Source: Nitrospirota bacterium
GTDB lineage: Bacteria > Nitrospirota > Nitrospiria > SBBL01 > JAADHI01
Assembly (NCBI GenBank): GCA_029261195.1
Contig: JAJDBU010000065.1
Coordinates: 1-64,000, forward strand
Length of the DNA stretch: 64,000 nt
Reading direction: 5' to 3'
Every line of letters starts with the position of its first letter. Position 1 is the stretch's first letter. The notes beneath the pieces are model-generated. The model had not been told where the DNA came from. It searched no databases and worked only from the letters and a program-made list of their open reading frames with translations. Shown here piece by piece: positions 1 through 64,000 of this stretch. The position numbers and the translations under genes were made by a program.

Positions 1-201
1 TTCTCCCGCCTCCGGGGGGCGCCGGGGCGGGGCGGGCCATGGTTGCCTCCTGAATCAAAAGATGGAAGATGATGGAAACAAGGTACTTGATTTACACTTT
101 AATCTTTTGGGTCAATTTTTTCAATGAAGTGTGATCAACGACAACTATAATGCCCTGAAAAAAAGAAAAAAAGGTATTATTAAGGAAGCGCTGATCAAGT
201 C

Positions 202-453
202 ATGACTGAGACCCTCTTTATGATTCACGTCATATGGGCTGGACCCTCCTGTTGGAACAATGACAAGGGCTTTTTTGAAGAAAAAGGCTACAACTGCATC
301 ACGACCACTTTGCGTTTTCTCGACATGAATCCAAAGGACGTACCTGATTCCCGACTCAGAACAAGGAGTCTCTTGGATAATATCGAAGATTTGGAGCATG
401 AGATTGCAGCATATGTGACAGATTGGCTAGGTCAAACCGTACTCAAAGCCTGA
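202..453 (+). pseudogene. N-terminal remnant of an alpha/beta-hydrolase-like protein
   Basis: 83 aa; 'FMIHVIWAGPSCWNNDKGFFEEKGYNCITTTLRFLDMNPKDVP..LLDNIEDLEHEI' resembles the N-terminus of alpha/beta hydrolases, but the ORF stops before any nucleophile or histidine motif. Confidence 0.55.
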
Positions 454-485
454 CTTGGACATTAATACGCTTGGACATTAATACG
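454..485. repeat. 16-bp perfect tandem duplication (cttggacattaatacg x2) just 5' of the ldh ribosome-binding site
   Basis: Copies at 454-469 and 470-485, followed by gaggag and ATG at 495. Confidence 0.95.
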
Positions 486-494
486 GAGGAGTAG

Positions 495-1463
495 ATGGAA
501 AACAGACAGCAGTCGAAGCCGGGGAAAGTGGTCATCGTGGGTGCAGGTGCAGTAGGAGCGACTTTCGCCTATGCACTTGCACAAAGCGGCCTGGCGAATG
601 AAATTGTCCTGAATGATCGCAACCGCAAGTTGATGGAGGGACAAGTCATGGACCTGGCCCACGGTCAAGCCTTCTTTCCTCCGGTAGAGATACACTGTGG
701 AGAGAAGCGTGACTATGGAGATGCCCGGATCATTGTCATTACCGCCGGGGCCAAACAACAGCCCGGGGAGTCTCGCCTTGGCTTGCTTCAGAGGAATGCC
801 GAAATGATTGAAGGCATCATGGATGACATTGTCGGGCAGTCCTCAGAAGCCGTTGTTGTGGTCGTGAGCAATCCAGTCGATATCCTCACCTATGTTGCCC
901 TTAAGCGGTCAGCCTGGGCCAGGGGACGCGTGATTGGATCGGGAACCGTATTAGACAGCGCCCGCTTCCGCCACCTTCTCAGCAAGCACTGCGGCATAGA
1001 TGTGCGCAATGTTCATGCGTATATCCTGGGGGAACATGGTGACAGTGAGTTCGCCGCCTGGTCCATGACGCACCTTGCGGGCATTCCCATTGACGAATAT
1101 TGCCATGCCGATGAAAAACATGCCGATTGGAAACAAGAGCGCCTCGAAATTGAGAAGGCAGTCAGAGACTCGGCCTATCACATCATTGACCATAAAGGAT
1201 CGACCTACTTTGCCATTGGCCTGGCGCTTGTGCTGATCGTTGGAGCAATTCTGCGTAATCAAAAAAGTGTGTTCACCGTCTCAACGCTTCTTAAAGGAGA
1301 GTACGGACAGGAAGATGTGTGTCTGAGCGTCCCCTGCACCATTTCCCAAAAAGGTGTCGAGCGTATTGTCATGGCTAAGCTGTCGGGGGAAGAACTGGAC
1401 GCGATGTCTAAGTCTGGTGCTGTCTTGCGCAATGCACTGTCGGCATTACAGAAAAAAGGGTAG
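495..1463 (+). CDS. ldh: L-lactate dehydrogenase (LDH/MDH family)
   Basis: 322 aa; NAD-binding 'VVIVGAGAVGATFAYAL', 'NPVDILTYVALK', active-site 'ILGEHGDSEFAAWS'. Confidence 0.9.
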   Translation: MENRQQSKPGKVVIVGAGAVGATFAYALAQSGLANEIVLNDRNRKLMEGQVMDLAHGQAFFPPVEIHCGEKRDYGDARIIVITAGAKQQPGESRLGLLQRNAEMIEGIMDDIVGQSSEAVVVVVSNPVDILTYVALKRSAWARGRVIGSGTVLDSARFRHLLSKHCGIDVRNVHAYILGEHGDSEFAAWSMTHLAGIPIDEYCHADEKHADWKQERLEIEKAVRDSAYHIIDHKGSTYFAIGLALVLIVGAILRNQKSVFTVSTLLKGEYGQEDVCLSVPCTISQKGVERIVMAKLSGEELDAMSKSGAVLRNALSALQKKG

Positions 1464-1604
1464 TCTGAGCGCCGTTAGCTGGATTCACTCTCGTTTGCAC
1501 AGTCGATGCAAAGAAAAACTAAGCGAGAATCAACTCAAGATGTTTTAAATTACTTGATACTTTTTACTTCCTGATTTTTCGGGGTGCGCATTGCGAGGAC
1601 CCCC

Positions 1605-1658
1605 ATTTTTAAAAATTCAGTCGGTTTTTAAGAATTCAGGCGGTTTTTAAGAATTCAG
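1605..1658. repeat. 19-bp tandem repeat (tcggtttttaagaattcag / gcggtttttaagaattcag) plus a degenerate third copy
   Basis: 1621-1639 and 1640-1658; partial copy at 1605-1620. Confidence 0.85.
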
Positions 1659-1668
1659 ATTGTCCGGT

Positions 1669-2876
1669 TCAAGGTTTCGGGTTTTGTTTCTTCAAAATCT
1701 TTTCATATTCTTCGGCTGGAATCGCTTTGCTGAAGTAGTAGCCCTGACCCATGTCGCAACGGAGGTCTCTCAGATAATTCAAATCCTCGTGTTTTTCGAT
1801 CCCTTCCGCAATCACCTTCAATTTCATGCTCTGTCCCAGTTTCACAATGGATTCAACCATTGTTTTTTTCTCCGCTTGCTTTGTCAGGTTGTCGATGAAG
1901 GATTTGTCGATCTTCAATAGATCGACCGGTAAGCGGGAGAGATAACTGAGTGAGGAGTAGCCGGTCCCGAAGTCGTCAATTGAGAGTTTTATCCCGACCT
2001 TTTTAAGGACCTCCAGCTTTTCAATCATCTCCTCCAGGGGACTGAACATCAGGCTCTCGGTGATTTCAATCGTGAGCGATGCCGGGGAAAGACCGCTCTG
2101 CTCCAGTGCATTAGTGAGTGATTCCAAGAATCCATTATACTTGAATTGACGGGTCGACAGGTTCACTGAAATACTGCAATCGATACCGTCAGACGCATGG
2201 CCGCTTTGAAATAGCTGCGGTGAGACTTGTTTTGGAGCGCCTCGGGGGGGGCGACCACAGCTCGTCCGTTGACAAGATTCACTCGGATACGTTCCATCCC
2301 CTTAAGATCGAGCAGACGGATCTGGTCGTAGAAGCGCTTTATTTCAGAAAAGGTGACAAACTCTTTGGTGAGGGGGGCAAGATGAAGGGCCTTGTCTATG
2401 GAATTGCTTGTGACATCGCTTGTTTGAAGGGCCGCTTCCATCTCATGGTGGGCGCTGAGCATCTTTAAATCAACGGCAATTCCCCTCAGCAGGTTGGAGA
2501 TCGCTTCATCAATCATCTCTAAATGAAGCCTTTCCCTTGCTTCAACGAGCGTTCTTTCTTCTTCGCTCTTTTGTGCCTGAAACACATAAAGGATGAGACC
2601 CGCCAGAATAAAAAAGGGGAGAAAATAGGGGAGGGCTTTTTTTAGAACGAGCATATAGTTTCCCCCAGCCATTCGATCACTCGCAGAAGTCATTCCGATC
2701 AGCTCTTCTTGAATGAAGGTGCATTGTTGCAGGATCTTCTCTGGAATGCGCCATGATATGCTGATTGGAAAATTCTGTAAATATGATAGGGCATGCATAT
2801 TATTGGGCATGTACACTGGCAGTTTTCTTGAACTCAAAGAAAGAACTAAGGTATAAAAACCGACAACTTCACTCAC
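1669..2876 (-). pseudogene. Sensor-GGDEF-EAL protein remnant: membrane sensor part (2163-2876) joined out of frame to the C-terminal part of an EAL domain (1669-2166)
   Basis: 1669-2166 encodes 'ISVNLSTRQF..DDFGTGYSSLSYLSRLPVDLLKIDKSFI..VIAEGIE..GQGYYFSKAI' without the ExLxR motif; 2163-2876 has a TM segment and sensor-like region; no GGDEF between them. Confidence 0.75.
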
Positions 2877-2892
2877 TAGAGGGCCTTAAAAA

Positions 2893-3279
2893 ATGAGTCA
2901 CGAAATGCCCGAAGAGGCAAAAAAAATCGTTTTATCCATGGACCGGATCGGCGAGTCTTTGATCGAAAAAATCAAACCGCTCATCAAAGCCCGTATTATT
3001 TTTACAGGTTTTGATCTGCCTGAGGAATTTGGAGGCTCACAGGAATTGGAATTCGGTAACATCGAAGCCCTCAATGCCCTGGGGGTTGCCATTGTCCCGC
3101 CGGGACCCAATATGGATCGAGTGAGCCAACATGCGGCGCTTATGGGAAAAGAATTTGTGATTCAGGCCATCGAAGATCTCTTCATCGACGACCTCGAAGA
3201 ACTCTTCACCCCGGAGTCATTATTTTGCCTTGAGCAAGAGGGCGAGGTTTTTACCGTGACAGCAGAGGAGATGGAATGA
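2893..3279 (+). CDS. Hypothetical protein
   Basis: 128 aa; stop overlaps the ATG of the downstream gene (ATGA). Confidence 0.7.
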   Translation: MSHEMPEEAKKIVLSMDRIGESLIEKIKPLIKARIIFTGFDLPEEFGGSQELEFGNIEALNALGVAIVPPGPNMDRVSQHAALMGKEFVIQAIEDLFIDDLEELFTPESLFCLEQEGEVFTVTAEEME

Positions 3280-5336
3280 AAAGTTTGTGGTCGAACAAGG
3301 AAGCTAAGGATCTGTCTGGAGTAGATTTAGTGGTTTACACTTCCCGAATTATCGGGGCGAATACCAATCTAGTGCTTTGGGGCGGGGGAAACTCATCTAT
3401 TAAAATAGTCGGACAGGACCACAAAGGCGATGAATGTCGAATCCTCTGGATCAAGGGCAGCGGATCGGATATGCGAACCATCGCTTCGAAAAATTTCACG
3501 CCTCTCCGTCTTGATGACTTGCTCCCTCTGGCAACACGGGAGAAGATGTCGGACGAAGAGATGGTGGCCTATCAGATGAAATCGGTTCTTGATCCGAAAG
3601 CGCCGAAACCTTCAATCGAAACCCTATTGCATGCCTTCCTTCCTGCAACACACATCTACCACACCCATGCCGATGCGATCTGTGCCCTGACCGATACCCG
3701 AAACAGTCGAAAGCTGATCCACAAGGTTTTCGGTCCTTCGGTCGCGCTTGTGGATTATGTGCGTCCGGGTTTTTTGCTCTCGAAAGCGGTCTTTGAGGTT
3801 TATCAGAACCATCCCGATTTGAAGGCGATTATTCTCGACAAACATGGCCTGATCACCTGGGGAGAAACGGCAAAAGCGGCTTACGAAATGACGATTCAGA
3901 TGGTCAGTACCGCAGAGCGTTTTGCTACAGCTCAAATGAAGGGCAAGGCGGTTTTAGGCCCGCTACAGGTAAAACCGCTTCCACTTAAAAAACGTCAGGC
4001 CGCTGTAGCAGCAATCGCTCCGGTTTTACGAGGGGAGCTCAGCCGTAATAAACGCATGGTTTTACTGCATGAAGATGCTTCCGACCTGCTCAAATTTATC
4101 GGTTCGGAAAAGGCAAAAAAAGTGACACAGGTCGGTCCTTTCACCCCCGACCATTTGATGCATACCAAGCCATGGCCCCTTTTGATTGAATGTAAGAATC
4201 CCGATGATCCGGTCGCATTGGCAGAGGCGGTCAGAAAGGGCTGTGTACAGTACAGAAAACGCTCGACAGATTATTTTAATCAATACAAACCTGAAGGCGT
4301 AACAATGCTCGATCCAAATCCGCGTATTATTTTGATTCCGGGCATTGGGATGTTTACAACAGGGAAAGATGTACGGGCGGCCTCCATTGTGCGAGATTTG
4401 TATCTGCACACCTTTCCGGTGATTGAGGCGGCTACGGCCATTGATGCCTATCGCAGCATTCCGATTGAAGAGATCTGTCAATTTGAATATTGGCCGATGG
4501 AAAATTTCAAACTGAGCCTGCTCCCCCCGGAAAAGACCTTTTCACGCAAGATTGTTCTGATTACCGGCGCAGCCGGTGCGATTGGTGCAGCAATTGCGAA
4601 GGCCTTTATTGCAGAAGGGGCCTGCGTAATTTTAACCGACATTGATCTTAAAAAAGCTGAAGAACTCGCAAAAAACCTGAATCAACAATCAGCCGGCAAT
4701 CATGCCGCTGCGATCAAAATGGATGTGAGCGACGAGCGTGATGTCCATCGCGCTTTTGAAGCGGCAACACGGATTTTCGGCGGACTTGATATTTTCATCT
4801 CGAATGCAGGCATTGCACGAACGGCTTCAGTCGAAAACTTGAGCCTTTCCGATTGGGAGCGCTCCCTGGCTGTGAATGCGACTGGACATTTCTTGACATC
4901 GCAGGCGGCGCTTAAAATTATGAAGACACAGGGTTTAGGTGGGGCCGTCGTGGTGGTTTCGACAAAAAATGTACTCTCGCCTGGAAAGGACTTCGGGGCT
5001 TATTCCGCTTCCAAGGCGGCCCAGAGCCAACTGACAAAAATCATGGCCATTGAAAATGCAGCCGATGGCATTCGTGTGAACATGGTGATGCCCGATGCCA
5101 TTTTTGAAGGTTCCGGACTCTGGTCAAAGGCGATTCGGGAAGAGCGGGCCAAGGCGCACAAGATTCCGGTTGAAGAGATTGAAGATTTTTACGCCAAACG
5201 AAATCTCCTACAAACAAAAATTCAGGGCAGTGATGTCGCGGAAGCTGTACTCTTTCTCTCTTCTGATCGCGCCGCAAAAACAACCGGGGCGATTCTTCCG
5301 GTTGATGGGGGAATAAAGGACGCTTTTCCAAGATAG
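3276..5336 (+). CDS. Bifunctional class II aldolase / short-chain dehydrogenase (RhaD-like)
   Basis: 686 aa; N-terminal aldolase-II part ('HTHADAICALTD', 'LDKHGLITWG') and C-terminal SDR ('LITGAAGAIGAAIAKAF', 'NAGIA', 'YSASKAA'). Confidence 0.9.
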   Translation: MKSLWSNKEAKDLSGVDLVVYTSRIIGANTNLVLWGGGNSSIKIVGQDHKGDECRILWIKGSGSDMRTIASKNFTPLRLDDLLPLATREKMSDEEMVAYQMKSVLDPKAPKPSIETLLHAFLPATHIYHTHADAICALTDTRNSRKLIHKVFGPSVALVDYVRPGFLLSKAVFEVYQNHPDLKAIILDKHGLITWGETAKAAYEMTIQMVSTAERFATAQMKGKAVLGPLQVKPLPLKKRQAAVAAIAPVLRGELSRNKRMVLLHEDASDLLKFIGSEKAKKVTQVGPFTPDHLMHTKPWPLLIECKNPDDPVALAEAVRKGCVQYRKRSTDYFNQYKPEGVTMLDPNPRIILIPGIGMFTTGKDVRAASIVRDLYLHTFPVIEAATAIDAYRSIPIEEICQFEYWPMENFKLSLLPPEKTFSRKIVLITGAAGAIGAAIAKAFIAEGACVILTDIDLKKAEELAKNLNQQSAGNHAAAIKMDVSDERDVHRAFEAATRIFGGLDIFISNAGIARTASVENLSLSDWERSLAVNATGHFLTSQAALKIMKTQGLGGAVVVVSTKNVLSPGKDFGAYSASKAAQSQLTKIMAIENAADGIRVNMVMPDAIFEGSGLWSKAIREERAKAHKIPVEEIEDFYAKRNLLQTKIQGSDVAEAVLFLSSDRAAKTTGAILPVDGGIKDAFPR

Positions 5337-5454
5337 AGCCTTTTGTCTGAGTAAAAATTGCTTTTTATGTTAAAATAGTATTGAAATCTATGCTAAAATT
5401 AAATATTCTTTGGAAGCATGAAGGCGGAGCAATGCAGCCAAACAAATAGCCATT

Positions 5455-5490
5455 CCAGATCTATTTTAACGTCCGGATCTATTTTAACGC
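5455..5490. repeat. 18-bp tandem duplication (ccrgatctattttaacgy x2) abutting an AGGAGG ribosome-binding site
   Basis: 5455-5472 and 5473-5490, two differences; AGGAGG at 5491. Confidence 0.9.
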
Positions 5491-5501
5491 AGGAGGTTTT
5501 T

Positions 5502-6110
5502 GTGAAGAAATATTTCAGCAAAGCAATATTTATTTCGGTCATCGTCATTCTTGGTGGCATATTCAACCCTCTCATTTCCCATGCCCTCCCGATCCTGGGA
5601 GTGACTCCAGACAGCAAAACAGTAACATTAGGAGACAGTTTTACGCTTGATATCACTATCACAGATGTCACTGATCTGGCGTCTTTCGTTTTTGACGTAA
5701 AATTTGACTCCGCGATTCTCTCTGTTTCAAGTGTTACGCGGGGCGATTTTTTTCCGAGTGGTGGTTCTACTTTTAATCCGGGTTCATTCGCATCAGGTGA
5801 GGTGAGTTTAATCTCTGGAGATCTGCTTGGGTTTGGGCCGGGAGTAAACGGAACCGGCGTCTTGGCGAGTATTGCTTTTGATTCACTTGTTGTAGGAACA
5901 AGTTCCATTGTTCTTGAGAGTGCCGCTCTTGAGGGTTCGGGATTCCCCGTAAGTTCTATCCCATTCGATTTGAGACATGGTTTTGTCGAAGTGCTTGCTT
6001 CGTCTGGGCCTTCTCCTTCCCCTGCACCGGTTCCTGAGCCTGCAAGCGTGGTGTTACTTGGAAGTGGCTTGCTGGCGCTCATTGTGATGAAAAGGAAGGT
6101 CATCAAGTAG
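5502..6110 (+). CDS. Cohesin-domain-like secreted protein with PEP-CTERM sorting signal
   Basis: GTG at 5502 preceded by AGGAGG; signal peptide; 'TVTLGDSFTLDITITDVTDLASFVFDVKFDSAILSV' cohesin-like; C-terminus 'PVPEPASVVLLGSGLLALIVMKRKV'. Confidence 0.8.
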   Translation: MKKYFSKAIFISVIVILGGIFNPLISHALPILGVTPDSKTVTLGDSFTLDITITDVTDLASFVFDVKFDSAILSVSSVTRGDFFPSGGSTFNPGSFASGEVSLISGDLLGFGPGVNGTGVLASIAFDSLVVGTSSIVLESAALEGSGFPVSSIPFDLRHGFVEVLASSGPSPSPAPVPEPASVVLLGSGLLALIVMKRKVIK

Positions 6111-6310
6111 CACCGATTTTTTTCTCACCATAAGCTCGGTATATCGTCCGATTTATTCTTGATGCCTAAGACCCTAATCAGCTCACAGGTGGCTGGTTCT
6201 CTAGGTACTCAAATCCATTGTCATCATTTATAAAGTAGTCTTTCTTATTCTCTAGATCACTACTTCTTTTTTCCTTCTGGTGGTATAATTTTCTTTGAAG
6301 ACTCGGAGAA

Positions 6311-8566
6311 ATGAGAGTGGATCTGACACGTCGAGAAGTTCTGAAACTATGCGGGATGGGTGCATTGGGTGTGAGCGGCCTTGCCACTCTTCCCGGCTGT
6401 CTGCCCTCGAATTCCCCTGCCTTGGCTGAAACCTGGCATAAGGGGGTATGCCGGTTTTGCGGGGTCGGCTGCGGGGTGATGATCGGTCTCCGTGACGGAA
6501 AGGTCGTCGAGGTAAAAGGCGATGACCTCGCCCACAATAAAGCAAAACTCTGTGTCAAAGGCTCTATGCTGGCAGAACTCCCCGGCCTCCCTAATCGCCT
6601 TCTCCATCCTCTCATCCGCAAAAACGGCAAACTGACGCAGGCCAGCTGGGATGAGGCCATGACGCGGGTGGCCGATGCCTTTCAGAGTACCCGACAAAAA
6701 TTAGGGCCGACCGGTCTCGCTTTTTACGGTTCGGGTCAGCTCTACACTCAGGAAAGTTATACCGCCAACAAACTCTTCAAAGCGGGCTTAAAGTGCAACA
6801 ATGTGGATGGCAATCCCAGGCTTTGCATGGCAAGCGCCGCCGTCGGTTACGTCCAGACCTATGGCAAGGACGAACCGATGGGCTGTTACGAAGATATCGA
6901 ACATGCCACCTGCTTCTTCCTGATCGGAGCCAATGCCTATGAATGTCACCCCGTGCTCTTTGAGCGGATTCTGCTTCGTAAGCGTCAGGATAAACGAGTG
7001 AAGCTGATTGTCATTGATCCCAGGCGTACCAAAACAGCGGGCTATGCCGACCACTTTATTCAACCGCTTCCGGGAACCGACCTCCTCCTCTTAAATGCGA
7101 TGATCCATGTGATGCTTGAGGACGGTCTGATTCAAAGGGATTTTATTGCCGAGCATTGCCGTATTAGTGGAGATGGCGGTGCCTCAGATCTTGCCGGGAG
7201 TCAGGACTTTTATGCTGATTATGCGCCTGAAAAAGTGGCGGAACGGATGGGAATCGCCCCCTCCCAAATCCGAGAGATTGCCTATCTTTTTGCGCGCTCT
7301 GAAGCGACGATGTCGCTTTGGACGATGGGCATCAACCAGCGGACGCAGGGGACGTATCTGAACAATACCCTGCACAATCTTCATTTGATGACAGGTCAAA
7401 TTTGTCGCCCCGGAGCTACTCCGCTTTCCCTCACCGGACAGGGCAATGCCTGCGGCGGGGTGCGCGATACCGGCACACTGTCTCACCTGCTTCCGGCGGG
7501 TCGACTCATCAAAAAACCTGCGCACCGGGCCATCGTTGAAAAACTCTGGAAGGTAGCACCCGGCACAATTTCACCCAAACCGGGTTTTCATGCCATGGAA
7601 CTCTTTAAGGCCATGGGGGATGGGCGCGTGGGTTGTGCCCTGATTATGGCAAGCAATCCGATGCAGACCCTGCCGAACTTAAGAGCCTTCCGGGAAAAGG
7701 TCAAAGACTGTTTTATCTGCGTGGCCGAACCTTTTGCAGATGCACGGACGCTTGAAATTGCCGATGTCGTGCTTCCTTCGGCCCTCTGGGTCGAAAAAGA
7801 GGGGGTTTACGGCCAGACTGAGCGGCGCTACCAGCTTCTCGAAAAGCTGATTGATCCGCCGGGAGAGGCGCGATCCGATCTCGACATCCTGGTTGATCTG
7901 GCAAAGCGCCTGGGTTTGGCAGACTTGATTTCGGCCCAAACACCCGAGGCGGTTTGGGATGAATGGCGGCAGTTTTCAGCAACAAGCAAATATAATTTCA
8001 GTGGCATGACTTACGACAGGCTCAGGAAAGAGCGAGGTTTGCAATGGCCTTGCCCGACTGAGGATCATCCTGGAACAAAGCGGCGCTTTGTGGGGGGAGA
8101 TGACCCGCTTGTGCCCAAGGGAAAGAAGATTTCGTTTTATGGCAAGCCGGATCATAAGGCGGTGATTTATTTAAGACCCTACGAACCTACGCCGGAAAGT
8201 CGCTCCAAGGCATTCCCCCTTTTCTTGACGACGGGTCGGGTTTTAGAACAATGGCACTCCGGAACGATCACGGATAAAGTGCCTGAACTTTCCCGAGCCA
8301 GTGGCCGGGCACGCTTTGAGATCAATCTGCAGGATGCCCATCGCCACGACATTGTATCGGGTCAGCGAGTCCGTGTTGTCTCAGCTTTTGGTGAACTGAC
8401 GATGGAGGCCTTCGTATCAGACGGGCCGAAGGCCGGGGTGATTTTTGCTTCATTTTTTGACTCAAAGCGTTTGATCAACGAGGTAGTCGCTCCCCATTTT
8501 GATCCGTTTTCCAAACAACCTGAGTTCAAGGTAACGGCGGTTCGCCTGGAAAAAGTGTTGGCGTAA
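6311..8566 (+). CDS. napA: NapA-like periplasmic nitrate reductase / Mo-bisMGD oxidoreductase, Tat substrate
   Basis: 751 aa; twin-arginine 'TRREVLKLCG', 4Fe-4S 'CRFCGVGC..CVKG', NapA-like 'NPRLCMASAAVGYVQTYGKDEPMGCYEDIEHA'. Confidence 0.8.
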   Translation: MRVDLTRREVLKLCGMGALGVSGLATLPGCLPSNSPALAETWHKGVCRFCGVGCGVMIGLRDGKVVEVKGDDLAHNKAKLCVKGSMLAELPGLPNRLLHPLIRKNGKLTQASWDEAMTRVADAFQSTRQKLGPTGLAFYGSGQLYTQESYTANKLFKAGLKCNNVDGNPRLCMASAAVGYVQTYGKDEPMGCYEDIEHATCFFLIGANAYECHPVLFERILLRKRQDKRVKLIVIDPRRTKTAGYADHFIQPLPGTDLLLLNAMIHVMLEDGLIQRDFIAEHCRISGDGGASDLAGSQDFYADYAPEKVAERMGIAPSQIREIAYLFARSEATMSLWTMGINQRTQGTYLNNTLHNLHLMTGQICRPGATPLSLTGQGNACGGVRDTGTLSHLLPAGRLIKKPAHRAIVEKLWKVAPGTISPKPGFHAMELFKAMGDGRVGCALIMASNPMQTLPNLRAFREKVKDCFICVAEPFADARTLEIADVVLPSALWVEKEGVYGQTERRYQLLEKLIDPPGEARSDLDILVDLAKRLGLADLISAQTPEAVWDEWRQFSATSKYNFSGMTYDRLRKERGLQWPCPTEDHPGTKRRFVGGDDPLVPKGKKISFYGKPDHKAVIYLRPYEPTPESRSKAFPLFLTTGRVLEQWHSGTITDKVPELSRASGRARFEINLQDAHRHDIVSGQRVRVVSAFGELTMEAFVSDGPKAGVIFASFFDSKRLINEVVAPHFDPFSKQPEFKVTAVRLEKVLA

Positions 8567-8569
8567 ATT

Positions 8570-9187
8570 ATGGATATTGTCACGACTATCAAGATAGCAG
8601 GCTTTGCCGTGATTCTAGCGGGAATGGTTTTGTGTCTGATCATCATGCGCTCAGACTATTATTCGCCTGTTTATAAACGCATTGCGCCACTTACATTTTT
8701 AGTGCTTCCGGTTTTGGTCATCGTCTTGGGGAATTACCATGTTTTCGAGGGTTCTCAAAAGGTCTCAAGTTGCCTGCGCTGCCATGTGATGGCCCCGATG
8801 GCAATGGACATGATCAACCCCGAAAGCACGACCCTTGCGGCACGCCATTACAAAAACCGCTGGATTGCAAAAAAACAATGTTTTACCTGCCATAAAGATT
8901 ACGGTCTGAACGGTACTATTAAGGCAAAACTTGATGGTTTCCGCCATCTCGTAAAATATTCTCTTGGCAGCTATACGTTGCCGGTCCGATTCCGGGGGCG
9001 ATTCAATAATCAGAACTGCCTTGAGTGCCATCGTGGTACGCAGAAATTTGAAGGAATCAAGAGCCACCACACCCTTCGGGAGCGTCTTGAATCGAACAAA
9101 ACAAATTGTACCCACTGCCACGGCTTCCCTCATCCGAACCCGATAGAGAGGCATCACGGCGAGGCGCAGACAGTATCCCTTAAATAG
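8570..9187 (+). CDS. Membrane-anchored tetraheme cytochrome c (NapC/NapM-like)
   Basis: 205 aa; N-terminal TM segments; four CxxCH motifs (CLRCH, CFTCH, CLECH, CTHCH). Confidence 0.8.
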   Translation: MDIVTTIKIAGFAVILAGMVLCLIIMRSDYYSPVYKRIAPLTFLVLPVLVIVLGNYHVFEGSQKVSSCLRCHVMAPMAMDMINPESTTLAARHYKNRWIAKKQCFTCHKDYGLNGTIKAKLDGFRHLVKYSLGSYTLPVRFRGRFNNQNCLECHRGTQKFEGIKSHHTLRERLESNKTNCTHCHGFPHPNPIERHHGEAQTVSLK

Positions 9188-9208
9188 GCTTAGCTTAAAT
9201 AGGCTTAG
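9179..9208. repeat. 15-bp perfect tandem duplication (cttaaataggcttag x2)
   Basis: 9179-9193 and 9194-9208. Confidence 0.95.
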
Positions 9209-9214
9209 ATCGAT

Positions 9215-9250
9215 ACGATGCATAGCAGAAAAACGATGAATAGCAGAAAA
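9215..9250. repeat. 18-bp tandem duplication containing a start codon (acgatgcatagcagaaaa / acgatgaatagcagaaaa)
   Basis: 9215-9232 and 9233-9250, one mismatch; gives in-frame MHSRKT-MNSRK. Confidence 0.95.
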
Positions 9251-9427
9251 CATCCAAAAACGATTATCATTTTTGTCGCTTATCTTTTAAGCGCCTGGTT
9301 TATCTTCAGCCCGGACCCGTTTCAGATGGCTCTCTTTGTCTTTGTGGCGCAGCCCTTGGTCGCTTTGGCCATTCTCCTTTATATTGCCGAGGTGCTGAGA
9401 GAATTGAAAAAGAAGGGTGTGCTGTAG
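9218..9427 (+). CDS. Small two-TM membrane protein in the nap-like cluster
   Basis: 69 aa; two hydrophobic segments; lies between the tetraheme cytochrome gene and mobA. Confidence 0.6.
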   Translation: MHSRKTMNSRKHPKTIIIFVAYLLSAWFIFSPDPFQMALFVFVAQPLVALAILLYIAEVLRELKKKGVL

Positions 9428-10046
9428 ATTGCAGAGGGTTTGCGGGAGTCCTTACGAAGACTTGATCTGCGGTGTCGTCCTTGCCGGTGGACGCGGCCGA
9501 CGCATCGGGGGAAACAAAGCCTTTGTTCAATTAGGCGGAGAAACGCTCATTACGCGGGTCTGTCGTTTACTGACAGATATTTTTTCAGAAGTGGTGATTG
9601 TTGCCGATGAGGTCGATCCATTTTCTCATCTTCCTTATCGATGCCTCCCGGACCGTTTTCCGAAACTTGGCCCCATTGGTGGAATTGAATCCGCACTCCG
9701 GGGCATTCCTCAAAAGGGCTTGTTTGTCGTTGCCTGTGACATGCCCTTTCTGAACCCTGATGTCGTCCGGTCCATGCTTGCTTTATCCGGAGATTATGAT
9801 CTCGTCATCCCGCAAATCGCAGGTCGCCTGCATCCTCTGCATGCGATCTACAACCCGACATGTCTTCCTGTCATCGCAGATCATATCAAAAAAAAAGACC
9901 TTGCACTCCGTTCCCTCCCTGATGAATTGCACTGTCTGTTTTTTGGAGAAGACCTGTTTCGCCGACTTGATCCTCAACTCCAGTCGCTGGTGAACATCAA
10001 TACCCCGGAAAATTTGGCGTCTGCGCGGACAGCCCTTAAGTGTTGA
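9417..10046 (+). CDS. mobA: Molybdenum cofactor guanylyltransferase
   Basis: 'GVVLAGGRGRRIGGNKAFVQLGGETLI', 'GPIGGIESAL', 'VACDMPFLNPDVV'; the first residues may be over-extended. Confidence 0.85.
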   Translation: MCCRLQRVCGSPYEDLICGVVLAGGRGRRIGGNKAFVQLGGETLITRVCRLLTDIFSEVVIVADEVDPFSHLPYRCLPDRFPKLGPIGGIESALRGIPQKGLFVVACDMPFLNPDVVRSMLALSGDYDLVIPQIAGRLHPLHAIYNPTCLPVIADHIKKKDLALRSLPDELHCLFFGEDLFRRLDPQLQSLVNINTPENLASARTALKC

Positions 10047-10140
10047 TCTATATCAATTTTATATGAATTTTATATCATTGATAGACGGGAAAGTGATCCT
10101 GTAGTCTGTCGTCTATTATTACTGATTACAGGTCATTCTC

Positions 10141-11535
10141 ATGGTCTCTTCCACAGATCCTCAATCCCCCGATTTTTATCTTTCTGTTCTTAACAGCCTT
10201 TCAGAACCGCTCATCGTAATCAATCGGGACTACACGATTGATTACGCAAACCAGGCGGTTCTGTGTGGAGAGGATGGGAAAGCAAGTGGCAATGCCGTCG
10301 GGGAAAAGTGTTATGCCTTGTTGCACAACAGAAAAACCCCCTGCGAAGATTGTCCTTGCAGGCGCGTCTTTAGTTACGGTAAGCACTTCCGTAGCATTCG
10401 GAAGGGAGGCAGCAAGCGCCCAGCTCCCCAGGAGGAACTGAGGGCCTATCCCATTTTTGATGAGAGCGGGCAGGTTGTTCGAGCCATTGAAGTGCTTCAT
10501 GACATGCAGGTTCAGCCGGAAAAACCTCCACAAAAGAGCAATGGTGTCTCTAAGGGTGTGCCTGTTGATGAAGAAAGTACTTCCTTTTGCGGGATGATCG
10601 GGCATAGCAAAAAGATGCGCTCGCTTTTCCATATGATCCGCATTGTCGCCCCGAGCTCTGCCACTGTCCTGATTTATGGTGAAAGCGGTACAGGAAAGGA
10701 ACGGGTCGCCCAGGCCATCCACGATATGAGTCCTCGAAAGCATCGTCCTTTTGTCGCCATCGACTGCGGTGCCTTACCGGAAACCTTGCTTGAAAGTGAA
10801 CTTTTCGGTCATGTGAAGGGGGCCTTCACCGGGGCTTTTCAGAACAAAAAGGGCCTGTTTGAAGAGGCGGAAGGCGGGACTCTTTTTCTAGACGAAATCG
10901 GTGATACCAGTGTGGTTTTTCAATCAAAGCTGCTTCGGGCCTTACAGGAAGGTGAAGCCCGTCCTGTCGGTGGCACGCGAAATGTGAAAATTGATGTCAG
11001 GCTGGTTGCAGCGACTAATCGTTCTTTGAAAGAAGGGATTGCAAAAAAGACCTTTCGAGAAGATCTTTATTACCGTTTAGCTGTAATGCCGATTATGCTG
11101 CCCCCGCTTCGAGGCCGCCTTGACGATATCCCCTTATTGTCTGAGTATTTTATCGAAAAATATACGACCCAAAACGGAAAGGAGCCCATGGCACTCTCTA
11201 AGGAGGCTGCTGAATTGCTCCTGCGAATGCCGTGGCGGGGCAATGTCCGAGAACTGGAAAATGTGATTGAGCGGGGTGTTTTGGTTTCGGAGACTTCTGA
11301 AATTTCCCTTGAGTCGCTTCTTATTGAGGAGGAGGTTAATTCTCTGGGTTATTCCCCTTCAACATCGCTCTTCACTTCCACTCAGGAAGCGCAATCAAAG
11401 GTGGAGCGAGTGCGAATCATCGAATCGCTTCAGCAACACAGTGGTAATAAATCGATGGCTGCCCGCGCTCTCGGTATATCACGGGCCAGTTTTTACAACA
11501 AATTAAAACGTCACCAAATCCCCAATTCTATATAG
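10141..11535 (+). CDS. PAS-domain sigma-54-dependent transcriptional regulator
   Basis: 464 aa; '[15 protein letters not shown]', 'GAFTGA', '[11 protein letters not shown]', C-terminal Fis HTH. Confidence 0.92.
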
Positions 11536-11567
11536 GCATCCCCCCAAAATAACTTTACAGCCCATCA

Positions 11568-11828
11568 ATGAGAATCGACGATTTTATTCCGGAGATCGAC
11601 CTGCACGGCAACAATATCGAGGACGCACTCGAACTCCTGGAGCGTTTTCTGGATCGGGCTATTTTATCCGGTGAAATGGAAGTGACTGTCATTCACGGTC
11701 ATGGCAGCGGAAAGCTGAAGAATGCGGTTCGACTGCACCTAAGGACCTCAGCCTATGTTTCAGAACATCGCGCAGGGGGGCTTTGGGAGGGGGGAGATGC
11801 TGTTACTGTGGTCACTTTGATTAGATGA
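11568..11828 (+). CDS. Smr-domain protein
   Basis: 86 aa; 'EIDLHGNNIEDALELLERFLDRA', 'VTVIHGHGSGKLKNAVRLHL'. Confidence 0.85.
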   Translation: MRIDDFIPEIDLHGNNIEDALELLERFLDRAILSGEMEVTVIHGHGSGKLKNAVRLHLRTSAYVSEHRAGGLWEGGDAVTVVTLIR

Positions 11829-11837
11829 CCTTAAGAC

Positions 11838-11913
11838 TCATTCCCGCATCTTGCTAGCGGGAATCTATCGGCTGAAGGCTATGGATTCCGGCTCTTAGAT
11901 TACCGGAATGATG
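11838..11913 (+). repeat. Two-hairpin palindromic repeat, copy A
   Basis: tcattcccgc..gcgggaatc..ggattccgg..ccggaatga; aligns with the reverse complement of copy B at 58956-59033. Confidence 0.8.
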
Positions 11914-11942
11914 ATCTAAGTATTCAGGGACTCAACTAACCC

Positions 11943-12236
11943 TTAATATTTCCAATCGGGCGAAATGCCTCCGGGAGAGACCACACCCTCTTCGAGCGAA
12001 AATGCAGCAATGCCGCCAATCGGAAAACCATAACCCAAGTGACCGTCCGGCATACAGATCGTGTGTTTAAGGATGCCCGGAAGAGAGGCAACATTGCTGA
12101 GCTGTTCAAGGACGGGCTGAGTAAACCCCGGAAGAAGTGTATTGCTCGTATAAATTCGAGCTGGCACCCGCATCCCCTTTTTTTCGGAGGGTGGAATCTC
12201 CCAAATATAATCATCAATTTGATTGAGTCTGATCAA
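11943..12236 (-). pseudogene. rtcB: N-terminal remnant of an RtcB-like RNA ligase
   Basis: 97 aa; '[30 protein letters not shown]' then terminates (SPDWKY*) where RtcB normally continues with the GxDINCG region. Confidence 0.8.
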
Positions 12237-12267
12237 GGCTGATTTTCCTCTGCTTGTGCCGCGTATC

Positions 12268-12651
12268 CTACTTCCAAATCATCTGCCCGAGGCTGTGACC
12301 TAACCAGACCGCAGTAAGGCCGAAGACAAGCTGAGTCCCGATATTCACGAAGAAAAGGGCTGTTTCTCCGTTGCGTAGAAGCTGCATTGTTTCATTGCCA
12401 AATGTCGAAAAAGTTGTGAATGCCCCAAGCGTACCGACAAAAACAAAGCTGCGAATTTCGGGGCTGAAGAGGTTACGACTTTCACCGAGTTGGGAGAGCA
12501 GACCGATGAGGAGGCATCCAAGTAGATTGACGGCAAGCGTTCCGTAAGGAAAGGCGCTATTCCTTGTCCAAAGCTGAACCGAGCCATTGAGCAGGTAACG
12601 CAGAATGGCTCCAAGAAATCCACCGAGGCCCACAAGAACTAAAGTCCTCAT
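12268..12651 (-). CDS. crcB: Fluoride ion transporter
   Basis: 127 aa; '[12 protein letters not shown]', '[17 protein letters not shown]', '[15 protein letters not shown]'. Confidence 0.93.
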
Positions 12652-12693
12652 GGCCTGTTTTCAGCATGTGTTGCCAGCCTTACCATTTTTTCC

Positions 12694-13254
12694 TTACAAC
12701 AGTCGTTCAGCGATCAATTGTGCCACCCATGTCCCTTTTTCGAGGTCTTTTTCACCTTCGGAAAGAATGGGTCCTTCGTAATAATAGAGAAGACGGAAGT
12801 CGAGAAAGTGACTGAGGAGTTCGTTATGCTCCCAGCAGAATGCAGTTCGAGAGGGTTTGCCATAGCGTTTGTGCTGGTCAATGAGGAAAGTCTCATAAAT
12901 CATCAGACCACCAATCTGCAAAGCCTTTTTGACCTGCGGGATGATGTTTCGATCCAGGTAATAAAAGCAGGTCGCCAATGCATAGTTGTTTTCTAGGAAA
13001 TGCTGGCCTTTTTCAAGGTCGCAGGTTTTGGCGGTAAAAGAAAGGTTTGAGCTTTCTGCTTTTTCATTGCAAAAGTGGACTGCCGACTCATTACGGTCGA
13101 AGCCCTCAACTTGAAAACCTTGAGCAGCAAGATAGAGGGCATTTCGGCCATAACCGCAGGCGATATCGAGCGCCTTACCGCGTGGCTTACGAGAAAGATG
13201 TTGTTTTAAAAGGGGCGCAGCTTCTTGTGATTGATGATCAGAAGGTTTCATCAT
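12694..13254 (-). CDS. Class I SAM-dependent methyltransferase
   Basis: 'ALDIACGYGRNALYLAAQGFQVEGFDRNESAV' motif I. Confidence 0.85.
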   Translation of the reverse strand: MMKPSDHQSQEAAPLLKQHLSRKPRGKALDIACGYGRNALYLAAQGFQVEGFDRNESAVHFCNEKAESSNLSFTAKTCDLEKGQHFLENNYALATCFYYLDRNIIPQVKKALQIGGLMIYETFLIDQHKRYGKPSRTAFCWEHNELLSHFLDFRLLYYYEGPILSEGEKDLEKGTWVAQLIAERLL

Positions 13255-13274
13255 TGGTCGGTCCGGGAGGTGTC

Positions 13275-14558
13275 TTATTGATGTTTTGATGTCTTGAGTT
13301 CGGCGCTTAGTTCTATCTGTTTGCCATTCCGAATGATGACAATCTTCACTTGATCATCCGGTTTTTTTGCCTGAACCGCATAAGTGAGGTCAAAGGGTTC
13401 ATTCATCGTTTTGCCGTCAAATGAAACGATAATATCTCCCGCTTCCAGTCCGGCTTTTCCTGCCGGAGTGTTCGGAAAAACCTCCTTAATACGAACGCCT
13501 GCCTGAAAGGGCTCGATAAAGACCCCCAAACGAACCCTTTTTTCTTTAAGAGGTTTGTAGGCCACTCCCCAGACAAAATCAGCAAGAGGCATCGGCAGAT
13601 CCGGAGCCTCGACATTTTTCATTTTCATCTCGTCCGGAAAATCTTTTGAATAGGGGATGACAACCTGGTAGGGCACAGGAAGGCGTCGAAAAACGCGTCG
13701 CGGAATCCCGTAGCCATAACCCACATGGAAGCCCCCGGCAAAAACAAGCATCTTTTTGTCGGTCCCTTCTGGAGAGTTGAGATAGTTCACCGCACGATCC
13801 GCCATTGTCTCGTCCCAGAGCAGCATGGTCTCATTAAAGCGAACGAAACCCTTTGAGCCAGAGCCATGTCCTTTGAAAATCGCCTCAAGTGCCGTACGGT
13901 GGTAGGGATCATTCCGGTCGATTTCAGGTAGGCCTCGTTGATCATTTTCCGACAACTTATCGAAGCCCTTCATGCCGACTTTCACTTCCATCTCTTGAGA
14001 AGGTTTCAGGGCGATCAAAGGAATTTTATTTTCTTTAATATAGTCGAGCAGGGTCTTGTAATAAGCGAGATCACTGCCCCAGTCTTCATACCAGCGTTTG
14101 ATAAAGGCCTTTTCTTCGAGTTTGCCTGAAATCCAGTCATCAAGCAAGGCTTGAGAAGGGCTTCGGAACATCTCCATGCCTACTGAAATCTTGCCGGGGA
14201 AGCGCTTGAAAAGTCCTTTAAGCACTTCTAATTGCACCCGATGGTCTTCCAGACTGTCATGCACTTCTCCGACATAAATAATCCGTGCAGGCGCGAGCAG
14301 CGCTATCAAGTTTGCCTGAGAAACCTCAAGCCCGGTGCGCAGGTGAATGATCTTCCCCGCCTCAATGTGATCAATCTGTTGATAAGGAGATTCCGGAGAG
14401 TAGATTGTTGGTTCTGTTTTTGAGGGGGCAGTGTCCTCTACTACGTTCACATCATGAGGTGCGGCTGAATGCATCGCAGGGTGGAGTTGATGTGTGGTGC
14501 AGCCAAAGGATAAAAGAGAAAAAAAGACGCTTGCACAAATTACGATGGGCTTAATCAT
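13275..14558 (-). CDS. ChaN-family lipoprotein with C-terminal PDZ domain
   Basis: Lipobox 'LLSFGC'; ChaN-like 'YVGEVHDSLEDHRVQLEVLKGL'; PDZ 'IKEVFPNTPAGKAGLEAGDIIVSFDGKTM'. Confidence 0.85.
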   Translation of the reverse strand: MIKPIVICASVFFSLLSFGCTTHQLHPAMHSAAPHDVNVVEDTAPSKTEPTIYSPESPYQQIDHIEAGKIIHLRTGLEVSQANLIALLAPARIIYVGEVHDSLEDHRVQLEVLKGLFKRFPGKISVGMEMFRSPSQALLDDWISGKLEEKAFIKRWYEDWGSDLAYYKTLLDYIKENKIPLIALKPSQEMEVKVGMKGFDKLSENDQRGLPEIDRNDPYHRTALEAIFKGHGSGSKGFVRFNETMLLWDETMADRAVNYLNSPEGTDKKMLVFAGGFHVGYGYGIPRRVFRRLPVPYQVVIPYSKDFPDEMKMKNVEAPDLPMPLADFVWGVAYKPLKEKRVRLGVFIEPFQAGVRIKEVFPNTPAGKAGLEAGDIIVSFDGKTMNEPFDLTYAVQAKKPDDQVKIVIIRNGKQIELSAELKTSKHQ

Positions 14559-14613
14559 GCCCTCATCTTACAGAGAAGCTGTAAAGGCTGTCAATTTGAA
14601 GGGGGTGTGGATT

Positions 14614-15765
14614 TTAAGGGTTTTTCAGGCAATTTTTCGCCTTTGCGATTTCCTGTAAAAGGTTCTCGCCATAACGGCGGATCTGCCATGCTCTGATGAG
14701 CGGAATCGCTTTGAGATCATCAATGCTGCCGGGATTTAGTCGGATAATTTCTGTGAGTGCATTCCCGGTGAGTATCATTGCCGGTTCAAGTCCCTCAGCC
14801 TCGGCCAAGGTATTTCGCCAGGATTTCAGTGATTTTAAAATCTTTTCAAGATCGGCAGTCATGGGCGGACCAGAGCGTTTTTCCTTTTCAGGGAGGGGAA
14901 CCTGGCTGTTTAAACCTTTTGAGATGGCTCTTAGCCACATCGGAAGATATTTTGTGATGCTACGGTTTTTCTTCGGGAAAAGCGTGTTCATCGCATCCTC
15001 ATCTTCAGGATGCGCTTTCGCCATCTCAATGAGGATAGAACTGGAAATGACTTTAAAGGGGGGTGCATTCCTTTGCCTTGCCAATTGATCTCGAGTGGTC
15101 ACGAGTTCCCGTAGTACCTTCTGATCGTTCAGAGAAAGCACACGCACACCTTTAATGCGGATGTAAGAATTCGGATCAAAAGGCTTGCCATTCCAGGACA
15201 TCTCTTGCAGTAAAGCACACTCTTCCTCTACCTGATCAGAGCGTCCTTTTTCTTGAACAGCTTTATTCAAAATCCGGTAAAGGCGATCAAGGTACACTGT
15301 GTCGAGAGAAGCGTAGTCGAGATGCGCTTTTGACAAAGGACGAAAGCCCCAATCGGCCTTCTGATATTTTTTGGCGAGCATGACTTGAAAGTATTGCTGG
15401 ATGAGACTTTGCAATGAAAACTGTTTAATCCCGACGGCGCGTGCGGCCAGGGCGGTATCGAAGATGGGCCCGATTTTGAATTGATAGTCTCTCTTCAGAG
15501 AAACAATGTCGTAATCGGCGCCGTGAAAGATCTTTAAAATATCTGGATTTGCAAAAAGGGGGGCAAGCGGTTTAAGCGTATCAAGCAGCAAAGGATCAAA
15601 AATATAATGATGATCGTCGCCGGAAATCTGAACGAGGCAGACTTTTTCCTGATAAGTGTGGAGGGAATCGCCCTCGGTATCGACACCGATGACCGAACAG
15701 TTTTCAAGCTGGGCAATCGCTTCATCCCGTTCTTGAGGTCGGGTGATGTATTTGTAATCTGGAAT
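14614..15765 (-). CDS. rnd: Ribonuclease D (DEDD exonuclease + HRDC), apparent AUU start
   Basis: Open frame runs to 15795 with no ATG/GTG/TTG before the TTG at 15591, which lies after the Exo I motif 'VIGVDTEGDS'. ATT at 15765-15763 has GGAGG 5 nt upstream (15775-15771) and gives (M)PDYKYITRPQERDEAIAQLENCSVIGVDTEGDS. Confidence 0.75.
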   Translation of the reverse strand: MPDYKYITRPQERDEAIAQLENCSVIGVDTEGDSLHTYQEKVCLVQISGDDHHYIFDPLLLDTLKPLAPLFANPDILKIFHGADYDIVSLKRDYQFKIGPIFDTALAARAVGIKQFSLQSLIQQYFQVMLAKKYQKADWGFRPLSKAHLDYASLDTVYLDRLYRILNKAVQEKGRSDQVEEECALLQEMSWNGKPFDPNSYIRIKGVRVLSLNDQKVLRELVTTRDQLARQRNAPPFKVISSSILIEMAKAHPEDEDAMNTLFPKKNRSITKYLPMWLRAISKGLNSQVPLPEKEKRSGPPMTADLEKILKSLKSWRNTLAEAEGLEPAMILTGNALTEIIRLNPGSIDDLKAIPLIRAWQIRRYGENLLQEIAKAKNCLKNP

Positions 15766-15808
15766 CGGAACCTCCGGCTCTTTTTGTGGTTGACCTTAGG
15801 CCAGGGTC

Positions 15809-15828
15809 ATTCCCGCGAAGGCGGGAAT
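15809..15828. repeat. Half-copy (single hairpin) of the palindromic repeat family, copy C
   Basis: attcccgc-gaag-gcgggaat, perfect 8-bp stem. Confidence 0.85.
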
Positions 15829-15847
15829 CCACAATACTTATTATTTC

Positions 15848-16369
15848 TCAGAGCAGTTTATTGAGAATTTTTTTAAACTGAGGGTGTTCAAAAAGGCCTC
15901 CCCCGCGATAGGGCACCACCAGCATCCTGTTCTTATCAAAAAGAAAGAAGGTCGGTGTCGCCCTGGCTCCGAAACTGTTGGCAAGCTGATCTTTCTTATC
16001 GTGGAATGCAGGAAAAGTAAAGACCTTGGGATGTCGTTTAACGTATTCGCTGACATTCGTTTTGGAATCATGAAAACCAACGGAAATAACCTGAAAATCC
16101 TTTCCCGCCATTTCCTCTTGCAGTAGATGCGCTTTGGGTAGCTCATGCCGGCAGACTCCGCACCAGGGGGCCCAAAAAATAAAGAGCGTTACTTTTCCGT
16201 TCATGTCGTCCTGTGTAAAGCGCTTTCCGTCAAGTGACACCATCTCAAAGTCGGGAACTGTGGGTGTGGGGCTCTCGTCGGCTTTGGCGGCTATTGCGAC
16301 GTGGGCATTCGGACCGAAGGAAACAAATATGATCACGGACAAAAATAATAAGGCAGCAACATTTTTCAT
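15848..16369 (-). CDS. TlpA/ResA-like thioredoxin-fold protein
   Basis: Signal peptide; 'FWAPWCGVCRHELP' CxxC. Confidence 0.88.
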   Translation of the reverse strand: MKNVAALLFLSVIIFVSFGPNAHVAIAAKADESPTPTVPDFEMVSLDGKRFTQDDMNGKVTLFIFWAPWCGVCRHELPKAHLLQEEMAGKDFQVISVGFHDSKTNVSEYVKRHPKVFTFPAFHDKKDQLANSFGARATPTFFLFDKNRMLVVPYRGGGLFEHPQFKKILNKLL

Positions 16370-16498
16370 TTTTTTAGAAGTCTCACCTCGTTTATGCGTA
16401 GCGGATTTTTAGCACAGATTTTATGCTTTCACAAGGAGTGAGCCGGATTTAAAATCCTCAGTTCGCGGGATTGTACAAAAATGGAAATATAGATAGTA

Positions 16499-18313
16499 TT
16501 GGTTTTTTCTGATTTACACACACTCTGTGTTCAAAAAAGGGTCCCAACTTTGATGCCTGTTCAAGATTTATCACAATTCATCACCCGATCATTTCTCAAA
16601 CGCATTGCCGGTGATCGCTTTTTTAAACGAGGTGAGGATTATTTTAATGATGGGCGCGTCACACTGACGAGCGTAGAAAAGGATGTCATCGCGGCAGAGG
16701 TTGAAGGAACGGAATGCTACCTTGTCGATTTTCGGGAAGAAGATGGCGGACTCGCCTACGACTGTTCCTGCCCGGTGGGCGATAAAGACCTGTTTTGCAA
16801 GCATTGTGTGGCGACCGGCCTGGCCTGGCTTGCCGAGCAAAAATCCCTACCCAAAAAATCCGGTTCATCAAAAAAACGCGGCCTGAATACAAAGGATATT
16901 GAGACCTACCTCCAGGGCCAGAAAAAAGAAGATCTCATCTCTATACTCATGTCACAGGTCAAGGAGGACAAATCCTTTCGCGAGCGACTTTTGATGAAAG
17001 CGAGTACCGCTTCTCCGAAAGGCTCGGTCTTGGAGACCTATCGAAAAGCAATTGACCGTGCCGTCAAAGTGAGAGGGTTTGTTGATTATTATGGCGCATA
17101 TGATTATAGCCAAAAAGTCGGTTCCGTCATCAATTCCATTGCAGAACTATTGGAAACAGGCCATGCCGATGATGTAGGCGTATTATGTGAATATGCCCTC
17201 AATGCGGTCGAGCAGTCCATCGAATCTGTTGATGATTCTGATGGGAGTGTGTGTGAACTTCTCTACCAACTTCAAGACATCCATTTGAACGCTTGCAAGT
17301 TAGGGAAGCCTGATCCCCTAGACTTGGCAGCTAGACTTTTTAGCTGGGAGATGGAAGGCGATTACGACACCTTTTCCGGCGCAGCATTGACCTACGCAAA
17401 GATTCTGGCTCAGAGCGGCTTAGACCGATACCGAAGCTGTGCAGAAGCGGAATGGTCTAAGATTAAAGCGCTTGGCCCGGGAGAAGATGACCCGAACAGG
17501 TATGGCAAACGATTTCGTATCACCCACATCATGGAAACGTTGGCGAAAGCAGCCGGTGATCTAGAAGCTCTGATTGCTATCAAACAAAAAGATCTTTCCC
17601 TGGCTTACCATTTTCTTGAAATCGCCGAGATCTACAAAAAAGACAAACAAAACGATCAGGCCCTGCATTGGGCGGAGCAGGGCCTCCTTGCCTTCCCAAT
17701 AAAAACCGATTCCCGGCTTATCGATTTTCTGGCAGAGGAATATCACCGGAGAAAACGTCACGATGACGCGATTAAACTCATCTGGACAGGCTATGCGGAA
17801 AGTCCCTCTCTTTCGGAATACCAGCGCATTCAGCAACATGCAGACCGGGACAAACAATGGTCGTCATATCGCGAAAAGGCACTGACGCTTTTACGAGAAA
17901 AACTGGATGCCGCCATCAAAAAAGCGGGAAAATCCACTTGGGGATGGCATCGTCCTGACTATTCTGAATTGGTCAAAGTCTTTCTCTGGGAGAAAAATAT
18001 TGAATCGGCCTGGGATGCAGCGCAAGAGGGGGAATGTTCTGATGCGCTTTGGATGAAACTGGCCGATATCCGCGAGAAAGCCCATCCCGATGAATCCCTG
18101 ATTATTTATCGCTACCAGGTTGCGCCCCTTATTGACCTGACAAATAATCAGGCCTACGAAGAGGCCACCCGGCTCCTCATTAAAATCTGTAAATTGATGC
18201 ATCGACTTGAGCGTAGGGATGAGTTTTTTGGATATTTGCAATCGATTCGCACAAGCTACAAACGTAAACGGAATTTGATGAAATTGCTTGATACTACAAA
18301 GTGGAGACCTTGA
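16499..18313 (+). CDS. SWIM zinc-finger domain protein (start may be 16553)
   Basis: 604 aa; 'YDCSCPVGDKDLFCKHCVATGLAWL' SWIM motif; helical repeat-like C-terminal region. Confidence 0.85.
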   Translation: MVFSDLHTLCVQKRVPTLMPVQDLSQFITRSFLKRIAGDRFFKRGEDYFNDGRVTLTSVEKDVIAAEVEGTECYLVDFREEDGGLAYDCSCPVGDKDLFCKHCVATGLAWLAEQKSLPKKSGSSKKRGLNTKDIETYLQGQKKEDLISILMSQVKEDKSFRERLLMKASTASPKGSVLETYRKAIDRAVKVRGFVDYYGAYDYSQKVGSVINSIAELLETGHADDVGVLCEYALNAVEQSIESVDDSDGSVCELLYQLQDIHLNACKLGKPDPLDLAARLFSWEMEGDYDTFSGAALTYAKILAQSGLDRYRSCAEAEWSKIKALGPGEDDPNRYGKRFRITHIMETLAKAAGDLEALIAIKQKDLSLAYHFLEIAEIYKKDKQNDQALHWAEQGLLAFPIKTDSRLIDFLAEEYHRRKRHDDAIKLIWTGYAESPSLSEYQRIQQHADRDKQWSSYREKALTLLREKLDAAIKKAGKSTWGWHRPDYSELVKVFLWEKNIESAWDAAQEGECSDALWMKLADIREKAHPDESLIIYRYQVAPLIDLTNNQAYEEATRLLIKICKLMHRLERRDEFFGYLQSIRTSYKRKRNLMKLLDTTKWRP

Positions 18314-18373
18314 TGCTCTAGGAGAATGACTTCTTAGTTTGCCTGTTCACTCACTATGGACACGAAATAGCCA

Positions 18374-20110
18374 TCAGACTCGGTCAAGACTCAACAAGCG
18401 TCTCAAACCCGACTCAATATCTGCAGCAAGCCGAATTTCAATCACGCGTAAGCCTTTCTCTGACAAAGCCTTAAAATCCCCTAAAGCCTGTGCTCTTTTC
18501 AGTACACCAAAGCTATAGGCCAATCCGGGAATATTGATGTCCTCTTTGTCCCCGGATGTCAACTGGATGAAAAGCCCGTTTGCAGGTCCGCCTTTATGGA
18601 GTTGTCCGGTTGAATGGAGAAATCTTGGCCCGTATCCGAGTGTCGTTGCCAGATGAAAACGATTCCGTATTTTGAGTCGAAAAGCTTGAAGCAAGGATTC
18701 ATGTTGATCTGAGCATTCAAAATAAGCCATCAGAGCCACATAGTCGTTCGGTACAGACTGCTTTAAAAATTGCGTCAGCACTTCCGAGAGGCTCTGAGCT
18801 GTCGGAGAGGTCGAAGTTGATGCCGAAGTTGATACCGATGTTAAGACACCACAGAAAGAGATGTCATCCGTTCCCATAATGGTCGGCGGCTGCTCAAACT
18901 GTCCTGTCCGTTTATGTTCCTCCAGTACCTTCATTGTAATAGCCTTGCTGGAAGAAACATTGGGTTCATCAAAGGGATTGACCTTGGAAATCACAGCGGC
19001 AACGGCCGTCGCCATTTCCCAGCGGAAAAACTCTCCGGCCAGATCGAGTCTGTCTCTAAGGTGGAGGCGGACAAGGGGATGGCCCGCTTTTTGTAATTGA
19101 TCCATTTTTTTGTCGAGGAGCGTATTGTCATCGGCATCCACACGCAGATAAACAAAGAGTCGGTCATCTCCATAGACTTCTAGTTTTCCGATGTCTTCCC
19201 CGGCAATCGGCACCAGTCCTAAGCCTTCTTTTCCAGTGCTCTCCGCAACGAGCTGTTCTGCCCAGAGACCAAAACTGGATATTGATTCTGAGGTCACCAA
19301 AGTGACCTTGTCCCGACCGGCCAGGCCAAGCGTGCCGAGGATGGCGCCGAGTTTCATGGATCGATTTTTTTCAATAGAGACTGGTGCAGATGAATCCTTG
19401 ATCATCTCAATGGCACGGTTTAAAAAGTTCTGGACATCGATTCCGATGATGGCGGCGGGCAGCAGACCAAAATAGGTGAGGGCCGAGAAGCGTCCGCCGA
19501 CATCGGGCGGAGCGATAAAAACTTTTTGAAATTGATTTATCCGTGCCAGATCCGCCAATGGGCTGTCCGGGTCGGTGATGGCGATAAAGTGGTCTCCAAT
19601 GGGGTCTTCCGTGTTTTCTCTGATTAGATTGGCGAAGTATTGATAAAGGGACTTCATTTCAATTGTTGAGCCGGATTTGCTGGCTAAGAGAAACATCGTT
19701 TGTTTCAGGTCGAGACTTTTTGCCACCTTGAGGATGCTTGCGGGGTCTGTCGTATCCAGGACGGTGAGTTTCGGATACCCTTCTGCGACGCCAAAGGTTA
19801 AACGTAAGACTTCCGGACAGAGACTGCTGCCGCCCATTCCGAGCAAGACCACATCTTTAAAACCGGCTTCTTTGATTAAGGTCGCGAAGGTTTGAAGTCC
19901 TGTGACTTGCGTTAGCATGGCCTCCGGAATATTCAGCCATCCGAGGCGGTTTAAGATCTTCTTTTGAATTTCAGGATCGTTTTTCCAGAGTGAGGGATCT
20001 TTGTTCCAGATCCGTTCCGGAAGGCGCTGTTGCCTAAGTGTTTGAAGCGTATCTTGAACTGCGGACTTGTACTCTCCAAGGTCATCCAAAGTGCATTCTG
20101 TGGCTATCAA
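18374..20110 (-). CDS. pgi: Glucose-6-phosphate isomerase
   Basis: 578 aa; 'GMGGSSLCPEVLR', 'SKSGSTIEMKSLYQYF'; overlaps the 3' end of tal. Confidence 0.88.
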   Translation of the reverse strand: MIATECTLDDLGEYKSAVQDTLQTLRQQRLPERIWNKDPSLWKNDPEIQKKILNRLGWLNIPEAMLTQVTGLQTFATLIKEAGFKDVVLLGMGGSSLCPEVLRLTFGVAEGYPKLTVLDTTDPASILKVAKSLDLKQTMFLLASKSGSTIEMKSLYQYFANLIRENTEDPIGDHFIAITDPDSPLADLARINQFQKVFIAPPDVGGRFSALTYFGLLPAAIIGIDVQNFLNRAIEMIKDSSAPVSIEKNRSMKLGAILGTLGLAGRDKVTLVTSESISSFGLWAEQLVAESTGKEGLGLVPIAGEDIGKLEVYGDDRLFVYLRVDADDNTLLDKKMDQLQKAGHPLVRLHLRDRLDLAGEFFRWEMATAVAAVISKVNPFDEPNVSSSKAITMKVLEEHKRTGQFEQPPTIMGTDDISFCGVLTSVSTSASTSTSPTAQSLSEVLTQFLKQSVPNDYVALMAYFECSDQHESLLQAFRLKIRNRFHLATTLGYGPRFLHSTGQLHKGGPANGLFIQLTSGDKEDINIPGLAYSFGVLKRAQALGDFKALSEKGLRVIEIRLAADIESGLRRLLSLDRV

Positions 20111-21236
20111 CGAGTTTCTCCTGTTTTTCGGTCAGTGCTGTAATAAGGTTACGATAGGAGTCGGCAAAAGCCATGACTCCCGCATCCTGAAGCTGTGCTG
20201 TTATTTTTTGTAGATCAATTCCGCTCTCTGCAAGTGTTTGCAGGGTCCGTTTGGCCGCATCGACCTCTTCTTCAATGCTTGAGCGGATTTTTCCGTGATC
20301 CCGGAAGGCATCCATTGTCGCTGGCGGGACGGTGTTTACAGTATGCGGCCCGATCAATTCCTCAAGGTAGAGCACGTCGGAATAGGCGGGATTCTTGGTG
20401 CCGGTACTCGCCCACAAGGGACGTTGAAAGTGGGCACCCCGTTTTTTGAGTTCAAGAAAAGAATCGGCTTCAAAAAGTGTCTTGAATGACGCATAGATCA
20501 TCTTGGCATTGGCGACGGCAATCTTCCCTTCAAGCAATTTTAGCTTGCTGACTTTTGCTGGATCTTTTTCACTTTCCAGCGTCACTGCAATCGCTTTGTC
20601 GGCTTCTGTATCCACACGGCTGACAAAGACGCTGGCGACGGAACGGACCACTCCAAGCGGCTGACGATGATCATCAAGCTGTTTGAGGCCATTGATGTAG
20701 GCCTGGGCGACAGCTTGATAGGTCTCAAGGGAAAAGATGAGGGTCATATTGGTTGAAATCGCCATTGCGGTGAGTCGTTCGTGTGCCCGGATGCCCGCTG
20801 CCGTTGCCGGAACCTTGATCATGACATTTTCCCGTGCGACACGCTTGTAAAGATCGAGCACTGCTTCGACGGTTTCGTCTTCCTTGTTGGCAAGCAGGGG
20901 ACTGACTTCCAGAGAAATAAAACCGTCTTCACCTTCTGAGTCATCAAAAACCAGTTTGAAAATATCCGCTGCCATTTGAATATCCTGAATGGAAAGTCCC
21001 TCCAGTATCTCCGGGATAAGCTTGCCTTCGGCACGAAGACGCATCAGGGAATCATCATAATCACTGCTACCGATGATAGCCTTTTCAAAGATAGTCGGAT
21101 TGGAGGTGACGCCGCGAATGCCGTCTTCATCAATCAGTTTTTGAAGTCCGCCCGATGTAATCAGATCACGGCGGATGTTATCAAGCCAGATGGACTGGCC
21201 GTATGTGCGTAGTTCTTTAATAGGATTATTATTCAT
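20082..21236 (-). CDS. tal: Transaldolase
   Basis: 'GIRGVTSNPTIFEKAI', 'VMIKVPATAAGIRA', 'WASTGTKNPAYSD'. Confidence 0.93.
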   Translation of the reverse strand: MNNNPIKELRTYGQSIWLDNIRRDLITSGGLQKLIDEDGIRGVTSNPTIFEKAIIGSSDYDDSLMRLRAEGKLIPEILEGLSIQDIQMAADIFKLVFDDSEGEDGFISLEVSPLLANKEDETVEAVLDLYKRVARENVMIKVPATAAGIRAHERLTAMAISTNMTLIFSLETYQAVAQAYINGLKQLDDHRQPLGVVRSVASVFVSRVDTEADKAIAVTLESEKDPAKVSKLKLLEGKIAVANAKMIYASFKTLFEADSFLELKKRGAHFQRPLWASTGTKNPAYSDVLYLEELIGPHTVNTVPPATMDAFRDHGKIRSSIEEEVDAAKRTLQTLAESGIDLQKITAQLQDAGVMAFADSYRNLITALTEKQEKLVDSHRMHFG

Positions 21237-21265
21237 GATGTTTTTGCTCCTTCTACCTTCGCTAA

Positions 21266-23311
21266 CTAGATGACATCCAGCCCGGCACTTTCTTTTTTTA
21301 GCAGTGTTTTGGCCTGTGTAACAATATTCTCGACTGTGAAACCAAAAACCTTCATGAGTCGATCAGCCGGGGCAGAAGCCCCAAAACGGTCAATACTGAT
21401 AATCGCTCCCTTAGAACCGACATAACGTTCCCATCCAAATGAAGATCCGGCTTCAATCGCGAGGATCGGTGGTCCGTCTTTTGGCAAAAGAGTCTGACGA
21501 TAGATTGTTGCCTGATGTTCAAATAAATCCCAGCAGGGCATGCTGACAACACGAATGGCATGGCCTGCCGATTGAAGTTGTTTGCCCGCTTCCAAGGCGA
21601 GGTGTACCTCTGAACCGGTGCCGACCAGGATCAGGTCCGGATCTTTGTCCGGCGTTTCATTGAGAATGTAAGCGCCTTTCTCAACACTGTTTATCGCCGT
21701 TTCCTTATTTGTATTGAGTTGAGGTAGATTCTGTCGAGACAAAATCAGGGCCGTAGGACCACCGGAATGTTTTATGGCCAAATGCCAGGCGGCCGCCGTT
21801 TCCTTTGCATCGGCGGGGCGGATGACACGAAGGTTCGGAATTGACCGTAATGCAGCCAAGTGTTCAATGGGCTGGTGGGTCGGGCCATCTTCGCCCAGTC
21901 CGATGCTGTCGTGGGTAAAAACATAGATCACCTGCAGGTACATAAGGGCGGCCAGTCGGATGGCCGGTTTCATATAATCTAAAAAAACCATGAAGGTGCC
22001 ACCGAAAGGCATTACACCGCCGTGCAGCGCCATCCCGTTTAAGATGCCCCCCATCGCATGTTCCCGAATGCCGAAATGAATGTTCCGACCGCTAAAATTC
22101 TTTTTGCTGATTGAACCGAGCCCCTTAAGCTCTGTGTTGTTGGAAGGTGCGAGATCAGCAGAACCGCCAATTAAGGTCGGTAGTTTTTGCGCAATCGCAT
22201 TCAGGATCTGCCCGGAGCTCTTTCGGGTTGCTGCTTCACCTTCCGGCTGAAAGGACAGGATGGCTTCATCCCATCCCACCGGTAGTTTCCTGTCGATGAC
22301 TTCTTCCCATTGTCTTGCCAGTTCGGGATATTGTGCCGTATAGGTTTCCCACTGTTCCTGCCAGACCGCTTCTGAAGTCCGACCGCGTTCTACCGCTTTT
22401 AGCATGTGATTTTTGACGGCTTCAGGGATGTGGAAGAGCGGTTCCAGTGGCCAGCCGAGGCGTTCTTTGGTTAAGCGTATCTCGTCCTCGCCCAATGGTG
22501 CACCATGAGCTGCAGCCGTATCCTGGCGGTTGGGGCTGCCATAACCGATGTGGGTTTGAACGATGATCAGGGAAGGGCGGCCGCTTTCCGCATGAGCCGA
22601 TCGAATGGCCTCGGAAAGCCGTTCAAGATCGTCCGGGCCTGAAACATCTCCGACATTTAAGACATGCCAGCCGTAGGCGGTGAATCGCGCCCCGACATCT
22701 TCCGAAAACGAAAGATTGGTGTCGCCCTCAATCGTAATCTTGTTGTCATCGTAAAAGCAGCAGAGCTTGCCGAGGCCTAAATGTCCGGACAGTGAAGCTG
22801 CTTCTGATGAGATACCCTCCATTAAATCACCGTCCCCGGCAATCACATAGGTCTTATGGTTGACGATGTCATGGTCGGGCCGGTTGAATTGCTGGGCCAG
22901 AAAGCGTTCGGTCAAGGCCATGCCGACGGCGTTAGCGAAACCCTGGCCGAGTGGACCGGTCGTTGTTTCGACTCCGGGCGTATGGCCATATTCGGGATGT
23001 CCCGGCGTCTTGCTTCCCCATTGGCGGAATTTTTTCAGATCCTCAAGGCTTAGGTCATAGCCTGTCAGGTGTAATAAGGAGTAGAGCAACATAGAGGCAT
23101 GACCGGCGGATAAAATAAAACGATCACGATCCGGCCAATTCGGGTTGCGTGGATTGTGTTTTAAAAACTGATTCCAGAGCAGATAGGCGAGCGGGGCCAA
23201 TCCCATCGGTGTGCCCGGATGGCCCGAATTAGCGGCTTGGACTCCGTCGACAGCAAGCATACGGATCGTATTGATTGGGAGGGCATCAGGGCTTTTTTGA
23301 TCAATGATCAT
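21266..23311 (-). CDS. tkt: Transketolase
   Basis: '[17 protein letters not shown]', '[13 protein letters not shown]', '[14 protein letters not shown]'. Confidence 0.95.
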
Positions 23312-23399
23312 TCATTCTTCTCCATAAACCTCTTAGACAGGCAACTTAATTATTATAGGATAAATTATTGTCTCCTGCTTTGTCTTATTTCTGGTTGAT

Positions 23400-24038
23400 T
23401 TATTTCCGTAAGACGGCCCGGGTGGGTGCACCGTCGGCCCCCTTGAGCTTGAGCGGAAGGGCGATGAGTTCGTAGTCACCTGCCGGAACATCGCTTAAGT
23501 TGAGACCTTCAAGAATCACGACATTGTTTTTTAAAAGAGTATGATGGGTGGGATGGCCCGGGTTGTCAAATTTTTCGATTGAAAGATAGTCAATTCCAAT
23601 CAGTTTGATCCCTTGAGCAACAAGATAGGATGCGCCATCTGCAGCAAGAGCGATGAAGTCTTCATGAAAGGTTTGATCCTTTTGCATCCACCAGCGCGAA
23701 TTCCGTGTTTTAAAAAGAAGGCGTGTGATACCTCCAAGCTCTAGTTGTTCCAGGCGAGGGCGATCAATCTCCTGGCCCTCGCTCAGCGCGGTCATTTCAA
23801 GAACACGACAAGGACCGATTAATATGTCGAGCGGTATTTGATCAATGCCGACACCCTCTGCTTCAAAATGACAAGGGGCATCGATGTGGGTGCCGGTGTG
23901 AACGCCTAGGGCTAGTTTACTTACATTAGCGATATCACCCTTGGCAAGGTCGCTTGAGCGTGTCATCGAAAGCGAAGAGTCTCCCGGCCAGGTAGGAAGG
24001 TCTTCAGATAAAGGGAGGGTGATGTCGTAAATATTCAT
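23400..24038 (-). CDS. Cyclase / kynurenine-formamidase-like protein
   Basis: Start 'MNIYDITLPLSEDLPTWPGD'; metal motif 'HTGTHIDAPCHF'. Confidence 0.9.
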   Translation of the reverse strand: MNIYDITLPLSEDLPTWPGDSSLSMTRSSDLAKGDIANVSKLALGVHTGTHIDAPCHFEAEGVGIDQIPLDILIGPCRVLEMTALSEGQEIDRPRLEQLELGGITRLLFKTRNSRWWMQKDQTFHEDFIALAADGASYLVAQGIKLIGIDYLSIEKFDNPGHPTHHTLLKNNVVILEGLNLSDVPAGDYELIALPLKLKGADGAPTRAVLRK

Positions 24039-24652
24039 GCTGATTTTGGAGGGTTTAGGGAAGCAAGGATTGCTGTTGCCCACAGCTCTGATTTTTTATA
24101 TTTTTTTATGTTTTTTCCATTGGAAATCCGGAACATGAGTTTTGCATCACAGTTTTCCTCAGAATTATCATACAAATACGCTCGGTCAAGCTGTGGGAGT
24201 ATCTGTTTGCAATTTTCCAGGGATTTATAATATCGGCTGATAATTTTAGGGATTGGAACAGCATGCCCCCCTTCTGTAACCCTCTGGGTTACTCGTTCTC
24301 CATTAATCCTCGGGTGGGTTGTGCAAATAAAAAAAAACCGGACAAAAAAACCGACCCCAATGGCTCGTTGAAGAAACTGGATTTTCTCTTGGCTTGAAAA
24401 TACAGTTTCAAACACCATGCTCCGCTTTTTAGCAAGACAATCTTCTCGCTTTTTCTGCGCATAATTCGCAGCCTTTATTACGGCATCCATTGAATTCCAA
24501 CCACCGAATTTTTCTTGCGCAATAATATCCGGATTGATGTAGACACATCCTTCCATCCATTGATGGCGGAGAAGTTTTTCCGTGATTGTCGTTTTTCCAG
24601 AACCATTTGGTCCCGCGACAACAATTAAAACCGGTTTTTCTTGTGTTTTCAT
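24035..24652 (-). CDS. Zeta-toxin-like P-loop kinase
   Basis: Walker A 'GPNGSGKTTITEKLL', 'VYINPDIIAQEKF', 'SMVFETVFSSQEKIQFL'; stop overlaps the cyclase ATG. Confidence 0.8.
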   Translation of the reverse strand: MKTQEKPVLIVVAGPNGSGKTTITEKLLRHQWMEGCVYINPDIIAQEKFGGWNSMDAVIKAANYAQKKREDCLAKKRSMVFETVFSSQEKIQFLQRAIGVGFFVRFFFICTTHPRINGERVTQRVTEGGHAVPIPKIISRYYKSLENCKQILPQLDRAYLYDNSEENCDAKLMFRISNGKNIKKYKKSELWATAILASLNPPKSA

Positions 24653-24656
24653 CTAG

Positions 24657-24816
24657 GAGCCTGTCTGAGAAATAGGATCGTCACGAGGTGAATGGAAAAT
24701 AGAAACAAGTTTTTAGATCATTCGAGGCGAATAGCATCGCTATTTAACGAAAATTACCTGAAAAATGGGTCTATTTGCCATCACCGCAGTAGATTCTTTA
24801 TTTATCAGACAGGCTT
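24657..24816. mobile_element. 160-bp MITE-like non-coding element with ~17-bp terminal inverted repeats and flanking CTAG direct repeats
   Basis: Left end agcctgtctgagaaata (24658-24674), right end tatttatcagacaggct (24799-24815), one mismatch in the inverted repeat; CTAG at 24653-24656 and 24817-24820; no ORF inside. Confidence 0.8.
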
Positions 24817-24833
24817 CTAGTGTGGTACTTGAT

Positions 24834-24989
24834 TCAGTGTTCGGAAAGCACTGCTCCAATTTTTTCGAGATGGCTCTTCATTGCGAGTTCTTTCCGTTTA
24901 CGTGCTGCATCGCCGGCTTGTTCTATTAGTTTTTGAAGTTGCTGCTCGGCAGCATCTTCATTTTGTTGATTAAGGACTTTTTCCTGCAT
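24834..24989 (-). CDS. 51-aa candidate antitoxin partner of the zeta-like kinase
   Basis: MQEKVLNQQNEDAAEQQLQKLIEQAGDAARKRKELAMKSHLEKIGAVLSEH*, purine-rich ribosome-binding-site-like ggaggg upstream; below the ORF-track size cut-off. Confidence 0.6.
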   Translation of the reverse strand: MQEKVLNQQNEDAAEQQLQKLIEQAGDAARKRKELAMKSHLEKIGAVLSEH

Positions 24990-25050
24990 GTGCCCTCCGA
25001 TCTTCTCACAAGTGTTTGCATCTCAAGTATATCGGGCAAAGCACATCCAA

Positions 25051-26505
25051 TCAATGCTTCGGTCGGGTTCTCTCAAGCCACCATTGTACCATCTTCGGGA
25101 TCTTCCCTTTGAAAAATTTTTCTCCGAAGTAACGGTCGCTCACTCGCTTGTTGGCCTGCGCCAGGGTCGGGTAGGCGTGGATGAGACCTGATATCGCTCC
25201 GACCGACAGACCTTTTTTGATTGCCAGGGCATATTCGTGGATCAGCTCCCCTGCATGTGCGCCTAAAATATCACAGCCGATGATTTTGCCGTTACCCCGG
25301 GTGATGAGCTTGATCCTTCCCTTGCTTGCTCCTTCAATAATGTGCCGGTCATTTTCTTTGAGTTCGTAACGGAAAACAGAAATTTTGTCATCTCCAAATG
25401 TTTTTCGGGCCTTAGCTTCCGACATGCCGGCGTGAGCCAGCTCCGGTTCCGTGTAGGTACACCAGGGAAGGACACTGTAGTCGACCTTTCTATTCAGTAA
25501 GGGAATGAGGGCGTTACTGATGACGATGCCTGCCTGATACTCCGCCGAATGGGTAAAGAGATAGGGCCCTGCAACATCACCGCAGGCATAGATTCTGGGA
25601 TTGCTTGTTTTCAGGGTGGCATCGACCTGTATGCCACTTTTGCCGGTCAATACACCGGCAACTTCCAGTTCCATTCCAGAGGTTCGTGGTCGTTTTCCTG
25701 TTGCAAGTAAGAGTGCATCACCATCGACAGTGAAAGTCTCATCTCCTTTTTTACAAGTGAGTCGAATTTTCTCGTCTACTTTTTCGGTCATTATTTTTTC
25801 AGCCTTCAAGGCCCGTGTACTGACATGAATGTCAAGACCTTCTTCATCAAGAAAGGAATGAAGCATACAGGCCAACTCTTTATCATCGTTATGCATGACA
25901 CAGTCCAGGGTTTCAATCAGCGTGACTTTGCTGCCAAGACTGTTCATGGCTTGACCTAATTCGCAGCCGATCGGGCCGGCACCGATGATGATCAGATGCT
26001 CAGGTTGCTTGCGGAGGTCGAAAAAGTTTTCATGGGTCAAAAAGGGAACACCCCGGATGCCTTCAATCGGCGGGACGAGCGCATCCCCCCCGGTGGCGAT
26101 ACAGAAGCGTCCGGCCACTAAGGTACGACCATTCACCTCCAGCCTGTCATGACCGCTAAACTTTGCTGTTCCTTCAATGACATCGATTCCCATCTTCCGA
26201 AAACGGTCCGGATCGTCATGCGGCTGAATTGACATGATCGTTTCATGCACCTGATCCATCACGCCTGAAAAATCAACCTTGACCTTTCCGAAGGTAAAAC
26301 CTTTGCCTTGAGCGCGATTGAGACGCCGTAAGGTTTTCCCTGCTTCAATCAGGGCTTTGCTCGGGACACAGCCCGTCCACAAACATTCGCCTCCGAGGCG
26401 TTCTCTTTCAATCAAGGCGACCTTGGCTCCAAGTTGAGCTGCCCCGCTGGCCGTCACCAATCCGCCCGCACCGCCACCGATGACAACTAAGTCAAAGCTT
26501 TCCAT
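25051..26505 (-). CDS. FAD-dependent pyridine nucleotide-disulfide oxidoreductase (mercuric reductase/dihydrolipoamide dehydrogenase-like)
   Basis: 'VVIGGGAGGLVTASGAAQLGAKVALIE', redox-active 'GGECLWTGCVPSKAL', 'YACGDVAGP'. Confidence 0.9.
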   Translation of the reverse strand: MESFDLVVIGGGAGGLVTASGAAQLGAKVALIERERLGGECLWTGCVPSKALIEAGKTLRRLNRAQGKGFTFGKVKVDFSGVMDQVHETIMSIQPHDDPDRFRKMGIDVIEGTAKFSGHDRLEVNGRTLVAGRFCIATGGDALVPPIEGIRGVPFLTHENFFDLRKQPEHLIIIGAGPIGCELGQAMNSLGSKVTLIETLDCVMHNDDKELACMLHSFLDEEGLDIHVSTRALKAEKIMTEKVDEKIRLTCKKGDETFTVDGDALLLATGKRPRTSGMELEVAGVLTGKSGIQVDATLKTSNPRIYACGDVAGPYLFTHSAEYQAGIVISNALIPLLNRKVDYSVLPWCTYTEPELAHAGMSEAKARKTFGDDKISVFRYELKENDRHIIEGASKGRIKLITRGNGKIIGCDILGAHAGELIHEYALAIKKGLSVGAISGLIHAYPTLAQANKRVSDRYFGEKFFKGKIPKMVQWWLERTRPKH

Positions 26506-26542
26506 GTATTCTCCTTATTGTTTACTGGGATAAATCTTTACG

Positions 26543-27307
26543 TTAAATTTTTGAAGGGATGTTTTTGTGGCCAACTTTCGCTTTTTGCACTGCCGAACCC
26601 TTCCATTTGTTATATAGCACCGGGACCATGGACAGGAGCCCGAGCAAAACAAATGCGCCCATCACTCCGGGTGAAGCGATGTCTTTCAGGGAGTTGATTG
26701 TGCCGAGTTGTTTCCCCGCATTACTGTAGACAAGGCTTCCCGGCAATATACCGATTGCCGTTGCACTTATGTAAGTTGAGGGTTTAATCCTCGTCAGCCC
26801 TGAGGCCAGGTTGACCAAAAAGAAGGGAAAAAGGGGAATGAGCCGTAGTGTTAGAAGATAGTTGAAGGCATTGTTTGCAAAGCCTTCCTGCATTGAACTC
26901 AATTTTGTCCCGAACTTACGTTCGACCGTTTCTTTAAAAAGGTAGCGGGAAGCCAGAAAGGCGAGCGCCGCCCCGGAAGTCGCCCCGATGTTGACAAAAA
27001 ATCCTCCAGTGAAGGTGCCGAAAAGAAATCCTCCTGCGAGGGTCAAAATCGTTGCGCCCGGCAATGATAAGGCCGTTTGAACACAATAGATCAAAACAAA
27101 CAGGGCTGCCGTTAATACATAGTTTGTCTCGGTAAAGCGCCTAAGTGCGTCTTTATTGTCTTTAAGGGCATCCAGAGTGAAATAGCGCCCGAGATCAAAA
27201 ATAAAAAAGAGGGTAATGCTCACAATAACAGTGCCGAACAGAACCCATTTTCCGATGCCAGATTGTTGTTTTCCGGTATTTTTTTCTTCAGATTTTTCAG
27301 TGTGCAT
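26543..27307 (-). CDS. TVP38/TMEM64 (SNARE-associated) family membrane protein
   Basis: 254 aa; 'LPGATILTLAGGFLFGTFTGGFFVNIGATSGAALAFLASRYL', 'LRLIPLFPFFLVNLASGLTRI'. Confidence 0.88.
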   Translation of the reverse strand: MHTEKSEEKNTGKQQSGIGKWVLFGTVIVSITLFFIFDLGRYFTLDALKDNKDALRRFTETNYVLTAALFVLIYCVQTALSLPGATILTLAGGFLFGTFTGGFFVNIGATSGAALAFLASRYLFKETVERKFGTKLSSMQEGFANNAFNYLLTLRLIPLFPFFLVNLASGLTRIKPSTYISATAIGILPGSLVYSNAGKQLGTINSLKDIASPGVMGAFVLLGLLSMVPVLYNKWKGSAVQKAKVGHKNIPSKI

Positions 27308-27645
27308 TTGTGCTCCTTAATGTTTGAGTCTCCCTCATTTGTAGCAAGTTGTCAAGAGATGTCATGCCGCTTGAGATGCCAGCTAATCTTGGAGAATCGG
27401 GTTAATTTTTCGTGCGAACGAGTGTGATAATAAGCCGATATCTGACAGATAGATGTAGGCTTTAATACTTTGATCTAGTCCATTATAAAACCGTCATAAG
27501 GTGAAGAAGCATGCCCTTTAAGACATTGTATGAATTTGCTCTGGAAATAAGCGATAATGCAACCTGAGGGTGCTTAATAAAGCTCTGATTAACTCATGCA
27601 AAAGATTTGTTCTTGCAACAAAGCCGTCTTAGATCTGCGCTCAGA

Positions 27646-27681
27646 TTTTTTAGAGGCACTATGTTTTTTAGAGGCACTATG
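27646..27681. repeat. 18-bp perfect tandem duplication (ttttttagaggcactatg x2)
   Basis: 27646-27663 and 27664-27681, upstream of engB. Confidence 0.95.
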
Positions 27682-27728
27682 ATTGAGTCGGTTTGAACTA
27701 AACTGCCAGAGAGGGAAATACTCAAGAC

Positions 27729-28334
27729 ATGAAAATTAAGTCGGTTGAATATATAAAAGCCTCAACACGCTGGGATGACGGGCCGACGGATGGCTTGCCC
27801 GAGATCGCGATGATCGGTCGATCCAATGTAGGAAAATCTTCCCTCATTAATTTTTTGTTGAATCGGAAAAAGGCCGCCTATGTTTCCAAGACACCTGGAA
27901 AAACACAGTTGATTCAGTTTTTTTTAATCAATCAGTCCTTCTATTTAGTTGATCTTCCCGGTTACGGTTACGCCCGCACCCCGAAGACAACAAGAAAATC
28001 CTGGGGACCGATGATTGAAAACTACCTGCTCAAACGCACAACACTTGCCGGGGTATCTCTCTTGATCGACATTCGACACCCCGACACCCCTCTTGACGCC
28101 CAAATGGCACATTGGCTTAGGCAGCACCAACTTCACACCCTTTTTATTGCAACCAAGGGAGACAAGCTCAAACAGGGGAAAAGACGTTTACAGGCCGACG
28201 CAATTAAGCAAATTTTCGACACATCGGATTTGATTCAAACCTCAAGCGCGAAGAAACAGGGCCGGGATGCAGTTTGGAAAGGAATTGAGTCCGTCGTTTT
28301 CCCAAAGAATGCTTTCCATAGCGTGAACGGATAA
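27729..28334 (+). CDS. engB: Ribosome-biogenesis GTPase EngB/YsxC
   Basis: 'GRSNVGKSSLINFLLNRK', 'KTPGKTQLIQFFLIN', 'YLVDLPGYGYA'. Confidence 0.94.
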   Translation: MKIKSVEYIKASTRWDDGPTDGLPEIAMIGRSNVGKSSLINFLLNRKKAAYVSKTPGKTQLIQFFLINQSFYLVDLPGYGYARTPKTTRKSWGPMIENYLLKRTTLAGVSLLIDIRHPDTPLDAQMAHWLRQHQLHTLFIATKGDKLKQGKRRLQADAIKQIFDTSDLIQTSSAKKQGRDAVWKGIESVVFPKNAFHSVNG

Positions 28335-28339
28335 GAGCG

Positions 28340-29788
28340 ATGGGTTTAAGTGTCCAACAGATTGAACAGGTCACTGGTGAAATCGAGGGCGATTTCATTA
28401 GTGGGAATATTCAGAGTATTGATCAAGTTCAAGCCTGTAGCATCCTTTTTGAAATCGTTCAAAGCGGCGTACGCCGCAGACTTTTTTTTTCGGCGGATTC
28501 TGCGCAATCTCGCTGTCATCTTTCCACAAGAAAATATAAAAAACCAACAACCCCGCCCCGGTTTTGCCAACTACTGCGCGCCCATCTTCGCCACAAACGG
28601 CTTTTTTCTCTTCAACAAGTTCCCGGAGATCGTATCATTATGCTCAAGGCCGCTTGGACCTCGGAGGGTGATTCAGGGGAACGAACCTTTGTTGCCGAGC
28701 TCTGTGGCCCGGCTTCCAATTTTTTTCTGCTGGATGCGAACCAACAAGTCATTGATTCCCTCTTTCGATCACGCGGGCGCACGCTTAGTCCCGGCACACC
28801 CTATCGCCCTCCAGAGCACCACCATACTTCGTCCTTTACGAAAACGGAGATTCCCAGTGTTGATGTGGACAGCCACCCTCTGAGTGCTTCCGTCGAGCAT
28901 TATTACGGGGAATTGGAAGCGCGGGAAGATGAGGCAGCAAGGAAGAAAACGCTGCTTTCCGGTCTTGATCAGGAAATCAAAAAACACAGGAAGCGATTGA
29001 AACACTTGGCTGTCGCTCTCAGTGAAGCGGAAAAATCACAGGGCTACCGTCGGCAGGGAGAGATGCTTAAGGCTCATCTCCACGAAATTGTTCCAGGAAT
29101 GACACACATTGAAACCCTTGATCCACTTGATCCTCAAAAAACGATTGTCATTTCACTCGATAAGACACTGACGCCGGTGCAGAATATGGCCCGTTTTTTT
29201 AAACGCTGGAAAAAGGGGGAGTCTGCAAAAGTGGCCTTGAAGCAGGTTCTTGATGAGATACACGCTCGCCTTGATCACTTGGAATCCGAAAAAAACCGTT
29301 TTATAGAAACAGGTGAAATCACTTCCGATACCACATCCCTCCTTAAAAAGAAGGAAGAGAAAACGAGGCAGCGGAAGCAGGCTGGAGCGAGCCACAATCC
29401 GGCTATTTACATCTCTTCCGATCAGATGCGCTTGATGGTCGGGAGAAATGCCCTTGAGAATGACAACTTGAGCTTTCGGCTGGCGCGAGGCAATGACCTC
29501 TGGTTTCACGCACGGGGCGTACCCGGATCACATCTGATTGTTCGCATGGAAAGGCGCAAGGAGATCCCCTATCAAACCCTGCTGGATGCGGCAACACTGG
29601 CACTTCACTTCAGCAGATATAAAAAAGCGGGAAAAGGCGAAGTACTCTACACCTACAGGAAATACCTTCGGAAGCCGAAAAAAGGGAAACCCGGCTCAGT
29701 CATCTGTTCCCAGGAAAAGACGCTTTATATTGAAATGGATGCTGCACGTTTAAAAGGGATTTTACAGAACCGGCTGGAGATAGAGTGA
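28340..29788 (+). CDS. NFACT-family protein (Rqc2/RqcH-like)
   Basis: 'LWFHARGVPGSHLIVR' NFACT-R motif; coiled-coil middle. Confidence 0.85.
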   Translation: MGLSVQQIEQVTGEIEGDFISGNIQSIDQVQACSILFEIVQSGVRRRLFFSADSAQSRCHLSTRKYKKPTTPPRFCQLLRAHLRHKRLFSLQQVPGDRIIMLKAAWTSEGDSGERTFVAELCGPASNFFLLDANQQVIDSLFRSRGRTLSPGTPYRPPEHHHTSSFTKTEIPSVDVDSHPLSASVEHYYGELEAREDEAARKKTLLSGLDQEIKKHRKRLKHLAVALSEAEKSQGYRRQGEMLKAHLHEIVPGMTHIETLDPLDPQKTIVISLDKTLTPVQNMARFFKRWKKGESAKVALKQVLDEIHARLDHLESEKNRFIETGEITSDTTSLLKKKEEKTRQRKQAGASHNPAIYISSDQMRLMVGRNALENDNLSFRLARGNDLWFHARGVPGSHLIVRMERRKEIPYQTLLDAATLALHFSRYKKAGKGEVLYTYRKYLRKPKKGKPGSVICSQEKTLYIEMDAARLKGILQNRLEIE

Positions 29789-29831
29789 CCATAGATGCAT
29801 TATTTTAATCTTGCTGACTTTTACAAGTGCA

Positions 29832-31115
29832 TCAAGGAAAGAGCCCCCGCGCTTTTTTGGCCTCGGTGATTTTTTGAATTGAAAGCATCAATGCCGCCAA
29901 ACGCATGTCGACCTGTTCGGAAAGAGAAAGCGCCAGCACGCTTTGAAAGGCTTTTTTAATAATTTTCTCCAAGCGGTTATTCACTTCCTCCTCTGTCCAG
30001 AAAAGATTTTGAAGGCCCTGAACCCATTCAAAATAGGAGACCGTTACACCCCCGGCGTTTGCCAGGACATCGGGCACAAGAAAAATACCGCGCGCACGCA
30101 AAATTTCGTCGGCCGCAGGTGTTGTGGGTCCATTGGCCGCTTCCGCCAGAATAGTGCAGGAGATCCGCTCGGCATTCTCCTTTGTAATTTGTTCTGAAAG
30201 CGCCGCAGGCACCAAAACATCACAGGGTAACTCTAAAAGCTCCGCATTCGTTACACGGTCGCCCTCCGGGAAACTTTCAACAAAATGATTATTTTCGAGA
30301 TGTTTCCGGAGTGCAGGAATGTCGAGGCCATTTGAATTATAAAGGCCTGATTTGACATCGCTCACCGCAATGACCTTGATGCCTTCCTTATGAAGAATGG
30401 CAGCGGCGTTTGCACCGACATTTCCAAAGCCTTGAATCACAGCGCGCTTTCCTTCCGCTTGCATATTCAGGTGAAGCATCGCCTCCATGATGCAGTAGAC
30501 AACACCGCGACCCGTGGCTTCTGTGCGTCCGAGCGAGCCACCGATCCTGATGGGTTTTCCGGTCACAATGCCAGGTGTTGAATAGCCTCGAAATTGGCTG
30601 TAAGTATCCATCATCCAGGCCATGATCTGCTCGTTTGTCCCGACATCAGGGGCAGGCACGTCAATTTCCGGGCCGATAAATTGAATCATTTCCGCAGTAT
30701 AACGCCGGGTGAGCCTTTGCAGTTCATTGCGGGAAAGTGCGTGAGGATCACAACGGATTCCTCCTTTTGCGCCCCCGAAAGGAAGCCCCATTAAGGCGCA
30801 TTTCCATGTCATCCACATCGCCAGGGCTGAGACTTCTCCTAAATTGACATCGGGGTGATAACGGATGCCGCCCTTAGAAGGGCCGAGCGTCGTATCGTGC
30901 TGCACCCGGTATCCATGAAAGACCTCGACACTGTGATCGTCCATCCGTATCGGAATATTGACCATGATCGCCCGTTTTGGATCGGTGAAGCGTTTTCGCA
31001 CATTCGGATCGAGTGCCAATTTATCAGCCGCTTGTTCAAATTGAAGCAGAGCCATCCGATAAATCGGCGTCAGATATTCCGGATCTAAGCGCTTTTCTAT
31101 CTTGCGAGGTCTCAC
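29832..31115 (-). CDS. gdhA: Glu/Leu/Phe/Val dehydrogenase (glutamate dehydrogenase)
   Basis: 'GPSKGGIRYHPDVNLGEVSALAMWMTWKCALMGLPFGGAKGGI'. Confidence 0.93.
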   Translation of the reverse strand: MRPRKIEKRLDPEYLTPIYRMALLQFEQAADKLALDPNVRKRFTDPKRAIMVNIPIRMDDHSVEVFHGYRVQHDTTLGPSKGGIRYHPDVNLGEVSALAMWMTWKCALMGLPFGGAKGGIRCDPHALSRNELQRLTRRYTAEMIQFIGPEIDVPAPDVGTNEQIMAWMMDTYSQFRGYSTPGIVTGKPIRIGGSLGRTEATGRGVVYCIMEAMLHLNMQAEGKRAVIQGFGNVGANAAAILHKEGIKVIAVSDVKSGLYNSNGLDIPALRKHLENNHFVESFPEGDRVTNAELLELPCDVLVPAALSEQITKENAERISCTILAEAANGPTTPAADEILRARGIFLVPDVLANAGGVTVSYFEWVQGLQNLFWTEEEVNNRLEKIIKKAFQSVLALSLSEQVDMRLAALMLSIQKITEAKKARGLFP

Positions 31116-31161
31116 CTTGACTCCTTAATATCCCGCCGACCGTTGTGGGTGGGCTGTGCCT

Positions 31162-31968
31162 TCAGGGTTGTTTTGAAAAGAACCTGGGGAGATCCCGAAC
31201 CGAGATCATTCCGACCAGATCTCTGATCGAAAGGATACCAATGATCCTACCCTCCTGGCTCACGGCAAGGTGGCGAATGCCCTTTTTTGCCATGGTCTCC
31301 GTTGCAGATTGCACGCTTGAAGCGATGTCAATATCTATAATGGGGGCATTCATAATGACACCGACAGGAATACTTTCAGGGTCAAGCTCATAGCCGATCA
31401 CCTTTCGTATCATGTCCGACTCGCTGACAATACCCACATACTCTCCCCCTTCTGTCACAAAGAGCGCCCCGATCTTACCGGCTTCCATTCTCTCCGCCGC
31501 TTCTTTTGTCGTGGCGGCACTATGAATGCTTTTAATCTCTCGATGGATCAGGACTTCCAGTGGATTAAAAACCGAGCCCAATTCATTCATTGGGCCTTCA
31601 GTCGAGGTCGAAAAAAAGGAGACGATGTCGCGGACTGAAATCAGTCCGATGATCTTTCCATCTTCCGAAATGCCGAGGTGGCGAATTTTATTTAAGTGCA
31701 TCAGATGATTGGCTTCGATGACCGATTTTTCGATATCGATTTCGATAATGGGCGAACACATCACCGTATCGACGGTCGTCGAAGGTTCCAGACCCTTTGT
31801 GAGTACTTTTCTGACGAGGTCGCTCTCGGTCACAATACCAATATGTTCTTTATCTCTGTTAACAAAAATAGAGCCGATCTTATGTTGACGCATGAGTCTC
31901 GCTGCATCTGACACACTCATTTCGGGATCCGCTGAAACGATATCCCGATGAACTAAATCTCGTATCAC
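31162..31968 (-). CDS. CBS-domain protein with four CBS motifs (start may lie as far upstream as 32049)
   Basis: Repeated 'MSVSDAARLMRQHKIGSIFVNRDKEHIGIVTESDLVRKV'-type units. Confidence 0.8.
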   Translation of the reverse strand: MIRDLVHRDIVSADPEMSVSDAARLMRQHKIGSIFVNRDKEHIGIVTESDLVRKVLTKGLEPSTTVDTVMCSPIIEIDIEKSVIEANHLMHLNKIRHLGISEDGKIIGLISVRDIVSFFSTSTEGPMNELGSVFNPLEVLIHREIKSIHSAATTKEAAERMEAGKIGALFVTEGGEYVGIVSESDMIRKVIGYELDPESIPVGVIMNAPIIDIDIASSVQSATETMAKKGIRHLAVSQEGRIIGILSIRDLVGMISVRDLPRFFSKQP

Positions 31969-32156
31969 TCTGTCTCCTTTACCTGTTATCAATGTGATAT
32001 AAAAAAGGATATCCAAGTGACTAAAAGATGTCAATTCTGTTTTTCTCATATAATATATTCAATGAAGGATAACTTGACGGATATGGATCTTGCGCCTTAT
32101 TTATACCGTCATACAAACTCCTCTCAACTTTTCTTTCCAACTTGGAGAAGCAAGCG

Positions 32157-32297
32157 ATGAAGAAGAAAAAAAAGAAAGAGGTCGATCCGAATATTCCGAA
32201 ATGCCCATTTTGCGGCAGGCGAAATACGGTAAAGAAGGTGGATGACAGTCTCCATGATTGTAGCTTTTGTGAAAAAATGTTTGAAAAACCCCGATAA
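32157..32297 (+). CDS. 46-aa zinc-ribbon microprotein
   Basis: MKKKKKKEVDPNIPKCPFCGRRNTVKKVDDSLHDCSFCEKMFEKPR*; CxxC..CxxC; below the ORF-track size cut-off. Confidence 0.6.
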   Translation: MKKKKKKEVDPNIPKCPFCGRRNTVKKVDDSLHDCSFCEKMFEKPR

Positions 32298-32304
32298 CCC
32301 CAAG

Positions 32305-32943
32305 ATGTCTATTCCTAGTATTTTGGGGCGTGAAATCAACAGAGCGCTGCGACTTGCATTGATCATCCTCATACTTGTCATCAATGGCTGCGCCACTTAT
32401 CGTCCGGTGCAAGTCGATAATGTCTGCGCTATTTTTCGGGGAGAAACAAGCTGGTACGAGGCGGCCCGGAATGCCAATAGAAGATGGGGGACTCCGATCT
32501 GGGTGATGATGGCGATCTTACATCAAGAATCACGTTTTGTAGAGGACGCCCGGCCTGACCGTGACTGGTTTCTTTTCATCCCTCTTCCCCGACGCTCCAC
32601 CGCCTACGGTTACGCTCAGGCACAGGATCCGGCTTGGGGAGACTATGTGAGAAGGACAGGCAATTGGGGGGCGGATCGCGATAATTTTGAAAACGCTATC
32701 GATTTTGTGGGCTGGTACACCCATGACACACAACGCACGCTTGGTATTTCTAAGTGGGATGCTGACAAACAATACCTCGCCTATCACGAAGGTCGAGGGG
32801 GATACAAGCGAGGGACTTGGAAAAACAAGGCCTGGTTGATAGGGGTCGCGAAAAAAGTGAAACGGAAAGCGGCCACTTACAATGCTCAACTCAAACGCTG
32901 CAAAGCCGAATTGGATGATGAGGTGGACAGCTGGTTTTTTTAA
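32305..32943 (+). CDS. SLT-like lytic transglycosylase lipoprotein
   Basis: Lipobox 'LVINGCAT'; 'IWVMMAILHQESRF', 'YGYAQAQDPAWGDY', 'YLAYHEGRGGY'. Confidence 0.78.
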   Translation: MSIPSILGREINRALRLALIILILVINGCATYRPVQVDNVCAIFRGETSWYEAARNANRRWGTPIWVMMAILHQESRFVEDARPDRDWFLFIPLPRRSTAYGYAQAQDPAWGDYVRRTGNWGADRDNFENAIDFVGWYTHDTQRTLGISKWDADKQYLAYHEGRGGYKRGTWKNKAWLIGVAKKVKRKAATYNAQLKRCKAELDDEVDSWFF

Positions 32944-32970
32944 GGGAATTGCAATGCGAGACATGAGACC

Positions 32971-33615
32971 TTGAAAAAGAACACCAAAGCACAGGCAAGA
33001 GCGGCTGAGATCATCCGGCGACTTGAGCGCTCCATACCGAAAGCTGATACGGCATTAAATCACGACAGTCCCTTCCAACTTTTGATTGCGACAATTCTCT
33101 CAGCACAATGCACAGATGTCCGCGTCAACCAAGTCACCCCGGTACTCTTTAAGAGATATCCGGGACCGGTGGAAATGCTTCAGGCCGATCCAGACCGGCT
33201 GTCATCTATCATCCATTCGACCGGCTTTTACAAAAACAAGACAAAAAATGTCATCGCTTGCGCAAGGCGGCTTGTTGATGTTTTTGACGGACATGTTCCC
33301 GAAAATCTTGAAGACTTGATAACCCTGCCAGGCGTCGGAAGGAAAACGGCCAACGTCGTGCTGGGGACTGTTTTTCACAGGCAGGCCATTGTTGTGGATA
33401 CCCATGTCCGACGTATCGCCAGGCGTTTGCGCTTGAGCAGTTCAAATGATCCGACACAGATCGAAATCGACTTAAATCGTCTTTTGGAGCAAAAGATCTG
33501 GACTTCCGCCGCCCACCGACTACTCCTGCATGGGCGGCATGTCTGCAAATCACGCAAACCCCTGTGTGAAGGATGTACACTTTTCGATCTTTGCCCGGAG
33601 AGACAAGAGAACTAA
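32971..33615 (+). CDS. nth: Endonuclease III
   Basis: '[16 protein letters not shown]', HhH '[14 protein letters not shown]', '[12 protein letters not shown]', FeS '[17 protein letters not shown]'. Confidence 0.93.
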
Positions 33616-33622
33616 AACTCAA

Positions 33623-33646
33623 ATATGCACTTTCATATGCACTTTC
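33623..33646. repeat. 12-bp tandem duplication (atatgcactttc x2)
   Basis: 33623-33634 and 33635-33646, between nth and moaC. Confidence 0.9.
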
Positions 33647-33719
33647 AAATGGCATAAATCTCTTTTTTTTGACAGCTCTTAAGGCCTATGCTAAACTTTT
33701 TTTCATAAACCGGAGAAGG

Positions 33720-34229
33720 ATGATGACCACTGAAAAACTGACACATTTCAACACAGAAGGCCGCGCAAGAATGGTCGATGTTTCGAACAAGCCGGACACA
33801 CATCGAACCGCTATAGCCAGCGGAATCGTCTTTATGAAATCGGAAACACTGGCGCGAATTGAAGAGGGCCAGATTGCAAAAGGAGATGTTTTAGCAGTCG
33901 CCCAGGTGGCCGGGGTGATGGGGGCGAAAAAAACGCCCGACCTTATCCCGATGTGCCACCCTCTACTGATTACCAGCGTTGATATCAAATTTGAAATATT
34001 CCAATCCGAAAACAACAAGCCGGCATCGATTAAAGTCATCGCCACTGCGAAAACTTCGGGGCAAACCGGTGTTGAAATGGAGGCGGTGACGGCAGTCAGT
34101 ATCACGGCCTTGACCATCTACGACATGTGTAAGGCCATCGACAAAGGCATCAGCTTCGGTCAGATCGGTCTCATCGAAAAGAGTGGCGGCAAGTCGGGAT
34201 TGTATCAACGCCTTGAACCCCTGCCATGA
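33720..34229 (+). CDS. moaC: Cyclic pyranopterin monophosphate synthase
   Basis: '[20 protein letters not shown]', '[18 protein letters not shown]', '[26 protein letters not shown]'; ORF-track start is over-extended. Confidence 0.93.
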
Positions 34230-34242
34230 TTCGACCCTGCCT

Positions 34243-35646
34243 ATGATCCGAATAGATCACCTTTCTAAGGAATTTACCCCCGGGAATCCGGTGGTGAATG
34301 ATATCAGCCTACACGTTAAAGCCGGGGAAGTCTTTGGTTTCCTTGGACCCAACGGGGCAGGAAAGACCACAACAATTAAAGTCTTAACCACGCTGCTCCA
34401 CCCAAGCTCGGGTACGGCAAGCGTTGCCGGTCACGATGTGTCTAAAGACCCGCTTGCCGTTCGGATGTCCTTTGGTTATGTCGGCCAGCAGAGCGGGGTT
34501 GATCCGGCGATGACGATCGGGGAAAACCTCACTCTTCAGGGACGGCTTTACCACCTCCCCCTTAAAGTCATCAAAGAGCGGATCAAGTTTCTGCTCGACA
34601 TTTTTGACATGAGTAACCGTGAAGGACAATGGGTAGGAGCGCTTTCCGGCGGACTGAAACGACGGCTCGACATCGCCACTTCCTTGTTACACGAACCAAA
34701 ATTGCTTTTTTTAGACGAACCCACACTGGGACTTGATCCGACGAGCCGATCAGATCTTTGGACTTATCTCAGGCGACTCAACAAGGAGGAGGGCATGACC
34801 CTCTTCTTAACGACACATTATCTCGACGAAGTCGATCAATTGGCCCATCGAGTCGGCATTCTTGACTCCGGGCGTATCCGGGCGATTGGTACTCCGGATG
34901 AGCTGAAAGACAGTCTCGGTGCTGATGCCATACACCTTACGTTTGAGCAAGCCCCGAAGAAAGAACAACTCGCCTTGCTCAAATCAAATTCATCCTCCGA
35001 CGAGGTCATTCAGCAGGGAAATGCTGTCCGGCTCTATCTGGAAAACGGTCGGCGGGCTCTGCCAAAGGTGATTCAGTGGTTGGATGAACACCAAATGTCG
35101 CCCAAATCCGTCTTGCTTGCCCGCCCGACTTTCGATGATGTCTATTTAAAATATACGGGAAAAGACTGGGCTTTGGCCGATCAAAAGACTGACGATGATA
35201 GTTCAGCTTGGGGTGGTTCAGGCAGTGGAAAGTGGAAAAACAAGTGGAATAAAGACGGTGGGCAATCTGGTGAAGATTGGGAGAAATGGAACAAGGATGG
35301 GGAACAGTCCGGAGGCGATTGGGAAAATCAGTGGCAAAATCAAACCGGACAGTCTGAAAACACCCAAGGACAAGAACAGCCCATGAAAGAAGCGGAGGCT
35401 ATGAAAGCGAAGCCCCAAGTGAGTCAAGAGGGCAAGAAGCAGGTTTCGCCCCCGAAGAAAAAAGAGTCCACTGAAAAAGACGAAAAACAGTGGCAAGGAA
35501 AGTCGAATGACCAGTGGCAGGAAGGTTCAGAACCTTCAGAATCTTCTAAAGAAGAGTGGCCGAATCAGTGGCAGGACAGCAACAAAGAGTCCGATAAAAA
35601 AAAGTGGCCTTCTGACCAAAAATGGGACCCCGATAAAAAGTGGTAG
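34243..35646 (+). CDS. DrrA-like ABC transporter ATP-binding protein with atypical Trp-rich C-terminal tail
   Basis: 'GFLGPNGAGKTTTIKVL', 'LSGGLKRRLDIATSLLHEPKLLFLDEPTLGLDP'; tail from ~35185 is low-complexity W/Q/K/E/S/D/G/N. Confidence 0.92.
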   Translation: MIRIDHLSKEFTPGNPVVNDISLHVKAGEVFGFLGPNGAGKTTTIKVLTTLLHPSSGTASVAGHDVSKDPLAVRMSFGYVGQQSGVDPAMTIGENLTLQGRLYHLPLKVIKERIKFLLDIFDMSNREGQWVGALSGGLKRRLDIATSLLHEPKLLFLDEPTLGLDPTSRSDLWTYLRRLNKEEGMTLFLTTHYLDEVDQLAHRVGILDSGRIRAIGTPDELKDSLGADAIHLTFEQAPKKEQLALLKSNSSSDEVIQQGNAVRLYLENGRRALPKVIQWLDEHQMSPKSVLLARPTFDDVYLKYTGKDWALADQKTDDDSSAWGGSGSGKWKNKWNKDGGQSGEDWEKWNKDGEQSGGDWENQWQNQTGQSENTQGQEQPMKEAEAMKAKPQVSQEGKKQVSPPKKKESTEKDEKQWQGKSNDQWQEGSEPSESSKEEWPNQWQDSNKESDKKKWPSDQKWDPDKKW

Positions 35647-35654
35647 TTTAATTT

Positions 35655-36416
35655 ATGAGCTATTTTTTCTCCGACACCAAATACCTCCTTTTTAAATATC
35701 TAAAGCTCACATGGCGCATGCCGATGTGGACGCTTTTCGGCCTCATCCAGCCCTTGCTCTGGCTTGTGATCTTCGGCCAGCTTTTTAAAGGACTTTCAGA
35801 ACTCCCGCAGTTTCCAAAGGGGGACTATGTGCAGTTCTTGACGCCGGGTATCATCGTGATGACCGTCCTCTTCGGGGCCTCATGGTCGGGCGTCAGCCTG
35901 CTTCGTGATTTGCGCTACGGGGTCATGGAGAAACTCTTTGTCGCACCCATTGTCCGTGGTTCCATTGTACTGAGTCGCCTGCTGCACAATGGCACAACCG
36001 TCGTGATCCAAGTCGCACTGCTCATCATTGTCGCCGCAGTACTCGGTGCAGGCCTGCCGACTGGCATGGGATGGCTCTGGGTTTGGATCACCGTATTGAT
36101 GTTAGCCGTGGGTTTTTCAGCCGTCTCGAATGCCCTGGCAATGACCTTAAAACGAGAAGAGCCCCTCGTCGTCATGGGAAATATGTTGACCCTCCCCCTC
36201 CTCTTTTTCTCTCCCGCACTGGTTCCTGGTGACTTTATGCCGGTCTGGATGCAGTATGCCAGTCGAATCAACCCGGTCTATTATGGGGTCGAGGCCGTTC
36301 GAGCTTGTTATAGCGGCGTATTTTCACAAGCCTTCTGGATGAGTATGGGGGTGCTTGGCGTATTTTCCGTCGTGGCCGTTGCCGTTTCAATCGCTATTTT
36401 TCAAAAAACAGAGTAG
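35655..36416 (+). CDS. ABC-2 type transporter permease
   Basis: 253 aa, multiple TM segments; 'GIIVMTVLFGASWSGVSLLRDLRYGVMEKLFVAPI'. Confidence 0.9.
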   Translation: MSYFFSDTKYLLFKYLKLTWRMPMWTLFGLIQPLLWLVIFGQLFKGLSELPQFPKGDYVQFLTPGIIVMTVLFGASWSGVSLLRDLRYGVMEKLFVAPIVRGSIVLSRLLHNGTTVVIQVALLIIVAAVLGAGLPTGMGWLWVWITVLMLAVGFSAVSNALAMTLKREEPLVVMGNMLTLPLLFFSPALVPGDFMPVWMQYASRINPVYYGVEAVRACYSGVFSQAFWMSMGVLGVFSVVAVAVSIAIFQKTE

Positions 36417-36421
36417 GCCCT

Positions 36422-37054
36422 ATGCATAGTGACAGCGGCAGAAAATCAAACATCGCCCTCTTTCTTCGTCATGGTGAAACCGATTTTTCAAAGCACCGAT
36501 TTTATAACGATGCGATTGAAGATCCGCCACTCAATCCCCGAGGTTTGCAACAAGCGGAGCTTTGGGAAGAACGCTTGAAAAATGGGCGTGAAATAGCAGC
36601 AATCTATGTCAGTCCTTCCCTGAGAACACAGGAGACAGCACGAATTGCTACGGCTGCCCTCGGCATTGAGATTAAGACAGTTACAGGTTTAAGAGAACGA
36701 AGTTTCGGGACTTGGGGTGGCCTGAGCACTGAGGAAGTGCAAAAAAAATTCCCGGAAGACTGGACCGCATGGAAGCGTGACAAGATGCACCATGCACCCG
36801 GTGGGGGTGAGTCTTTGATGGATTTTTTTAAACGGGTTTCAAAGACCGTCGCGCAACTGACCTCACAACACCACGAACAAACCCTTCTGGTCGTGGCCCA
36901 TGCCGGAACCATCCGAATGCTGGTTATCGCGGCCCTCGGCATGCCGCTCGAAAACTTTAAACGCCTTGTGATTACAAACTGTTCGATGACAGAAATTGAA
37001 TATAGTGACCAATGGCCGAATCTACACCGCTTTTCATTTCGTCCCGACGCATAA
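36422..37054 (+). CDS. Histidine phosphatase family protein
   Basis: 'LFLRHGETDFSKH', 'YVSPSLRTQETARIA', 'LLVVAHAGTIRMLV'. Confidence 0.9.
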   Translation: MHSDSGRKSNIALFLRHGETDFSKHRFYNDAIEDPPLNPRGLQQAELWEERLKNGREIAAIYVSPSLRTQETARIATAALGIEIKTVTGLRERSFGTWGGLSTEEVQKKFPEDWTAWKRDKMHHAPGGGESLMDFFKRVSKTVAQLTSQHHEQTLLVVAHAGTIRMLVIAALGMPLENFKRLVITNCSMTEIEYSDQWPNLHRFSFRPDA

Positions 37055-37065
37055 AGGAAACCGCC

Positions 37066-38115
37066 ATGAAAAAAGAAAACACAAAAGAGGCTCAGCAGAA
37101 AAAAAACTTAACCAGCGGATCCGATCCCATGGAGGTGATGCGCATTGCATCGGCCTACTGGCAATCGAAAGTGCTGCATACCGCAGTCCGGCTTGATGTC
37201 TTCACACAACTCAAAGATGGACCTCTGACGGTAAAACAACTGGCAAAGGCCTGTAAGGCCGATCCACGAGGACTGGAAATTCTGCTCATCGCCGTCGTTT
37301 CTCTCGGTTTATTGAATCAAGAAAACGGGCTTTACCAAAACACCCTTACCTCTAGCACCTACCTCGTAAAAGGGAGCAAAAAGTTTCAGGGTGGCATCGT
37401 CTCCATGTTTGAGAGTTGGTATCCCGCCTGGGGAAATCTCTGTGAAGCCGTCACTGAGGGAAAACCCGTCGTTGAAAAACCGCATGACCAGGGACCTGAA
37501 GCCCTCAAAAACTACATCTACGGTATGCACTATCGTGCGATGGGGCAGGGGGACCTCCTGGCAAAAGACATTGATTTGTCCGGACGGAAGCACCTGCTGG
37601 ATGTCGCCGGTGGGCCGGGGACCTTTGATATCAAATTCTGTCAGGAGAACAAGGGCCTTTCCGCCACCGTACTGGATCTGCCGCAAACCCTGGAAATTAC
37701 CAGCGAGATTGTCACCGCTTTTGGCATGGAAAATCGAATCACACGGCGTCCGGGAAATTATCTGACTGACAACTTTGGTAAGGGTTATGACGGTGTTTTA
37801 CTCTCCTCCATGTTTAATCAGGAGTCGCCGAAGATCATTTTAAATATCCTTCAAAAGGCATTCAAGGCAATTGATGCCGGCGGGATGATCCTAGTACAGG
37901 ACCAAATGCTCAACAGGCAAAAAACAGGTCCGGAACTCGCTGCATTGATCGGAGTTAATCAGCTCATCCATACCCCCGGCGGTGCAGCCTATTCTGAAAA
38001 AGAAATCTCAGATCTGATGGAAAAAGCCGGTTTCAGAAAGATCAAGACGGTTAAGCTATCCGAACCCACTCCTTTTGTTGTCCTCATGGGCGAAAAGCCG
38101 AAAATCGGAGACTAA
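37066..38115 (+). CDS. SAM-dependent O-methyltransferase-like protein
   Basis: 'KHLLDVAGGPGTFDIKFCQEN', dimerisation-like N-terminus; ORF-track start over-extended. Confidence 0.82.
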   Translation: MKKENTKEAQQKKNLTSGSDPMEVMRIASAYWQSKVLHTAVRLDVFTQLKDGPLTVKQLAKACKADPRGLEILLIAVVSLGLLNQENGLYQNTLTSSTYLVKGSKKFQGGIVSMFESWYPAWGNLCEAVTEGKPVVEKPHDQGPEALKNYIYGMHYRAMGQGDLLAKDIDLSGRKHLLDVAGGPGTFDIKFCQENKGLSATVLDLPQTLEITSEIVTAFGMENRITRRPGNYLTDNFGKGYDGVLLSSMFNQESPKIILNILQKAFKAIDAGGMILVQDQMLNRQKTGPELAALIGVNQLIHTPGGAAYSEKEISDLMEKAGFRKIKTVKLSEPTPFVVLMGEKPKIGD

Positions 38116-38123
38116 AAAAAGAA

Positions 38124-38942
38124 ATGATAATCAATCGAATCCGGGTAAGGATCACCCTGTTTTCTGCCCTGCTTCTCCTCATTGGCTTTGGCACAAAGCC
38201 CGCGCAATCAGAAGCGCTCACAGGGGAAGAGATCATTAAAAAATCACGGGATCTCATCTATCAGGTAGAGGATCAGAAAAATACGGTGAACCTGCTCTTG
38301 GTCGAGCGAGACGGCTCAAAAAAGAAGATCATCGCAAGCCGGTATTGGAAAAACTATCGGAGCAAGGAAGATGTTGACAGTAAGATGCTCCTCATTACAG
38401 AGTTTCCGCCGGACTCCCGTGGCATCTCATTTCTGATTTGGGACTACTCAAAACTTAATAAGGGCGATGATCTCTGGCTTTATCTGCCTGCTCTCCGCAT
38501 GGTCAGACGTATCTCGGCCCAGGATCAGAATGACGCCTTCCTAGGCTCGGACCTGACCTTTGGTGACATGGGCCAACGCCGACTTGACGAAGATGTTCAT
38601 ACCTTTTTAAAGGAGGAAGACTATCACAGTGTTCCGACTTATCTCGTAGAGTCTGCTCCAAAAGAAAAGTCGAGCATCTACAGTAAAAAGATCTCCTGGA
38701 TCTCAAAAAAGGACTGGACTGTCCTGAAAATCGATTATTATGACCGAAACAAAAAGCTCTTAAAACGACAGACGATTGATTGGCAGACTGTGGGTGGTCT
38801 GTTTGTCTGGAAAGAAACCAAGGTGACAAATGTGCAGAACGGCCATCGAACCCTCTTCGGCGTGGAAGGTCTTGAGGTCAACATCGGCCTTCAGGACGGA
38901 GACTTCACAGAACGTACCCTGAAACGGGGAGGGAAAAGATAA
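38124..38942 (+). CDS. Outer-membrane lipoprotein-sorting (LolA-like) protein
   Basis: 272 aa; signal peptide; 'LYLPALRMVRRISAQDQNDAFLGSDLTFGDM'. Confidence 0.82.
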   Translation: MIINRIRVRITLFSALLLLIGFGTKPAQSEALTGEEIIKKSRDLIYQVEDQKNTVNLLLVERDGSKKKIIASRYWKNYRSKEDVDSKMLLITEFPPDSRGISFLIWDYSKLNKGDDLWLYLPALRMVRRISAQDQNDAFLGSDLTFGDMGQRRLDEDVHTFLKEEDYHSVPTYLVESAPKEKSSIYSKKISWISKKDWTVLKIDYYDRNKKLLKRQTIDWQTVGGLFVWKETKVTNVQNGHRTLFGVEGLEVNIGLQDGDFTERTLKRGGKR

Positions 38943-39154
38943 GATTTCATTCCCGTTTTCTTAGAAACAAATCAAGAAAACAAGTGAAGTAAGCTTGTTG
39001 CCGCAATCTCACCTAGAATAGACGACATAATAAGTGTTAAGACCTACATTGCGATGATGGGCACCTGATTTAACACAGGTGCTGCCATCTTCTATTTTTC
39101 TTGACAGGGGAAAATGCCTGTGGTATTTTCCCCTCGCTTTTTCTGGAGGCATGC

Positions 39155-40054
39155 ATGGGAAAACCTCGTAGTTCTTATACCGTTGTCATCTTTCCGGGTT
39201 CGATGACATCGGAACCTTACCGCTTTTCTGTCAGAAAAGGGGCCTTTAAGTTATTTGCCTTTATTTCAATCCTATCTGTTTTTGCAGTCTCAATCTTGTC
39301 TGTTCGGCACTATCAATTACGCGAACGGTTGGTCGGATTTGAAGAGTTGCGTAAAGAGAATAAGACACAAAAAATCCAGATTCAGTCTTTCTCGAACACA
39401 GTCGGGGATCTCAAAGAACAATTTGTCCGTCTCGTTGAATTTGACCAGAAACTGAGAGTTCTGACCGACATCGGACCATCCAACGGAAGTACACAGGCTT
39501 TCGGCATCGGTGGTTCTGAAGATCAGCGTCCTTCTTTTGATCCTCCGGACATCACAGCCTCTATTAAACAGGATCTTGACTTGTTGCAAGCCAAAGTTGA
39601 GGAACAGGAACAGAGCTTTCAGGAATTGGAAGAGGTGGTTCATAGCCGCCGCTCCCTTTGGGCTTCTACCCCGTCTATCTGGCCGACTGCCGGTTGGCTG
39701 AGTTCTCGATTCGGTAAGCGTATTTCCCCATTTACAGGTCACCTGAAAATGCACCAGGGCATTGATGTCGCAACACGACATGGCACCCCGATCATCGCGC
39801 CGGCCGCAGGCGTTGTCAGCTACTACCGGTTTAACGGGGGTTACGGTCGTTATCTCAAGCTGGACCACGGATTTGGTACGGTTACCCATTATGGACACCT
39901 CTCAAAAGCAGCAGTCAAGGTTGGGCAGAAGGTGAAACGAGGGGACGTGATTGCTTATGTCGGAAATACCGGTCTCTCCACAGGCCCCCACCTCCATTAT
40001 GAAGTCGTTGTGAATAAAATATCGATTGATCCGATGAAATATATCCTTAATTAG
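39155..40054 (+). CDS. M23-family metallopeptidase (murein hydrolase/activator)
   Basis: 'HQGIDVATRHGTPIIAPAAGVVSY', 'HYGHLSK', 'GLSTGPHLHYEV'. Confidence 0.9.
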   Translation: MGKPRSSYTVVIFPGSMTSEPYRFSVRKGAFKLFAFISILSVFAVSILSVRHYQLRERLVGFEELRKENKTQKIQIQSFSNTVGDLKEQFVRLVEFDQKLRVLTDIGPSNGSTQAFGIGGSEDQRPSFDPPDITASIKQDLDLLQAKVEEQEQSFQELEEVVHSRRSLWASTPSIWPTAGWLSSRFGKRISPFTGHLKMHQGIDVATRHGTPIIAPAAGVVSYYRFNGGYGRYLKLDHGFGTVTHYGHLSKAAVKVGQKVKRGDVIAYVGNTGLSTGPHLHYEVVVNKISIDPMKYILN

Positions 40055-40171
40055 GAGGTCATTCTCTAAGGTAAGGTCAAGCCATCAAGTTTTAGATTAT
40101 TGAGGGGAAAAAGGACCTCAGGCAGATAAGGTCAGCTTGCCAGAAGAACTTAATAGCATCGAGAATATCTC

Positions 40172-40208
40172 AACCCTGGCAAGATTCGGCTTGTCGGGGT
40201 TTTTTTTT
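40172..40208 (+). terminator. Rho-independent terminator-like hairpin + T8
   Basis: aaccctggcaag-attcgg-cttgtcggggtt followed by a T-tract. Confidence 0.75.
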
Positions 40209-40340
40209 AAGCGGTTTTAAACTAAAAAAACCTATGTTACAATCAGGAATTTGGAGAGTGAGTACCGGTATTTTTTATACAACATGAACATGAAACGGAA
40301 TCGGAGAAGTCCCTATACCGTTTTGTATATGGAGTAGGTA

Positions 40341-43016
40341 GTGCTAGGAAGTATTGTTAGAAAAGTCTTGGGAAGTCGAAACGACCGGGAATTGAAGCGC
40401 ATTGCACCGATCGTACTCAAAGTCGCTGGTTTTGAAGAATCGATCTCACTTTTATCCGACGAAGCACTCCGTGGCAAAACGCTGGAGTTCCGAAAACGAC
40501 TAGGTGTTCTCAAGACGGAAACGTCCTCCGAGCCAGAAAAGTCAGAAGAAGCGACTGAAAACCTTGACGACATACTGCCGGAGGCATTCGCTGTCGTGCG
40601 AGAAGCATCCCGCAGAGTTTTGGGCATGAGGCATTTCGATTCCCAGATCATTGGCGGTATTGTGCTCCACGAAGGGAAAATCGCCGAGATGAAAACCGGT
40701 GAAGGAAAGACCCTTGTCGCGACTCTTTCCGTCTATCTGAACGCCCTGATGTGCAAAGGGGTTCACGTCATTACAGTGAACGACTACCTCGCCAAAAGAG
40801 ACTCTCAGTGGATGGGCCAGGTCTATTCCTTTTTAGGCCTGAGCATTGGAAAAATTCTACACGATATCAGCGACACCGAACGCCAAGAGGCCTATAGCGC
40901 AGACATTACCTATGGCACCAACAACGAATTCGGCTTTGATTATCTCCGCGACAACATGAAGTTCGACCCGAAACACTTTGTTCAACGAACACCTTATTAT
41001 GCCATTATTGACGAAGTTGACAGCATCCTCATCGACGAAGCCAGAACGCCTCTCATTATTTCCGGGCCGTCTGAAGACTCGACAGAACTCTACTACCGGA
41101 TCAATCAGATCATTCCCCATCTGAAATTTGAAGATGACTACACAATCGAGGAAAAGAGTAAAACAGTCACACTCACCGAAGAAGGAAACGCCAAAGTCGA
41201 ACTTTTATTGGAAGTCGACAACCTCTATGATTTGGTGAATATTTCCCTCGTCCACCATGTCATGCAGGGTTTAAAGGCCTATACCCTCTTTAAGAAAGAT
41301 GTCGACTATGTGGTCAAGGATGGTGAGGTCATCATTGTTGATGAGTTCACAGGTCGCTTAATGGCAGGGCGACGGTGGAGTGATGGCCTTCATCAGGCCG
41401 TCGAGGCAAAAGAAGGGGTGAAGATTGCGAATGAAAATCAAACCCTCGCCTCAGTCACCTTCCAGAACTATTTCCGGCTCTATGAAAAACTGGCAGGCAT
41501 GACAGGAACAGCCGATACCGAAGCGGCAGAATTCCACAAAATCTACAATCTAGAAGTCATTGTGATCACCCCAAACAGAACCTTGCTCCGGAAAAACTAT
41601 GCCGATGTCATCTACCGGACAGATAAAGAAAAGCTTAACGCCATTGCCGAAGAAATTGCCGAACTCAACAAGGTCGGGCAGCCCGTGCTGGTAGGGACCA
41701 TCTCCATTGAAAAATCAGAAGAAATCGCTGCACTCTTAAAACGAAATGGCATTAAACATGCCGTATTGAATGCAAAACATCATGAAAAGGAAGCCGACAT
41801 TATCGCCCAGGCCGGTCGTAAAGGCGCAGTCACGATTGCGACAAACATGGCAGGCCGGGGAACTGACATCCTGCTCGGAGGAAATGCGGAGTTTCTCTTC
41901 AAACAGTACCAAGGGCAACATCCCAACGCAGAAGCAGCGGTTCTGGAACGTGAAGAAAAAAAATTTGAACAAGCCTGCGCTGAAGAAAAGGAAGAGGTCC
42001 TCAAGCTCGGAGGCCTCCACATCATCGGTACAGAGAGACATGAGTCACGACGGGTTGATAACCAGTTGCGAGGACGGGCCGGACGACAGGGCGATCCCGG
42101 TTCTTCACGCTTTTACCTTTCCCTGGAAGATGACCTGCTTCGCATTTTCGGTTCGGACAAAATTTCCAGCCTGATGGGACGCCTTGGTATGGAGGAAGGC
42201 GTTCCAATAGAACACAGAATGGTCACCAAGGCCATCGAAAATGCACAAAAACGGGTCGAAGGGCATAATTTTGATATCAGAAAACAGTTGCTTGAATACG
42301 ACGACGTGATGAATAAGCAGCGTACCGTGATTTACGAACGGCGACGCGATGTCCTCTTTCCGGACAATATTCATGATGACATTCAAGACATGATCGAAGG
42401 ACAGGTCGATGAGCTTCTGGAGCAGTATTGCCCGGAAAACGCCTACTCCGAGGCATGGGATGGTGACGGCATGGCTGAAGGCCTGGCGCATGAATTTGCA
42501 ATCGAACTCACAAAAGAAACACTGGGTTTTCCGGAAATTGGACGAGATACTTTGAAAGAAGCGATTCTTGAAAAGGTGAAATCGCTCTACCAACACAAGG
42601 CAAGTGAGTTTGGCGAAGACTTGATGAACACCATAGAAAAGCAGATTTTTCTTCGTATGATTGACAGCCATTGGAAAGACCACCTGCTCGCGATGGATTC
42701 CCTTAAAGAAGGCATCGGATTGCGGGGTTATGGCCAAAAAGAACCGCTAAGTGAATACAAAAAAGAAGGCTTCGAGATGTTCAGTGCTATGATTGATCGC
42801 ATTAAACGGGACACCATCGAACATCTTTTCCGTGTGCAGATTGTCTCGGAAGAAAAGCGACCTGCGGCCTCTGTTTTTCCCAGAGAGCAGGCGATGCAGA
42901 TGAATCGCGGCGAAGCAGCCAAGCCTGCGACAGTTCATCGAGAAGGGAAAAAAGTCGGTCGAAATGACCTCTGCCCCTGTGGAAGCGGGAAGAAATACAA
43001 AAAATGTCACGGCTGA
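40341..43016 (+). CDS. secA: Preprotein translocase subunit SecA
   Basis: 891 aa; '[17 protein letters not shown]', '[19 protein letters not shown]', C-terminal '[14 protein letters not shown]'. Confidence 0.97.
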
Positions 43017-44131
43017 CAGATGTGAAAAAACCGAAAAAAACCACTCCCAGCTCTGCCAAAAAACAAATCATCCAGTCCATCCGCCAGGAAAACAACGCAC
43101 TTAAGCAGGAGCTGCACAAAAAGACACGAGAGTTTTCGATTTTTTTGGATGCCGGTTTATCCCTGGCCTCCACCCTTGAATTTAAAAAAGTCCTCCGAAT
43201 CATCCTGTCCTCCGCTCGAAAACTGGTGAAATGTGAAGACTGGGCTCTGCTTTTATGCGACGACGCCTATACATCCCTTCGCTATGAACTTGTGAAGCAA
43301 ACACGGGGTAAGTCGATTAAACACAGCCCTATTAAAATCGGAACAGGACCTGCGGGCCGCGCCGTTGAAAAAGGGCTTCCCATACTCATTTCGGATCACG
43401 CAGGCAAACGGGCTGAACTTAAAAAGGCTTATCCCCATCTAAAAGTCAGGTCTCTGCTTGCCTTTCCAATCGTTAGCCAAAATAGAGTCATCGGCCTGAT
43501 TCAATTGATCAATCGCCTCAATCAGGATGACTTTGACAAACAGGATCTGGACTACCTCCAAAAGCTGGTTGAGCGGGCCTCGCTTGCAATCGAGCGCTCA
43601 GACCTTTATCAGACCATGTCAGATCTTGCCGCCACCGATGATCTGACCAAGCTCTTCAACCTGCGTTACCTCAGTCGTGTTCTCGAAGGTGAAATGAACA
43701 GGAGCAAGCGATATAAAATTCCGCTTTCCCTGATCTTCATCGACATCGACTATTTCAAACGTGTTAACGATCAGCATGGACACCTCTGCGGTAGCAGAAC
43801 CCTCGTTGAAATGGCGGATATCTTCAGGGAAAGCTTTCGTGCTGTTGATATTATTGCACGTTATGGTGGAGACGAATTTATCGTTATCTTGCCCGATACC
43901 GACGTAAAAAGGGCGTACCAAGTCTCAGAAAGAGTCCGCCAATCTGTACGAAAATTCGAATTTTTAAAGAAAAAAGGCCTAGCCCTGAAGATTACAGCCA
44001 GTTTCGGTGTCGCAGGATTCCCCGACCATGCCGAAAATAAGACCGACCTGATACACCATGCCGACCAAGCGATGTACAAAGCAAAGGTCACCGGTAGAGA
44101 CAAAACGGTACTCGCATCATCGGTAGAGTAA
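43004..44131 (+). CDS. GAF-GGDEF diguanylate cyclase
   Basis: GAF region; '[12 protein letters not shown]'; ATG lies inside the 3' end of secA. Confidence 0.9.
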
Positions 44132-44366
44132 AGCTCTCTCCCACCATTTTTCTAAATCAGAAAAGGCATGAATCAATGATCGTCTGCAGAGTAGGCTAGG
44201 AAGATTAAAACCTACAGCCGGAATAATAACAACACTGGTTCACGGTTTTATTATTCCGGTGCTATACTTCTGATGACTAGTCTAGACTTATGGACGCCTA
44301 CTATGGGAAGATATTAAAGAATACGCATAGTTTTTCCCCTACATCATATTCTCGGATTAATACAAG

Positions 44367-44972
44367 ATGACGAAAAAAATAAAAAATAAAAGAGTGAAAA
44401 AGTATATTGATCGACAAACGCAAGGACGTATCGCCCTCATTGTCGTCATCAATGCCCTGCTTTATACCGGTCTGCTTGCACTTTTTATCTTCGCTCCTCT
44501 GGCCTATCGTATTTATATCGGAGAGCGTACACCTGAGATTCAGGAAGCCGCAAACGCTTTTCTGGCGCTTCACGAGTATTTCTGGCCGGCTATTCTGCTT
44601 GTTCTGATCGTCATCGCTTTCCACAGCATCCGACTGAGCCACAGCTTGGCCGGCCCGGTCTACCGCTTCAAGCAGACACTCAGGCAGATTCAAAAGAGAA
44701 ACTTTTCCGTTCAGATCACCCTGAGGAAAAAAGACTTTTTTTCTGAAATGATGGACGAAATGAATGAGACAAACCGTAGCCTCAGTGCCGACATTGCAGA
44801 TTTAAAAGAGAAACATGCGCCGATCCAAGAGGCGATTGAAGAGATGAATGAAAAGCTGGGACAAAAAGATGTTTCCATCGAATTCTTGAAGACCTCTGCA
44901 CGCACAATTTTTGAAAACGAAAAAGCGCTACGACAAGCGCTTGAACAGTTTCAATTGAAAAATGATGTTTAA
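44367..44972 (+). CDS. HAMP-like membrane protein with coiled-coil C-terminus
   Basis: Two TM segments, 'RLSHSLAGPVYRFKQTLRQIQKRNFSVQITLRKKD' HAMP-like. Confidence 0.7.
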   Translation: MTKKIKNKRVKKYIDRQTQGRIALIVVINALLYTGLLALFIFAPLAYRIYIGERTPEIQEAANAFLALHEYFWPAILLVLIVIAFHSIRLSHSLAGPVYRFKQTLRQIQKRNFSVQITLRKKDFFSEMMDEMNETNRSLSADIADLKEKHAPIQEAIEEMNEKLGQKDVSIEFLKTSARTIFENEKALRQALEQFQLKNDV

Positions 44973-45399
44973 TCGAGTGAGAAACGAAAAAGGTTTTACC
45001 TTGATTGAACTTATGATTGTTGTTTTGGTCGTCAGCATTTTGGCGACTATCTCTGTCGTAGTCTATAATAATTTTCTAAAACAGGCGAGAACCGTGGAAG
45101 CAAAGAGCTTTTTGAGCGCCCTTGCCAGGCAGCAAACCGCCTACTATGTTGAAAACGAGGAATATACAGGCGATCTTCTCAAGCTCGGCCTTCCGGGGCT
45201 CGGCCTTCCGGAACTCGGCCTTCCGGAACTCGGAAGATTAAAATATTACAAGATAACGATCGACGTTTCTCCGGAACTTCAAAGGTATGTCGCGACCGCT
45301 AGCGGCGATATAGATTTCGATACCTACCTTGACGTATGGACAATCAATCAGAATGAAGTGTTGGTCCACACAAAGGATGATATAAAAGATCTTCCCTGA
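44962..45399 (+). CDS. Type IV pilin-like protein
   Basis: 'GFTLIELMIVVLVVSILATISVVVYNNFLKQA' class III signal; overlaps the upstream gene. Confidence 0.88.
   Translation: MMFNRVRNEKGFTLIELMIVVLVVSILATISVVVYNNFLKQARTVEAKSFLSALARQQTAYYVENEEYTGDLLKLGLPGLGLPELGLPELGRLKYYKITIDVSPELQRYVATASGDIDFDTYLDVWTINQNEVLVHTKDDIKDLP
45184..45233. repeat. 15-bp in-frame repeat (ctcggccttccggaa) x3 plus 5 bp, in the pilin gene
   Basis: Encodes LGLPG-LGLPE-LGLPE-LG. Confidence 0.95.
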
Positions 45400-45437
45400 G
45401 AGCAAAAGTTCTCACACAAAGCATGAACAGTAGTCCC

Positions 45438-45671
45438 TCAAGGCTGATCTTTTCCAGGACTTTCCGCTTTTTCAGTCTCATCTGGTTTTTCTGCCGCATC
45501 CTTCTTTTTTAGTTTCTGAATCAATTCCCTATTCAATTTATTAAAGTATTCTTCTTCCTTGCTATAGCCTTCTTTATTCAAGTCTTCTCTCATTGCCCCT
45601 CCAATTTCAGCAGGACAGCCCTGCAACTGCGATCTTTGACCTTGTGGTCTATTCCCTCGAAACATCATCAA
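45438..45671 (-). CDS. Hypothetical small protein (start may be internal, 45593)
   Basis: 77 aa; acidic/Lys-rich C-terminus. Confidence 0.45.
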   Translation of the reverse strand: MMMFRGNRPQGQRSQLQGCPAEIGGAMREDLNKEGYSKEEEYFNKLNRELIQKLKKKDAAEKPDETEKAESPGKDQP

Positions 45672-45694
45672 AACATTTTCATTCGGTATGATCC

Positions 45695-45734
45695 AATAAA
45701 TAATCCCCGCAGCAAGCTACGGGGATTATTTATT
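45695..45734. terminator. 15-bp perfect-stem hairpin, possibly bidirectional terminator
   Basis: aataaataatccccg-cagcaagcta-cggggattatttatt. Confidence 0.75.
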
Positions 45735-46187
45735 TCTCTTTGTTTTTTCTTTTGCTGCTTTATTTGAGTCTGGAACTGTCTCCGTTCATCTCAAGGGCGT
45801 GGAAAAGGTCAAGGATAAACCCGAAGTACTGGGAGGCCACACGGCAGCCAAGTTCAAGCGCGTAAAGGACGCGGTGGTTGAGGGTGTGAATATATTTCTC
45901 TTAAATGATGGCCACAACGACCAGCTCAAAGAACGCAAAGGGCCGGTTTCGATCGTCCCTGCTCCGCAGGGAGAGAGATGACCGCACATCTCAAGGAGAG
46001 AGCGAATCCACCCCCTCTCCCCTGAGGTGCGCGGGAATATGAGTATTTCCACACTCTTCTTATCTCACAAAAAAGCCCAGGGCCTATGCAACACGGTTCT
46101 GGGATTTTTTGTGATGACGACTCAAACTGCGGCTTAATGGAATACTCAAGTAAAAAAAAAGGGGTAGGCGGGGAGTTCTGTGCGTGT

Positions 46188-46805
46188 TCAGGTTTGCTCA
46201 ATGACTCTTCGGCCCTGCAAGGATTTGATCAGAGTGACTTCGTCCGCATATTCCAGATCAATCCCCACAGGGATGCCGAAAGCGATTCGGCTGACCGTAA
46301 CGCCAAGCGGCTGAATCAGGCGCGTTAGATAGATGGAGGTCGATTCTCCGTCAATGGTTGGATTGGTCGCGATGATGACCTCTGAAATCTTCCCTTTTTC
46401 CAGGCGGGCAATCAGCTTTTTGACGGCTTCACCACTGATTTCGGAACCCGACAAGGGAGCGAGTGTCCCCAACAGAACGTGATAGAGCCCCCGATACTCC
46501 CCGGTGCGTTCAATTGAATAAAGCGTACTGGCCTCTTCAACGACTAAGACCTTTGTGCCTTCTCTTTTCGGGTCAGTGCAGATTGTACAGACCGGTTCTT
46601 CAGTTAGGTTATTACAAATTTCACAAAAAGAAAGTTTCTCTTTGATGTCGATAATGGCCTGTCCAATGGCACTGGCTTCCTCAGATGACATCTTCAGAAT
46701 ATAAAAAGCCAAGCGCTGGGCCGATTTTCGTCCGATGCTAGGCAGCTTCATCAATTGTGTAATCAGATGGGCAAAAGCCCCCTTTTTTCTTGTTGTGCTG
46801 CTCAT
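46188..46805 (-). CDS. recR: Recombination protein RecR
   Basis: 'LPSIGRKSAQRLAFYIL', zinc finger 'CEICNNLTEEPVCTIC', Toprim 'VVEEASTLYSIERTGEYRGLYHVL'. Confidence 0.95.
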   Translation of the reverse strand: MSSTTRKKGAFAHLITQLMKLPSIGRKSAQRLAFYILKMSSEEASAIGQAIIDIKEKLSFCEICNNLTEEPVCTICTDPKREGTKVLVVEEASTLYSIERTGEYRGLYHVLLGTLAPLSGSEISGEAVKKLIARLEKGKISEVIIATNPTIDGESTSIYLTRLIQPLGVTVSRIAFGIPVGIDLEYADEVTLIKSLQGRRVIEQT

Positions 46806-46809
46806 TGAC

Positions 46810-47130
46810 TCAGAAGAGGCCGGGAATATTCAAACCACCGGTCAGACCCTTCATTTCGTCGGCCATCGCTTCCTGGCTCTTTCTTAAACCCTCATTCACC
46901 GCCGCTAAGACTAGGTCCTGCAACATGTCCAAATCCTCTGTTTTGACCACTTCAGGATCGATTTTGATGGATAAAACTTGCTGACGACCATTTACGACAA
47001 CAGTCACCATTCCGCCACCCGATGTGGCTTCAGTGGTTTTTTCTGCGGCCTCTTCCTGGAGCTTGGCCATCTTGGCCTGGAGTTCCTGGGCCTGTTTCAT
47101 CATACCGCCAAACATTTTTTTCCCTGCCAT
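46810..47130 (-). CDS. YbaB/EbfC nucleoid-associated protein
   Basis: 106 aa; '[18 protein letters not shown]'; between recR and dnaX. Confidence 0.93.
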
Positions 47131-47159
47131 TACATCTCCTCACTTTTTTATTTGTTTCG

Positions 47160-48986
47160 TTATTTTGTCTCAATCACGCTCCCGCCCATCACATCAAGAA
47201 TTTCCTGAACAAAGGGATGCTTGGATGGAAGCGTCTGATTCCCCTCAAAGACAGGTGGTTTTTGATATGAAGGTATCGGTTTAAAAGCGGGTTCCGGGCC
47301 TTTTTTTGTCGTCCCACGTTCAAGCAACAAGAGACTCACATCTCTTTTAAAATAGGTCTTAAGAAAATCATTCATCCACTCACGACTCGATTCTTTTTGG
47401 ATCAAGGGCATCAAAAAAATACTGTCTCCCGAAAAACCCATCTGAATTTCCTGATCCGAAAGACTGATCAAGTCCCCCTCCTTAAGATAGGAGGCGATGT
47501 TGGGGCGTTCCTCCTTGATCGCAGAAAGAAGCTTTTGCCATGTTTCCTGGGCAGGGCCGCTTGTTATCTTGGCATTTGTTTTTTCTATGTTTTTCGGGGC
47601 AGGATTTTCAATCTGAGAACGGCTTTTAGAAAGAGGTACTTTTGAACCTTTTTTTTCGGCCAGAGCCGCGAGCCAAGAGGGAGAGGGCTTTGCGGGAGAA
47701 GGTTTTGAAGGGGAAGCCAGTGCTGTTTTTTTCTCAATGGCAATGGACTGTTCAAAAACAGGCTTTTTAAAAACGGTCTTCATCGCAATCGCTTGTGGAT
47801 CTTTGATGTCTTCAGGCGTTTTCCCGACCGACCGAGGCGCCGGACTTCCGGAGGCCAGGGCATCCAGTTTTGTAATCATCGCTTCGATGGGCTGTAAATC
47901 GGCCAGCAAAATAGATTTCATCAGGGTCACTTCAAAAAGCAGGAAGGGTTGCGGCGCATGACGGATTTCTCTCTGCAAGCGGGCAAAGATAGAAAAAAGG
48001 CGTTGCAATGCCTCTGGAGAAAAAAGGGCCGATTCAATACGAATCTCCTCGATTTCTTCAGCAGGAAGATCCACCCAATCGCCCACTTCAGACAAATTCT
48101 GAGTCACAATCAAGTTCCGCAGGTGCTCTAAGCAGTCCGAAAGAAACTGTGTCAGATCGCAGCCTTGCTCGCTGACCTCTTTTGCAAGCGTCAGTAGGGC
48201 AAGCGTGTCCTTTTTGTGAATGGCATGAACAAAGGCCTGGAAAGTTGATGCGTGCATTCGGCCCATCAGGGTAAAAAGGTCTTCATCCGAAACCTGCTCA
48301 CCCCCGAAAGAGATGGCCTGATCCAGCACACTCAAGGCATCGCGCATACTCCCTTCGGCCAGTCTGCCGATGAGGTGCAAGCCTTTTTCGCTAAATACGC
48401 ACTGGCGTTCTTCGGCAACGCAGCGCAACTGAGCCACAATTTCTGCCAGCGTCATTCGACTAAAGGTAAAGTGTTGGCAACGTGACAAAATCGTTGCCGG
48501 AATTTTATGGGATTCTGTTGTCGCCAGGATGAAAATCAAATGAGGCGGCGGTTCTTCCAGCGTTTTGAGCAAAGCATTGAATGCTGCATTTGAAAGCATG
48601 TGGACTTCATCAATGATGTAGATCTTGTAGCGGGCACGGAGCGGTAAATATTTCACATTTTCCCGAAGTTCCCGAACATCGTCCACCCCCGTATTCGAGG
48701 CTCCGTCAACCTCAACCACATCAACCGAGCGACCACCGGTAATCTCGCTACATTGCTCACACTTATTGCAGGGCACCGTGGTTCCGAGTTTTTCACAGTT
48801 GATTCCCTTCGCAAGGATTCTAGCGAGAGAGGTTTTTCCGACACCGCGTATGCCGGAAAAAAGGTAGGCTTGTGCAATTTTATCGAGCCGGATGGCATTG
48901 GCAAGGGAGGTGGTGACATGTTCCTGACCGATGACCTCTTCAAAGGTCTGGGGCCGCCATTTTCTGGCAGAAACCTGGTAGTCCAT
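47160..48986 (-). CDS. dnaX: DNA polymerase III subunit gamma/tau
   Basis: 'YLFSGIRGVGKTSLARILAKGINC', 'CNKCEQCSEITGG', 'IYIIDEVHMLSNAAFNALLKTLEEPP'. Confidence 0.96.
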   Translation of the reverse strand: MDYQVSARKWRPQTFEEVIGQEHVTTSLANAIRLDKIAQAYLFSGIRGVGKTSLARILAKGINCEKLGTTVPCNKCEQCSEITGGRSVDVVEVDGASNTGVDDVRELRENVKYLPLRARYKIYIIDEVHMLSNAAFNALLKTLEEPPPHLIFILATTESHKIPATILSRCQHFTFSRMTLAEIVAQLRCVAEERQCVFSEKGLHLIGRLAEGSMRDALSVLDQAISFGGEQVSDEDLFTLMGRMHASTFQAFVHAIHKKDTLALLTLAKEVSEQGCDLTQFLSDCLEHLRNLIVTQNLSEVGDWVDLPAEEIEEIRIESALFSPEALQRLFSIFARLQREIRHAPQPFLLFEVTLMKSILLADLQPIEAMITKLDALASGSPAPRSVGKTPEDIKDPQAIAMKTVFKKPVFEQSIAIEKKTALASPSKPSPAKPSPSWLAALAEKKGSKVPLSKSRSQIENPAPKNIEKTNAKITSGPAQETWQKLLSAIKEERPNIASYLKEGDLISLSDQEIQMGFSGDSIFLMPLIQKESSREWMNDFLKTYFKRDVSLLLLERGTTKKGPEPAFKPIPSYQKPPVFEGNQTLPSKHPFVQEILDVMGGSVIETK

Positions 48987-49078
48987 TATGAATTCTGCCT
49001 ATTCAGCTGTTTTACTTGGGATGATAGCAGCGAAATCGTTATTTGCGTCAATAGCATTTAGAGTTAAATGTGATTTGT

Positions 49079-49185
49079 GGAGAAACCGGGTGAACCTGCG
49101 GCACACAAGAGCGCCTACTTACCGCTGCTTCCTTCCGGACCTGACGGGGTTCATAAGATCCTGTTGCACAGAGCCCGGTCCCTCC
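49079..49185 (-). ncRNA. ffs: Bacterial small signal recognition particle RNA
   Basis: Minus-strand core GTCAGGTCCGGAAGGAAGCAGC with closing stem ggag-gaccggg / cccggtt-ctcc. Confidence 0.92.
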
Positions 49186-49208
49186 AAAAATCACACTTAT
49201 AGTCGATA

Positions 49209-49301
49209 TGGCGGAGAGAGGGGGATTTGAACCCCCGAGACAGCTACAAACCGCCTACACGATTTCCAATCGTGCTCCTTCAACCGCTCGGACACCTCTC
49301 C
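49209..49301 (-). tRNA. tRNA-Ser (anticodon GGA), CCA encoded
   Basis: ggagaggtgtccgagcgg..ttGGAaa..long variable arm..ggttcgaatcc..tctctccgcca. Confidence 0.93.
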
Positions 49302-49356
49302 TTATGATTCTATAATTACTTTATAACAGTTGCTTTGATTCTCGACAAAACATCGG

Positions 49357-49445
49357 CGGAGAAAGGGGGATTCGAACCCCCGGTGGAGTTACCCCCACAC
49401 CTGATTTCGAGTCAGGCGCCTTCAACCGAGCTCGGCCATCTCTCC
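49357..49445 (-). tRNA. tRNA-Ser (anticodon CGA), CCA not encoded
   Basis: ggagagatggccgagc..ctCGAaa..long variable arm..ggttcgaatcc..tttctccg followed by ccg. Confidence 0.92.
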
Positions 49446-49451
49446 AATAAA

Positions 49452-49958
49452 TCATCCCCGTAAGTCGCCGAAAAGTTTTCCCAGTAATGAGGACGCATCC
49501 TCAGCAAGTACGCCACCAAGCACCTCCATGCGATGATTCAAGCGAGGCTCCCGGACAAGATCCACGATAGAACCGCAACCGCCTCCTCTGGGATCATAGG
49601 CCCCGAAAACCAGACGATCCACCCTGGATTGCACTAAGGCCCCGGCGCACATCACGCAGGGTTCGAGGGTGACATAAAGCGTACCGCCTAAGCGCCAACG
49701 CCCCAGATTTTTTGAAGCCTCACTCAGCACCAACATTTCGGCATGAGCGGTCGCATCAAGGCGCTCTTCCTTTAAATTGTGTGCGGCCACCGTGACTTCA
49801 TCACAAACAAGTACGGCACCGACAGGCACCTCGCCAAGACATAAAGCTTTCTCTGCTTCAGCAAGTGCCTGTCTCATCAGTCGCATATCTAAGTCACTTG
49901 GAAGCATAAAATTAAGGGCGACTGTCCGAGAACGTGCGGCGGATTTTATGAGAATCAC
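49452..49958 (-). CDS. tadA: tRNA-specific adenosine deaminase (start may be internal)
   Basis: 'ATAHAEMLVLSEA', 'VTLEPCVMCAGALVQSRVDRLVFGA'. Confidence 0.9.
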   Translation of the reverse strand: MILIKSAARSRTVALNFMLPSDLDMRLMRQALAEAEKALCLGEVPVGAVLVCDEVTVAAHNLKEERLDATAHAEMLVLSEASKNLGRWRLGGTLYVTLEPCVMCAGALVQSRVDRLVFGAYDPRGGGCGSIVDLVREPRLNHRMEVLGGVLAEDASSLLGKLFGDLRG

Positions 49959-50124
49959 TCTCTGTTGTCAAGATAATGCCCCCTGCAAATTTTGAAGAAA
50001 ATTGCAGGTAAATACTCCCTGGGCAAACATAATCATCGCAGGGGCGTATCGATTTTATTCCCCCGGAATGATGTGCTATGATCACGCCAATTTTTAATCA
50101 TCCATATGAAAATGGGGGGAAAGT

Positions 50125-50724
50125 ATGGTCGCAGAATTTAAAGATGTTGTCGATTTTCATCAACACCTCTGTCTCGATATTGCCATTGGATATCGTGCGG
50201 GCTTAGCCTTGGTCCGCGAAATGGGGGATGAATTAAAAAACATGAAAGAGGTCGTTGCCCACGTCGGGAATGAAACCTGTGCAGTGGACGCCATTCAGGA
50301 AGTCACCGGCTGCACCTTTGGCAAACGCAACATCTATTTGGATCACATAGGAAAGCCGGTCTACATCCTTCAGAACACAAAAACAGGCAATGCCGTCCGG
50401 GCTTACTGCACTTATTGGGAAAGTTTTGATCATACGGAATTACGCACCCTGAGAAAGGCGGCGAAAGCGGCAGATGCCAGTGGCGCGCAGAAAGCAGCGC
50501 TCTTAAAAAAGACAGAAGAAACCATCGAAGCCGTCTTAGCGGCCCCGGAATCAGAACTCTTTGCTATCACTCGTATCAAACTCCCTGCACCGCCGAAGTC
50601 CGGGAAATACGTAGCTGAAGCCTGTGCGGACTGTGGTGAGCAGGCCGATGTCGCCCTCCTACGGGAAGTGAGTGGAAAGCGGCTCTGCACAGAATGCGGC
50701 GTAAAAGAAACTGTCGGGACTTAA
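50125..50724 (+). CDS. FmdE-family protein with C-terminal zinc ribbon
   Basis: 'FHQHLCLDIAIGYRAG', 'TGCTFGKRNIY', C-terminal 'CADCGEQ..LCTECG'. Confidence 0.85.
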   Translation: MVAEFKDVVDFHQHLCLDIAIGYRAGLALVREMGDELKNMKEVVAHVGNETCAVDAIQEVTGCTFGKRNIYLDHIGKPVYILQNTKTGNAVRAYCTYWESFDHTELRTLRKAAKAADASGAQKAALLKKTEETIEAVLAAPESELFAITRIKLPAPPKSGKYVAEACADCGEQADVALLREVSGKRLCTECGVKETVGT

Positions 50725-50725
50725 G

Positions 50726-51271
50726 ATGACTGCAAATCGCCTGGCGATAGGAGCACCGGCTCCCGATTTCAATCTGCCGTCAGTGGACGGACGAAACTAT
50801 TTTCTGAGGGATTTCCAGGATAAGAAGGTGCTTGTCGTCCTTTTCACATGCAACCATTGCCCCTATGTTCAGGCCTACGAACAGCGTTTGATCGCAATTC
50901 AAAGCGATTTTTCATCCCAGGGTGTGGCTCTCGTCGCGATTAACTCAAACGAAACGAAAAACCATCCGGAAGACAGCTTCCCCAACATGGTAGTGCGTGC
51001 AAAAAAAGAGGGTTTTAATTTCTCCTATCTCCGTGACGAAACGCAAGAAGTTGCAGATGCCTACGGCGCCCACTACACACCGGAGGCCTTTCTTTTTGAC
51101 AAGGAAAGAAAACTCCGTTTTACCGGACGTATTGATGACAACTGGCGGGATGCAGACAAGGCTAAATCACACGATCTAAGAGACGCGATCGAAGCGCTAC
51201 TTGCGGGAAACGAGGTCAGACTATCGGAAACACATGCAATCGGCTGTACGATCAAGTGGGCGCAATTTTAA
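50726..51271 (+). CDS. Thioredoxin-like AhpC/TSA-family protein
   Basis: 'APAPDFNLPSVDG', 'LVVLFTCNHCPYVQAYEQRL'. Confidence 0.87.
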   Translation: MTANRLAIGAPAPDFNLPSVDGRNYFLRDFQDKKVLVVLFTCNHCPYVQAYEQRLIAIQSDFSSQGVALVAINSNETKNHPEDSFPNMVVRAKKEGFNFSYLRDETQEVADAYGAHYTPEAFLFDKERKLRFTGRIDDNWRDADKAKSHDLRDAIEALLAGNEVRLSETHAIGCTIKWAQF

Positions 51272-51310
51272 ATAATCCTACCTTTTAGAATCTCCCCTCT
51301 AGGATAAAAA

Positions 51311-52366
51311 ATGGCAGGCAACACATTCGGACAGGTTTTCCGGGTCACCACCTTTGGCGAAAGCCACGGCATTGCTCTCGGTGGCATCGTCGACGGTTGT
51401 CCGGCAGGGCTGGCACTTTCAGAAAACGACTTGCAAGTTGACTTAGATCGCAGAAAACCGGGACAGAATCGTCTTCAAACTCAGAGAAAAGAACCTGATA
51501 CGGTTCAGATTTTCTCTGGCCTCTTTGAGGGTTTAAGCACGGGCACCCCGATTGCCTTCGCTGTTTTTAACGAAGATAAGCGATCAAAGGATTACAGGGC
51601 TATCAAGGATAGGTTCCGACCGGGACACGCCGACTACACCTATTTTAAAAAATACGGCACACGGGATTATCGAGGCGGGGGTCGCTCTTCAGCCCGTGAA
51701 ACGCTAGCCCGTGTCGCAGCAGGCGCGATTGCTCGAAAAATTCTTGCCCTGGAAGGCATTAAAATTGTGGGCTATGTCAGCCAAATCGGTTCGGTCAAAA
51801 TCAACAAGGTTGTCCCCGAAGAAATATCAAAAAACCAGCTCTTTTGCCCGGACCCGGATGCCGTCTCTGAAATGGAGGCAATGATCCGACAAGTTCAGTC
51901 CGAACGCGACTCCATCGGGGCTATGGTCGAAGTAAGCGCAAAGGGAGTTCCGCCGGGTTTGGGAGAGCCGGTATTTGAAAAACTGGATGCTACTTTGGCG
52001 GGAGCGATGATGTCGATCAATGCCGTCAAAGGCGTCGAAATTGGAGACGGCCTCAATGTCGTTTCTTTACGAGGAAGCCAAAATTGCGACGCAATCACAC
52101 CCGACGGATTTCGTTCTAATCATGCCGGTGGCATCCTTGGCGGCATTTCAAACGGCGATGAAATCCTTGTTCGACTCGCCCTGAAACCGACCTCTTCTAT
52201 TGCGATTGAGCAGGAAACAATCGATATCCATGGTAAATCGACAACGATAGCGACAAAAGGTCGGCACGACCCCTGCGTGGGTATACGGGCCGTTCCAATT
52301 GCCGAAGCGATGATGGCGCTCGTACTGGTCGACTTTTTACTGAGAAATAAACTATCCAGAATATAA
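51311..52366 (+). CDS. aroC: Chorismate synthase
   Basis: '[20 protein letters not shown]', '[24 protein letters not shown]'. Confidence 0.96.
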
Positions 52367-52576
52367 GCATCATTTGCAGCTTGAAGAGCTGTTTCAGCGT
52401 ATGTGCTTTTTTTCGTCAGATGACGACCTGAAGTCAGAATAAACCGGACGGATTATTAACTTCCTACACACTGCACTATTTCACTCTGCATCTATTCTTC
52501 CTTGACAGTGTTTGACGGTATATTTATTATGTCCAGTCCAATTACTGCTGTCGATTAACATTATCCCGGAGTCCCT

Positions 52577-55189
52577 TTGATAAAATTATTGACGAACAGC
52601 CTGAACCGAGACGAGCTCAACAAAACTGAAAGCATCAAGTGCTGCAATGATGAGCTAGTTAGGTCCCTATTATTCCGCTTATTCTTTCTCCTCACCTCAC
52701 TGTTTATTTTATTTTTCCCGGTTCATTCGATATTCGCACAGCCTGCGCCTGATGAATTCTCACAGTTTGGAGAAAAAAAACTCAATAACTTGACGCCGGG
52801 AGAGTTGGAAAAGGGGAAAGATTTTTTAAAAGCTCGGGAGCAGGGAAACAAAACGCCAAGGGCAGGGATCAATAAGAGGGCTGGCATCTCTTCTAGAACA
52901 ATTGAAACGGACAGTAATAAACCTTCTGTTTCTCCACAAAAAAAGACACCCACTCTGAATCAGCTTTCTCAATTCGAATCCTATCTGAGAGGAAAACATT
53001 CTCAAACCATCTCCCTTGATATCAATCAGTTTGGCTACGATCTTTTTCGGCAAGCCCCGGCATCCTTCAGCCCTGTCGATGTGATTCCGGTGACTTCAGA
53101 TTACCTCCTGGGTCCGGGGGATGAGGTCAGAATCGATATCTGGGGGAAACTCAACGTGGACCACATGCTCGAGATTGATCGTGACGGAAAAATTATTCTA
53201 CCTCAACTCGGAACACTCCATTTGGCCGGGCTTTCTTTTTCTGAGGCAAAAGGTTTTTTACTCAAGGAACTCAGCCGATATTATAAGGCTTCTGAAGTGA
53301 AGATGAATGTCAGTATGGGGCGGCTCCGTTCCATTCGTGCCTTTGTTGTCGGGAAGGCGGCTCATCCCGGGAGTTATACCCTTTCTTCCTTTTCGACGCT
53401 CATCAATGCCCTTTTTTCTGCGGGAGGACCCAGCAAAGTCGGGACGATGCGAAACATTATAGTCAAAAGACACGGGAAAACGATTGTCCAGCTTGATCTC
53501 TACGACCTCCTTTTGAAAGGGAATAAGGGAAAGGATATCCGGCTCATGTCTGAGGATGTCATTTTTATTCCAAGCGTCGGGCCGCTGATCGGGGTTGCTG
53601 GAAATGTAAATGTCCCTGCCATCTATGAATCGAAAGGCAGAATGACCTTGCGAAGCTTGATCAAAATGGCCGGTGGCATCAGTGCAACGGGCTACCTCCA
53701 ACGGGTTCAGGTTGAGCGAATTTTTGAAAACAAGACCAAGATTGTCCTGGATGTTGACCTTGAAGGACTCCCGGGAGAGAGCAATATTCCGGACATTTTA
53801 TTGTCGGATGGTGACCTTGTCCGGGTATTCTCAATAGAAAACAAGATCACCAATGCCGTATCGCTCAAAGGGAACGTCGTTCGTCCAGGCACCTACGAGT
53901 GGAAAAAAGGGATGAGGCTTAAGGACTTGCTCAAGTCCTTTGATGATCTGCTTCCCGACACATTTTTAGATTATGTTCTTATTGAAAGACGAGTGCCACC
54001 CGATCAACACAGGGAATATCTTTCTAGCAATCTGGGGAAACTCTTCCTTGAGGCAGACCTTGAAGAAAACCTTGAAGAAAATATTTTTCTGCACCCGGAT
54101 GACATCATTCTTGTTTACAATCGCTGGGATATCTCTGAGAAAAAACTGGTCCATGTCGAGGGTGCTGTGAACAAACCCGGCGCCTTTGAGTATCGACCTA
54201 ATATGAAACTTTCCGATCTTCTGTATCTTGCCGGAGGGGTGAAGGATGTTGCTTTTCTTGAGGCTGGAGAGTTGACTCGGATTATCCCGACTTCGGAAGG
54301 CCCTGAGATTAAAAGATTTTTCGTCGACCTGGAAGAGGTGCTCTCGGGAGAACGTGCTTCGAATATCCATCTTGCGCCTGACGACCACCTCTCCGTTCAG
54401 ACGGTTCCTGAATGGGAGCTTTACCGAAGCGTTATGATCTCCGGGGAGGTTCGCTTTCCCGGAGGGTATACAAGTAAAAAAGGGGAAAAGCTCTCCTCTT
54501 TGATTGAACGAGCAGGTGGTTACACCGACAATGCTTACCTCAAAGGGGCGGTTTTTTCACGGAAATCGGTCAGAGCCCTGCAACAGCGGCAGTTGGATGA
54601 AGCGATAGACCGCCTTGAGTCACAAATTTTGTCTCAGTCGGCCATGGGCATTGATACGGCACTTACGCCTGAAGCGGCTCAACAGGAACTGGCTGCAACT
54701 ATGCAACGCAAGGCTTTGATTGCAAAGATGCGGTCTGCGAAGGCTTTGGGGCGCATGGCCATTGGTCTTGAGGACTTGGAGTCTTTTGGAGACTCCCCCT
54801 CTAATGTCACTCTCGAAGAGGGGGACCATCTCACCATCCCTGAAAGGCCCCAGCAAATCCAGGTGATTGGGGCTGTATACAATCAAACCGCATTTATCTT
54901 TGATGAGGAAGAAGACGTAGGTGACTATTTAGAAAAAGCGGGGGGATTCACCAAGGCCGCTGATGAGGAGCTGATCTACGTACTCAAGGTTGACGGCACG
55001 GCCCTGTCAAAAAGGCAAACGAAGGGCCTCTTTCGGCGCAGTCTGATGTCACGGGTTCTTGATCCGGGGGATACGATTGTTATTCCTGAGGAGATAGACA
55101 AGATTTCATGGCTGAAAGAGACCAAGGATCTCACTCAAATTCTCTTTCAGATGGCCGTTACCGCCGGCGTCCTGATTGCGACTTTTTAA
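52577..55189 (+). CDS. Wza-like polysaccharide export protein with multiple SLBB domains
   Basis: 870 aa; 'LGPGDEVRIDIWGKLNVDHMLEIDRDGKIILPQLG' plus repeated SLBB-type 'V.GAV..PG.(F/Y)......L.(D/S)L(L/I)..AGG' units. Confidence 0.9.
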   Translation: MIKLLTNSLNRDELNKTESIKCCNDELVRSLLFRLFFLLTSLFILFFPVHSIFAQPAPDEFSQFGEKKLNNLTPGELEKGKDFLKAREQGNKTPRAGINKRAGISSRTIETDSNKPSVSPQKKTPTLNQLSQFESYLRGKHSQTISLDINQFGYDLFRQAPASFSPVDVIPVTSDYLLGPGDEVRIDIWGKLNVDHMLEIDRDGKIILPQLGTLHLAGLSFSEAKGFLLKELSRYYKASEVKMNVSMGRLRSIRAFVVGKAAHPGSYTLSSFSTLINALFSAGGPSKVGTMRNIIVKRHGKTIVQLDLYDLLLKGNKGKDIRLMSEDVIFIPSVGPLIGVAGNVNVPAIYESKGRMTLRSLIKMAGGISATGYLQRVQVERIFENKTKIVLDVDLEGLPGESNIPDILLSDGDLVRVFSIENKITNAVSLKGNVVRPGTYEWKKGMRLKDLLKSFDDLLPDTFLDYVLIERRVPPDQHREYLSSNLGKLFLEADLEENLEENIFLHPDDIILVYNRWDISEKKLVHVEGAVNKPGAFEYRPNMKLSDLLYLAGGVKDVAFLEAGELTRIIPTSEGPEIKRFFVDLEEVLSGERASNIHLAPDDHLSVQTVPEWELYRSVMISGEVRFPGGYTSKKGEKLSSLIERAGGYTDNAYLKGAVFSRKSVRALQQRQLDEAIDRLESQILSQSAMGIDTALTPEAAQQELAATMQRKALIAKMRSAKALGRMAIGLEDLESFGDSPSNVTLEEGDHLTIPERPQQIQVIGAVYNQTAFIFDEEEDVGDYLEKAGGFTKAADEELIYVLKVDGTALSKRQTKGLFRRSLMSRVLDPGDTIVIPEEIDKISWLKETKDLTQILFQMAVTAGVLIATF

Positions 55190-55191
55190 GT

Positions 55192-56394
55192 ATGTCCCCG
55201 CAGCTACAGCCTATAAACGACGACGAAATCAACCTGCTTGACTACTGGCGTGTACTGGTCAAGCGAAAAACGCTACTTGTCAGCATAGTGGGGGCCGCTA
55301 TCTTGGGTTCGGTTTTCATTAGTCTGATGCTGCCGAAAATTTATGCTGCCAGCGCTAGCCTGCTTCCCCCTCAAGATAGCGCCGGCGGTGCGAGTCTGAT
55401 TTCTTCCAGGCTTCCGGGTGGACTTGGAGGGCTTGTCGGAGGTGCTTTAGGCCTGAAATCACCGATCGATCTTTGGGTTGGCATATTAAAGAGTCGGACC
55501 GTTCATGCCGAAATCGTCTCAGAATTTAATTTGAAAGAAGTCTACGAAGTTCCGAACGATGAAACGGCGATTAAAACACTTCGCTCCGCCGTCAATATCA
55601 AAAAATCAAAAGAGCAAATCCTTTCAATTACCGTAGAAGATCGGAATCCTGAACGGGCGGCAGAGCTGGCCAACGCCTTCGTTAGGTCACTCGACAGGAT
55701 CAATCAGGGCATCACGACGACATCGGGCGGTCGCATGCGGGCCTTCGTGGAGGGGAGGCTGGATGAAGCAAAATTGGCTCTGCTTAAGTCGGAAGATGCT
55801 CTGAAGGTTTTTCAGGTGGAGAAGGGCGCCGTCCAGCTTGATGCTCAGTCCGCCGCAATTATTGGAGCAATCGGAGAGGTTAAAGGTCATCTTCTGGCAA
55901 AAGAGGTGGCACTTCAAACTTTACTCTCTTACGCTACAAGTCAGAACTCGGAGGTGAAACTTTTACAAGCTGAGGTCAAAGAGTTAAAACGTGCGCTTCA
56001 GAAACTTGAGGAGGGGGAAAACAATGAGAAGCTTGAGAGAAAATCGATTTTTATCCCCACAGCGCAACTTCCAGATTTAGTGCTGCAATATGTTCGGCTC
56101 CTTCGGAAGGTGAAAATTCATGAAACTTTATTTGAACTCCTGGTGGAACAATTTGAAATTGCCCGGATACAGGAAGCGAAAGACAGCCCGACCGTTCAGG
56201 TCCTGGATGCCGCTATCCCCCCTGAAAAACGAATCAAGCCAAAGAGGGCATTGATCGTCATCCTTTCTACTTTTACCGCCGGTTTTTTCGGTATTTTTGT
56301 CGTTTTTTTTCTGGAATATATCGAGAAGGCAAAAAAAGAAGAAGCCACAACAGAAGCGGGATTAGTGAATGATGAAGCTAAACCGCATGGCTAA
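55192..56394 (+). CDS. Wzz/GNVR-domain chain-length determinant-like protein
   Basis: 'DEINLLDYWRVLVKRKTLLVSIVGAAILGSVF', C-terminal 'PEKRIKPKRALIVILSTFTAGFFGIF'. Confidence 0.88.
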   Translation: MSPQLQPINDDEINLLDYWRVLVKRKTLLVSIVGAAILGSVFISLMLPKIYAASASLLPPQDSAGGASLISSRLPGGLGGLVGGALGLKSPIDLWVGILKSRTVHAEIVSEFNLKEVYEVPNDETAIKTLRSAVNIKKSKEQILSITVEDRNPERAAELANAFVRSLDRINQGITTTSGGRMRAFVEGRLDEAKLALLKSEDALKVFQVEKGAVQLDAQSAAIIGAIGEVKGHLLAKEVALQTLLSYATSQNSEVKLLQAEVKELKRALQKLEEGENNEKLERKSIFIPTAQLPDLVLQYVRLLRKVKIHETLFELLVEQFEIARIQEAKDSPTVQVLDAAIPPEKRIKPKRALIVILSTFTAGFFGIFVVFFLEYIEKAKKEEATTEAGLVNDEAKPHG

Positions 56395-57184
56395 GCTCGT
56401 AGAGAGAAAGACGCTTTTATTGCAAGTCGTGTCACTGGCCGAAGAGGCGGGGGCGGCGATTATGATGGTTTACAATCAGGATGATGTCGGTGTCACCTAC
56501 AAGGACGACGCCTCTCCACTCACGCAGGCCGACCTGGCCGCTCACAATCTGATCATTAATGGGCTTGCGCGACTCACGCCCGATTGGCCCGCCTTGTCAG
56601 AGGAGTCACTTGAGATATCCTACGCTATCCGAAAGACCTGGAATCGTTACTGGCTGATTGACCCACTTGACGGCACCAAAGAATTTGTCAAACACAAGCA
56701 AGCGTTTACCGTCAATATTTCCTTGATTGAAAACGGGAATCCGACGATGGGAGTCGTGTATGCCCCGGCACTGGACCTGCTCTACTATGCATTTGAAGGA
56801 GGGGGTGCCTTCAAAAAAGAAAAAAACGGACCCACCCTTCCAATCTCTGCGGAGAGTAAAGGACATCAGCCGCCTAAGGTCGCGGTCAGCCGGTCTCATA
56901 TCGGCAAAACGACAGCTGATTTTCTTGAAAAAATCGGCCCGCATGAACTGATTCGCATAGGGAGTTCACTGAAACTTTGTCTGGTGGCCGAGGCCGCGGC
57001 GGATCTTTATCCCAGGCTGGGCAGAACAATGGAATGGGACACTGCTGCGGCACAAAGCATTGTGGTGGAAGCGGGAGGAAGCGTCACGGACCCGAAAGGC
57101 CAGCCCCTTCGATACAACAAAGCCGACCTGTCCAACCCCGATTTTTTTGTCCGTGGCATGTCGCCGATCTCTTTACCGCTATGA
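56369..57184 (+). CDS. cysQ: 3'(2'),5'-bisphosphate nucleotidase CysQ
   Basis: 'WLIDPLDGTKEFVKHKQAFTVNISLIENG', 'GRTMEWDTAAAQSIVVEAGG'. Confidence 0.92.
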   Translation: MMKLNRMAKLVERKTLLLQVVSLAEEAGAAIMMVYNQDDVGVTYKDDASPLTQADLAAHNLIINGLARLTPDWPALSEESLEISYAIRKTWNRYWLIDPLDGTKEFVKHKQAFTVNISLIENGNPTMGVVYAPALDLLYYAFEGGGAFKKEKNGPTLPISAESKGHQPPKVAVSRSHIGKTTADFLEKIGPHELIRIGSSLKLCLVAEAAADLYPRLGRTMEWDTAAAQSIVVEAGGSVTDPKGQPLRYNKADLSNPDFFVRGMSPISLPL

Positions 57185-57218
57185 CTATAGCCCCTTAACA
57201 AAAGGACAGGTCGTTTCG

Positions 57219-57530
57219 ATGCCGAAACGGAAACTGGGACTGCTCCTATCGACCCCTCCGAACCACCAAAATCTTCAGACCGTACTTTCCCTTGTAGAAG
57301 AGGCTCTAAATCAAGGCATGACGCCCTATCTCTATCTGATTGATGAAGGGGTGAAAAATGTTGATCTGCCTGTATTTTCCGGATTTTCCGAGCGAGGCCT
57401 CAAGCTATTTGCCTGTGCCTACGGGGCTCAACGCTATGGCATTGCCGTGAGTGACCAGGCGGTCTTCTGCGGACTGGTTGTACTCTCAGACCTCATCAAG
57501 GGCTGCGACCGTTTTATCGTATTCAATTAA
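57219..57530 (+). CDS. DsrE-family protein
   Basis: 103 aa; 'ERGLKLFACAYGAQRYGI' Cys site within a DsrE-like fold. Confidence 0.7.
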   Translation: MPKRKLGLLLSTPPNHQNLQTVLSLVEEALNQGMTPYLYLIDEGVKNVDLPVFSGFSERGLKLFACAYGAQRYGIAVSDQAVFCGLVVLSDLIKGCDRFIVFN

Positions 57531-57531
57531 A

Positions 57532-57879
57532 ATGTCAAAAAAAATTGTTGTGATTTTGAGAAGTGATCCAAGGGTAAGCCATCGTGTCTGTGAAGGCGTT
57601 CGTATCGCGCTCGGGCTAGCATCTGGAGGACATGAGGTGGAGCTGATCTTCACGGAAAACTCCTGCCTTCTTTTAACTGAGGAGGGGGATGAGATGGTCG
57701 ATGGGGAGCTGGCGCTACAGTTTCTCGACACACTCAAGGAATTCATCCCTCTTTTTTTAATCGACAAAGGAGGGACTACTTATATCGACATTGAAGAACT
57801 TGTCTATGAAAGCTGTTTTATTTCACGAGAAGAACTCACATCAAAACTGTCTGCTTCAGATTGTTTACTCAGTTTTTAG
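57532..57879 (+). CDS. DsrE/DsrF (TusC)-like protein
   Basis: 115 aa; 'VVILRSDPRVSHRVCEGVRIALGLASGGHEVELIFTENSCLLL'. Confidence 0.6.
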   Translation: MSKKIVVILRSDPRVSHRVCEGVRIALGLASGGHEVELIFTENSCLLLTEEGDEMVDGELALQFLDTLKEFIPLFLIDKGGTTYIDIEELVYESCFISREELTSKLSASDCLLSF

Positions 57880-57908
57880 GTAGTGAGTGAAAAGTGAATA
57901 AAAATCGA

Positions 57909-58859
57909 CTACGCAGGATTTAAAGCAAGTGTTCCGATATAAGCGACATAGATCAAGAAGAGTAAAATGCCTTCCCAGCGTCTTAAGGTATAACCTGTGC
58001 GGAGAAAGGGAAAGAGCAGTAGGGTCATGATGACCATGACCGGGAGATCCCTCATAAGGACCTCCTTGGAAATGATGATCGGTCTGATCGCGCTTGCGCT
58101 GCCTAAGACGGCGAGTGTATTGAAAATGTTACTGCCCAGAACATTTCCGATGGCAATATCGCCGTGATCCCGCCAGACGGCAACCAGGGAGGTCACGATC
58201 TCCGGTAGGGATGTGCCAATTGCCACGACCGTCAATCCGATAATTAAATCCGAAACACCGAAGGCGCGGGCCACACCGGATGCGCCTTCAACCAATACCT
58301 GTCCCCCTCCTGCCAGGGCCGCAAAACCGGCGACGATTTTGATGAAATCAAGAAAGGGTTTGTTATTTTCGGGCTCTTTCAGCACAAACTCCGCTTCGAC
58401 CTCTGACCGTTCCTTAAGGGACAAACGGACGAGCAGAGCAATATAAACGGCCAAGCCGACAAGCAGCAGCAGACCGAACCACTGGGGAAGGACCCCTCCG
58501 AAGGCAAAAAAATAAACGAGGAGGCTGATGCCGATTAAAAGCGGCACTTCAAGACGAATCAGTCGGATCTGAACGGTGAGGGGACGAATTAAGACGGCGA
58601 GTCCTAAAGCCATGCCGATATTGCCGATATTGCTCCCGACCACATTACCAATTGCAAGGTCTCCCCGGTCGGAGAGGGAAGCGGCAAGGCTGACCGCCAT
58701 TTCCGGGGCGGAAGTGCCTAAGGCCACAATTGTCAGACCGACCACCATCGGCCGGATGCCAAATCGTGTCGCAATGCGCGCAGCGCCGGAAACCATGGCC
58801 TCTGCTCCGAAAGTCAGGAGCAAAAATCCACCGAGTATGTATAGTATATCGATCAGCAT
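57909..58859 (-). CDS. Calcium/sodium antiporter (CaCA family)
   Basis: Duplicated 'GTSAPEMAVSLAA..GNVVGSNIGNIG' and 'GTSLPEIVTSLVA..GNVLGSNIFN'. Confidence 0.92.
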   Translation of the reverse strand: MLIDILYILGGFLLLTFGAEAMVSGAARIATRFGIRPMVVGLTIVALGTSAPEMAVSLAASLSDRGDLAIGNVVGSNIGNIGMALGLAVLIRPLTVQIRLIRLEVPLLIGISLLVYFFAFGGVLPQWFGLLLLVGLAVYIALLVRLSLKERSEVEAEFVLKEPENNKPFLDFIKIVAGFAALAGGGQVLVEGASGVARAFGVSDLIIGLTVVAIGTSLPEIVTSLVAVWRDHGDIAIGNVLGSNIFNTLAVLGSASAIRPIIISKEVLMRDLPVMVIMTLLLFPFLRTGYTLRRWEGILLFLIYVAYIGTLALNPA

Positions 58860-58955
58860 TGAGGGGATTTAAGCTGGAAATTCATGAGCTTGTGTTTATT
58901 TGAGCAAAGGGGGAATACTTCAATATCGTATCGACTATTCAGCCCGGCCTTATGC

Positions 58956-59033
58956 GTCATTCCGGTTATTTTTTGGGCCGGAATCCATATCATTTAGACT
59001 CTGGATTCCCGCTGGAAGCATACGGGAATGACG
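58956..59033 (-). repeat. Two-hairpin palindromic repeat, copy B
   Basis: Reverse complement matches copy A (11838-11913). Confidence 0.8.
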
Positions 59034-59063
59034 GGAAAGGTGGTAAATATTTAGGCACTGGTG

Positions 59064-59699
59064 TCACTTATGTGCGATGATCTCTGCAAATTCCGCTTCT
59101 ATCGTTGTTAAAATGCCGATGCCGTAGGCCTCGTTGGGGGGATCTTCATCGTGAAGACGCCGATAGTCTGCGAGCACGTTGAGGGTTTGGGTGACCCATT
59201 CTCCTTTTTTCGCCTGTCCTGATTGCAGCACAATCGTTGTCGGGCGAAACATGCCGCCCGAGCTTTCCGTGCCGACGGCCTTGATGCTGCTCCAGGCGTA
59301 TTTTGTGATAATCGGGATGCCCAGGATGTCAGTTCCCAGTGCAACGTAAACAGTGGCATTTCTCTCTTTTTCCGGATCGTCCGGGACGTTAATCATCCGC
59401 CATTTCCAGGTGATGAAGGGGTATTCGTTCGGGTTCCACTTCATTTTTTTAAAGATGCGGTTGGGACGGCCTGTGGCATGGAGATAGGGCGTCTTCTCCG
59501 TTTCAATGATTTGATAAACCTCGGCGGGGATGGGATTGGGCTTATTGGCCTTCCATCCCGACGGGAGACCATTTTTACCTTGCGATGAAAAATCCTCAAG
59601 AATGACCGTTTCCCCGATCTCTGCAAGTACCACTTGATTCGCCGAAAAAACCATCAAGCCCGATAAAATAACCAAAAAAGAAAAGACATGTTTCATCAT
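59064..59699 (-). CDS. DUF3047-like secreted protein
   Basis: Signal peptide from MMKHVFSFLV; 'YPFITWKWRMINVP', 'RNATVYVALG', 'NEAYGIGILTT'; ORF track starts upstream at 59768. Confidence 0.75.
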   Translation of the reverse strand: MMKHVFSFLVILSGLMVFSANQVVLAEIGETVILEDFSSQGKNGLPSGWKANKPNPIPAEVYQIIETEKTPYLHATGRPNRIFKKMKWNPNEYPFITWKWRMINVPDDPEKERNATVYVALGTDILGIPIITKYAWSSIKAVGTESSGGMFRPTTIVLQSGQAKKGEWVTQTLNVLADYRRLHDEDPPNEAYGIGILTTIEAEFAEIIAHK

Positions 59700-59879
59700 G
59701 CGGAATCTCCTTGTTGCAGCTTGCTTCAACTTTATTTTATTGACCCGTTCCTCGAACGAATTCTGCATGCTAGCAGGTCATCGGCTCCCTTGTCAGCTAT
59801 TGACCTCTATAAAGCATCGGTGTTAGTGTTCCGGGTTCATTTTTAGCCCTTATATCATCCTGTAAAGAGGTGGAAATAT

Positions 59880-60920
59880 ATGTCTTGGGAACCGCGCGGC
59901 CCCGGTGGAAATATGGAGGACCCTTTTCTAAAACTCCTCCGCGAACTTCAAAAATTCTTGAAAAGGCCCCCTGGAGAAGGCCCCTCCTTTAAAGGAGGCA
60001 AGCTGATCATTGGCGTCATTATTATTGGTTTTGTGCTCTGGAAAGGGTTTTACATCGTCGCCCCCGATGAGCAGGGTATTGTCCTGCGCTTTGGCGAGAT
60101 GGTTCGGACGGCGGCCCCCGGCCCCCACCTTAAAATCCCGATGGTCGAAGAGGTGCTCTTGCCGAAAATCACCAAACTCCACCGGATCGAAATCGGATTC
60201 CTCAGTACCCGTGGCGGCGGTTCACAGAGGGTGCCTCAAGAGGCCCTCATGGTCACCGGAGACGAAAATATCGTCGCGGTCGAAATGATTGTTCAGTTCA
60301 GAATTAAGGATGCCGAGCAATTCCTTTTTAAAGTCGCGGACATTGGCGAAACGATTAAAAAGAGTGCCGAAGCCTCGATTCGTCAGGTGATCGGTGAAAC
60401 CCAGATTGATGATGCCCTCACCATTGGAAAGGCGAGAATCCAGATTGACGCGCAGATCCTGCTTCAATCGATTCTGAATGGCTATGAAGCAGGTGTTCAG
60501 ATTACGGCGGTGCAGCTCCAGGATGTGAATCCGCCCGATGCGGTTGCCGCCGCTTTTAAAGATGTCGCCAGCGCTAAAGAAGACAAAGAAAAGTTAATCA
60601 ACGAATCCCACGGTTATCGAAACGATATCATCCCGAAGGCAAAGGGTGAAGCGGCCCAGATGGTCAACGAAGCACAGGGCTACGCCGAAGCGAGGGTGAG
60701 CCGGGCCGAAGGGGAGGCCGACCGTTTTTTAAAGACCCTGAAAGAATATAAAAATTCAAAGGATATTATCCGGAAACGCATCTACATTGAGACGATGGAA
60801 GAAGTCATGGGCGAGGTGGAAAAGGTGATTATTGATCAAGGGGTCGGAGGCAAGATGCTGCCGCACCTCCCGCTGGGTCGCGGCGGACTGGCTGACACTT
60901 TGAAGCGGGGGACAAGATGA
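59880..60920 (+). CDS. hflK: FtsH protease modulator HflK
   Basis: 'GFYIVAPDEQGIVLRFGEMVRTAAPGPHLKIP', SPFH domain. Confidence 0.93.
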   Translation: MSWEPRGPGGNMEDPFLKLLRELQKFLKRPPGEGPSFKGGKLIIGVIIIGFVLWKGFYIVAPDEQGIVLRFGEMVRTAAPGPHLKIPMVEEVLLPKITKLHRIEIGFLSTRGGGSQRVPQEALMVTGDENIVAVEMIVQFRIKDAEQFLFKVADIGETIKKSAEASIRQVIGETQIDDALTIGKARIQIDAQILLQSILNGYEAGVQITAVQLQDVNPPDAVAAAFKDVASAKEDKEKLINESHGYRNDIIPKAKGEAAQMVNEAQGYAEARVSRAEGEADRFLKTLKEYKNSKDIIRKRIYIETMEEVMGEVEKVIIDQGVGGKMLPHLPLGRGGLADTLKRGTR

Positions 60921-61777
60921 GCAAACAAGGTTTCGCAGGCATCATCGTCGTTGTCCTGATTATCCTCGTGATGGTCGGGGCCTCTCCTTTTTATATCGTC
61001 GATGTTATACAGACGGCGATTGTTGTGCAGTTGGGAAAACCGGTCCGAACGGTCACTGAGCCGGGTCTGAAGTTCAAAATCCCTTTTATCCAGGATGTCA
61101 TTAAATTCGATAAACGTCTGCTCGATTATGACTCCGACCCGCAGCCTGTGGTGACCCGGGATAAAAAGACCCTCGTCATCGATAACTTCGCAAAATGGCG
61201 GATTGTTGAGCCACTCACATTCTACGAGGCCTTCCGGACGGAACAGGCGGCGCGGCCCCGCTTGGACGACATCATCTATTCAGAGCTGCGTGTCGATCTC
61301 GGACAGCATGACCTTTCCGAAATTATCTCCAAGACCCGAATGGAGATCATGGCGACGGTCACAAAAGCATCGAATGAAAAAGCCCTTGAATATGGCATCG
61401 AAATCGTCGATGTCCGCATCAAGCGGGCCGATCTCCCGGAGCAAAATGAAAAAGCCGTCTTTGCACGAATGCAGGCGGAGCGGGGAAGAGAGGCCAAACG
61501 CTATCGATCCGAAGGGGCCGAAGCGGCTCAAAAGGTGAGATCTCTCGCGGAGAAAGAGAAAGAGATTCTGCTCGCCCAGGCTTATAAGACACAACAGCAA
61601 TTGATGGGTGAGGGAGATGCAACTGCCTTTCGCATCTATGGCGAGGCCTATGGGCAGGATGCCGATTTTTTTGAATTTGTCCGTTCGATGGAAGCCTACA
61701 AAAAGGTGCTGAATAAAGACACATTGTTAGTGCTGACTCCCGAGTCGGAATTCTTCAAATACATCCAGAAAAAGTAG
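60917..61777 (+). CDS. hflC: FtsH protease modulator HflC
   Basis: 'FYIVDVIQTAIVVQLGKPVRTVTEPGLKFKIPF'; overlaps hflK by ATGA. Confidence 0.93.
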   Translation: MSKQGFAGIIVVVLIILVMVGASPFYIVDVIQTAIVVQLGKPVRTVTEPGLKFKIPFIQDVIKFDKRLLDYDSDPQPVVTRDKKTLVIDNFAKWRIVEPLTFYEAFRTEQAARPRLDDIIYSELRVDLGQHDLSEIISKTRMEIMATVTKASNEKALEYGIEIVDVRIKRADLPEQNEKAVFARMQAERGREAKRYRSEGAEAAQKVRSLAEKEKEILLAQAYKTQQQLMGEGDATAFRIYGEAYGQDADFFEFVRSMEAYKKVLNKDTLLVLTPESEFFKYIQKK

Positions 61778-61785
61778 TTCCTTAA

Positions 61786-64000
61786 GTGAGTAAAGACATT
61801 GGCGCTTTGGTCGAGCAGGAAATCCTGTCTCGACTGGAGGCCCTCCAGGCCAACACCCTCTATTTCATCACCACGAAGTCTGTTTTACTTCAGGGCTTCA
61901 AAACCTACGAGATGCAACGCCTTGAGTCCTTTTCCTGGCAGAAGGGGAGAGCGGTGCTTGAGGCGACGGTTCTGGAAGAGGCCTTCGATGACCGGCGCTC
62001 AAAAGTGTCGATCTCCATACAGGATCAGGGCCTCCGCTACCGTTGTAGCTGCCGCGACTGGAATGCCGGCAATCAGTGTAAACACCTGATCTGTACCCTC
62101 CTGTCTGTCATCAATATCTTCTCGCCGAAATTGTACTACCAGGCCCGACACGATAAATCCAGAATTCAAAACTTAAAATCGGAACTCTTGCAGGTCCGAC
62201 CGGGCGCTGATCAAGACGCTAAGCACAGCACGCAAAAAGGGCTGACGCTCACCTCAGTGCCGCGACCCCGACAAGCAGCCAAATCGCTCTATCAGCTTGT
62301 GATTCAAACCACAGAGACCTACCCTTCGATTTATGTGAGAAAGGGCGGAAAAATCATCGACTCCACCCTCCATCTTCCACAAGCCCTCGCAGTCTTTATC
62401 TTTTCTTATTATTCGATCAGCGCCCTGCAAGAGCGGTTTAAGCACTATCTGAAGATCCAAGGGAATCACTTCCCCTTGATTCTGGTCAGCGACTACGGAG
62501 AAATGCCGATTGAGTGGGATGCGAAGCTCCACTTTCAAAGCAAGACGGAACTGAATATTTGCGATGATCAAATCGCTGTACGCAGCCTCTGCCTCTTAAA
62601 GGGCGTGGTCTCTGAAAAGGTGCTGCGCTTCTGGAATTTTATTGTTGACCTTGAAACGGGGAAGCTGGGTTCTGTCCAAAACACAGACGGCTGGCGGCTC
62701 TTCACGGAAATTGATCGCCTTTTTGATCGACCCGCCTATTTTGATGATGATGATCTTCGTGGCGACAGATTTAAAGAAAAAGGGCATCCGGATCAACGGT
62801 GGATTGTCCGAAACAGCCACTTTCAAATCCCTCTAAAGGTCTTCCAGAGTTTTCAACTCAACTTCACCAAGGAGGCAGAACGCGGGGTCTTAAACGACCT
62901 CGTGTTAAAGGTCAAGGGCCAGACCACGCCGCCACGGCAATTAAAACACCGGCATCGCCTTCATATCGAGTCGGGTCATTTTGATTCCTCAAGCCTGCGA
63001 GCCCAGTGTCTGCTGGGTGAATCGCCCGATGAATTACCTGTTCCATCCTTAGGCGCGACAACGGCCTCAACCTTCACCTTCTTCCTTGAAATCAACAAGC
63101 GCAACCTGCCTTCGCCCCTCAAGGCCTTAAAACGTCAAGTGGTACTCTGTGAAACCTTCCTGAAACTACTGACCCTGACGAAAAAGGAAAGTGGCGCCAG
63201 GGTGATTCGTAAGGCCCTCTCCAATGGCGATTTTGTGCAATACAGCATCAAGCGCCCTGCAAGGGAACTGCTCAAGCGATATTTTGAGGCCTTCCTCAAA
63301 CAGGATCTCAGGATTTGGGCAAGCCCTGCTGGATGGGCCATTGCTCCGAACGACAAGCGGATGGAAGCACAGCTCTACCGGATTCCTTTTGAACTCTTCG
63401 GAGTAAAGATCTTTAATGACATCAGCAGCTATCATGAAATGCGGGTCCCGACAAAAGCGCTGCATGATCAGCTTCCACTTTTGCATCTGCAATGTAAATT
63501 GGCAGGGATCGACCTCCACTATCAAGGCAAGCCCATTTCAAGCACGTCCTGGGATTTTTCATTTGATGCAAAGCGAGAAGCAGGCATTGACTGGTTTGAG
63601 ATCAAACCGGAGATTAGTTGCAATGGAAAGATGATGAAAGAGGAGGAATGGCAGCGCCTTCTTGAGCAAAACGGGGTGATCGAAAAGGATGGGGAAATCC
63701 ACATTGCCGATGCCGCCACACAAAAGATATTAAAGTCTCTCTCTCTGATCTACAAAAAAGAAAAGCCGGACGAGCGCACAAAACGAACATTGGTTCAGGT
63801 GCCGAGTCTCCAGATCCTCGACTGGATTGCCCTTAGAAAAGAGGGCGTTCGCATCACGCTTTCCGACGAAGATGAAGCCCTCATCAAGAGCCTGGTTGAA
63901 TTTAAAACGATAGAAAAGATCCGTACGCCCAGGCGTCTGCAAGCGACCTTGCGCCCCTATCAAAAAGAAGGGCTCGACTGGCTCGCTTTCCTCTATCAAC
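61786..64000 (+). CDS. SWIM-domain SNF2-family helicase, partial (runs off the window)
   Basis: GTG start; 'YRCSCRDWNAGNQCKHLICTLL' SWIM motif; ends in 'ATLRPYQKEGLDWLAFLYQ' SNF2 entry; absent from the ORF track because no stop lies in the window. Confidence 0.85.
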   Translation, partial: MSKDIGALVEQEILSRLEALQANTLYFITTKSVLLQGFKTYEMQRLESFSWQKGRAVLEATVLEEAFDDRRSKVSISIQDQGLRYRCSCRDWNAGNQCKHLICTLLSVINIFSPKLYYQARHDKSRIQNLKSELLQVRPGADQDAKHSTQKGLTLTSVPRPRQAAKSLYQLVIQTTETYPSIYVRKGGKIIDSTLHLPQALAVFIFSYYSISALQERFKHYLKIQGNHFPLILVSDYGEMPIEWDAKLHFQSKTELNICDDQIAVRSLCLLKGVVSEKVLRFWNFIVDLETGKLGSVQNTDGWRLFTEIDRLFDRPAYFDDDDLRGDRFKEKGHPDQRWIVRNSHFQIPLKVFQSFQLNFTKEAERGVLNDLVLKVKGQTTPPRQLKHRHRLHIESGHFDSSSLRAQCLLGESPDELPVPSLGATTASTFTFFLEINKRNLPSPLKALKRQVVLCETFLKLLTLTKKESGARVIRKALSNGDFVQYSIKRPARELLKRYFEAFLKQDLRIWASPAGWAIAPNDKRMEAQLYRIPFELFGVKIFNDISSYHEMRVPTKALHDQLPLLHLQCKLAGIDLHYQGKPISSTSWDFSFDAKREAGIDWFEIKPEISCNGKMMKEEEWQRLLEQNGVIEKDGEIHIADAATQKILKSLSLIYKKEKPDERTKRTLVQVPSLQILDWIALRKEGVRITLSDEDEALIKSLVEFKTIEKIRTPRRLQATLRPYQKEGLDWLAFLYQ

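Follow-up and report, generated by a model that had tools for sequence, protein, structure and literature searches.

The window analysed here, a stretch of 64,000 nucleotides, belongs to a Nitrospirota MAG whose closest named contigs come from the Nitrospirota isolates OFTM308, OFTM249 and OFTM336. It carries a forward-strand operon that opens with moaC (33573–34229, the true start probably lying downstream of 33573; Pfam MoaC, 1.9e-55) and continues with a DrrA-like ABC ATPase gene encoding 467 aa (34243–35646, from the ATG at 34243 to the stop at 35646). Shortly after the ATPase stop comes the ATG of the partner ABC-2 permease (35655–36416; Pfam ABC2_membrane, 6e-34), followed by genes for a histidine-phosphatase-superfamily enzyme (36422–37054; His_Phos_1), a small-molecule O-methyltransferase (37012–38115; Dimerisation and Methyltransf_2) and a LolA-like periplasmic protein of the lipid-carrier type (38124–38942; LolA_like, 5.4e-52), all on the same strand. 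This order was common to 12 of 12 neighbourhoods covering all seven families described below, with moaC and the permease gene flanking the ATPase gene in each. The permease scored 129.7 against the drrB family, below the cut-off of 223.05. In many lineages the operon also includes a MoaD-MoaE fusion, an FmdE protein, a small Cys/His-rich protein and a DUF1302 barrel protein, and in most it is joined by an MMPL/RND transporter that matches the sterol-sensing domain, a gene that lies away from the operon in the window genome.

The ATPase begins with a conventional DrrA-like nucleotide-binding domain and a DrrA1-3 C-terminal regulatory domain (residues 1–307, 34243–35163), in which the Pfam ABC_tran and DrrA1-3_C matches span residues 17–304. 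Its score of 313.7 bits against NCBIfam TIGR01188 (cut-off 312.45) places it among DrrA-type ATPases; two orthologues score 329.7 and 328.6 bits. Because the Pfam domains end at residue 304, we set the start of the tail proper at residue 308 (35164), giving a 160-aa segment with 15 Trp (35164–35643). The preliminary description had reported a Trp-rich, hydrophobe-depleted segment at 35185–35643, and the segment is indeed there: these codons give 153 residues, 14 of them Trp; I, R, C, F, L, H and Y, and no others, are absent, and a few A, V and M occur. At a background of 1.3%, 14 or more Trp in 153 aa would arise by chance with a probability of about 2e-8. The tail is anionic overall, with a net charge of −8. 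It includes two tandem 14-aa units, WNKDGGQSGEDWEK (35245–35286) and WNKDGEQSGGDWEN (35287–35328), which are identical at 11/14 residues and differ at 12/14 codons, nearly always in third positions, bearing out the earlier observation of near-identical peptides encoded by synonymously divergent DNA.

An AlphaFold model of the window protein, run with 29 orthologues, gave pLDDT values mostly around 83–96 for the ATPase domain, with two blocks near the Walker region at 70 and 56, and values of 31–46 from residue 311 on, so that the tail is predicted to be disordered. When 18 tails, a set without those of families f16 and f23, were compared on their own with Pfam and PDB, no match to a described domain was found; the top Pfam match (E 0.1) was to an unrelated family, and none of the 18 matched choline-binding or cell-wall-binding aromatic repeat families. 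A literature search for Trp-rich ABC tails and WKKW likewise found nothing relevant, and the module appears here as previously undescribed. The f16 tails (L174, L173, L175, L176) have a character of their own: they carry two or three units of the form GNxWVNADGxxKDxxAFxxW that are predicted to be partly helical, the last unit reaching pLDDT 65–74, in contrast to the fully disordered f1 tails.

Orthologues were searched for among relatives, across the class (270 genomes) and across the phylum (396 genomes), most of the genomes compared being MAGs. They were present in seven Nitrospirota families, coded f1, f5, f7, f9, f11, f16 and f23. All 30 orthologues extracted (the window and 29 other genomes) carry the tail, with 71–212 aa and 9–18 Trp (5.7–14.1%), other hydrophobic residues making up at most 10% of the tails versus 33–37% of the ATPase domain; no tail-less orthologue was seen among the 30. 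This consistency rules out an origin by frameshift or strain-specific read-through, a possibility raised alongside the first observation. In the phylum search the last tailed orthologue scored 481 bits and the first tail-less protein 370 bits, and in a tree of the ATPase domain the 30 tailed sequences stand on one side of a branch and 29 tail-less ones on the other (support 99/98). The tailed ATPases thus form one clade, and the 29 tail-less relatives compared end 7–40 aa from the matched domain. A tail profile searched against 41 genomes retrieved one gene per genome. In a wider scan of 84,980 species genomes with close-relative patterns, followed by a Trp-rich scan of the loci, tails were found on Nitrospirota contigs only, a search that distant relatives would escape. 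A genome-wide liking for Trp-rich proteins was also considered and rejected: when the 89 WxxxW-type sites in the window genome were inspected with about 1–1.5 kb on each side, no Trp-dense ORF appeared besides the ATPase gene. The moaC, permease, phosphatase, methyltransferase and LolA proteins showed no Trp-dense stretch of the tail's kind.

A composition scan revealed a Trp-rich, low-complexity insert in the MMPL protein of the operon as well (transporter genes at L179:12297–14870, L181:12367–15048 and the 5′ end of L183, and in the window genome, G000, on contig C55 at 216841–219396). This insert, which the tail profile did not pick up, sits in the loop between TM1 and TM2, where it follows 'DGxxAAxxxDF', the sequence at the end of the first large loop, and precedes TM2. 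In the standard RND topology the first large TM1–TM2 loop is periplasmic, and the charges of the MMPL protein, with a positive N-terminus and a very positive TM6–TM7 loop, fit that topology with the insert outside; we therefore infer that the insert lies on the periplasmic side. It was found in 27 of 27 tail-bearing genomes in which the region was readable (G000-G007, G011, G013-G017, G019, G021, G023, G026, G270, G277, G279, G285, G287, G293, G295, G307, G325), the two f23 genomes G317 and G329 and genome G030 being left out of the count because their contigs end. In G028, which is 88% complete, the insert is present and the tailed ATPase was not found, the contig ending just upstream. MMPL paralogues of the same genomes have a segment of 46–50 aa with zero Trp (10/10), and the segment is again short and Trp-free in two f6 genomes that have an MMPL-LolA system without the tailed ATPase.

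Further features of the MMPL genes, and in one case of a tail as well, were noted. In every f16 and f23 insert read (L247–L254, L366), an AxA-[QE] sequence (AYAQEDW, AFAQEDW, AQAQEW, AHAEEW) that resembles a signal-peptidase cleavage site directly precedes the Trp motif. The f23 insert (L247) and the f23 tail (L170) contain runs such as PSPSTGEGKGGG and NPLPEGEEISLPFKGRDRVGMG, which have the look of a dispersed repeat that entered these low-complexity segments in frame. In G005 (contig C163, 10743–13344) a frameshift or an assembly error breaks the operon MMPL gene into open frames of 388 and 505 aa.

The tail and the insert have motifs in common. Across the 30 genomes with the tail (89 Mb), DNA coding for WKKWQ (TGGAARAARTGGCAR) gave 36 matches, of which 18 lie in the MMPL gene, 11 in the ATPase tail and 7 elsewhere, versus 2 matches in 30 other Nitrospirota genomes of equal total size. 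The seven remaining matches fall in short or non-genic frames, as background, which rules out a third WKKWQ-bearing protein. The pattern W[ST]xxE[MI]xxWW gave 11 matches, in seven ATPase tails (f9, f23) and four MMPL inserts (f16), and its reversed control none. A weaker case is W-x-N-x-DG[ST], which is repeated in the f16 ATPase tails and occurs also in one f9 MMPL insert. In tail-bearing genomes WKKWQ and W[ST]xxE[MI]xxWW are essentially restricted to these two proteins. Because the motifs swap between the ATPase and the MMPL transporter across lineages, their sequences indicate that both draw on one motif vocabulary, which the lineages apportion differently between the two. The preliminary description had overlooked this common vocabulary in the MMPL/RND transporter of the same operon, as well as the phylum-deep occurrence of the tail.

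Selection on the tail was estimated from 18 genome pairs. Where dS was not saturated, the tail gave dN/dS values of 0.10–0.29, far below 1, versus 0.03–0.14 for the ATPase domain. Trp was kept at 11/11, 12/12 and 12/12 aligned positions in f5 pairs, with 60–69% identity among the remaining residues, and at 9/9 positions in f9, with 63–69% identity; linkers and repeat number vary freely between orthologues. As these ratios are low and the Trp columns stay fixed while other residues drift, the tail evolves faster than the ATPase domain yet under purifying selection, in agreement with the proposal, first drawn from the tandem units, that the peptide itself is selected. We therefore give very little credence to the idea that the tail and insert are products of slippage and duplication, kept in weakly constrained low-complexity DNA with little function. 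That idea would account for the variable linkers and repeat number and for the tandem 14-aa units; the constraint on the Trp columns speaks against it, as do the restriction of such segments to two genes of one pathway and the lack of any loss in 30 genomes.

Conservation is strictest in a core dyad, WKNKW in the window (35233–35247), whose two Trp (tail W24 and W28) are invariant in 29 aligned tails with the consensus [PKN]W-x-x-[KQ]W. Since the dyad lies a short distance past the regulatory domain in all families, it might fold back on the ATPase and gate hydrolysis, with the likeness to the MMPL insert being secondary. We regard such autoregulation as improbable: AlphaFold places no segment of the tail confidently, and the insert and the motif swaps would be left unexplained.

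The pairing of tail and insert is shown by their common motifs and co-distribution, as are the operon and the purifying selection on the tail, and the two segments probably bind one and the same cargo or partner from either side of the membrane. As the RND topology would place them on opposite sides of the inner membrane, they could not simply bind each other, and with the same motifs on two unrelated transporters at opposite faces the simplest common ligand would be the exported cargo. Our leading interpretation, put forward tentatively, treats the tail as a disordered, multivalent Trp 'sticker' present on two transporters that act in series and engage the same cargo from the cytoplasmic and the periplasmic side. 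The tail of the ABC-2 exporter ATPase, facing the cytoplasm, would gather cargo at the exporter, and the insert in the periplasmic TM1–TM2 loop of the MMPL/RND protein would gather the same cargo beside the LolA-like/MMPL/DUF1302 pathway. With somewhat less conviction, we suggest that the matched modules in the ATPase tail and the RND loop may hand one cargo between two energised pumps within one pathway across the envelope that is confined to a Nitrospirota lineage. The cargo would probably be a hydrophobic or aromatic O-methylated small molecule or lipid, a guess at its chemistry and identity that draws only on the neighbouring O-methyltransferase, LolA-like and MMPL gene families. A sticker role had already been proposed for the tail, and this part of the proposal remains reasonable; binding of peptidoglycan or extracytoplasmic glycans, suggested with it, is unsupported, since an ABC ATPase, its C-terminal extension included, lies in the cytoplasm.

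The same observations allow other ligands, as the anionic charge of the tail and its freely varying linkers and repeat number fit a scaffold or partner-protein role equally well, and the common motifs could also point to one partner whose domains reach both compartments, or to anchoring at the lipid interface. Thus the Trp dyads might be short linear motifs that dock the O-methyltransferase and phosphatase at the exporter, with the periplasmic insert docking LolA or the DUF1302 barrel, so that the product is channelled without being touched by the Trp segments. Multivalent repeats, variable linkers, an invariant W-x-x-x-W core and a tight operon with the O-methyltransferase and phosphatase genes (12/12 genomes) all suit such a scaffold, which we consider rather unlikely and still almost as good an account as cargo binding; it requires that different partners in the two compartments recognise a single vocabulary, and a partner with a matching dual-side domain was not found. 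Anchoring is less probable again. Trp and Lys prefer membrane interfaces, the motif is found at either face of one membrane, and W[ST]xxE[MI]xxWW could make a short amphipathic helix, so that dyads in the headgroup zone of each leaflet might keep the ATPase, or the periplasmic domain of the RND protein, against the membrane. However, the tail is net negative and nearly devoid of other hydrophobic residues, the permease already keeps an ABC ATPase in place, and the paralogous ATPases and MMPL proteins do without such a segment.

Cargo binding by both segments, the interpretation we prefer, can be set beside known exporters. DrrA-type ABC-2 systems (TIGR01188, DrrA1-3_C, DrrB-like permease) have the same ATPase domain, regulatory domain and adjoining ABC-2 permease, but DrrA ends at the regulatory domain, where the window ATPase adds its tail. 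Wzt of O-antigen export bears a C-terminal cargo-binding domain on the ATPase, a folded beta-sandwich; the tail would similarly select exported cargo in the cytoplasm, whereas it is itself predicted to be disordered and, in the tails compared, resembles no such fold. MmpL/HpnN lipid transporters are MMPL-family RND proteins and the sole solved sequence relatives of the operon MMPL, whose Trp-rich low-complexity segment was found in none of the paralogues compared. The AmeA/AmeB/AmeD system of Castellaniella defragrans, which effects efflux of apolar monoterpenes, likewise has DUF1302 outer-membrane, LolA-superfamily periplasmic and RND inner-membrane proteins encoded together (PMC6394551). In f7, f9, f16 and f23 neighbourhoods the LolA, DUF1302-type and MMPL genes are adjacent in this Ame-type arrangement, while no DUF1302 gene was identified beside LolA in the f1 and f5 neighbourhoods; the Nitrospirota operon differs by adding moaC, the ABC-2 exporter and the O-methyltransferase, and by the insert in its RND protein.

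Disordered transporter segments of such extreme simplicity are usually dismissed as linkers. In these Nitrospirota, by contrast, a single composition with its set of motifs has been retained in different families and classes, and it recurs on two unrelated pumps of one pathway which, as we read the topology, carry it at opposite faces of the membrane. Should the module bind cargo, it would give exporters a new means of gathering hydrophobic substrates, and an ABC-2 exporter would be predicted to cooperate in transport with an MMPL protein in this little-studied phylum. Were its ligand a protein instead, the common motifs would still tie the two pumps together functionally from sequence alone.

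Two minor observations concern the remaining operon genes. A small operon protein (cluster cl9; L175, L176, L177, L178, L182, L184, L185, L186) carries an MC motif at its N-terminus, is rich in His towards the C-terminus, and gave no Pfam match in the one member scanned; it is a possible metal-binding protein. Genes related to the molybdenum cofactor, namely a MoaD-MoaE fusion, FmdE and a molybdopterin-oxidoreductase domain, occur in or beside the operon (L177:9583–10257, L177:11194–11826, L183:5097–5612), and an FmdE homologue lies in the window itself (50125–50724); together they hint at a tie between the exporter and molybdenum-cofactor metabolism.
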